Part shown: one piece after another, positions 1 through 24,599 of the stretch | Layout: every line of letters begins with the position of its first letter | How positions within the stretch are numbered: the first letter of the stretch is position 1 | Virus record (IMG/VR): IMGVR_UViG_3300026186_000008 | Span: 1 to 24,599 of that record | From: a virus | Strand: one strand, 5' to 3' | Length of the DNA: 24,599 nucleotides | Made by a program: the position numbers and the translations under genes | The notes under the pieces: generated by a model | Told to the model about the DNA's origin: nothing | What the model saw: the letters and a program-made list of their open reading frames with translations, nothing else | Database searches by the model: none

Positions 1-33
1 ACTATTAGACAATTAAGGAAAAAAGAAACAGAT

Positions 34-207
34 ATGAAATTATCAGACCTAATCGAAGATTTACAGGAATTAGCTACCATTCATGGTAAAGATGTTGACG
101 TTGAATTTGACATTTTGATACTCAACGATAGTGTAGAAAGATTAGAATATCATGATGATGATAATAATATTACCACATCATTAGGAATTCCAATATCACT
201 CCAATAA
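34..207 (+). CDS. Small acidic phage protein, 57 aa
   Basis: A 57-residue ORF from ATG 34 to TAA 205-207. The start MKLSDLIEDLQELATIHGKD is of a kind often seen in small phage proteins of unknown function, and is followed by a hydrophobic strand pattern (VDVEFDILIL) and an Asp-rich loop. A purine-rich AAGGA at 15-19 is rather far from the ATG, with a weaker AAGAAA nearer, so initiation strength is uncertain. It ends 14 nt before the AAA+ ATPase start and is probably co-transcribed with it. I do not recognise a function; similarity to other phage MKLSDLI proteins is from memory only. Confidence 0.6.
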   Translation: MKLSDLIEDLQELATIHGKDVDVEFDILILNDSVERLEYHDDDNNITTSLGIPISLQ

Positions 208-221
208 CAAGGACATATATA

Positions 222-1385
222 ATGACAAGTGCAGAAAAAAGAGCAAAATCAGTTGAATTACTTCACGGCCATCTTGGCAAAGTTATCATCACAAAAGCAG
301 AATTAGACAACGCATTAGTTGACCTAAAAACTGAATTACCACTAAAAAGCTTCCGTTGGTTCACTGATAACTATAGAGTTAAAAGAGGTCAATTCAGATT
401 ACCTGTTGATGGTGATGAAATGAACCAAAAAGTGAATTTACCTGAAATATCTCAAACTGCAGTTAAAGGTACACCATCTGTGGCTAGCGAGATTTCAGCT
501 GAAAGTATAGTAGCTAAAGAAATTAGCTTTATACCAGAAGTTGAAGAAAGTTATGTGCCGTGGGGCCATCATAAAGATTTATCTAGTATCATTAAATCTG
601 GTGTATTCTATCCCATTTTTATCACTGGACTTTCTGGCAATGGAAAAACATACATGGTTGAGCAAGTATGTGCTAAATTGAACAAAGAATGTGTCAGAGT
701 AAATATAACAGTTGAAACAGACGAAGATGATCTATTGGGCGGTTTTAGACTAGTTAATGGTGAAACAGTATTCCATAAAGGGCCGGTAGTAGATGCGATG
801 GAACGTGGAGCTGTACTATTATTAGATGAAGTAGATTTAGCTTCAAATAAAATTTTATGTTTACAACCAGTGCTTGAGGGCAAGGGTGTATACCTGAAAA
901 AAATCAATCAATGGGTCAAACCAGCTGCTGGATTTACAGTAGTAGCTACAGCTAATACTAAAGGTAAAGGCAGTGATAGTGGGGCTTTCATTGGTACAAA
1001 CATCTTAAATGAAGCATTTTTAGAAAGATTCGCCATTACACTTGAGCAGGAATATCCTAAAAATACTGTAGAATTAAGAATAGTCAAAGGTGTATTTGAA
1101 AGTGCAGAAGTTGATGAAAAGGAATCGCAAGAATTTGGTGATAAATTGGTACGTTGGGCTGATATTATCCGTAAGACCTATTTTGATGGTGGTATTGATG
1201 AAATTATATCAACACGGCGTTTAGTACATATCGCTAAAGCATTTGCAATTTTCAAAGATAGAATAAAATCTATTAATTTGTGTATCGCAAGATTTGATGA
1301 AGAAACCAAAATTTCTTTCAAAGAATTATATGAAAAAATAGATGGTGATTTGGAAGAAACTTCAGAAGAACAACAACCATTCTGA
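222..1385 (+). CDS. cobS-like: CobS/MoxR-like AAA+ ATPase
   Basis: A 387-residue AAA+ ATPase of the MoxR/CobS group. Visible motifs are Walker A GLSGNGKT (residues 136-143), Walker B LLLDEVD with D202-E203, a sensor-1 type Asn in VVATANT, and a downstream NEAFLERF segment where the arginine finger of this group lies. The N-terminal ~110 residues are a separate, less conserved region. SD AAGGA lies just upstream of ATG 222. In cells CobS pairs with CobT in cobaltochelatase, and T4-like aquatic phages often carry a cobS. Here the next gene is a VWA protein, matching the general MoxR-VWA pairing in which the ATPase remodels a partner complex. No CobN-like chelatase is visible, so a B12 role is not shown; a virion or protein remodelling role is equally possible. 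Confidence 0.85.
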   Translation: MTSAEKRAKSVELLHGHLGKVIITKAELDNALVDLKTELPLKSFRWFTDNYRVKRGQFRLPVDGDEMNQKVNLPEISQTAVKGTPSVASEISAESIVAKEISFIPEVEESYVPWGHHKDLSSIIKSGVFYPIFITGLSGNGKTYMVEQVCAKLNKECVRVNITVETDEDDLLGGFRLVNGETVFHKGPVVDAMERGAVLLLDEVDLASNKILCLQPVLEGKGVYLKKINQWVKPAAGFTVVATANTKGKGSDSGAFIGTNILNEAFLERFAITLEQEYPKNTVELRIVKGVFESAEVDEKESQEFGDKLVRWADIIRKTYFDGGIDEIISTRRLVHIAKAFAIFKDRIKSINLCIARFDEETKISFKELYEKIDGDLEETSEEQQPF

Positions 1386-1444
1386 ACAATTGAAGATTAC
1401 AATCGTAGAAAATTATACAGGAAAAATCAGATACAAGGATAAAC

Positions 1445-3664
1445 ATGACAGTTAATAAACTTTCAAAAAATAATCTAGCAAAATTGTTAGCTACTGAGAA
1501 TCTTATAGTTGAACATAAAAATGTATCAACAGCAGCTTTTGATATTTTGAATCGACGGCTGATACTTCCAACATGGGAAAATATATCAAGTGATACCTAT
1601 GACTTGTTGGTAGGGCATGAAGTAGGACATGCACTTTTTACTCCGCAACAGGATTTAAAAGATGTTTGTGAAAGTATATCAAAAGAGCACTCTACTGTTA
1701 TAAAATCCTATTTGAATGTAATTGAAGATGCTAGAATCGAAAAGAAAATCAAACGAAAGTTTAATGGATTACGTAAGAATTTTCGTATTGGCTATCAAGA
1801 ATTAGTAGACCAAGATTTTTTTGGACTGTCAGATAAAAAAGTATCTGAATGTTCATTTATTGATAGAATCAATCTATATTTTAAGATTGGAAATTTGATA
1901 GATGTACCATTTACAGCTGATGAAAAAGTTTTAGTAGAAAAGATTGAAGATGCAGAAACTTTTGAGCAAGTTGTAAAATTGACCAGAGATGTATATGAAG
2001 CTTCAGGTGGCGATAGAAATGATTTTCAGTTACCAGATGATATGGAATATGCTTCCGAAGGTGGCGACGGCGATCCTATCGATGGTCAAGTGAAAGGTGA
2101 TTCAGAACAGGGGCAAAAAACAGATCAAGATTCAGATGGTGATAAGTCTGGCGATTCTGATAAAAATTCAGATAAAGATGGTGACACAAAATCTAATAAA
2201 ACTGGTAGAAAAGGTGCTAATGGCGGTACACCAGAAAAGAGTGAAACCCAAGAAAATTTTGAAGAAAATAGCGAGGATTTAGTAGACAAGGATCGCAAAG
2301 AAATTGAATATTTAAATATACCAAATCTTAATAATAAAGGATATGTTGTTAATTATAAAGATGTGTATATATCCAGTGATAGTAATACATCATGGTCGGT
2401 TGAAGATTGGGTTCAAAATATAGAAACTCTTTTTGAAATGGATGAAATTGAAACTAATCATAAAGAATTGTATAAGACATTTCGCAAAGATTCTACTAAA
2501 ACTGTCAATTACCTAGTCAAAGAGTTTGAACTAAAGAAAAACGCAGAACAGCTGTCAAGAGCTAAAGTTTCTAAGACAGGTCGAATAGACGTTAATAAAC
2601 TTCACAGCTACAGGTATACTGAAGATATCTTTTCATCCATAACTGAAATACCCGGCGGAAAGAATCATGGCTTGATATTATTTCTGGATTGGAGCGGATC
2701 ATTTAGCAATAGTATTTTTGAAACTATTAAACAACTATTGAATCTAACTTTGTTTTGTAAAAAAGTTGGTATTCCATTTGAAGTCTATAGTTTTAATGAT
2801 TCAACACTGTCTGATAATATTGACAGAAAATATAGAGATTATCAAGATGGTGATTTATTGATAAGTGATTTTGAATTACGTAATTTATTGTCAAGTAAAA
2901 TGAACAGCAGAGATTATGAAAAATGTAGCTATTATCTATATTGTATTGGTTCAAGTATTGGAGCAAATAGCAATTGCTGGCGATCTAGTCAAAGATTTCC
3001 TTATCATTGGGCACTCAGTGGTACACCATTAAATGATGCTATTGTGATAAGTAGGGATATAATTAAAAAGTTTAAGACTGATAATAATATTTCAAAAGTA
3101 AATGCAATATACCTAACAGACGGGGCTAGTAATTCTAGTGATTTAATTTGGGATAGTACCAAAGATGGTAATGTCAGAAATGCTGGAATTCGCTATAGTG
3201 CGCCATGGTATCATAGAGAAAATCAAGATGATTACAATAATGGATATGTGGTTGACCCAATAACTAAAAAAGAATATGGTATTGATAGTCAGTATGATTT
3301 AACAAAAGCATTATTGAAAAGTGTAGGTGATTGTCATGATGTGAATGTAATCGGTTATTATATTGTAAACAATAATAGTGATTTCAAATATGCAATCCAA
3401 ACTCAGATTGATACCAGACAGATTGACCTTAAAGAGGCTACTAAGGTTTATAGAAAAGATGGATATATTATGGTAGAACAGTTTGGATATGATCAGTTTT
3501 TCCTGATAAGGGGTGGAAAACATCTGGAGATTGAAGGTAGTGAAAAATTCAGTCCAGATGGCGATATGACAAAAGCCAAGTTGACAACAGCATTTAAAAA
3601 ACATACCAAAGGTAAAGTTACTAATAGAGTAATCTTAAATAAATTCATTGAGGCCATAGCATGA
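1445..3664 (+). CDS. cobT-like: CobT-like metallopeptidase/VWA protein
   Basis: A 739-residue protein with two recognisable parts. Near the N-terminus, HEVGH (58-62) is an HExxH zinc site, followed by NVIEDARIE (91-99), whose acidic residues could give the third ligand as in gluzincins. Residues about 200-290 form a Gly/Asp/Ser/Lys-rich acidic linker, as in CobT. The C-terminal half is a von Willebrand A domain with MIDAS residues DWSGS (415-419) and a later TDG (Asp559). SD AAGGAT precedes ATG 1445. It follows the AAA+ gene and probably works with it: VWA proteins dock partner or substrate for MoxR/CobS ATPases. The added HExxH site raises the possibility of a protease; catalytic activity is inferred from the motif only. 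The stop overlaps the next start by 4 nt. Confidence 0.8.
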   Translation: MTVNKLSKNNLAKLLATENLIVEHKNVSTAAFDILNRRLILPTWENISSDTYDLLVGHEVGHALFTPQQDLKDVCESISKEHSTVIKSYLNVIEDARIEKKIKRKFNGLRKNFRIGYQELVDQDFFGLSDKKVSECSFIDRINLYFKIGNLIDVPFTADEKVLVEKIEDAETFEQVVKLTRDVYEASGGDRNDFQLPDDMEYASEGGDGDPIDGQVKGDSEQGQKTDQDSDGDKSGDSDKNSDKDGDTKSNKTGRKGANGGTPEKSETQENFEENSEDLVDKDRKEIEYLNIPNLNNKGYVVNYKDVYISSDSNTSWSVEDWVQNIETLFEMDEIETNHKELYKTFRKDSTKTVNYLVKEFELKKNAEQLSRAKVSKTGRIDVNKLHSYRYTEDIFSSITEIPGGKNHGLILFLDWSGSFSNSIFETIKQLLNLTLFCKKVGIPFEVYSFNDSTLSDNIDRKYRDYQDGDLLISDFELRNLLSSKMNSRDYEKCSYYLYCIGSSIGANSNCWRSSQRFPYHWALSGTPLNDAIVISRDIIKKFKTDNNISKVNAIYLTDGASNSSDLIWDSTKDGNVRNAGIRYSAPWYHRENQDDYNNGYVVDPITKKEYGIDSQYDLTKALLKSVGDCHDVNVIGYYIVNNNSDFKYAIQTQIDTRQIDLKEATKVYRKDGYIMVEQFGYDQFFLIRGGKHLEIEGSEKFSPDGDMTKAKLTTAFKKHTKGKVTNRVILNKFIEAIA

Positions 3665-3852
3665 TGATTAATTTTATAGACCTAATGGATGATTTGGAAA
3701 CAGAAGTGTTTACAATTTTTTGTAAGCGTCTACTTCCAATTTTACAAGAAACTACAAAATTGGAATCTAAAATTGTATACAATTTTGTAAACCATGTTGA
3801 ACCTTTAACCGCATTATTAATTTTACAAAGGTGGGAAAATGAAAAGTATTGA
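3661..3852 (+). CDS. Small hypothetical protein, 63 aa
   Basis: A 63-residue ORF beginning MMINFIDLMDDLETEVF and starting inside the stop of the CobT-like gene (ATGATGA), which implies translational coupling. GAGG lies 7 nt upstream. It is rich in Leu, Ile, Thr and Glu and looks helical, with no transmembrane segment or known motif. Its last 14 nt overlap the next small ORF. Position suggests a minor accessory of the CobS/CobT-like pair, but nothing in the sequence shows this. Confidence 0.6.
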   Translation: MMINFIDLMDDLETEVFTIFCKRLLPILQETTKLESKIVYNFVNHVEPLTALLILQRWENEKY

Positions 3853-4000
3853 AGAAATTTTAGTCAACTTTTTTGATGACGATTTTGGAGTTGAAATTGT
3901 GTTATCAAATATGTTGACAACAGCAGAATTTTTAGATGAATTAGATGAACCAACAGATGCAGAGTTATTAGAAATTGAAAAAGCTCAGGAGCTTACATAA
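3839..4000 (+). CDS. Small acidic protein, 53 aa
   Basis: A 53-residue ORF from ATG 3839, overlapping the end of the preceding gene, to TAA 3998-4000. A good SD (AAAGGTGGGA) sits just upstream of the start. The protein begins MKSIEEILVNFFDDDFG and is strongly acidic (many Asp and Glu), probably helical, without Cys or membrane segments. The stop abuts the next ATG exactly, consistent with a coupled operon. Function unknown. Confidence 0.55.
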   Translation: MKSIEEILVNFFDDDFGVEIVLSNMLTTAEFLDELDEPTDAELLEIEKAQELT

Positions 4001-4096
4001 ATGAAGCAGAATAAAATTAGAAATAGAAAAAATAGAATTCGTTTACAAAAACATGTACAGAAATTTAAGAAATCACAGAAAAAAGGGAAGGAATAA
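4001..4096 (+). CDS. Very basic 31-aa peptide
   Basis: A 31-residue ORF starting immediately after the previous stop, with AGGAG about 9 nt upstream. It begins MKQNKIRNRKNRIRLQKHVQ and is almost half Lys, Arg and His, suggesting nucleic-acid binding. A similar basic start, MKNRSVKNRKKRIRKAK, occurs in the small gene at 15284-15451, so the two may share ancestry or role. Its small size leaves some doubt, but the SD and tight packing support it. Confidence 0.5.
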   Translation: MKQNKIRNRKNRIRLQKHVQKFKKSQKKGKE

Positions 4097-4098
4097 TA

Positions 4099-4320
4099 AT
4101 GTCAATTCACATACAACATCCATTTAGAAAGAATGAGCAACAGGATAAAAAACAGAGCAGAAAAGAGTATAAGCGACAATGGTATCAAAGGAATAAGCAA
4201 AAAGTATTGGCTAAGGAAAAAGATCCAGCTAGAATTCAGTATAAAAAAGAGTATTATTTGAAAAATAAGGAAAAAATAATCGCTAGATCAAAGGAACGAT
4301 ATGCAAACAATAGCAGGTAA
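4099..4320 (+). CDS. Basic repeat protein (YxxNKEK type), 73 aa
   Basis: A 73-residue Lys/Arg-rich protein with a degenerate internal repeat: YKRQWYQRNKQKVLAK and then YKKEYYLKNKEKIIAR. Such Y-x-x-N-K-E-K arrays are common in small phage proteins and near phage HNH endonucleases, where they are thought to contact DNA. No catalytic HNH residues are present. AAGGAA precedes ATG 4099. The last 20 nt overlap the next gene. DNA or RNA binding is inferred from charge and repeat pattern only. Confidence 0.65.
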   Translation: MSIHIQHPFRKNEQQDKKQSRKEYKRQWYQRNKQKVLAKEKDPARIQYKKEYYLKNKEKIIARSKERYANNSR

Positions 4321-4546
4321 AGAAAAGGATATTTGGCTAGAGCAGTTTGAAGTTTTAGTCAAAACCAGTACTGGATATGAGATAATGTGTAATGAATTAG
4401 AAGAAAAGATAGAAGAGCTAGAGCTCGAAGTTGAAAATTTAAAAGTTGAAATCGATTTACTACAGCAAGAAAATGAAGATTTGGAAGATGACAACAATAA
4501 TTTAAACATATTAATCAAGCATTTAGTAGGGAAAAAAGAGCAGTAA
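4301..4546 (+). CDS. Coiled-coil protein, 81 aa
   Basis: An 81-residue ORF whose residues about 30-70 form a clear acidic heptad coiled coil (ELEEKIEELELEVENLKV and onward). It begins within the previous gene, with AAAGGA about 7 nt upstream of ATG 4301, and ends 1 nt before the next ATG. It probably forms a dimer or a docking helix. It resembles in kind, though not evidently in origin, the coiled coils at 6039-6293 and 7695-7880. Function unknown. Confidence 0.65.
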   Translation: MQTIAGKEKDIWLEQFEVLVKTSTGYEIMCNELEEKIEELELEVENLKVEIDLLQQENEDLEDDNNNLNILIKHLVGKKEQ

Positions 4547-4547
4547 T

Positions 4548-5375
4548 ATGGCCATAGTAAAGCAACCAGATTGGGCAGTTGATTTAGATGAATTGGGGTT
4601 GATAAGATCTTTAAATTGGTTTAACCTAAATAGAACAACTAAATTTGCTAAAAAAGAATTTGTCAATTATATAAAGTCTAACAAACTTTGTGATGATAAA
4701 TACTTAAAGCAAGACTTTGATTTTGTAGCCACAGATGGATTTGTTTCTAGTTTACTTAGTCAAGGTTTTAGTATTCCGCATAGTTCTTTGATATATTTCA
4801 ATCGGAATATTCAAGAAACTATTAATAGTTTGATAGAAAAATATAATTCCAAGGATAAAACTAGGGCAAAAATTGTTGACAACGGCCCAAAAGTCGATTT
4901 GACTTTAGGTTTAGTTGAGCACGAAATCGATGATTTTTTAGAAGATTTTTCCAGTGATTTTAGCATGATAGAATTTTTAGCTGGCAATAGTGTTGGAGTT
5001 AATATTGCTAAAAGATATGGAAAACACTACCAAAAATACTTGGATGAATTATTTGAATCGTTTGACAAAAAATGTAGACAACTCAAAGAAGGCTATTCAT
5101 TCGCTGGAAAGCGACAATTGAATAAATATGCTAAGTTCTTAGAAGAAATTATACAGGATTGTGAAACCTACGCCAGCAGTAGACGAAAACCTAGACGAAC
5201 TTTAGGCAAGAAAATATCTGGACAAAAGTTAGGCAAGAAGTTAGACAAGAAAATTTCTGGACAAAAGTTAGGCAAGAAGTTAGACAAGAAAATTTCTGGA
5301 CAAAAGTTAGACAAGAAAAAGTTAGACATAGCTTCTACACAAGCTAATTTGGATTCTAACTTAAAGAGGTTATAA
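4548..5375 (+). CDS. Conserved T4-like phage protein with Lys-rich repeat tail
   Basis: A 275-residue protein. The N-terminal segment SLNWFNLNRTTKFAKKEFVN resembles, from memory, a family of hypothetical proteins widespread in marine T4-like phages (NWYN followed by a DAK-type helix). The middle is soluble and helical. Residues about 219-260 are a very basic tail made of a 13-residue repeat, LGKKLDKKISGQK, encoded by a 39-nt tandem DNA repeat listed separately. The tail may bind nucleic acid or be a disordered linker. Only a weak AAAGAG precedes the ATG, but the start lies 1 nt after the upstream stop. Function unknown. Confidence 0.7.
   Translation: MAIVKQPDWAVDLDELGLIRSLNWFNLNRTTKFAKKEFVNYIKSNKLCDDKYLKQDFDFVATDGFVSSLLSQGFSIPHSSLIYFNRNIQETINSLIEKYNSKDKTRAKIVDNGPKVDLTLGLVEHEIDDFLEDFSSDFSMIEFLAGNSVGVNIAKRYGKHYQKYLDELFESFDKKCRQLKEGYSFAGKRQLNKYAKFLEEIIQDCETYASSRRKPRRTLGKKISGQKLGKKLDKKISGQKLGKKLDKKISGQKLDKKKLDIASTQANLDSNLKRL
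5202..5327 (+). repeat. 39-nt in-frame tandem repeat
   Basis: Two perfect 39-nt units (5229-5267 and 5268-5306), each starting TTAGGCAAGAAGTTAG and ending GGACAAAAG, are flanked by a shortened first unit (5202-5228) and a truncated last one (from 5307). The unit length is a multiple of three, so the array keeps the frame and adds 13 residues per copy. The identity of the two central copies suggests recent duplication by slippage or unequal recombination. Confidence 0.95.
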
Positions 5376-5525
5376 ATGCAAATATTAGTTATTGTAGCAG
5401 GAATTTTTGGCACCATTGTTGGAGTTGTTACAATGTCAGGACTAGGATTGATTAGTGTTTTTAGCCCTGATTATTCAGATGAATTGTTAGATAGACTCAA
5501 GGAATGGAGTGAGCGCGACTATTAA
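5376..5525 (+). CDS. Single-span membrane protein, 49 aa
   Basis: A 49-residue ORF that starts directly after the previous stop (TAA then ATG 5376), with AAGAGG about 9 nt upstream. Residues 3-27 are a strongly hydrophobic, Gly/Val-rich helix (ILVIVAGIFGTIVGVV), followed by a short charged tail SDELLDRLKEWSERDY. This predicts a small inner-membrane peptide with one span. It could be a lysis accessory or superinfection-exclusion peptide, but nothing beyond topology supports either. Confidence 0.6.
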   Translation: MQILVIVAGIFGTIVGVVTMSGLGLISVFSPDYSDELLDRLKEWSERDY

Positions 5526-5541
5526 AGGGAGAAGTACAGCC

Positions 5542-5697
5542 ATGAGTTTTCAACGTAAAAAAACATTTGATCAAAAAATTCAAGAGGCACCTTTGCCTAC
5601 TAAAATCAAGCTAAAGAATAGAGGTAAAAAGCGTGTATTGATTAAAGATTTGACACTATGGAAAAAATTTTTGAGGTGGATAAAGAATGAAAAGTAA
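5542..5697 (+). CDS. Small basic protein, 51 aa
   Basis: A 51-residue Lys-rich protein starting MSFQRKKTFDQKIQEAP. I chose ATG 5542 over an in-frame GTG at 5509 because AAAGGGAGA lies at a good distance before 5542, whereas the GTG falls inside the upstream gene. It ends LWKKFLRWIKNEK, an amphipathic basic helix that may touch membrane or nucleic acid. Its 3' end overlaps the start of the exported protein by 11 nt. Function unknown. Confidence 0.55.
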   Translation: MSFQRKKTFDQKIQEAPLPTKIKLKNRGKKRVLIKDLTLWKKFLRWIKNEK

Positions 5698-6349
5698 ATT
5701 GGCAGCATTAACAATAGCATTGACAGTTTCGACTGCACCTGCAGTTGGGGCAGAAATGACAGAAGCAGATGAAAAGCATTATGCACCTGTAGTTGCACAA
5801 GGCCATTTATTTCGACCGTTGGGCTGGAAAGCTCCTGATCGAACTCCAAAATGGAATTTGTTGGGTACAAAAGTAGTAGGAAAAGATGCATTAACAGGAA
5901 CTTGGGCATATATGTCACGTTCTAATTCACCAGTACGGGGTGGCGCAATAACTGTAATCAAAGAAGGAGTAGAATTCGCAGGGAGTGTAGTTACAGAAAT
6001 TACCAATAGAAAAGTGGTATTGGAAAATGGAGATATTTATGAGCAAAAAGCAGTTGAATTTTTGGGGAATGAAAAGGGAAGAGCTAGAGGTTCTAGTGAA
6101 AGAACTTCAAGCCGAGCTGGACGCACTCAAGATACGGTACGCCAAAGTGGTCAACCTGAACGTTCAAATCGTGGAACAGCTCAAACGTCAGGTAGAAATG
6201 GGCGACGAAATGCGTCGCCTGCTCAAAGAGAGAGATGGCAGGAAAGAGCGAGACAATTTGAAAGTGCCTCGCCAGAAGAGCGGCTACGCATGATTGAGCA
6301 ATTTCGCAGTCAGCGTGGTGGCCGTGGCCGTAGTCGTAGGGGTAGGTAA
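5687..6349 (+). CDS. Exported protein with Arg/Gly-rich C-terminus
   Basis: A 220-residue protein with a typical signal peptide: MKSK, a hydrophobic core LAALTIALTV, and a likely signal peptidase I site after Ala22 (AVGA/EM). GAGGTGG precedes the ATG. The mature region 23-130 is a soluble domain with no family I recognise. From about 130 the sequence becomes rich in Arg, Ser and Gln, with a SPEERLRMIEQF segment reminiscent of small periplasmic helical proteins, and it ends in an RGG-like tail (GGRGRSRRGR). Translocation to the periplasm is predicted. The 3' half overlaps another apparently coding frame (6039-6293), so the unusual tail composition may partly reflect two-frame constraint. GC content rises here compared with neighbours. 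Confidence 0.7.
   Translation: MKSKLAALTIALTVSTAPAVGAEMTEADEKHYAPVVAQGHLFRPLGWKAPDRTPKWNLLGTKVVGKDALTGTWAYMSRSNSPVRGGAITVIKEGVEFAGSVVTEITNRKVVLENGDIYEQKAVEFLGNEKGRARGSSERTSSRAGRTQDTVRQSGQPERSNRGTAQTSGRNGRRNASPAQRERWQERARQFESASPEERLRMIEQFRSQRGGRGRSRRGR
6039..6293 (+). CDS. Coiled-coil protein nested in +1 frame of exported gene
   Basis: An 84-residue ORF lying wholly inside the exported-protein gene, shifted by one base. The start ATG 6039 has GGAG 7 nt upstream; an earlier in-frame ATG at 6027 lacks a comparable site. After MSKKQLNFWG comes a regular coiled coil (EELEVLVKELQAELDAL and on), then a basic tail. The heptad regularity, the SD and a third-position pattern rich in G/C are what a true gene shows, and such a protein is unlikely by chance. 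Rz/Rz1 spanins are nested like this, but this protein has no membrane anchor or lipobox. Both frames look real to me; which one is older is unknown. Confidence 0.55.
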   Translation: MSKKQLNFWGMKREELEVLVKELQAELDALKIRYAKVVNLNVQIVEQLKRQVEMGDEMRRLLKERDGRKERDNLKVPRQKSGYA

Positions 6350-6368
6350 GAATTAAGAAAGGTTTATT

Positions 6369-6479
6369 ATGGATATTTTAATTATAAGCGCTTGTGTATT
6401 TTGGGCAATTGGATTTATTTGGGCTGGGGCCATGATTTATAATTCAGTGAAGAATGGCAGTGATGGCAAGTTTGATTAA
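6369..6479 (+). CDS. Single-span membrane peptide, 36 aa
   Basis: A 36-residue ORF with a good SD (AAGAAAGG) before ATG 6369. Residues 3-25 (ILIISACVFWAIGFIWAGAMI) form one transmembrane helix, followed by a short polar tail. It overlaps the first 26 nt of the putative lipoprotein gene. A small membrane peptide beside a lipoprotein recalls lysis cassettes, but it has no periplasmic coiled coil, so it is not a normal i-spanin. Confidence 0.5.
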   Translation: MDILIISACVFWAIGFIWAGAMIYNSVKNGSDGKFD

Positions 6480-6792
6480 AGCATTATTACAAGGTTCTTC
6501 AACTGTATTGTTATTACTCTCTGTGAGTTGTGGAACTGAATATGACAAGGGTTGGGCATGGGGAGTGGTGACGGAAGATGGAATGGAATCTACTAAACTA
6601 ATTTGGAAGAATAAAGAAGTCAGAGTGGACAGTGTGGAAAAAACAGCATATGGTGATGATATACTAATTCCTGATAATGCACATGCATTATGTAAGAATA
6701 AGCATTATCATGATCCCTATACTAAGATTGAATATTGTTTGCCAGAAAATTTTAACAATATTAATAAATTGCATTTATATCGAGTGCGATAG
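6454..6792 (+). CDS. Putative lipoprotein, 112 aa
   Basis: A 112-residue ORF with an N-terminal hydrophobic stretch STVLLLLSVSC and Cys26 in a weak lipobox (SVSC, lacking the usual Leu at -3 but with Leu at -4). After the Cys comes GTEYDKGWAWGVV, as in small outer-membrane lipoproteins. Two more Cys (in ALCKNKH and EYCLPEN) could form a disulphide in the periplasm. ATG 6463 is an alternative start that shortens the n-region. No good SD is visible for either, so coupling to the overlapping upstream peptide is likely. It could be an exclusion lipoprotein or a lysis accessory. Confidence 0.5.
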   Translation: MAVMASLIKALLQGSSTVLLLLSVSCGTEYDKGWAWGVVTEDGMESTKLIWKNKEVRVDSVEKTAYGDDILIPDNAHALCKNKHYHDPYTKIEYCLPENFNNINKLHLYRVR

Positions 6793-6800
6793 ATTTTTAT

Positions 6801-6890
6801 ATCACCTATAGTAAGGTGTAAAATATTTTAGATACTATAAGCTAGGTTGAAACTAGCATACATCCGCATGAGGATGAAAAGGAGGGGCTG
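6801..6890 (+). promoter_or_regulatory. Structured 5' leader with possible pseudoknot
   Basis: The only sizeable gap in this crowded region holds three nested foldable elements. (1) Hairpin CACC/GGTG at about 6803-6818, whose loop TATAGTA is complementary over 7 nt to TACTATA at 6833-6839, giving an H-type pseudoknot. (2) Hairpin GCTAG-GTTGAAA-CTAGC at 6841-6857. (3) Hairpin CATCC-GCATGA-GGATG at 6861-6876, directly before the SD AAAAGGAGGGG of the next ORF. The arrangement resembles a riboswitch or a translational control leader, but it matches no class I know well. Confidence 0.4.
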
Positions 6891-6891
6891 T

Positions 6892-7026
6892 ATGATTGAC
6901 GTAAGTAATAAGAACTCTGTGTTGTTCAATCATGGTAAAGCCGAGGTATATAACAATACTTGCATCCCTTGTATAAAATACAAGGACAATGCATTTATAT
7001 GGTATATACAAGACATAAGCTTGTGA
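6892..7026 (+). CDS. Small protein with CxxC, 44 aa
   Basis: A 44-residue ORF from ATG 6892 to TGA 7024-7026, preceded by one of the strongest ribosome-binding sites in the window (AAAAGGAGGGG). It begins MIDVSNKNSVLFNHGKAEVY and contains a CIPC pair that might bind metal or form a disulphide. It sits just below the structured leader, which may control it. It overlaps the next ORF by 28 nt. Function unknown. Confidence 0.55.
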   Translation: MIDVSNKNSVLFNHGKAEVYNNTCIPCIKYKDNAFIWYIQDISL

Positions 7027-7202
7027 AAATTAAAGAAATAGTAGCCGAAAAGAAAGAATGGGTTAAGAGGTACAATGATCATCCTTATGATTATTGGAAA
7101 TATAGATGGGATTACTTATGTAGAAGATTGAATCAATATGTAGATATGGAACGTCAATTGCGCAATCGAGAATATTATCCAAGGAAAGAAAATGACGATT
7201 AA
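6999..7202 (+). CDS. Basic aromatic-rich protein, 67 aa
   Basis: A 67-residue ORF. I take ATG 6999 as the start, with AAGGA 12 nt upstream; the frame stays open upstream only to TTG 6960, which has no SD. The protein is basic and rich in Tyr, Trp and Arg (YDYWKYRWDYLCRRLNQY) and looks helical. It overlaps the preceding 44-aa ORF and the following 35-aa ORF, a sign of coupled translation. No known motif. Confidence 0.6.
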   Translation: MVYTRHKLVKIKEIVAEKKEWVKRYNDHPYDYWKYRWDYLCRRLNQYVDMERQLRNREYYPRKENDD

Positions 7203-7299
7203 AGAAATGCTAATGGCAGGTCAGAGATTTGAAAAAACTTTATTTGATAAATATTGCTTCAGGTACGAAATGGATGAAATTAGCCTTGACAAAGGCTAG
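7192..7299 (+). CDS. Small hypothetical protein, 35 aa
   Basis: A 35-residue ORF, starting MTIKEMLMAGQRFEKTLFD, with AAGGAAAG just upstream of ATG 7192 and an 11-nt overlap with the previous gene. Its last codons and its stop (TAG 7297-7299) are formed by the -35/dyad part of promoter P1, so coding and control sequence share the same bases. Small size limits confidence. Confidence 0.4.
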   Translation: MTIKEMLMAGQRFEKTLFDKYCFRYEMDEISLDKG

Positions 7300-7315
7300 C
7301 TGAATATGGTATAAT
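7281..7315 (+). promoter_or_regulatory. Promoter P1 with operator-like dyad
   Basis: Consensus -35 TTGACA (7286-7291), an 18-nt spacer and -10 TATAAT (7310-7315) preceded by TGG, an extended -10. A perfect 7-4-7 dyad TAGCCTTGACAAAGGCTA (7281-7298) covers the -35. Near-identical copies occur at 15532 and 19699. It is a host-RNA-polymerase type promoter, expected to start near 7322, only about 6 nt before the next ATG (7328), and it leads the ligase/ThyX module. Confidence 0.85.
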
Positions 7316-7327
7316 ATAGGTGTTATT

Positions 7328-7591
7328 ATGAAAAAGATTAAACGCAAGAAGATGATTAAGCAGTTGACCGACAAGCATTATGATTATATTGATCGTGAAA
7401 GCCAGATTAAATATATAATAAATAAGTATTATGAAAATATGGCTAAAAAAGATCTAGCTAAATGCTACAAAGAAAACATTGGGCCAATGCATTGGCCTGA
7501 TATATTTGTAATCCATAAAGGTAGGTACGTTGAATTTATGGTTAATCCAGAGAAAGAAAGAGAAAATCCAAATCAGCTTAAGCTGTTTTAA
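7328..7591 (+). CDS. Basic protein at head of P1 operon, 87 aa
   Basis: An 87-residue ORF beginning MKKIKRKKMIKQLTDKHYDY, basic at the N-terminus and mixed later, with one Trp-Pro-Asp segment (GPMHWPDIFVIHKGRYVEF) that looks like a folded beta region. No SD is seen; the predicted start of P1 transcription lies about 6 nt upstream, so the mRNA would be almost leaderless. It is the first gene of the P1 unit. I do not recognise the family. Confidence 0.6.
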   Translation: MKKIKRKKMIKQLTDKHYDYIDRESQIKYIINKYYENMAKKDLAKCYKENIGPMHWPDIFVIHKGRYVEFMVNPEKERENPNQLKLF

Positions 7592-7596
7592 GCAAA

Positions 7597-7710
7597 ATGA
7601 AAAAGTTTGTTTGGTCAGGTGTTTATATATTTTTAAGTTTATTTATTTTGGTATTTGTTGTAGTACCAATAGCATTTATAGTGGGGATTTTATTATGGCT
7701 GATAGTGTAG
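7597..7710 (+). CDS. Single-span membrane peptide, 37 aa
   Basis: A 37-residue ORF that is almost all hydrophobic: after MKKFVWSG a long helix (VYIFLSLFILVFVVVPIAF and on) leads to the C-terminus. It starts 5 nt after the previous stop without a clear SD and overlaps the next gene by 16 nt. Predicted to be an inner-membrane peptide. Its coding status rests on packing and hydrophobicity. Confidence 0.45.
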   Translation: MKKFVWSGVYIFLSLFILVFVVVPIAFIVGILLWLIV

Positions 7711-7880
7711 ACATAACTAATCGAGTATACGTAGAACTTTTGGAGAAAAGAATTGTTAAATATGGAGCTCGGGTTGATGAATTAGAAAAAGAAAATAAAT
7801 CATTAAAGCAGGAAATTGAAGTTATTAATCATAATCATGATTTGACAGTAAAATGGATTAAAGGAGAACTCTGTAATTGA
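7695..7880 (+). CDS. Short coiled-coil protein, 61 aa
   Basis: A 61-residue ORF from ATG 7695, with GGGGA about 8 nt upstream. The frame is open further upstream, but that stretch overlaps the 7328 gene and reads like noise (rich in Cys, Phe and Ile), so I reject the longer form. Residues about 15-50 form a coiled coil (ELLEKRIVKYGARVDELEKE). Its TGA overlaps the TTG start of DNA ligase (TTGA), so the two are probably translationally coupled. Confidence 0.6.
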   Translation: MADSVDITNRVYVELLEKRIVKYGARVDELEKENKSLKQEIEVINHNHDLTVKWIKGELCN

Positions 7881-9058
7881 AGGAAAAGAAATTCCCTACT
7901 TTATATAAAGTAGATATTAAGGGAAAGATCAGGCATTGGACAGTGGCTACAAAGGGTGCATCTTTTTATACTGAGGCTGGAATGGTAGGCGATGAATATA
8001 AAGTGATGAAATCCAAAGCTACAAAAACAGTAGAAAAAAATGTAGACAAGAAAAATTATGTTTCAGCTGAAGATCAGGCTGAAGAAGAAGCCATGAGAAA
8101 ATGGATAGCTAGAAAAACCGAAGGATTTTATGGCACTATTGAAGAAGCAGTAAAGGCAAATAATAAAAAACCACATTTTGCTCCAATGTTAGCTGAAAAG
8201 TATACTGAAAAATTAGTTAAAGATAATTTTCCTTTGATGGTACAGCCTAAATTGGATGGGATAAGATGTATTGTACAAAAAGAAAATGATAAGCTTATAG
8301 CACGTTCCCGCAATGGTAAAGAATTTGATACACTAAAATTGATTTTAGATGATTTGATTCCATTGTTTGATAAATATCCTAATTTGATATTAGATGGTGA
8401 ATTGTACAATCATGACTACAAAGATGATTTCAATAAAATCATATCACTAGTCAGAAAGAAAAAGCCTGCTAATATGAGCAAAGCTTGGATGGATATATTA
8501 GAAGAAACCAAGGAGAAAATTCTATATTGGGTATATGATGTACCACAGGTAAATGGCCCTGAAGATATGGATATTCCTTATTATGAAAGAACTGCTGAAT
8601 TTATATATAAACTTAAAGAAACAGAACTATGGCCTGATTGTGTCCGTCAGATTCAGACATGGTGGTGTGGGAAACCTGATATGATATCTCAGTTGTATAA
8701 TACTCATGTCAGTCATGGATACGAAGGTTCAATGATTCGCCTAAATAAAGGATATGAATCTAAACGATCAAAATCGTTGCTTAAGTATAAAGAATTTTTA
8801 GATGCTGAATATTTAGTTATTGATATAGATGAAGGCAGTGGCAATCGTACTGGTACTGCCAAACATTTAGTATGTAAGGATGAAGAAACTGGTAAAATTT
8901 TCAATAGTAATATTAAAGGTAATTTTAAGTGGTATAAAGAATTACTTAATAATAAATATGATTATATAGGCAAAATGGTTACGGTGCAATTTTCAAATTT
9001 GACACCAGATGGTATACCAAGATTTCCATTTGCTACTACTTTTAGGGATTATGAATAG
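7877..9058 (+). CDS. ATP-dependent DNA ligase with WGR-like N-terminus
   Basis: A 393-residue ATP-dependent DNA ligase that seals nicks during phage replication. Nucleotidyltransferase motifs: motif I KLDGIR with the AMP-accepting Lys125; motif III LDGELYN (Glu175); motif IV EGSMIR (Glu283); motif V LLKYK (Lys303, Lys305). The C-terminal ~80 residues look like the OB fold. Residues 1-80 (LYKVDIKGKIRHWTV...) resemble a WGR domain, which in other proteins binds nicked DNA ends. I chose TTG 7877 because AAGGAG lies upstream, the stop-start overlap TTGA couples it to the previous gene, and the next Met would cut the WGR-like part. It is followed with 1-nt overlap by ThyX. Confidence 0.93.
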   Translation: MKEKKFPTLYKVDIKGKIRHWTVATKGASFYTEAGMVGDEYKVMKSKATKTVEKNVDKKNYVSAEDQAEEEAMRKWIARKTEGFYGTIEEAVKANNKKPHFAPMLAEKYTEKLVKDNFPLMVQPKLDGIRCIVQKENDKLIARSRNGKEFDTLKLILDDLIPLFDKYPNLILDGELYNHDYKDDFNKIISLVRKKKPANMSKAWMDILEETKEKILYWVYDVPQVNGPEDMDIPYYERTAEFIYKLKETELWPDCVRQIQTWWCGKPDMISQLYNTHVSHGYEGSMIRLNKGYESKRSKSLLKYKEFLDAEYLVIDIDEGSGNRTGTAKHLVCKDEETGKIFNSNIKGNFKWYKELLNNKYDYIGKMVTVQFSNLTPDGIPRFPFATTFRDYE

Positions 9059-9708
9059 TGGATGTAACATTAATTGATAAAATGGGCACTGATCTAACAG
9101 TGGTCAATGCTGCGAGGGTGAGTTTTGGTAAAAAGAAAACTAAATTTAGTAAACAAGATGAAAAGCTTATTAAGTATCTTGCTGGGCATAATCATTGGAC
9201 TCCTTTTGGCCACTGTAACTTACAATTTCATATAGTAGCTCCGATTTTTGTGGCCAGGCAACTGGTAAAACATCAGGTGGGCTTGGTATGGAATGAAATT
9301 TCTAGGAGATATGTTGATAGTGAACCAGAATTTTATCATCCAGAAGAATGGCGATTGTCAGCTGAGAATAAAAAGCAAGGTAGCAGTGATGAAATATGGG
9401 AAAGTTCAGATGAATATAATATATTGAATGATCCTTCTGTTGGTCATCAATATATATGCAATTCAGCCAAGAAGCAGTATAATTATTTGATTAAAGAATT
9501 GAATATTTGTCCAGAGCAGGCTCGGATGGTATTACCACAAAGCATGATGACAGAGTGGTATTGGTCAGGCACATTGATGGCATTTGCCAGAGTTTGTGGA
9601 CTGAGGTGTAAACCAGATGCACAAAAGGAAACTAGGATTGTAGCAGATAAAATTGATGCTATAGGTAAAGAAGAATTTCCTGTTTCTTGGAGTGCATTAA
9701 GAGAATGA
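9058..9708 (+). CDS. thyX: Flavin-dependent thymidylate synthase ThyX
   Basis: A 216-residue ThyX homologue, making dTMP from dUMP with FAD, NADPH and methylene-tetrahydrofolate. The opening VTLIDKMGTDLTVVNAARVSF is typical, as is WTPFGHCNLQF. The signature region is ARQLVKHQVGLVWNEISRRY (residues 66-85): it keeps the NE-x-SRRY half, but the usual RHRxxS half reads KHQVGLVW, so it belongs to a divergent, phage-like branch. The start is GTG 9058, overlapping the ligase stop (TAG/GTG) by 1 nt; starting at Met9 would remove conserved residues. It supplies nucleotides for phage DNA synthesis within the P1 operon. Confidence 0.9.
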   Translation: MDVTLIDKMGTDLTVVNAARVSFGKKKTKFSKQDEKLIKYLAGHNHWTPFGHCNLQFHIVAPIFVARQLVKHQVGLVWNEISRRYVDSEPEFYHPEEWRLSAENKKQGSSDEIWESSDEYNILNDPSVGHQYICNSAKKQYNYLIKELNICPEQARMVLPQSMMTEWYWSGTLMAFARVCGLRCKPDAQKETRIVADKIDAIGKEEFPVSWSALRE

Positions 9709-9714
9709 TAAATA
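9707..9714 (+). promoter_or_regulatory. Candidate T4-type late promoter
   Basis: GATAAATA lies at the end of thyX, about 24 nt before the first adhesin gene. T4-like late promoters have TATAAATA or close variants as the sole element, read by sigma gp55 with gp33 and the sliding clamp. Placement before virion genes and the presence of gp33 in this window support it; in AT-rich DNA one 8-mer is weak evidence. Confidence 0.4.
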
Positions 9715-9737
9715 ATAGTATAAAGGAAAGATAAAAT

Positions 9738-10964
9738 ATGGCTGTATATAGTGGCCCGAATATTATTACAGATGGATTAGTGTTATCTTTAGATAAGTAC
9801 AATGAAGAAAGTTATCAAGGTGAGCCGTCTACTAACCTTGTATATTATACTGGTTTGGATGCTGGTTGGGCAAAAGATTATAATACGAATATTGTGTGGA
9901 ATGATATTGACCCACCAGATGGAATAGATTCTCCTGTTGTAGGGTTTAATGATGTAGGATATCCATCTAGTCAAAATGGATCTGGTTATTGGTACTCATA
10001 TGGTGACTATTGTCCGCAAGGCCAAAGTATACAATATTCCATTTCATTGTATGTTAAAACAAATGTTACTAGTAATGTAAGTGTGAATAGTTATACTGCT
10101 GATAATACTGAGGCAGGGGATGGGGTATCGAGATATTGGAGTAATTCTCTAACTGTAACAGCGAGTGATGGATGGAAGCGTTTAGAATGGAATTTTACAA
10201 GTGCGAGTGCTGCACAATCAGACAGTTTAAGTTTTCATTGGTTAGGAATGACGGGAAAATTATGGTTATGCGCCCCACAAATGGAAGCAAATCCACATGC
10301 CACAAAATACATAAAATCTAATGATAATGGTACTACCACCACTCGTAGTGCCACTGATGGCTGGCGTGATTTAAGTGGGAATAACAATCATGCAGATTTG
10401 ACATCTTTAACATATAGTGCAACAAAAGTTCCAGGCACACTTGTCAATGATTTTAGTTTTAATGGTAGCAGTAATGGTAATGAAATAACTGTACCTAGTT
10501 CAAGCAGCGTAGAACTTACTTCAGAATTAACAGCCGAAGTATGGATGAATTGGGAAAGTGGAGCTGGAAGGTTGTTTCAAAAAGATTCATATTCTAATTC
10601 AGCAAATAGATTATGGGAAATGGGTATTTATGACAGTAAGTTTAGAATGGAAATGTGGCCTAGTAATGGTATAGGAACAACGCAATCTTCACCTAATACA
10701 CTTACTGCGAATATATGGTATCATCTTCTTATGACGTTTGATGGTATTAACATTAAAATGTATGAAAATAGTGCTCTTGTCAAGACAATATCTTTTTCAG
10801 GGGATATTCGCAGTACTAGTAGAGATATAACTATTGGCGGATCTTGGGGCCCATCTGAATATCATGATGGTTTAATATCTAGTGTAAAGCTTTATAATAG
10901 AGCATTATCAGCAGCTGAAGTACTACAAAATTATAACGCACACAAGGGAAGGTACGGACTATAA
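9738..10964 (+). CDS. LamG-domain adhesin/tail fibre protein
   Basis: A 408-residue protein of the paired-adhesin type seen in aquatic T4-like phages. It begins MAVYSGPNIITDGLVLSLD, a common opening of this group. Residues about 30-200 look like a carbohydrate-binding jelly roll. After a DLSGNNNHADL segment, residues about 240-400 form a concanavalin/LamG domain (ELTAEVWMNW, DITIGGSWG). It ends with YNRALSAAEVLQNYNAHKGRYGL-type sequence, shared with the next gene. SD AAAGGAAAG precedes ATG 9738. It is probably exposed on the virion and binds host surface glycans. The late-promoter candidate lies directly upstream. Confidence 0.75.
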   Translation: MAVYSGPNIITDGLVLSLDKYNEESYQGEPSTNLVYYTGLDAGWAKDYNTNIVWNDIDPPDGIDSPVVGFNDVGYPSSQNGSGYWYSYGDYCPQGQSIQYSISLYVKTNVTSNVSVNSYTADNTEAGDGVSRYWSNSLTVTASDGWKRLEWNFTSASAAQSDSLSFHWLGMTGKLWLCAPQMEANPHATKYIKSNDNGTTTTRSATDGWRDLSGNNNHADLTSLTYSATKVPGTLVNDFSFNGSSNGNEITVPSSSSVELTSELTAEVWMNWESGAGRLFQKDSYSNSANRLWEMGIYDSKFRMEMWPSNGIGTTQSSPNTLTANIWYHLLMTFDGINIKMYENSALVKTISFSGDIRSTSRDITIGGSWGPSEYHDGLISSVKLYNRALSAAEVLQNYNAHKGRYGL

Positions 10965-12580
10965 TGGCAACTATATGGGGCCCGAATATTGTTACTGATA
11001 ATTTAAAGCTCTATGTAGATGCAGCTAATAAGGAAAGCTATCCTCAAACTGGTACTACTTGGACTGATTTGAGTGGTGAAGGTAATGATGGAACAATTTC
11101 TGGTGCAACCCTTAGCAGTGAAAATACTAAAAATTCTGTTACTGGTGGTACAATAACTAATGATGGAGAATACATAATTCATACTTTTACCAGCACTGGC
11201 TCTACAAATTTTGTCACTGATGTCGCTTTAACTGCTGATGTTTTAATTGTTGGTGGTGGTGGAAGTGGTGGATACGCCCTTGGCGGAGGCGGAGGTGGGG
11301 GTGGTGTTGTGCATTTGCAAGGATTATCTGTTGCTGCTGGAACTCATTCAATGGTTGTTGGGGCTGGTGGTACTGGTGGATCATCTCATAGTGATGGTTC
11401 AAATTCTGCTGCATTTAGTTCTACAGCTTATGGTGGTGGTTCGGGGGGTCAATATCCAACTGATTCTGGCAATGGTGGTGGTAGTGGCGGAGGTGCTGGT
11501 TCTAATGACACTCAGCTGAGTTATGGCGGTACATCTACTAAAGGTGCATTGGGTGGTAATCCAGGCACAACGTATGGTAATGACGGTGGGGATCAAACAG
11601 CTACACGATCAGGCAGTCCAACATCTGCACGTGGTGGTGGTGGTGCAGGAGCTGCTGGTGCTGATGAAAATAGTAATAATACGGATGGTGGTGAAGGTGG
11701 AGCAGGTATTCAAATCAATATAGATGGAAATAATTATTATTGGGCTGCTGGTGGTGGTGGGTCAGGATACACTGGTTATTATGGTGGTGACGGCGGATTA
11801 GGTGGCGGTGGTGGTGCTTCAAACAACGCAGGTGGTGGTGAAACACCCGCTACTGGTGGTGGTGATGGTGGAACAGGTGGGATTAATAATGGTGCCGCTT
11901 TTTCAAGTTATGCAGGTGGTGCAGGCGGTGCGAATACTGGAAGTGGTGGCGGTGGTGGTTCTTGGAATACTGGAAGTGGTGGTGCTGGTGGTTCAGGAAT
12001 AGTCATAGTAAGGTATCACAGAAGTTTCGCCCCTAGAAGATTTTATTTTGGATTTGATAGAACCACTCCTGATTATATTGCTTTTCCTAATACACTGACA
12101 CATGGAAGTGATGGAACTATTGAAGTTTGGTTTAAAACTTCATACACAGGTAGTCTGACTTCTTATCTGTTGGGCCATCAAAACTCAACAGGTGGTACTA
12201 GTGATTTTGCAATTTTTCTGGAGCCTAGTGGTACGAGAAGAATGGGTGTTTGGGCAAGAACTCCTGCGCCCACAAGTTATTATCTTTATACAACTGGAGC
12301 TATGAATGATGGCGTTTGGCGCCAAATGGTTGTAACTTGGGGAAGTGTATCTTATGATTTGTATATTAATGGGGCTGTGATGGCCACTAACAGCTGGACA
12401 GGTTGGGGTATTGCAATAAATGGCCATTGGGCATTAGGTACAATACACGGTTCTAGCGCGGCCTCTGCGTCTTATTCTTGGGATGGTGATATTGCTGGAG
12501 CTAAAATTTATACTAGAGGATTGACACCGGCAGAAATATTACAAAATTTCAATGCACATAAGGGAAGGTACGGACTTTAA
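10964..12580 (+). CDS. LamG adhesin with poly-glycine domain
   Basis: A 538-residue paralogue of the preceding gene, starting in TAATG (1-nt overlap). Order: opening IWGPNIVTDNLKLYVDAANK and TWTDLSGEGNDGTISGA; an entry strand EYIIHTFTSTGS; a long glycine-rich region (about residues 90-350, VLIVGGGGSGGY to SGIVIVRYH); then a LamG domain (TIEVWFKTSY) and the same C-terminal AEILQNFNAHKGRYGL. Glycine-rich segments of this form in T-even gp38-type adhesins fold into packed polyglycine-II helices that carry the receptor-binding loops. The region therefore probably sets host specificity, with fast change in the loops between Gly runs. GGT codons dominate, making the DNA locally repetitive. Confidence 0.8.
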   Translation: MATIWGPNIVTDNLKLYVDAANKESYPQTGTTWTDLSGEGNDGTISGATLSSENTKNSVTGGTITNDGEYIIHTFTSTGSTNFVTDVALTADVLIVGGGGSGGYALGGGGGGGGVVHLQGLSVAAGTHSMVVGAGGTGGSSHSDGSNSAAFSSTAYGGGSGGQYPTDSGNGGGSGGGAGSNDTQLSYGGTSTKGALGGNPGTTYGNDGGDQTATRSGSPTSARGGGGAGAAGADENSNNTDGGEGGAGIQINIDGNNYYWAAGGGGSGYTGYYGGDGGLGGGGGASNNAGGGETPATGGGDGGTGGINNGAAFSSYAGGAGGANTGSGGGGGSWNTGSGGAGGSGIVIVRYHRSFAPRRFYFGFDRTTPDYIAFPNTLTHGSDGTIEVWFKTSYTGSLTSYLLGHQNSTGGTSDFAIFLEPSGTRRMGVWARTPAPTSYYLYTTGAMNDGVWRQMVVTWGSVSYDLYINGAVMATNSWTGWGIAINGHWALGTIHGSSAASASYSWDGDIAGAKIYTRGLTPAEILQNFNAHKGRYGL

Positions 12581-12585
12581 TCACA

Positions 12586-12849
12586 TTGTTAAATGATAAT
12601 GTTAGGCACCATTCAAACTATGTTAGTAGTCAGCAAGTTATACATAAATGTTTAATAACATATCAAGGAATTTTTAGGAATATGCCTTTTGGTTGGTATG
12701 TTCAGAATGTATATGATAGTGTTAATAGAAAAGGATATAATGTTTCTTTAGAAGAAGTAGTCAAAACAGTACATCATTTTTTAAAAGATGATATTAATAT
12801 ATGCCCTCATTGCTATGATGGCACACTTAAAGGAGAAAAAAAGAAATGA
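12586..12849 (+). CDS. Small protein with CPHC motif, 87 aa
   Basis: An 87-residue ORF that opens at TTG 12586; no clear SD is present and an internal ATG (MPFGWYVQNVY) is possible, but the upstream residues (HHSNYVSSQQVIHKCLITY) look coding. It is rich in His and aromatic residues and ends with NICPHCYDGTLKGEKKK, where CPHC may bind zinc with upstream His. The stop overlaps the next ATG by 4 nt. Function unknown. Confidence 0.55.
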   Translation: MLNDNVRHHSNYVSSQQVIHKCLITYQGIFRNMPFGWYVQNVYDSVNRKGYNVSLEEVVKTVHHFLKDDINICPHCYDGTLKGEKKK

Positions 12850-13091
12850 AACTATTTTCAATCGGGGATGATGATCCTCTGCCTGAATATAAGATATGCC
12901 ATGAAAAAATTGGGTCAGGTAGAAAATTGTGGACTATCAGAGAAAATAAAGGCGAGAAGAAATTAGTGACAGCTATGGGAAGTAAAAAAGAAGCTTCGCA
13001 GTGGATAGACGTTTGTAAGTGTCGAGTAGAGTATAGTGAAGAAGGTGCCATATGGCACCGCAGAGAAATGGGTAGACGTTTTAGGACATAG
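12846..13091 (+). CDS. Hypothetical protein, 81 aa
   Basis: An 81-residue ORF starting MKLFSIGDDDPLPEYKICHE, overlapping the previous stop by 4 nt, with AAAGGAG about 10 nt upstream. The pattern WTIRENKGEKKLVTAMGSKKEASQWID suggests a small alpha/beta fold. It has three Cys but no clear metal motif. Its 3' end overlaps an open frame at 13036 that I do not use as a start. Function unknown. Confidence 0.6.
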   Translation: MKLFSIGDDDPLPEYKICHEKIGSGRKLWTIRENKGEKKLVTAMGSKKEASQWIDVCKCRVEYSEEGAIWHRREMGRRFRT

Positions 13092-13104
13092 AAAGGGTAA
13101 AATT

Positions 13105-13425
13105 ATGGCAAGATTGGGTTTGAAGAAGAAATTAGGATTGGGAAATTTAGTAGATAATATTATTGAAAAAATTATGGCTCAGTTTTTAGATGAAGGCAGT
13201 GAACTGATTGAGATGATTATCGACAAAATCAAAGAAAGTAATTTGGTTGATGATATTATTGAAGAAGTAACTGAAGCTGTTATTGAAGAAATTGTTGAAG
13301 CATTAACAGGCAGAGATGTTGATATAGAATTGGGCGATGATGATGACGATGAAGAAGAAGAACGAGTATTGGATATGAATATTAAAACAGAAGATTTGGA
13401 TGATACAGAATTTGGAATAGAATAA
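13105..13425 (+). CDS. Amphipathic helix protein with acidic tail, 106 aa
   Basis: A 106-residue protein from ATG 13105, with AAAGGG 7 nt upstream; a longer form from 13036 would overlap the previous gene by 55 nt and lacks an SD. After a basic start MARLGLKKKLGLG come repeated amphipathic helices of the form LVDNIIEKIM...LVDDIIEEVTEAVIEEIVEAL, then a poly-Asp/Glu tail (DDDDDEEEE). The internal repeat NLVD-x-IIE suggests duplication of a helix. It may associate with membranes or basic partners. Function unknown. Confidence 0.6.
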   Translation: MARLGLKKKLGLGNLVDNIIEKIMAQFLDEGSELIEMIIDKIKESNLVDDIIEEVTEAVIEEIVEALTGRDVDIELGDDDDDEEEERVLDMNIKTEDLDDTEFGIE

Positions 13426-13685
13426 TGCCTACGTATGATTATAAATGCAAAAAATGTGGTGAATTATATTTAGATCAGACGTTACCTATTGCTAAAAGGC
13501 TAGAACCAACTGAATTAGAATGTAGTGTATGTGATGAAAAAGCAATTATATTAATGATTGGAAAGCCTGGTATGGGTGATAGTGTCAGGCTAGGTATCAA
13601 ACGTCCGCAGTCTGATGTAATTGATAAGATGAAAGATATTAACAGTAATATGCCTGGCAGTGATATGAAGTCGAGGTATTTTTAG
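13425..13685 (+). CDS. FmdB-like zinc-ribbon protein
   Basis: An 86-residue protein beginning MPTYDYKCKKCGELY, with CKKC and later CSVC forming a four-Cys zinc ribbon as in FmdB-type regulatory proteins (MPTYEYRC..CG). The C-terminal half (SDVIDKMKDINSNMPGSDMKSRYF) is not part of the usual ribbon. The ATG overlaps the previous stop (TAATG). A nucleic-acid-binding or regulatory role is inferred from the fold; the family's biochemistry is poorly known. Confidence 0.75.
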   Translation: MPTYDYKCKKCGELYLDQTLPIAKRLEPTELECSVCDEKAIILMIGKPGMGDSVRLGIKRPQSDVIDKMKDINSNMPGSDMKSRYF

Positions 13686-13693
13686 GAGGAATT

Positions 13694-14230
13694 ATGGCCA
13701 ATTTGACATTTGATGAAATTATAGAAGTTGTTTTAGATCATGAAGGTGGGTACGTTGATGATCCAGCCGATAGGGGTGGTGCCACTAATTGGGGCGTGAC
13801 GCAAAAGGTCTATGAAAATCATGTAGGGTATGAATGTGATAAAAATGAAATAAAAGAAATGTCAGAAGAAATGGCAAAAGAAATTTATTTTGAAAAATAT
13901 TGGAAACCTAGTAGATCTGAAAAGTTACCTGAAGAAATTCGTGAAACTTATTTTGACATGGTAGTCAATCATGGTCAGGGTGGTGCAGTTAAGATCTTGC
14001 AACAGGCATGTAACAATAAGCGTAAACCAGAGAATCAAATCGCAGTTGATGGTGGCATTGGCCCTAATACAATCAAAGCTGCAGCTAATCTTAAAGATTG
14101 GGAATTGAAAGTAGAACGTTCTGGATTTTATTGGAACTTGGTTTTTGATGGTGCTAAATACACTAAAAGAACTAGTCAAGTTAAATTTATTCGGGGTTGG
14201 ATTAGGAGATGTTTTAATTTAGATGTTTAA
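13694..14230 (+). CDS. GH108-type endolysin
   Basis: A 178-residue lysozyme-like enzyme of glycoside hydrolase family 108, cleaving peptidoglycan at lysis. The diagnostic N-terminal motif DHEGGYVDDPADRGGATNWGVT is present with catalytic Glu17, and a YFEKYWKP segment and DGGIGPNTIKAA (substrate-binding region typical of the family) follow. An excellent SD, AGGAGG, lies before ATG 13694. There is no signal peptide, so release through a holin is expected; the candidate holin is two genes downstream. It overlaps the exonuclease gene by 8 nt. Confidence 0.9.
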   Translation: MANLTFDEIIEVVLDHEGGYVDDPADRGGATNWGVTQKVYENHVGYECDKNEIKEMSEEMAKEIYFEKYWKPSRSEKLPEEIRETYFDMVVNHGQGGAVKILQQACNNKRKPENQIAVDGGIGPNTIKAAANLKDWELKVERSGFYWNLVFDGAKYTKRTSQVKFIRGWIRRCFNLDV

Positions 14231-14891
14231 TCATATAGACGGATTACAATTTTTAGAGCCTACTGTAACTAGTGAAGATGGTATGCGATATTATCAATTT
14301 GGTGATATCGAGAAGATGCCATCTATCACATCTGTTTTATCTAAACAGCCAGGGAAGATGAAGGGGCTGGCCAATTGGAGAAAAAGAGTTGGCCAAGAGA
14401 AAGCTGCTTCTATAACTAGACGTGCATCTACACAAGGTACGAAAGTACATGGTATGATAGAGCAGCATTTGCGAAATGAAAAAGTAGAATTGGATGAATT
14501 AGCAGGCGCAGATATGTTCAATACTCTATTGCCTATATTAGAAAGAATAGATAATATTAATGCATTGGAAGTTCCTCTTTTTTCAGAGCATTTAGGTTTA
14601 GCTGGTAGAGTTGATTGTATTGCTGAATACGATGGGGAGTTGTCAGTAATTGATTTCAAAACTTCTAGTAAAATCAAGAAGAAAGAATGGATCACTGATT
14701 ATTTTTTACAATCTTGTGCTTATGCAATAATGTGGGAAGAAAGAACAAATATTCCTATAACTCAAATAGTCATCATTATGGCTGTTCACTGTGATGATCC
14801 TATTGTTTTTGTGGAACATAGGGATAATTGGGATAAACAACTGATGGATGTTATAGATATATATAAAAGATTTATAGAACTGCCTATATAA
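14223..14891 (+). CDS. PD-(D/E)XK exonuclease (MGME1-like)
   Basis: A 222-residue nuclease of the PD-(D/E)XK fold, like the MGME1-type exonucleases annotated in many aquatic T4-like phages. Core residues: Glu116 in ALEVPLF, LAGRVD with Asp131, and VIDFKTS with Asp144 and Lys146. The N-terminal helices contain YYQFGDIEKMPSITSVLSK, NWRKRVG and TQGTKVHGMIE, all typical of the family. It probably processes single-stranded DNA ends in replication or recombination. It starts inside the end of the endolysin gene, so expression is coupled. Confidence 0.85.
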   Translation: MFNHIDGLQFLEPTVTSEDGMRYYQFGDIEKMPSITSVLSKQPGKMKGLANWRKRVGQEKAASITRRASTQGTKVHGMIEQHLRNEKVELDELAGADMFNTLLPILERIDNINALEVPLFSEHLGLAGRVDCIAEYDGELSVIDFKTSSKIKKKEWITDYFLQSCAYAIMWEERTNIPITQIVIIMAVHCDDPIVFVEHRDNWDKQLMDVIDIYKRFIELPI

Positions 14892-14901
14892 TTGTAATTG
14901 T

Positions 14902-15351
14902 ATGTCAGCTGATCGTGCACAGTCTTCTGAGCGAATGGAGGAAAGAGTCGAAGAAACTCATAAAGGGGCATGGCACAAATATGCAGGAGTCGGTTCTACT
15001 ATAACTTTGTTGCTTCCAATATTGAGTGAGTTTGAAGGTATAGGCGAAGAAGTTATGATGGGCGTAGGCGGTGCAGGAGCAGCTGGCGTATTTGCTTTGT
15101 TATTGAAATTTGGTAGAGTTACTTCTGTTGCGCAAGAATTGATTAAAGAACAAAATATTTTGCATGAAGAAGAAACAGATGAAGAAAGGAAACAATTGAA
15201 AGCTAAAAGAAGAGCCAGAAAAAGATCTCAATATATGCGTGATCCAATAGGATGGTGTGATTCAGAAATGGAGGGATATGAAGATGAAGAATCGGAGTGT
15301 CAAGAACAGGAAAAAACGGATTCGCAAGGCGAAGAATGTTTGGAAGAATAA
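14902..15351 (+). CDS. Candidate holin, two-span membrane protein
   Basis: A 149-residue protein with a polar N-terminus (about 27 residues), two hydrophobic segments (about 28-45 AGVGSTITLLLPILSEF and 52-68 VMMGVGGAGAAGVFALLL) and a long charged C-terminal tail. Size, two spans, charged tail and position close to the endolysin fit a class II-like holin that releases the enzyme by making holes in the inner membrane. No family signature is recognised, and no SD is visible before ATG 14902. Its last 68 nt overlap the small basic gene at 15284 in another frame. Alternative: membrane anchor of unknown role. Confidence 0.5.
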   Translation: MSADRAQSSERMEERVEETHKGAWHKYAGVGSTITLLLPILSEFEGIGEEVMMGVGGAGAAGVFALLLKFGRVTSVAQELIKEQNILHEEETDEERKQLKAKRRARKRSQYMRDPIGWCDSEMEGYEDEESECQEQEKTDSQGEECLEE

Positions 15352-15451
15352 TATGTCTGATAGTCAGAAGCAAATGGCTAGAAGTAAGGCAGGAAATCTT
15401 GATACTTATGATAATGGTGTGATAAAATTTGGTGACACTGATGAAAAATAA
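15284..15451 (+). CDS. Basic small protein, 55 aa
   Basis: A 55-residue ORF starting at ATG 15284, with GGAGGG 8 nt upstream; this SD lies inside the upstream membrane-protein gene, whose acidic tail is read in another frame. The N-terminus MKNRSVKNRKKRIRKAKNVW is strongly basic and resembles the peptide at 4001. The C-terminal part (MSDSQKQMARSKAGNLDTYD) could also be made alone from ATG 15353. Nucleic-acid binding is inferred from charge. Confidence 0.5.
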   Translation: MKNRSVKNRKKRIRKAKNVWKNNMSDSQKQMARSKAGNLDTYDNGVIKFGDTDEK

Positions 15452-15554
15452 AGAGAAAAATGATGATCAAATGGCACGATATATAGCATCACGCAATCGT
15501 GTTTTAAAAGAAATTTTAAAAAGATTGAAATTAGCCTTGACAAACGCTAGCTGA
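15441..15554 (+). CDS. Small protein ending in promoter P2, 37 aa
   Basis: A 37-residue ORF overlapping the previous stop, starting MKNKEKNDDQMARYIASRNR. It is basic and helical. Its last seven codons are formed by the conserved P2 block, ending in GCTAGCTGA, so the promoter is embedded in coding sequence, as at P1. No strong SD; coupling is likely. Small size limits confidence. Confidence 0.4.
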   Translation: MKNKEKNDDQMARYIASRNRVLKEILKRLKLALTNAS

Positions 15555-15566
15555 ATATGGTATAAT
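15532..15566 (+). promoter_or_regulatory. Promoter P2 with operator-like dyad
   Basis: -35 TTGACA (15537-15542), 18-nt spacer, -10 TATAAT (15561-15566) with upstream TGG. The dyad TAGCCTTGACAAACGCTA (15532-15549) has one mismatch compared with P1. Transcription should start near 15573, giving an 18-nt leader with purine-rich SD before ATG 15591, and would run into the tmRNA and the genes after it. Confidence 0.85.
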
Positions 15567-15590
15567 ATAGGAAAAGGGAAAAAGGTATAT

Positions 15591-15824
15591 ATGTTTAAGG
15601 CAAGAGTTGATATGTTGAATCCTAAGCTTGAGCTTGAAGTTGTGACTCCGACTTATGATGAAACAGTGAAATTGTTGGATTCTCTTATTGAAAAGTTGAA
15701 GCCAAAATCAAGTGATGTCTATTCATCAGGATATGATATCAAATTAGATGTATTAGAAAATGATAGTAGTGGATTGAAGATTACTACTTCGGATGAAAAA
15801 CTTAATACTCATATGGACTTGTAA
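15591..15824 (+). CDS. Small protein upstream of tmRNA, 77 aa
   Basis: A 77-residue protein beginning MFKARVDMLNPKLELEVVTP, with alternating strands and a helix DETVKLLDSLIEKLKP, suggesting a compact alpha/beta fold. GGAAAAGGG and AAAAAGG lie before the ATG. It is the first gene after P2 and its stop abuts the acceptor end of the tmRNA, so RNA processing must cut close behind it. Function unknown. Confidence 0.65.
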   Translation: MFKARVDMLNPKLELEVVTPTYDETVKLLDSLIEKLKPKSSDVYSSGYDIKLDVLENDSSGLKITTSDEKLNTHMDL

Positions 15825-16145
15825 TCGCTTGAGTTTGAGTTGTTGGTATTTTGGACGCCGGTTCGACTCCGGCCAGCTCCACCATTATGGGGCTGTAATT
15901 GGAATTCGACAGGATATGACAATGATGAGGACAAGATTACCTGTGGTGGCAACAGCCAGAAAGTTGCAAACAAACAATTGGCAACAACCAATTAAAAATG
16001 GCTGCTTAAAAGAGATAGCAAGCCGGGGTTTGGTCAATACCTGTCAACAGAAATTGACCATTTTAAATCACATTCCCTTGGTGATACCAAGCTGATGTGA
16101 TGAAGGATAGCCGGCCGTCCTATAAGATACAAGTGGCCGGCGCGA
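15825..16145 (+). ncRNA. ssrA: Circularly permuted (two-piece) tmRNA
   Basis: tmRNA that rescues stalled ribosomes. The 3' acceptor part comes first: TTTTGGAC, T arm GCCGG-TTCGACT-CCGGC (15857-15873), CAGCTCC (15874-15880) and encoded ACCA. After only TTAT (15885-15888) comes the 5' part: GGGGCTG (15889-15895) pairs with CAGCTCC over 7 bp, then TAATTGGAATTCGACAGG, as in bacterial tmRNA 5' ends. Best tag frame: GGC 15980 to TAA 16007-16009, GNNQLKMAA, with an A-rich strand before it and the stop in hairpin GGCTGCT/AGC-A-AGCC (P5). Later: hairpin 16031-16060, nested hairpin 16067-16101, and a GC-rich pseudoknot (AGGA/TCCT, GCCGGCC/GGCCGGC, 16104-16141). The outer ends are estimates. Maturation would yield separate acceptor and coding RNAs. 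Confidence 0.92.
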
Positions 16146-16154
16146 TTTAAAAAT

Positions 16155-16421
16155 ATGGAAAATATATTCGGTATTGTACTTTCGGTGTCATTTAGTGTGG
16201 CTTATATTCCACAGATAATAAAAATGATTAATCGAAAGAGTTCAGCTGATGTTAGTTTGATGATGTTGATTATTAATGGCATAGGTTATTATTGTGGATT
16301 GGGATATGTCTTAATGAAAGATTTGAATGCATTTTGGTTGTGTTTTAATTATGTATCAGGGTTGATAATGACCCTTTTATGTATTATCATGTGGTCAATT
16401 TACAAAGGAGATAAAGTATGA
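16155..16421 (+). CDS. SemiSWEET-like PQ-loop membrane protein
   Basis: An 88-residue protein with three transmembrane helices (about 3-22, 34-56, 60-82) and the PQ-loop signature SVAYIPQIIKMINRKSSADVS, with Pro19-Gln20. Size and layout match bacterial SemiSWEETs, which dimerise to form a sugar facilitator. Substrate cannot be told from sequence; other PQ-loop proteins carry amino acids or act as receptors. No SD is present: the ATG lies about 10 nt after the tmRNA. Its stop overlaps the protease start by 4 nt, so the two are coupled. A metabolic transporter in a phage is unusual and may alter sugar flux in the infected cell. Confidence 0.8.
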   Translation: MENIFGIVLSVSFSVAYIPQIIKMINRKSSADVSLMMLIINGIGYYCGLGYVLMKDLNAFWLCFNYVSGLIMTLLCIIMWSIYKGDKV

Positions 16422-17251
16422 ATCAAAAAGATTTACATGAAAAGATTTTATATCCAGTGACTAGAGTAAAGGCTGGAAAAGCTGGTGGTTCGGGTGTTTT
16501 GGTATATAGTGAACCAGATCCAAAAGAAGAAGGAAAATATATTAATATCATATTGACATGTCAACATGTTATTGATGGTGCGATTTCTGTGAGGGATGAA
16601 TGGGATTCGCTATTGAAAAGAGAGATAAAAAAGGATATTAAAGAAGAAGTTTCCAATGAGGTTTTTGATTATGATGGTTCTAAAATATCTTCAGCTAATA
16701 GTTCACAGGCAGAAATTATAGCTTATGATAAAGGACATGATTTGGCAGCTGTCAAATTACACAATAGCAGGCCACAAGATCATGTTGCGTCAATCTACCC
16801 GAAAGATGATATTGATGATTTGCAATTATTTGATGAAGTATGGACAAGTGGATGTAGCTTGTTACATGATCCTTTTTCTAATAAGGGTGAATTGACATAT
16901 CTACGAGAAATGATCGATCAGAAATCCTATATTATGTATAATGCTCCATCTATATTTGGGAATTCAGGTGGTGGAGTATTCCATGGCCAAAGTGGAACAC
17001 TGTTGGGTTTGTGCTCTCGTATTACTAATATCCAATTAGGATTTGGTATTGATGTTATGACATGGATGGGATTTGGTACGCATCCATCTAGGATGTATGA
17101 GTTTTTTGAGCATCATGAATTACAATTTATTTATGATGGTTCAGATTATTACGATGCAGAGGAGCGTAGGAAAGAACGTCAACGTAAGTCATTACGGCAT
17201 TTATTCATAGAAGAAAAAGATGCTGATAAAGTAGAAGTTTACGAAACATAA
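16418..17251 (+). CDS. Trypsin-like serine protease
   Basis: A 277-residue chymotrypsin-fold protease. The triad is readable: His50 in LTCQHVID, Asp108 in KGHDLAAVKL, and Ser183 in FGNSGGGVF, the nucleophile motif of the DegP/trypsin group. There is no signal peptide and no PDZ domain, so it probably acts in the cytoplasm or within the virion. The C-terminal ~50 residues are highly charged. It overlaps the SemiSWEET-like gene by 4 nt and is followed by AAAGGAG and the next gene. T4-like phages have their own prohead protease (gp21), which is a different fold, so this is an extra protease, possibly aimed at host or tagged proteins. Confidence 0.85.
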   Translation: MNQKDLHEKILYPVTRVKAGKAGGSGVLVYSEPDPKEEGKYINIILTCQHVIDGAISVRDEWDSLLKREIKKDIKEEVSNEVFDYDGSKISSANSSQAEIIAYDKGHDLAAVKLHNSRPQDHVASIYPKDDIDDLQLFDEVWTSGCSLLHDPFSNKGELTYLREMIDQKSYIMYNAPSIFGNSGGGVFHGQSGTLLGLCSRITNIQLGFGIDVMTWMGFGTHPSRMYEFFEHHELQFIYDGSDYYDAEERRKERQRKSLRHLFIEEKDADKVEVYET

Positions 17252-17263
17252 AAGGAGAAAATC

Positions 17264-17542
17264 ATGCCAGTATTTTTAGATGAAAAAGATTCAAGAAAAG
17301 AATTTATAGAGGAACAACTAAAGAAAGTTGATTGTGGTTTGTCAGAATTTATGGCTTATATTCATATGTCTACTGAGTTTGGATGGGAATGTGGAGATGA
17401 TATCGATGAATTTATAGCTTCTATTTTGGATCGATTTCCGCATATGAAAACTGATGCTTTACTTGAAGAAATCGCAGATCATATGGAAAGTAAAGATCGA
17501 AAATATTATGTTAAAAATCATCAACACCATCTTCAGTGTTGA
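17264..17542 (+). CDS. Acidic hypothetical protein, 92 aa
   Basis: A 92-residue protein with a strong SD (AAAAGGAG) before ATG 17264. It starts MPVFLDEKDSRKEFIEEQLK and is acidic and helical, ending in a His-rich tail (NHQHHLQC). Two Cys and three near-terminal His could bind metal, but no known motif is evident. It lies between the protease and the DUF3293-like gene in the same direction. Confidence 0.65.
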   Translation: MPVFLDEKDSRKEFIEEQLKKVDCGLSEFMAYIHMSTEFGWECGDDIDEFIASILDRFPHMKTDALLEEIADHMESKDRKYYVKNHQHHLQC

Positions 17543-17559
17543 TTATTAGAGGGAGTTAA

Positions 17560-18261
17560 ATGAAAACGTTTAAACAATATCAATATGATTCAAATATTTT
17601 AACTTATGATGATTGGGGCCCTGACAGTGATAATAATAATGCAATTACTGAAGCTGGATTGGCTAGGATTATTCAGAAAGTTAAAGTAGATCAAGAAGAT
17701 TTCATTATTATTACTGCTTATCGGGGTGAATTTGATAAGAAAGAAAATATTGCAAGAAATCGTGATTTGAGGGGTTGGTTTAATCGTCAAGAAATGGGTG
17801 TGTATCAATTAGTCGGGCATTGGCGTGAGTGTTCAATTGAGAATGTTCCTTACGATCAATGCCCAGCTAATAAATTGGTTGATGTAGTTGAACGTTCATA
17901 TCTTGCAGTTAGACCTGATACTATGTCCACTAAAGATTTCTTCAGCAAGTGCAAATTTCTTACTAAGAAATGGAAGCAGGATGGTTCTGTAATTCGTATA
18001 CAAGAATTGTTTGGTGATGAAATTCAAATTTTAGAAAAGAGTGGTAACACGTTTGGTATCGGATCAGGAATAAGCTTAGGTAAGATTTCACAAGCTTATA
18101 GTCAACATGTCAAAAAATTAAATACACCATTTGTTTTTGAAGGTGTTGAAGTTCCATCTACTAATTTTGGTAAGCAGATAGCTGAAAAATATAGTTTCAA
18201 TTATCCTGTTGGTATTTGGGATGATTTGAAATCATGGGAAAGTATTGTTACTAACATTTGA
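17560..18261 (+). CDS. DUF3293-like protein, 233 aa
   Basis: A 233-residue protein with SD GAGGGAG. MKTFKQYQ is a start common among T4-like phage proteins. Residues 45-120 resemble DUF3293: FIIITAYRGEFDKKENIARN, then GVYQLVGHWREC, then a VERSYLAV strand. The EN-x-ARN motif after a buried strand is the best marker. The C-terminal third (VEVPSTNFGKQIAEKYSFN) is separate. The family has no established function. The assignment is from memory of the pattern and should be read as tentative. Confidence 0.5.
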   Translation: MKTFKQYQYDSNILTYDDWGPDSDNNNAITEAGLARIIQKVKVDQEDFIIITAYRGEFDKKENIARNRDLRGWFNRQEMGVYQLVGHWRECSIENVPYDQCPANKLVDVVERSYLAVRPDTMSTKDFFSKCKFLTKKWKQDGSVIRIQELFGDEIQILEKSGNTFGIGSGISLGKISQAYSQHVKKLNTPFVFEGVEVPSTNFGKQIAEKYSFNYPVGIWDDLKSWESIVTNI

Positions 18262-18268
18262 AGAATAT

Positions 18269-18478
18269 ATGACAGGTTCTAGTTACGAGCTTGCAAAATA
18301 TATTAGTAGTAGGATTGCAATAGAAGAAGAAATGGTATCAGTCGATATTGATTTAGATAATGATTTATATGATAAGATTGTTGCGCATTTGGAAACTAGT
18401 GATCCAAATATTATTTCTCAGTGGATTTCTGAAGCCATAAAAATAGTAATCACAGAGTATATTGAGAAGGGGGAATAA
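18269..18478 (+). CDS. Small acidic protein, 69 aa
   Basis: A 69-residue ORF. I chose ATG 18269, with GAAG about 6 nt upstream; an in-frame TTG at 18245 would overlap the previous gene by 17 nt and has its purine run only 2 nt away. The protein (MTGSSYELAKYISSRIAIEE and on) is acidic, helical and soluble. Its stop overlaps the next ATG (TAATG). Function unknown. Confidence 0.55.
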   Translation: MTGSSYELAKYISSRIAIEEEMVSVDIDLDNDLYDKIVAHLETSDPNIISQWISEAIKIVITEYIEKGE

Positions 18479-18693
18479 TGATAAACACTTATGGCGTAAA
18501 AGGCATGGATGCAGTAGACTACTATAGAGCTTACTTAGAAGTACAGGCTGCAAAACAAGCCGAGAGATTGAGTGTGAAAACTGAGTTATCAACTCATGAA
18601 AGGGAAAAACATATGATCAATGTACAAGTAAGACAGAATAACAATGTTATGGCGCCAAGAAAATGGGGCAGTAACTTGGATGTCAAAGCATAA
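18478..18693 (+). CDS. Hypothetical protein, 71 aa
   Basis: A 71-residue ORF starting MINTYGVKGMDAVDYYRAYL, with GAAGGGGG a few nt before the ATG. A helix rich in Ala, Gln and Glu (LEVQAAKQAERLSVKTEL) is followed by a polar C-terminus. No Cys or membrane segment. It is in the same operon as the genes either side. Function unknown. Confidence 0.55.
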   Translation: MINTYGVKGMDAVDYYRAYLEVQAAKQAERLSVKTELSTHEREKHMINVQVRQNNNVMAPRKWGSNLDVKA

Positions 18694-18705
18694 GAGTGTT
18701 TGATT

Positions 18706-18849
18706 ATGATTATTGGAGCTGAAAGGATATATGTAAATTATCAAGAAATAATTAAGCAAAAGCTAAAAACTGATCGGAAGATAGTTAAGAATGTTTCTAA
18801 ATCTGTTAAGTCAGATAATAATTTGAATAAACGTAAGTATAGGAAATGA
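18706..18849 (+). CDS. Small basic protein, 47 aa
   Basis: A 47-residue Lys-rich ORF from ATG 18706, starting MIIGAERIYVNYQEIIKQKL, ending with KSDNNLNKRKYRK. It lacks a strong SD. It ends 14 nt before the chosen start of the flagellin homologue, and its stop overlaps an alternative flagellin start (ATGA at 18846). Charge suggests nucleic-acid or surface binding. Confidence 0.45.
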   Translation: MIIGAERIYVNYQEIIKQKLKTDRKIVKNVSKSVKSDNNLNKRKYRK

Positions 18850-18863
18850 AAGAGGTAAATTGT

Positions 18864-19694
18864 ATGTTAAGTGGTATAACCGCACAGACTTTGGGTAGGT
18901 ATCAAGAAGCAACTAGAATGGTTGAGGAAACTATGTCTAGGCTGGCATCTGGAATATCTGATATTGGTTCAGCTGATAAGATTAGGGTGGGCAGAATCAA
19001 TAATACTATCCATACTTTACAAACAGCACATAAAGTTGTTAAACAGAATCAGGATTTGTTGGAATCAGCACTGGCAGGATCTGATAGTATTACATCTGTT
19101 GTTGTTAAAATGAAAGAGGTCGCAGCCGAAGCTCAGAATGATGAATTGACATCATCACAACGACAGTCGTTGATGGATGAATACAATGAATTAGCTAAAG
19201 AGATTGATTATGTTGCCAAGAATACTGAGTATGACGGAACAGAATTGATCGATGGTACTTTTGGAACCAAGAGTTTTATCATCGATGGTGTTAATAGTGA
19301 TCAAACAGTTAGTGTTGAATTGGGAAATTTAACATTAGAAGGGTTGCAGATTGGTGGATATACTGATGGTCAGGGTAATATAGTTGTAGCATCTAAATTA
19401 GACACTGTATCTGATGCACAAGATGCAGTGACACGATTGGAAGCCGCCCTTGTCACTTTGGAAGGCGAGCGATCTAATCAGATAGCTAAGATAGAAAGGT
19501 TTGATTTTACAATTGCTCATATGGAACGTATGATTGGAATTAATGAAGAATCTATTGCTACCATTAATGATTTTGATGAAGCATCAGAGATGGCTAAGTT
19601 GACTAGTTATCGAATTGAACAACAAACAGCAATTGCATTGATGGCTCAAGCGCAACAATTATCTGCTAACGTACTACAATTGTTACAGGGTTAA
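18864..19694 (+). CDS. Phage-encoded flagellin homologue
   Basis: A 276-residue protein with the D0/D1 pattern of bacterial flagellin at both ends. N-terminal: MLSGITAQTLGRYQEATRM, then MSRLASG (flagellin ERLSSG), a long helix, and the D1 hallmark EIDYVAKNTEYDGTELIDG leading to KSFIIDG (flagellin EID..T.FNG..LLDG..F.VG). C-terminal: EEASIATI..., then MAKLTSYRIEQQTAIALMAQ and LSANVLQLLQG, matching the flagellin end helix and its QANQ..NVLQLL close. The central D2/D3 domain is nearly absent, as in minimal flagellins. I chose ATG 18864 (AGAGG 8 nt upstream) over ATG 18846. No FliS or FliW is nearby. It could be a virion appendage, a decoy or an acquired host gene. Confidence 0.85.
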   Translation: MLSGITAQTLGRYQEATRMVEETMSRLASGISDIGSADKIRVGRINNTIHTLQTAHKVVKQNQDLLESALAGSDSITSVVVKMKEVAAEAQNDELTSSQRQSLMDEYNELAKEIDYVAKNTEYDGTELIDGTFGTKSFIIDGVNSDQTVSVELGNLTLEGLQIGGYTDGQGNIVVASKLDTVSDAQDAVTRLEAALVTLEGERSNQIAKIERFDFTIAHMERMIGINEESIATINDFDEASEMAKLTSYRIEQQTAIALMAQAQQLSANVLQLLQG

Positions 19695-19698
19695 AAAT

Positions 19699-19733
19699 AG
19701 CCTTGACAAACGCTAGCTGGATATGGTATAATA
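19699..19733 (+). promoter_or_regulatory. Promoter P3 with operator-like dyad
   Basis: -35 TTGACA (19704-19709), 18-nt spacer and -10 TATAAT (19728-19733) preceded by TGG. The dyad TAGCCTTGACAAACGCTA (19699-19716) equals that of P2. Transcription is expected at 19740-19742, which is the ATG of gp33 itself, so the message would be leaderless. It drives the replication/late-control trio. Confidence 0.87.
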
Positions 19734-19740
19734 GAGTATA

Positions 19741-20001
19741 ATGAAAAATGGGATAACTGAAAAGGACTTTTTGGAATTGACTAACGCTCATACTCCTAAA
19801 TCCTTTTCACTAGAAATTGAGAATATAGTTTTTAAAAACCAATCTAGTTATATAGAAGCGGTTTTAGAATATTGTAAAGAGAAAGAAATAGACATGTCTA
19901 TTATTCCAAAGTTAGTTAATAGACAGTTAAAGGATAAACTTGAAACTGAGGCTAAAAAGCTTAATTTTATTGTAGATAATACAGTTGAATTGCCAATATG
20001 A
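19741..20001 (+). CDS. 33: Late transcription co-activator gp33
   Basis: An 86-residue homologue of T4 gp33, which links RNA polymerase (beta flap) to the sliding clamp to activate late promoters with gp55. The helical core SSYIEAVLEYCKEKEIDMSI followed by LVNRQLKDKLETEAKKLNFI matches the T4 pattern (MSYLEATTAFLEENSIPETQ...IIEKIQSEA). Gene order 33-59-32 is that of T4. The 4-nt overlap ATGA with gp59 is also as expected. No SD is present; promoter P3 seems to start at the ATG. It is shorter than T4 gp33 (112 aa) at the N-terminus. Confidence 0.7.
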   Translation: MKNGITEKDFLELTNAHTPKSFSLEIENIVFKNQSSYIEAVLEYCKEKEIDMSIIPKLVNRQLKDKLETEAKKLNFIVDNTVELPI

Positions 20002-20612
20002 CAGCATTTGAAGTATATAAAGTTTATTTGGCTGTAAAATTACATTTTACAAGTGAACATTTTGATATGACTAAAGGAACAGGTGGAGTTAGATGTAAAG
20101 AGATTACGTTCAATAAAAGGCAAGATTGTCATTTTTTTGAACGATTGAGTAGAAAGTATCGTTCAAGCGAATTATTGGGTTTGTTTGTTTCACATTTTGT
20201 TTCCGAATCACAATTTAATAAATTGTACGGAGATGATGCAGATGATACATACAAAGAATGGAAAAAACGCATACAGAGAATGTCCTACACGTTTGAAAAT
20301 GATATCAAATCACTGAATGAAGTGACTGATAATTTTGATAGTTTATTTTCTGTTAATGGATCTGGTTGGCCAAAATTGTTTGATTTACAAAGGATTGATG
20401 ATATATCTATTGAAACGTTTGTTATAATGGATAAATTGTTAGACTTTATTTCACAATTTGACGCAGATATAAAAGAAACACGTCGATGGCCACAAACAAG
20501 CTTGACTTGTAGGAAATATTCAAAATTTCTTCAAGTTGATGAAAGTAAATATCGTAATATACTACGCAATACAGTAGTAATGAATAAGCAGCAACTACAA
20601 GCAGCAATATAA
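19998..20612 (+). CDS. 59: Helicase loader gp59
   Basis: A 204-residue homologue of T4 gp59, which binds fork DNA and gp32 and loads the gp41 helicase. Matching segments include FEVYKVYLAVKLHFTSEHFD (T4 GKSVYKLYLMIKQH), KRQDCHFFERLSRKYRSSEL (T4 KRRDKYFFQKLSEKYKLKEL), a YKEWKKRIQRMSYTFENDI helix and ISIETFVIMDKLLDFI. Length is close to T4's 217. It overlaps gp33 and precedes gp32, the conserved cluster. It works at origins and recombination forks with the proteins from the next gene. Confidence 0.88.
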   Translation: MTAFEVYKVYLAVKLHFTSEHFDMTKGTGGVRCKEITFNKRQDCHFFERLSRKYRSSELLGLFVSHFVSESQFNKLYGDDADDTYKEWKKRIQRMSYTFENDIKSLNEVTDNFDSLFSVNGSGWPKLFDLQRIDDISIETFVIMDKLLDFISQFDADIKETRRWPQTSLTCRKYSKFLQVDESKYRNILRNTVVMNKQQLQAAI

Positions 20613-20629
20613 AGAATAAGAGGATACAT

Positions 20630-21493
20630 ATGTCTAGTTTTGCACAAATGAAGCAGAATCGCCAATCTCAACTCGCCAATTTAACAACTGAATTAGAAAA
20701 AACACAAACTGTCACCAGTTTTGTTGATGATCGCATTTGGAAATGTGAACGTGATAAATCTGGTAATGGATATTCAGTTATTCGATTTTTACCTCCGAGT
20801 GAAGGTGAAGATTTACCTTGGGTACGAGTATGGGATCATGGATTTCAAGGGCCAGGTGGCTGGTACATTGAAAATTCATTGACAACCCTACAACAAAATG
20901 ATCCAGTTTCAGAATACAATACATCATTGTGGAACAATGGTACACAAACTGGAAAAGATCAAGCACGTAAACAAAAGCGGCGCTTGAATTACTATAGTAA
21001 TATTTTAGTTATCAAAGATCCAGCTAATCCTGAAAATGAAGGTGAAGTTAGAATCTTTCGGTATGGTAAAAAAATCTTTGATAAGATTAATGATGTGATG
21101 AATCCAGAATTTGAAGATGAATCACCTGTTAATCCTTTTGATTTTTGGGAAGGCGCTAATTTTAAAATCAAAGTTAGGATGGTTGAAGGATATGTCAATT
21201 ATGATAAATCTGAGTTTGATCCAATTGCACCTTTAGCTGGAAGTGATGAAGAACTTCAATCAGTATGGGAGAAGCAATATCTATTGAATGATTTCCTAGC
21301 AGCTGATAAGTTTAAAAGTTATGGTGAATTGAAAGCCAAGCTCAATCGAGTATTGGGTATTGGTATTGATGATGCTGAAGATACGTCTACACCATTTACT
21401 GAAACTGAGGAACCTGAAATTCCAGCACAGGCTGCAGGAGAATCTACTGAAACACTTTCTTATTTTCAGAAGTTAGCTAACGAAGAATATTAA
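20630..21493 (+). CDS. 32: ssDNA-binding protein gp32 (zinc ligands missing)
   Basis: A 287-residue homologue of T4 gp32, coating single-stranded DNA in replication, repair and recombination. Conserved parts: GNGYSVIRFLPPSEGEDLPW, HGFQGPGGWYIEN, YYSNILVIKDPANPENEGEV, FRYGKKIFDKI, FDFWEGANFKIKVRMVEGY and DKFKSYGELKAKLN. The N-terminal LAN-like basic segment and an acidic C-terminus for protein contacts are present. T4 binds zinc through a CPVCQY region; here it reads DPVSEY (91-96), and only Cys39 remains in the core, so zinc is probably not bound. SD AAGAGGAT precedes ATG. A strong terminator follows. T4 gp32 represses its own translation; no such leader was identified. Confidence 0.95.
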   Translation: MSSFAQMKQNRQSQLANLTTELEKTQTVTSFVDDRIWKCERDKSGNGYSVIRFLPPSEGEDLPWVRVWDHGFQGPGGWYIENSLTTLQQNDPVSEYNTSLWNNGTQTGKDQARKQKRRLNYYSNILVIKDPANPENEGEVRIFRYGKKIFDKINDVMNPEFEDESPVNPFDFWEGANFKIKVRMVEGYVNYDKSEFDPIAPLAGSDEELQSVWEKQYLLNDFLAADKFKSYGELKAKLNRVLGIGIDDAEDTSTPFTETEEPEIPAQAAGESTETLSYFQKLANEEY

Positions 21494-21519
21494 GATTTAA
21501 TTTTAGTTTGTAAGAGAAG

Positions 21520-21547
21520 GGGCTCTCAATTGAGAGCCCTTTTTTTT
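21520..21547 (+). terminator. Intrinsic terminator after gp32
   Basis: Perfect palindrome GGGCTCTCAATTGAGAGCCC (21520-21539), an 8-bp stem with AATT loop, followed by T x8 (21540-21547). It ends the plus-strand trio. The minus-strand tail gene ends at 21549, so the hairpin sits between converging genes; read on the minus strand it is followed by CTTCTCTT, a weaker U tract, so some bidirectional use is possible. Confidence 0.95.
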
Positions 21548-21548
21548 G

Positions 21549-23825
21549 TTATATAGTTTGGACTAGGTTATTAGCCATCGACCAATGTAGAGATTCATCT
21601 CTTATTTGTGGTTTGATAAAGTTACTTTGATTGGAATTAGCAATAGTGGTATTGCTAATTACGTTATTTTGATTCATAGAGGATTGATCAGCAGCTCTTG
21701 AATCTTTTAATTGTTGATTTTGATCTGATGTATTATATATTCCTTCTCGTTCAGTACTAGCTACATTCAATGATTCAGTTTTAGCTATGGCTAGATCTAT
21801 TAGTTTTCCTGCGAATGGTATTGCACTTAGAGCAGCCATGGATAGTACTACACCACCAAGAGCTTTAGCATCTTTGGCGAATCCTTTGACAGATTTACCT
21901 AATATTAAAAATCCATCTGCTAGGTTTCTTATCTTTTCAGGTTCATGGTCTAGTAGTTTTGATAATCCTAACGCAGCTGCACCTAAAGCTAAAAGAGATG
22001 GTATTGCAATTGCACTAGTGATACCAAATGCTGCTAATGAAATGCCTAGTGTGACAAATCCTGCAGCTAAACCTAATAGATTTTGGAATGGTATGTTAGC
22101 TAATTCTACAATAGAAGCAGTGATAGTCTGGATGCCAGTGATTACTAAATTTCCTACAGTAGATACGAATGATACTAATCCATTTATTAATCCTAGTATT
22201 GTGTTTCCTATTGTTTGGATTACAGGTACAAGAACTTTTACTCCGAAATCTACTATTTTTCCTAGAACACTTATGATCAAATTTGCAAATACTTGAAGAG
22301 CTGGAGTGGCTATTCTTAATGCAGTGGCCATACCAATGAGGGCAATAGTCACAGCACCTAATGCCAAAGCACCTATTCCTAGTGAATAAGGATCTATTTT
22401 ACCTAGTGCTTTGAATAAAGCAGCAATGCCTTTACCCAATCCTTTCATCAGAGTAATAAATGTATTGGTGATAATTTTAGCTATTTTTTGTATAATACTA
22501 CCAACACCATCAACAAATGTTTTAATGAGATTGAGTGCTGATTTTAGAACTCCGCTTATTCCATCTACAAAAGCTTTGATAGTATCAAATATTCCTGTTA
22601 CAATACCTTTTAGTCCACCACCTAATCCTTGACCTATTTTTTCTAGGAAGCCTGGACTTTTAACTTCTATTTCTTTATCTTCTTCTGGTATAGATGTGCC
22701 TTCTTGAGCAGTAACTAGTTCATCATGTCGTTGTTGTTCTTCAGCTGCTCTTTCTTTTTTACCTGCACTTTCTTTTCTTTCTTCTGTAACAAATATATCT
22801 TTTATAGCAGATATATCACTTTTTATAAAGATTAATGTATCTCTTATTGCTTCCAGATAGGGCGGGCTGATGTGGAGTGCACTGTCAATACTGGCTAATT
22901 TATCATTAGAATCTGTTATACCTTCTATTACTTCTTCATTGCTTTCTTGATCTTCTTCTGTTGTTTTTTCGTCATCTTCTGATTCTTCTTTTTCACTATC
23001 AATCAATTCTGATGCAATTGTTTTAGCTGTTTCAGCTTGAATATCTAATTTACCGAGAGTAAGAAATTTACCTACATTTCCTATTAATCCTTCTACTAGA
23101 TTTCCTGATGCGCCTAATTCTTCTTTTCTTTCAAATTCTTCCTTTTCTGTATCAGTCATACCTTCGACTAATGCTTCTTTTGCAATTTCTGCTTCTTTTT
23201 TCTTTTGTTTTAGTACATCTGGATGGGTGAACATTTCACGGATGCCACCAATCATTTTTTCATCGCCAAGGGTTTCACTTTTGCCAAATAGTTTTGCTCC
23301 TAAATTAATAGTTTTACCAAATCCAGATTCTTTAAATGATTCAGAAGCTGTGGTAGCTAGTCCTTTTAGTCCGCCAGTTAATCCCTGTCCTATATTTGCA
23401 AATAGACCAGATAATCCGTTTAGGGGATTGTTTATTTCTTTTTCTAATTTTGATCTACTTTTTTGTAGTTCTTCAGCTTGGAGTATTTGATTTTCAAGAT
23501 GTTCTAATTCTGTTTCTGATAAACTTTCATATGTTTCTTCGTATTCTTTATATAAGTTTTCTATTTGTTCTTGTAGATTTAATTCTTCTTGAAGTGCACC
23601 TTCTCTTTCATTCAATAGTTGCTCTGATTTTTCAGATAATTTTTCTTGACTTTTTTCAACATTATCTAGTAATTGTGATTGTTCAATGAGTTGTTCTAAT
23701 TGCGATTCAAGCGCATCTATTTCCTTTTCAGACAATTTTTCGTAATGTTCAAACAGTTTATCATTGAGATCATCTATTTTTCTCTGTAATATTAATTTTG
23801 ATTCTAAATCTTTTTCTTCAGCCAT
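21549..23825 (-). CDS. Tape-measure/baseplate hub protein (gp29-like)
   Basis: A 758-residue protein beginning MAEEKDLESKLILQRKIDDL. Residues 1-135 are coiled coil with an internal duplication (YEKLSEKEIDALESQLEQ and YESLSETELEHLENQILQ, about 70 residues apart). A GQGLTGGLKG motif (146-155) recurs as GQGLGGGLKG near 398. An acidic low-complexity segment lies around 285-310. Residues about 430-690 are long hydrophobic helices (ALALGAVTIALIGMATALRI and on), as in tape measures that thread the tail tube and enter the host membrane. The C-terminus is polar, Asn/Gln-rich. It is downstream of gp26-like and small hub genes, matching T4 tail order. T4 gp29 is 590 aa, so this is longer. Identity as gp29 is by position and type, not residue match. 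Confidence 0.75.
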   Translation of the reverse strand: MAEEKDLESKLILQRKIDDLNDKLFEHYEKLSEKEIDALESQLEQLIEQSQLLDNVEKSQEKLSEKSEQLLNEREGALQEELNLQEQIENLYKEYEETYESLSETELEHLENQILQAEELQKSRSKLEKEINNPLNGLSGLFANIGQGLTGGLKGLATTASESFKESGFGKTINLGAKLFGKSETLGDEKMIGGIREMFTHPDVLKQKKKEAEIAKEALVEGMTDTEKEEFERKEELGASGNLVEGLIGNVGKFLTLGKLDIQAETAKTIASELIDSEKEESEDDEKTTEEDQESNEEVIEGITDSNDKLASIDSALHISPPYLEAIRDTLIFIKSDISAIKDIFVTEERKESAGKKERAAEEQQRHDELVTAQEGTSIPEEDKEIEVKSPGFLEKIGQGLGGGLKGIVTGIFDTIKAFVDGISGVLKSALNLIKTFVDGVGSIIQKIAKIITNTFITLMKGLGKGIAALFKALGKIDPYSLGIGALALGAVTIALIGMATALRIATPALQVFANLIISVLGKIVDFGVKVLVPVIQTIGNTILGLINGLVSFVSTVGNLVITGIQTITASIVELANIPFQNLLGLAAGFVTLGISLAAFGITSAIAIPSLLALGAAALGLSKLLDHEPEKIRNLADGFLILGKSVKGFAKDAKALGGVVLSMAALSAIPFAGKLIDLAIAKTESLNVASTEREGIYNTSDQNQQLKDSRAADQSSMNQNNVISNTTIANSNQSNFIKPQIRDESLHWSMANNLVQTI

Positions 23826-23829
23826 TTAA

Positions 23830-24000
23830 TTACCTTTTGGATTTTAGTCGTGCATTTTCTTTGCGAATTCTTTCATTTTCTTTTTCTATATAATCTTTTA
23901 ATAAGCCAATATAGATTTCTCTTTCAAATGGCATCATACTTTCTATCTCACTCAAGCTATATTTATGGTGTTGAATCATGGAGAAATTAGTAACATACAT
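23830..24000 (-). CDS. Small baseplate hub/assembly protein
   Basis: A 56-residue protein from ATG at 24000; the frame is open to a TTG at 24024 which would add eight residues. The core HHKYSLSEIESMMPFEREIY resembles short proteins found between gp26 and later hub genes in many T4-like phages (YxxxELExMxPFERDxYV), sometimes annotated as gp51-like assembly factors. A charged coiled coil ends it (KENERIRKENARLKSKR). It lies between the gp26-like gene and the tape measure, 4 nt before the latter. A role in hub assembly is inferred from position. Confidence 0.65.
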   Translation of the reverse strand: MYVTNFSMIQHHKYSLSEIESMMPFEREIYIGLLKDYIEKENERIRKENARLKSKR

Positions 24001-24026
24001 ATTACTTAAACTATCATGACCCAACG

Positions 24027-24599
24027 CTATCCGAAAAAATTTTGTAGCCCTTCTACCTTTACTGTATCATTATAATCACAGCTTCTACAATTGTAGTCTA
24101 CATTATGTGAGAGTTTAGGCATAGTTTCAAAGAATGTTTGTATGTCGGCAAATTGCCTTTGAGTCAATCCTTCAAAAAATTCTTCTTTTTCATCTTTGTT
24201 ATAATCTGCCATATCATGTGTATCATCGCCATTCCAGATAAAATCCACACAATCTTGGATCATATTCATTGTATCTTCAACATTCATATCTCCGCTTGGG
24301 TTGATACTTTTTAAAATATTTACTGTGGGGTATTTCATAGAGATACCAATTGTATCTGTCAGTTTTATTTCATTGCTATGATCTTCAGATTTTTCTATAG
24401 TTATTTCTTCTAAATCAATAGAGGTTTGGTTGTTGGTATTACAATCTGGACAACTTAATCCTACTACGCTTTCGGCGCCAATGGATTTGGTTCTTAGATT
24501 GAGGAAAATATATTCTAAATCGAAAACAGGAAGATTATCTACATTGATTTCTTCTGATACACAATTTGTAATAATTTGTTTAATACCATTGATCATTTC
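24027..24599 (-). CDS. 26: gp26-like baseplate protein, 5' end cut
   Basis: At least 190 residues, running off the window edge. FDLEYIFLNLRTKSIGAESV matches the core of the T4 gp26 baseplate family (FDIEYxFLxLRxKSVGE). A four-Cys zinc ribbon is visible: SCPDCNTN early and CRSCDY near the C-terminus. NINGIKQIITNCV near the cut is an internal family segment, so the true start lies beyond 24599; the Met near the edge is probably not the N-terminus. It acts in baseplate hub assembly with the two genes downstream on the same strand. Confidence 0.78.
   Translation of the reverse strand, partial: EMINGIKQIITNCVSEEINVDNLPVFDLEYIFLNLRTKSIGAESVVGLSCPDCNTNNQTSIDLEEITIEKSEDHSNEIKLTDTIGISMKYPTVNILKSINPSGDMNVEDTMNMIQDCVDFIWNGDDTHDMADYNKDEKEEFFEGLTQRQFADIQTFFETMPKLSHNVDYNCRSCDYNDTVKVEGLQNFFG

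Follow-up and report, generated by a model that had tools for sequence, protein, structure and literature searches.

Why should a promoter keep the same spacer at three distant places of one phage genome? In the window analysed here, which is the whole of the virus record IMGVR_UViG_3300026186_000008 (24,599 nt, 24.6 kb), a promoter-like block recurs almost unchanged before three gene groups. The initial annotation proposed that a protein recognizes its conserved spacer, together with a dyad that embraces the -35 hexamer, and so unites DNA repair, tmRNA and replication genes in one regulon. The comparisons described below point, with good confidence, to another answer: the three copies, P1, P2 and P3, would be strong sigma-70-type promoters of a family specific to a T4-like lineage, spread and shuffled as cassettes, in which the GCTAGCTG spacer marks a copied subclass.

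Three copies of one promoter block

Judged by its gene content, which includes gp33, gp59, gp32, an exonuclease, a ligase, ThyX, a baseplate hub protein, a permuted tmRNA and further T4-like families, the window represents part of a T4-like phage genome, and the nearest relatives of its gp32 are those of marine T4-like phages (cyanophages and HTVC008M). The three blocks lie on the plus strand, as do the genes that follow them. P1 (7274-7322) precedes an 87-aa ORF without known family (7328-7591), after which come an ATP-dependent DNA ligase (7877-9058, phrog_114) and the thymidylate synthase ThyX (9058-9708, phrog_85), so that 'DNA repair' describes its target only loosely. P2 (15525-15573) is followed by a 77-aa ORF, also without known family (15591-15824), and by the permuted tmRNA gene (15792-16100). 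The first gene after P3 (19691-19739) encodes a gp33-like late-promoter regulator (19741-20001, phrog_254), followed by a gp59-like helicase loader (19998-20612, phrog_269) and a gp32-like ssDNA-binding protein (20630-21493, phrog_224). The T4 late promoter word TATAAATA occurs on neither strand of the window, against 6.3 occurrences expected in shuffles.

Some other features of the window deserve mention. A permuted tmRNA of the two-piece type is also found in the relative L001 (5506-5695, minus strand), which retains P2 upstream. Directly upstream of P3 lies a flagellin-like phage ORF (18846-19694) with both the N- and the C-terminal domain (PF00669 and PF00700), and similar DNA occupies the equivalent place in L018, L020 and L243. 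Three in-frame 39-nt tandem repeats (5202-5318) form the end of a 275-aa ORF without assigned function, and relatives carry insertions or deletions in this repeat region. Finally, two neighbouring proteins with Laminin_G_3 domains (9738-12580), both terminating in HKGRYGL, are possible structural or adhesion proteins.

P1 is made up of the upstream sequence ATGAAATTAGCC, the -35 hexamer TTGACA (7286-7291), a spacer with the core AAGGCTAGCTGAAT (7292-7309) that ends in the extended -10 element TGG, the -10 hexamer TATAAT (7310-7315) and a leader starting with ATAGG. The hexamers of P2 lie at 15537-15542 and 15561-15566, those of P3 at 19703-19708 and 19727-19732. Each copy matches the hexamers at 12 of 12 positions and has an 18-bp spacer, the extended -10 TGG and the common GCTAGCTG spacer; over 35 positions P1 differs from P2 once and from P3 twice. 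A 31-base consensus, TTGACAAASGCTAGCTGRATATGGTATAATA, has exact matches at 7286, 15537 and 19703 of the plus strand, and no further copy with three or fewer mismatches exists in the window, where none is expected by chance (100 shuffles). The pattern TTGACA-N14-20-TATAAT has three matches in the window, namely P1, P2 and P3, against 0.16 expected, and a matrix built from 49 family members (members 30-65 bits, shuffles below 0) gives the three copies 59-65 bits and nothing else in the window more than 12. The near-identity of the block at three sites, as first noticed, is thus confirmed, and the positions assigned to the first two copies were correct; in the third, TAGCC begins at 19698 rather than 19699. 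The dyad TAGCCTT-GACA-AAGGCTA is, as described, perfect in P1 (7281-7298), while in P2 and P3 a C in place of G leaves it with one mismatch.

Mini-ORFs upstream of P1 (7192-7299) and P2 (15441-15554) stop within the promoter spacer, at the TAG or TGA of GCTAGCTGA; their ends, KLALTKAS-stop or KLALTNAS-stop, fall inside the spacer (P1 of the relative G009; P2), and promoter and possible coding sequence thus overlap there. The spacer could on this account be conserved merely as the end of upstream ORFs, an idea that was rejected: as the gene upstream of P3 stops short of the promoter, overlap with coding sequence is no general cause of spacer conservation.

A wider promoter family in related contigs

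When 2.9 million viral contigs were scanned, first for the GCTAGCTG block and then, blind to the spacer, for CCTTGACA-N14-ATGGTATAAT, the window plus 17 related contigs of IMG/VR were found to hold 50 distinct promoters that follow one design, GTGAAAWTARCC-TTGAC(A/T)-18 bp-ATGGTATAAT-ATA. An A-rich upstream part ends in TARCC, and the leader, beginning with ATA, is A-rich as well. TTGAC(A/T), the 18-bp spacing and ATGGTATAAT are invariant, apart from two single-base exceptions in ATGGTATAAT, and across the 50 copies conserved positions begin about 12 bases before the -35 and extend a few bases past the -10. Only the middle of the spacer varies, falling into about 11 classes: GCTAGCTG, the commonest, GGTCAAGG, CCCCTG/CCCCC, GGGTAGCGCC, GCTAC and others. 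Inverted copies of the -35 arm (GTCAAGG, TGTCAA) are seen in spacers, for example at G004:46358, G012:14083 and G015:1880. Palindromes, AAAACAGCTGTTTT or AAAAGAGCTCTTTT, adjoin CCCC-class promoters on their upstream side (G004 at 45977 and 46648, L234; G009 at 12676, L238), and the two differ by a paired change that preserves the palindrome. A long dyad found in G002, G004 and G005, TGTCAAGGCTAAATTTAGCCTTGACA, is no separate element, being two divergent promoters back to back.

Copies can be dense: the 47.7-kb contig G004 has 12, six of them inside 2.2 kb, mostly preceding small ORFs. In the window, the leader of a fourth family promoter occupies positions 1-34 (plus strand) and begins with ACTATTAGACAATTAAGG, its -35 and -10 lying beyond the contig end; the promoter is complete in G003, G004 and G009 and belongs to the CCCC spacer class. 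The assembly probably broke within this repeat, as such repeats would break other assemblies of these phages.

Members with other cores precede, in the relatives, a gp47-like nuclease, a clamp loader, a primase-like protein, DNA methylases and many small ORFs, names that were read from the sequences themselves. Even in the same neighbourhood of G004 and G005 the promoter cores differ, as do the first genes. Outside this group the block was not encountered: a search of one genome per species in 84,980 bacterial and archaeal species gave no match, and hence no link to a host or prophage, and the 58-bp block returned chance-level matches only (E 0.4 or worse) among 50,697 phage records. The sequence comparisons confirm the feature and show it to be mostly ordinary: a new promoter family, peculiar to this lineage, that by its sequence is of the T4 early type. 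Promoter activity, early timing and reading by the host polymerase we infer by analogy with T4-type phages: host RNA polymerase most likely uses the family promoters early in infection, when replication, nucleotide and small uncharacterized genes would be expressed.

Promoters as recombination seams

Pairwise contig alignments and inspection of the junctions show promoters at the seams of rearrangement. At G009:12457, the left part and core of the promoter at G004:46358 continue into the right part of the one at G004:46665, with its leader and the gene after it; the crossover falls within a shared stretch, ATATGGTATAAT, and the 98-aa gene that separates the two promoters in G004 is missing from G009. 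The promoter at G009:12672 likewise joins the left of G004:45994 to the right of G004:46138. The 97.5%-identical G017 lacks a 442-bp segment whose end in G005 coincides with the clamp-loader promoter, and the region immediately upstream of P1 varies in length among the window phage (G000), G003 and G009. Out of 28 breakpoints, listed by hand from the alignments and some perhaps sharing one event, eight are no more than 50 bp from a promoter, where 0.9 would be expected for random places and 1.4 for gene starts; none of 5000 simulations reached eight. At their flagellin/gp33 junction the more distant relatives L017, L018, L020 and L243 have no P3, so that it was either inserted in the window lineage or lost elsewhere as a unit. 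Together these observations are good sequence evidence that the promoters act as recombination seams.

In the scheme that we favour, the family would have been dispersed through the genome as short cassettes, and the identical stretches (ATATGGTATAATATA and flanks) would supply homology for recombination, which may delete, swap or add small genes between copies; the hybrid junctions are its visible products. The GCTAGCTG spacer would then mark one copied subclass of the family, possibly under mild selection, rather than a regulon-wide operator. With this family, the early promoters of an uncultured T4-like phage group gain a clear sequence signature, by which operons can be marked and contigs joined where they break at promoter repeats; the window itself ends in such a repeat. 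At base level, the hybrid junctions show that short promoter repeats can be seams for the gain and loss of small genes without the terminator of the PeSL cassettes discussed below.

Is the conserved spacer an operator?

In its operator form, the proposal holds that the GCTAGCTG spacer and the -35 dyad are bound by a phage or host protein, which makes P1 to P3 a regulon within the promoter family. The dyad is the part that fares worst. It is perfect only in P1 of the window phage and of the 95%-identical G009, and in nearly all remaining GCTAGC copies C replaces the G of the perfect form. The ortholog of P1 in G003, AAACGCTA, whose downstream flanks are 84-88% identical, breaks the dyad in the manner of P2 and P3; the perfect dyad is therefore not a conserved feature, neither kept in orthologs nor common to the member promoters, and a protein-binding role for it is not supported.

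The spacer itself has more in its favour. When orthologs of P1 to P3 were sought through the proteins encoded downstream, so that the promoter played no part in the search, none of the close ones lacked a GCTAGC core; the divergence in close relatives that would speak against a bound protein was thus absent, every close ortholog found having kept this spacer. The 14 core positions of P3 are unchanged in G001, G008 and G011, where the flanks differ by about 15%. Across five ortholog pairs, GCTAGC cores changed at 3 of 70 positions against 10.6 expected from the flanks (P = 0.007), numbers that are small and include one pair (X) with poorly aligned flanks. Other core classes changed at 20 of 112 positions against 10.4 expected, a difference from the GCTAGC cores with a Fisher p of 0.010; restricted to P1 to P3, the 2 core changes against 5.0 expected are not significant. 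These figures suggest selective constraint on the GCTAGC core, and plain copying does not explain why such cores diverge less than their flanks. In addition, pairing between spacer and -35 arm recurs in several unrelated classes and exceeds that of shuffled cores (p up to 0.013 when each class is represented once), as in CCTTGAC-AATG-GTCAAGG, TTGACA-CAGCTA-TGTCAA and TTGACA-ATTGAGG-TGTCAA.

Against an operator stand, besides the G003 ortholog, the other core classes, which in the same genomes precede comparable genes (clamp-loader-like and gp47-like), so that the GCTAGC class is not separable by function. GCTAGC is, moreover, no promoter-only word, a notion dropped in view of its further occurrences away from promoters in G000, G003, G004 and G009, and no candidate regulator was identified. 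Spacer identity among the copies is largely explained by cassette copying and recombination, and the evidence for a spacer-specific ligand is weak. What survives of the proposed regulon is one promoter family placed before several unlinked gene groups; the spacer is not their common feature. An operator common to P1, P2 and P3 is accordingly unlikely, and the sequence of the block is that of a sigma-70 promoter of early type, specific to the lineage, rather than of a three-site operator.

A broader version would treat the promoters as recombination cassettes without terminators whose core classes (GCTAGCTG, GGTCAAGG and others) form a second layer of information, the cores, several of which make a dyad with the -35 arm, being read by a phage factor or acting as DNA or RNA hairpins. 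Taken as a whole this reading is rather improbable; if the core classes were informative, recombination between promoters would rewire gene content and control class together.

Comparison with known promoters of T4-like phages

Promoter early stem-loop (PeSL) cassettes of T4-like phages are reportedly the subject of work by Arbiol in 2010 and Comeau in 2014. As cited in PMC4503421, PeSLs are cassettes of a promoter and a terminator stem-loop that mediate gene exchange in T4-like phages. The present copies resemble them as repeated promoters at which small genes are gained, lost and swapped, with the promoter-proximal breakpoints and the two hybrid G009 promoters as evidence; a few CCCC-class copies also have an upstream palindrome, and hairpin formation is possible in some spacers. 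The promoters described here differ in that 53 of 54 have no adjoining terminator stem-loop: a terminator-like hairpin lies within 120 bp upstream of a single one, against a background of 0.8% of random 120-bp windows. As the defining terminator is missing, the family is PeSL-like in one respect and is not classed as PeSL, and it is very unlikely that the copies are true T4-type PeSLs.

Most improbable is that P1 to P3 are middle promoters of the T4 MotA/AsiA type, which a phage factor would switch on to express replication genes: the downstream gp33, gp59, gp32, ligase and ThyX belong to the replication and nucleotide genes, a type expressed by T4 in its middle period, but all three copies keep a perfect TTGACA where T4 middle promoters have a MotA box in place of the -35 (PMC2988021), and profile searches for MotA and AsiA gave no match in 11 contigs, which are fragments, nor in control genomes, so that their negative outcome carries little weight.

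The family of strong sigma-70-type promoters favoured here finds its closest counterpart in the early promoters (Pe) of T4-like phages. These follow a consensus that differs from phage to phage, is conserved also at positions outside the hexamers and stands in front of core early genes as well as novel ORFs and tRNA genes (PMC1524935, PMC2988021). All three window copies present a good -35, TGn and -10 for host sigma-70 polymerase, and the 50 family members share a phage-wide consensus that extends past the hexamers and recurs many times ahead of early genes and of novel ORFs; in each sequence feature that was tested, the family fits the T4-type early promoters. With those of T4, RB69, RB49, RB43, 44RR and Aeh1 it has in common the sigma-70 -35, the extended -10 and the A-rich upstream part, as well as a consensus proper to each phage, with numerous copies in front of early genes, new ORFs and RNA genes. 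It differs from them in its own consensus TARCC-TTGACA, its rigid 18-bp spacer, its ATGGTATAAT element and the division of its spacer cores into classes.

Follow-up and report, generated by a model that had tools for sequence, protein, structure and literature searches.

The window, a linear viral fragment of 24.6 kb (24,599 nt; IMGVR_UViG_3300026186_000008), contains on its plus strand, at positions 15821-16141, a complete and intact gene for a circularly permuted, two-piece tmRNA (Table 1). As evidenced by a cmscan search of Rfam, positions 15820-16009 match the full model (1-213) of the family tmRNA_permuted (RF04321) with 80.7 bits against a gathering threshold of 47 (E 2.8e-14), and this is the only RNA family that reaches gathering level anywhere in the window. 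ARAGORN likewise called a permuted 'tmRNA*' at 15792-16100 with the tag GNNQLKMAA*, and the structure supported by our analysis extends from about 15821, in helix P2, to about 16141, at the end of PK4. A first-pass annotation of the fragment had placed a circularly permuted tmRNA at 15825-16145, close to these limits, and both its assignment and the ARAGORN check that it proposed were borne out.

The DNA presents the 3' (acceptor) piece first, followed by TTAT and then by the 5' piece, in which the tag and the four pseudoknots lie. The arrangement described in the first-pass annotation, an acceptor end with T arm, CAGCTCC and encoded ACCA lying ahead of a 5' end that begins with GGGGCTG, is present with all its elements at 15857-15895, and the strands CAGCTCC and GGGGCTG form seven pairs, G3-U70 among them. 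GGGGCTG (15889-15895) is followed by TAATTGGAATTCGACAGG, and the D-like segment behind this acceptor strand reads GGAATTCGACAGG. The fold of the window tmRNA has an MFE z-score of -4.30 relative to shuffled sequences. Removal of the TTAT linker by tRNA-type processing is expected, and the linker measures 3-5 nt across all members of the clade described below. Note that an alternative tag, read from the GCA after GTT (ANKQLATTN*), was considered and rejected, as only the G...MAA* frame is kept in the relatives.

Table 1. Features of the permuted tmRNA locus, in window positions.
Feature	Position	Strand	Details and basis
Sigma-70-like promoter	15537-15566	+	TTGACA-18-TATAAT, TG before -10; 12/12 consensus matches
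77-aa ORF	15591-15824	+	Stop TAA (15822-15824) overlaps first tmRNA helix (P2 strand)
Acceptor (3') piece	15821-15884	+	RF04321 alignment, pair counts; P2 3' strand from 15821
T arm	15857-15873	+	GCCGG-TTCGACT-CCGGC
Acceptor 3' strand	15874-15880	+	CAGCTCC
Encoded ACCA	15881-15884	+	
Intervening sequence	15885-15888	+	TTAT, 4 nt, between encoded ACCA and GGGGCTG
Coding (5') piece	15889-16141	+	Acceptor 5' strand, D-like segment, P2 5' strand, tag, four pseudoknots; 3' end predicted
Acceptor 5' strand	15889-15895	+	GGGGCTG
P2 5' strand	15935-15940	+	
PK1	15944-15967	+	Stems UGGU/GCCA and GCAAC/GUUGC; helices 6 and 7 of pair count
Tag frame	15980-16009	+	GGC AAC AAC CAA TTA AAA ATG GCT GCT TAA = GNNQLKMAA*, resume codon Gly; ARAGORN
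PK2	16026-16059	+	GGGU/ACCU and GGUCAAU/AUUGACC, invariant CCTGTCAACAGAA loop; helices 8 and 9
PK3 region	16067-16101	+	Stem AUCACAU/AUGUGAU; helix 10, 69% paired in alignment
PK4	16105-16141	+	GGA/UCC and GCCGGCC/GGCCGGC; helices 11 and 12

In pattern scans of IMG/VR, an acceptor region like that of a permuted tmRNA occurred in at least 119 stretches, a few of them evidently non-tmRNA; a short intervening sequence was present in 76 stretches, and the PK2 loop motif of the window gene in 58, many of which are other tmRNA types. ARAGORN gave 145 permuted calls among the 228 viral loci fetched. With such genes frequent in viral contigs and already published for phages (PMC9004378), a high novelty of the locus is not supported. 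Besides the window, the clade to which the gene belongs comprises eight distinct relatives in uncultivated viral contigs (loci L019, L066, L094, L002, L003, L032, L312 and L327), three of which recur with the same tmRNA at a second locus (L094 = L108, L002 = L030, L003 = L168). The tmRNA of L019 is nearest to that of the window, with 93% identity over 352 nt; its contig belongs to IMG record 2786546756, which is numbered differently from the metagenome records. The gathering level of tmRNA_permuted was passed by all six clade loci scanned first and likewise by the 5'-truncated loci L312 and L066. Permuted order and short linker are kept by all relatives, and ACCA is encoded in all aligned clade members. 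A DNA search with the window tmRNA found only short matches to the tRNA-like domain in named phages, and as judged from this comparison the clade is new in that nothing in the named-phage collection searched matches it closely. Two further observations concern other loci. L002 and L030 have identical tmRNAs, but in L030 the tmRNA is separated from the next shared gene by an additional gene of about 280 aa. In a second, very compact viral group with permuted calls (L007, L013, L045, L050, L071, L087, L092), the D-like segment and the tag leave little space for PK1 between them, and the tags read, for example, GEQVEMAMAA or GAQVEMAMAA.

Conservation of the structure was assessed in a MAFFT alignment of seven sequences, two of them 93% alike, for 65 named pairs in the acceptor, T, P2, PK1, PK2, PK3 stem and PK4 helices. 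Standard pairs occupy 90.1% of the cells, two-sided changes are found at 26 of the 65 pairs, and the covariation score is 0.394, as compared with 0.180 +/- 0.019 in shuffles (reached by 0 of 500). Paired fraction, two-sided changes and covariation score were each unreached by any of the 500 shuffles; the number of further pair types, one of five measures, was not above that of the shuffles, 413 of the 500 being as high. In slid versions of the structure the paired fraction falls to 39-48% and the covariation score to 0.04-0.10, a comparison that favours the original structure in so far as it was drawn from the window sequence. PK1, PK2 and PK4 are backed by two-sided changes, and helix 12 of PK4 is 100% paired in all sequences with four pairs changed on both sides; the PK3 stem is less clear in the same alignment. 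Stem 2 of PK1 and the PK3 stem are only about 70% paired, which we think is caused by misalignment in MAFFT. Inspected by eye, the sequences form good stems at both places, and the PK3 stems do covary, with TATAATC/GATTATA in L003 versus ATCACAT/ATGTGAT in the window. The alanine identity pair G3-U70 is invariant (7/7, columns 65/79).

The tag frame, its glycine resume codon and the ...MAA end are constant in nine distinct genes, and the inner residues vary: GNNQLKMAA in the window, GNNQLPMAA in L019, GEYNQLPMAA in L066 and L094, GNDYELQMAA in L002 and L327, GNSYELQMAA in L312, GNTINYAMAA in L003 and GNSINLPMAA in L032 (five called by ARAGORN, the others read from the sequences). A glycine resume codon is known from 30 other tmRNA sequences (PMC1168896) and was called by ARAGORN in some other phage loci as well, and is therefore not unique to the clade. 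From the covarying structure, the kept tag and the invariant G3-U70 and ACCA it follows that the gene is under selection and no decayed fragment. The first-pass annotation had named the lack of any covariance match, or decay to a fragment, as the outcome that would speak against it; neither was found, and helices, tag and pseudoknots are complete and conserved. The same data bear on the idea that the RNA is a decoy, blocking host trans-translation through titration of SmpB or occupation of stalled ribosomes, like the RNA of mycobacteriophage DS6A. A phage RNA with only a tRNA-like domain has indeed been reported to inhibit endogenous tmRNA (PMC4131195; PMC11915505), but a decoy needs neither tag nor pseudoknots, whereas here the pseudoknots covary and tag frame, glycine and MAA end are conserved; we consider this role very improbable.

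The 30-nt promoter element upstream of the gene occurs nearly unchanged at window positions 7286, 15537 and 19703 (+), and is also present in L019 and 10 further viral stretches (11 in all). It reads AGCCTTGACAAA(C/G)GCTAGCTG(A/G)ATATGGTATAAT, with the spacer conserved too and an inverted repeat around the -35 box. The region holds as many promoter-like sites as shuffled sequences do on average; it is the recurrence of the element in the window and in other viral DNA that speaks for a phage promoter, and the copy at 15537-15566 is presumed to be an early promoter of a unit of the 77-aa ORF and the tmRNA. This ORF has no match in Pfam or PHROG. In L019, L003, L032, L094 and L327 the upstream gene likewise ends 48-49 nt before the same acceptor position, although the genes differ. 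The small upstream ORF of L032 has no detectable similarity to the window ORF, and the 77-aa neighbour was rejected as a general tmRNA partner for the clade, as its place is taken by a ligase-Ia-like gene in L094 and by a cytidylyltransferase-like gene in L003.

Directly 3' of the tmRNA the window encodes an 88-aa PQ-loop membrane protein (16155-16421, +), also found in L019; in the other relatives the genes at this place differ from it. Further downstream the window encodes a protein that weakly matches the S-adenosylmethionine lyase family (17560-18261, +; E 2e-4, below cut-off) and possibly serves in anti-restriction, and another with flagellin N- and C-terminal domains (18846-19694, +; Pfam E 7e-12 and 8e-11). 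Several relatives, L003 and L094 among them, likewise have flagellin-like genes downstream of their tmRNA. In several relatives flagellin-like, MINTYG and SPYDDWG proteins are encoded near the tmRNA, and this shared set of related phage genes suggests inheritance within a lineage. It likewise stands against the notion that the locus is a functionless host ssrA remnant, left by imprecise prophage excision or copied as an attachment site. Elements often integrate at tmRNA genes, and tmRNA gene fragments do occur in prophages (PMC9004378); our DNA search with the window tmRNA did return short ssrA-end matches in enterobacterial phages. However, both pieces, tag and pseudoknots are complete here and covary among relatives, all of which share the permuted order and short linker, and no integrase is present among the window proteins examined, a part of the ORFs. 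A remnant is thereby largely refuted and would seem to be the least probable explanation of all.

The carrier is a T4-like phage, as the first-pass annotation had stated. The window encodes a gp32-type single-stranded DNA-binding protein, a baseplate hub, a MoxR-type ATPase and a CobT-like peptidase, traits shared with T4-like cyanophages; an exonuclease is also among its proteins. The gp32-type protein is closest to cyanophages, at about 50-63% identity, and the CobT-like peptidase is common to cyanophages and Pelagibacter phages. A search for SmpB in the window and in five contigs of clade relatives, all of them fragments, found no such gene, so that host SmpB and AlaRS are presumably used; the search took in L301, a locus outside the clade.

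The first-pass annotation had further expected the gene to hint at the host lineage, and had proposed the alpha, beta and cyano tmRNA models for the covariance check. This check succeeded with RF04321 only: the window gene is below gathering on all three host-type models (RF01849, RF01850, RF01851), the best score under relaxed thresholds being 69.9 bits with beta_tmRNA (RF01850) against a gathering threshold of 84. Three relatives, L002 (64 bits), L327 (63) and L003 (52), narrowly pass the alpha model RF01849 (gathering 50). In BLAST searches with the L002 tmRNA in three classes (385, 369 and 194 genomes), nearly all matches were to the tRNA-like domain, the best being 85-87% over about 61 nt in the cyanobacterial set; among the remaining matches at least one, L356, is an ordinary tRNA. 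No bacterial source can therefore be named, and the gene, as far as such comparisons reach, does not identify the host. Note that this calls for caution in general: host lineage should not be read from the type of a phage tmRNA, and the window gene fits no host-type model at threshold.

We favour, with a probability of roughly 90%, the reading of the locus as a functional phage-encoded, circularly permuted tmRNA gene that is kept by one T4-like phage lineage. Transcription from the phage promoter would yield a single precursor comprising the 77-aa ORF and the tmRNA, from which host tRNA-processing nucleases would cut out TTAT, leaving two RNAs joined through their acceptor and P2 helices. Host AlaRS would charge the molecule via the G3-U70 pair and, with host SmpB, it would enter ribosomes stalled on broken mRNA, a situation that is likely frequent while host and phage mRNAs undergo degradation. 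Addition of Ala-GNNQLKMAA would then recycle the ribosomes, to the presumed benefit of the phage, and the truncated product would be degraded by host ClpXP-type proteases.

Either rescue or re-tagging by the virus, as suggested in the first-pass annotation, would be plausible. That a working tmRNA should serve mainly for re-tagging, with a tag unlike the host's that shifts which products are degraded, rather than for extra rescue capacity, appears unlikely to us. Most of the other permuted tmRNAs fetched, from phages and bacteria alike, have tags of the AND...LAA type, from which the G...MAA tag of the clade does differ, but ClpXP could still plausibly recognise a C-terminal MAA as a degron, and MAA occurs in bacterial tags too, such as ANDERFAMAA in the Accumulibacter loci L222 and L234. 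No difference from the host's own tag can be claimed. A more far-reaching proposal, about equally doubtful, would see in the clade a phage-specific lineage long split from bacterial permuted tmRNAs, combining the two-piece form with four pseudoknots and a virus-specific, glycine-initiated tag that alters protein turnover in infected cells. The significance of the gene is that at least one lineage of uncultivated T4-like phages stably keeps a permuted tmRNA whose structure and tag are under selection, which makes viral trans-translation a testable function rather than an accident of gene capture.

Among known systems, the cultured cyanophages S-CAM1 and S-SSM7 (L354, L355) share the permuted order, and their tRNA-like domain is 85-90% identical to that of the clade member L002 over about 60 nt. 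They do, however, pass cyano_tmRNA (128 and 109 bits), which the window gene does not, and their tags begin with alanine instead of glycine. Their cyano-type permuted tmRNAs, at L354 2956-3224 and L355 2959-3261, are left unannotated in the records or are covered by a hypothetical protein. The tmRNAs of mycobacteriophages Bxz1 and Wildcat and of Bacillus phage G are of the standard one-piece form. These three have been described as phage-carried tmRNAs (PMC4131195), and the 2025 tmRNA database holds 79 bacteriophage tmRNAs of all forms (PMC11915505). The Caulobacter two-piece tmRNA was described without PK4 (PMC1168896), whereas the clade has a PK4-like knot.

A two-piece tmRNA was reported by Buchholz et al. 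2022 (PMC9004378) in the OM43 methylophage Melnitz and related pelagimyophages, together with 53 calls of the two-piece form from phage genomes (50 marine or aquatic); 17 of the 47 contigs clustered with Melnitz carry such calls. Melnitz resembles the present case in having a complete permuted ssrA on a marine T4-like myophage, with early expression presumed. By description the two are set apart: Melnitz ssrA groups with alphaproteobacterial genes and has a glutamine riboswitch in its 3' domain (PMC9004378), whereas the window gene is below the alpha gathering score and has no riboswitch match in Rfam. The window gene is a well-supported further case of the phage permuted tmRNAs reported since 2022.

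Follow-up and report, generated by a model that had tools for sequence, protein, structure and literature searches.

We find that a T4-like phage encodes, in only 88 residues, what is probably a membrane carrier of a phage-associated PQ-loop subfamily with SemiSWEET architecture, i.e. a hinged dimer, lined by N65, that would move a small polar solute. The gene lies in the window, by which we mean the whole 24,599-nt stretch analysed, a 24.6-kb virus contig. For the window protein the fold, the family, the conserved residues and the selection acting on the gene are established. A further proposal, which we hold tentatively and would place just short of an even chance, is that the subfamily represents a phage-specific branch of PQ-loop carriers in which an aromatic residue has been swapped from TM2 to TM1, which moves a cargo that no SemiSWEET is known to carry and which serves as an accessory metabolic gene in diverse uncultured phages. 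To our knowledge, phage-encoded solute carriers have rarely been characterised.

The gene (16155-16421, + strand) is a single continuous frame running from an ATG start to a TGA stop, and the opposite strand contains stops all along its length. Comparison of the window protein with its relative in contig L001 (82% identical) yielded a dN/dS of about 0.22, and the other pairs gave 0.13 (window and L012), 0.26 (window and L002) and 0.06 (L003 and L004). The frame is thus conserved and the PQ-loop gene is clearly under purifying selection.

Membership of the PQ-loop family follows from the Pfam model PF04193, which the window protein matches with 39.2 bits (E 6e-10) at a curated cut-off of 22 bits, a cut-off that is exceeded by all subfamily records scored. 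An AlphaFold2 model built with 21 phage relatives (mean pLDDT 90.2) predicts a bundle of three transmembrane helices: TM1 (residues 2-27; 16158-16235), which is made up of helices 2-15 and 18-27 and is broken at residues 16-17, immediately ahead of P19-Q20; TM2 (residues 35-54; 16257-16316); and TM3 (residues 60-83; 16332-16403). Among solved structures the SemiSWEETs were the best phmmer matches of the window protein (4rng, E 3.9e-5), and a profile of the 21 phage relatives recovered the solved SemiSWEETs with an E-value of 2.9e-9; the family matches are much stronger than chance would give. Structural comparison with 4rng gave TM-scores of 0.82/0.87 in Foldseek for a first AlphaFold model, where the modest E-values (5.6e-3) result from the shortness of the protein, and a Z-score of 12.6 with an rmsd of 1.3 Å across 82 residues in VIA-align for a second one. 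The folds of the mitochondrial pyruvate carrier (MPC) and cystinosin were also matched by VIA-align, with Z-scores (10.5 and 7.4, respectively) below that of 4rng. The predicted fold is therefore securely of the SemiSWEET type. The first-pass annotation had read three helices and a PQ motif within 88 residues as the SemiSWEET plan, looking to a PQ-loop family match and a three-helix bundle; both are found, with P19-Q20 located in the first helix and the bundle superposing on 4rng.

The same annotation had taken the protein for a sugar facilitator, and here the agreement is partial: the fold, the hinge and the pocket asparagine stand, but the profile cut-offs are missed and two pocket residues are replaced. 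The window protein scores 13.7 bits on MtN3_slv, at a cut-off of 23.7, and those members of the phage family that match this model at all reach 13-21 bits; as a control, fragments taken from four solved SemiSWEETs score 34.9-38.7, i.e. over the cut-off. On the NCBIfam model NF037968 (SemiSWEET_2), which was scored on the phage side while the solved-SemiSWEET control covers MtN3_slv, the window protein obtains 30.4 bits versus a cut-off of 80; this is still its top NCBIfam match, with the cystine-transporter model TIGR00951 as a weak second. As judged by the curated profile models, the window protein thus falls outside SemiSWEET. In a tree the phage proteins form a branch apart from the SemiSWEETs with a support of 91/93, a placement that is tentative in view of the long branches.

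The nature of the divergence can be appreciated from an alignment of 54 phage family rows with four reference SemiSWEETs. The hinge residues P19 and Q20 within TM1 (16209-16214) correspond to Pro21 and Gln22 of the SemiSWEETs and are kept in all rows (54/54), as is Y51 of TM2, the equivalent of the gate residue Tyr53, and N65 of TM3, the equivalent of the pocket residue Asn66 of EcSemiSWEET, is kept in 53 of the 54. At the position of the pocket residue Trp50, which is Trp in 4/4 references, the window protein has G48 and the phage rows have Gly (51), Ala (2) or Cys (1), and Thr15, which supports Trp50, corresponds to F13 of TM1 (within 16158-16235), a Phe in 54/54 rows. In addition, every phage row (54/54) has Tyr at the positions of Y45 and Y66, where the SemiSWEETs have aliphatic residues or Ala. 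In TM1 (permutation p 0.002) and TM2 (p 0.012) the conserved positions cluster on a single face, and more weakly so in TM3 (p 0.056), which fits what one expects of helices that line a pocket. Taken at the level of the alignment, the putative pocket of the phage proteins is rebuilt in a concerted manner relative to that of the SemiSWEETs, and we infer that its aromatic platform has shifted from TM2 to TM1.

By homology, the three-helix protein would dimerise in the inner membrane of its infected host, with a central pocket enclosed between the two copies. Tilting of the bundles about the P19-Q20 hinge in TM1 would open the pocket to alternate sides, and a small polar solute would pass down its own gradient, i.e. 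by passive transport. The N65 pair, one from each protomer, may hydrogen-bond the solute, while F13, together with Y45, W61 and Y66, could supply the aromatic platform that the Trp of TM2 gives in SemiSWEETs, and the glycine at position 48 would give the pocket more space. The break of TM1 ahead of P19-Q20 has its counterpart in EcSemiSWEET, where TM1 kinks at Pro21; in that protein, sucrose uptake goes down in the N66A mutant and up in the W50A mutant (PMC4309421). The rise in W50A implies that some substrates can do without the Trp, so that its loss in the phage proteins does by itself leave a sugar possible. Because the SWEET-family cut-offs are missed and the pocket Trp and Thr are replaced, a sugar or polyol is one possible candidate substrate among several.

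The subfamily is found in about 57 other IMG/VR contigs (the union of three scans, counted by contig names), which are up to 217 kb long, and one record of 199 kb holds two of the PQ-loop genes. A T4-type gp32 is present in 9 of the 22 records examined; the remainder are fragments, in which the absence of gp32 means little. No close relative of the window protein was found in cultured phages. The best matches among phage records were a 642-kb uncultured phage record (31%, E 2e-3) and Bacillus phage vB_BcoS-136, the protein of which is annotated as 'PQ loop repeat protein'; when a family member was compared with the latter phage by tblastn, the best match covered 41 residues (46%, E 0.03). A match to Enterobacteria phage Whisky (33%, E 0.6), part of which falls within a gene of the opposite strand, and one to contig L009, spanning just 17 residues, were discarded as chance. 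The plasmids searched contained no match, and two peptide-pattern scans of 84,980 species genomes, one based on the window protein and the other on the 21-row alignment, yielded zero confirmed relatives, although their sensitivity is limited and phage-only status is not thereby proven. A second, distinct group of phage PQ-loop proteins (L005-L008, L036-L041) has Leu and Met at the two pocket positions and retains the Asn, in phages that look Bacillus-type by gene content. No paper dealing with phage-encoded SemiSWEET or PQ-loop proteins was found in the open-licence literature, the coverage of which is incomplete. The earlier suggestion of a new type of metabolic gene was too strong given the annotated vB_BcoS-136 protein and the other viral ones in BFVD; as far as the open literature can be searched, what is new is the conserved change of the pocket and its spread through uncultured phages.

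The source is a T4-like phage, as had been proposed, since a gp33-like late-transcription gene, the gp59 helicase loader gene and gp32 lie downstream of the PQ-loop gene (19741-21493); its gp32 most resembles the gp32 of marine cyanophages and of marine single-cell viruses (53-63% identical). Within this phage group the PQ-loop gene occurs in three settings, namely between a tmRNA gene and a protease gene (window and L001), ahead of a small gene and a flagellin-like gene (L012 and L117), and ahead of a DNA ligase gene (L002), and in all three its stop directly adjoins the start of the following gene or overlaps it. Three protease-bearing members of the group (G025, G028 and G029) have no PQ-loop gene within the 34-53 kb of sequence available for each. 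The three settings within one group, combined with the absence from some relatives, imply that the gene is accessory cargo without a fixed partner. Less closely related phages have yet other genes nearby, namely FolE2 and QueD-like genes (L003/L004), a RecA-like gene (near L024) or a glycosyltransferase gene (before L025). We could not assign a pathway on the basis of neighbours, since FolE2/QueD, phosphoribosyltransferase, glycosyltransferase, RecA-like, DNA ligase and protease genes vary by lineage. In L003 (4868-7621) and L004, FolE2 and a QueD-like PTPS, both over their Pfam cut-offs, are followed by a QueE-like ORF that no Pfam model matches, and the PQ-loop gene comes further downstream, after one or two small genes. 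Near the PQ-loop gene of L012 (542-1495) a heptose-7-phosphate kinase-like (RfaE domain I) gene was observed, scoring 274 bits at a cut-off of 345.

Several neighbouring elements of the window deserve description in their own right. A permuted two-piece tmRNA gene (15792-16100, +) lies upstream of the PQ-loop gene, identified by ARAGORN and by Rfam RF04321 (80.7 bits at 15820-16009); its predicted tag is GNNQLKMAA, its acceptor stem is formed by 15874-15880 and 15889-15895 with a G3:U70 pair, and CCA is found at 15882-15884. L001 also has a permuted tmRNA (tag GNNQLPMAA), and among the records searched no other relative does; a link between tmRNA and transporter was rejected on this ground. 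Permuted tmRNAs are known in phages, for instance in methylophage Melnitz (PMC9004378). A GC-rich inverted repeat (16108-16144, GCCGGCC...GGCCGGC) lies in the gap that separates the tmRNA from the start codon of the PQ-loop gene; it is also present in L001 and is possibly a tmRNA processing or leader element. Downstream, the ATG of a Trypsin_2 serine-protease gene (16418-17251, +; Pfam) overlaps the PQ-loop stop by 4 nt. In L012, L117 and L002 the PQ-loop gene has no protease gene beside it, so that the protease is a neighbour and no constant partner; it is 92-93% identical across several relatives despite differing neighbours and has almost no match in cultured phages. The product of 17560-18261 (+) weakly matches S-adenosylmethionine lyase (21.6 bits at a cut-off of 28) and may represent a counter-defence gene. 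Finally, 18846-19694 (+) encodes a flagellin-like protein of 282 aa, in which Flagellin_N and Flagellin_C both score over the Pfam cut-offs, and which obtains about 100 bits on the NCBIfam flagellin model, under the cut-off of that model. It recurs in 17 IMG/VR contigs (67-100% identity) and has no match among 50,697 phage records at an E-value of 1e-5.

With respect to the role of the PQ-loop protein, a carrier of a non-sugar metabolite (e.g. an amino acid, nucleoside, pterin/queuosine precursor or organic acid), comparable to cystinosin and MPC on the same fold, is a serious possibility that we would nevertheless not yet call probable. The remodelled pocket, the fold matches to MPC and cystinosin, the second rank of TIGR00951, and the location of the gene after FolE2 and QueD-like genes of the pterin/preQ0 route in L003/L004 are all in line with it; nevertheless, the best match in both sequence and structure is a SemiSWEET and the FolE2-QueD neighbourhood is limited to one lineage. 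That the protein is a true SemiSWEET, taking mono- or disaccharides through the inner membrane of the host, we consider rather unlikely. The fold, hinge, pocket Asn and gate Tyr are all the same, and the behaviour of EcSemiSWEET W50A makes a small residue at position 48 compatible with a disaccharide, but the cut-offs of MtN3_slv and NF037968 are missed, the Thr/Trp pair of the references is altered across the whole phage family, and the equivalent Trp is reported, in work cited in PMC4309421, to be crucial for glucose in LbSemiSWEET and AtSWEET1.

A use of the fold as a small membrane scaffold, for instance in superinfection exclusion or anti-defence, and with no carrier role, appears improbable: the gene is accessory, patchy and relocated inside one phage group, a status that is common among exclusion and counter-defence genes, but the Pro-Gln hinge, the gate Tyr and the pocket Asn, which belong to the transport cycle and for which a scaffold would have no use, are (near-)invariant. 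A lysis pore such as a class I holin, for which the small size and the three helices speak and nothing else, was rejected as highly improbable given the clear PQ-loop homology and the gene's position, apart from the GH108 endolysin gene (13694-14230) and elsewhere by DNA ligase or other unrelated genes; the lysis or osmotic role suggested at first likewise finds no support in that position.

On the reading that we retain, that of a phage PQ-loop carrier of SemiSWEET architecture, a very small carrier candidate with a conserved change of its pocket recurs in dozens of contigs from uncultured phages. Knowing its substrate would reveal the small molecule by which these infections are limited, and work on cargo choice by SemiSWEET pockets would gain a natural variant. 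The flagellin-like gene and the nearby permuted tmRNA also merit attention.

Among known systems, the vB_BcoS-136 protein (AYP68302.1) and the L005/L036-L041 group are similarly small phage PQ-loop proteins, and the vB_BcoS-136 gene is also found near a DNA ligase gene, but their pocket positions are occupied by Leu, and by Met or Leu, and the phages are different ones. BFVD contains PQ-loop proteins from uncultured Caudovirales phages and from giant viruses (A0A6J7X7D0, A0A8S5P1N9, which is named SemiSWEET, PQLC, and A0A5B8IPZ2) that share the predicted fold (TM-score up to 0.85); the likeness is one of predicted fold and annotation, with a best identity of 31%. Cystinosin, which is long and built of fused repeats, and the heterodimeric MPC have the fold of the three-helix unit in common with the window protein, whereas their sequence match to it is much weaker. 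The bacterial SemiSWEETs (4rng, 4qnc, 4x5m, 9kax) come closest, with about 85-100 aa, three transmembrane helices, the Pro-Gln hinge in TM1, the pocket Asn in TM3 and the gate Tyr in TM2; they differ from the phage-borne family, which lies under the MtN3_slv and SemiSWEET_2 cut-offs, in that the latter has exchanged Trp for Gly (51/54), Ala or Cys and Thr for Phe, and has gained the invariant Tyr45 and Tyr66. As far as can be told from the models, the window protein would structurally work like a SemiSWEET, while it falls short in the sequence tests by which that family is defined.
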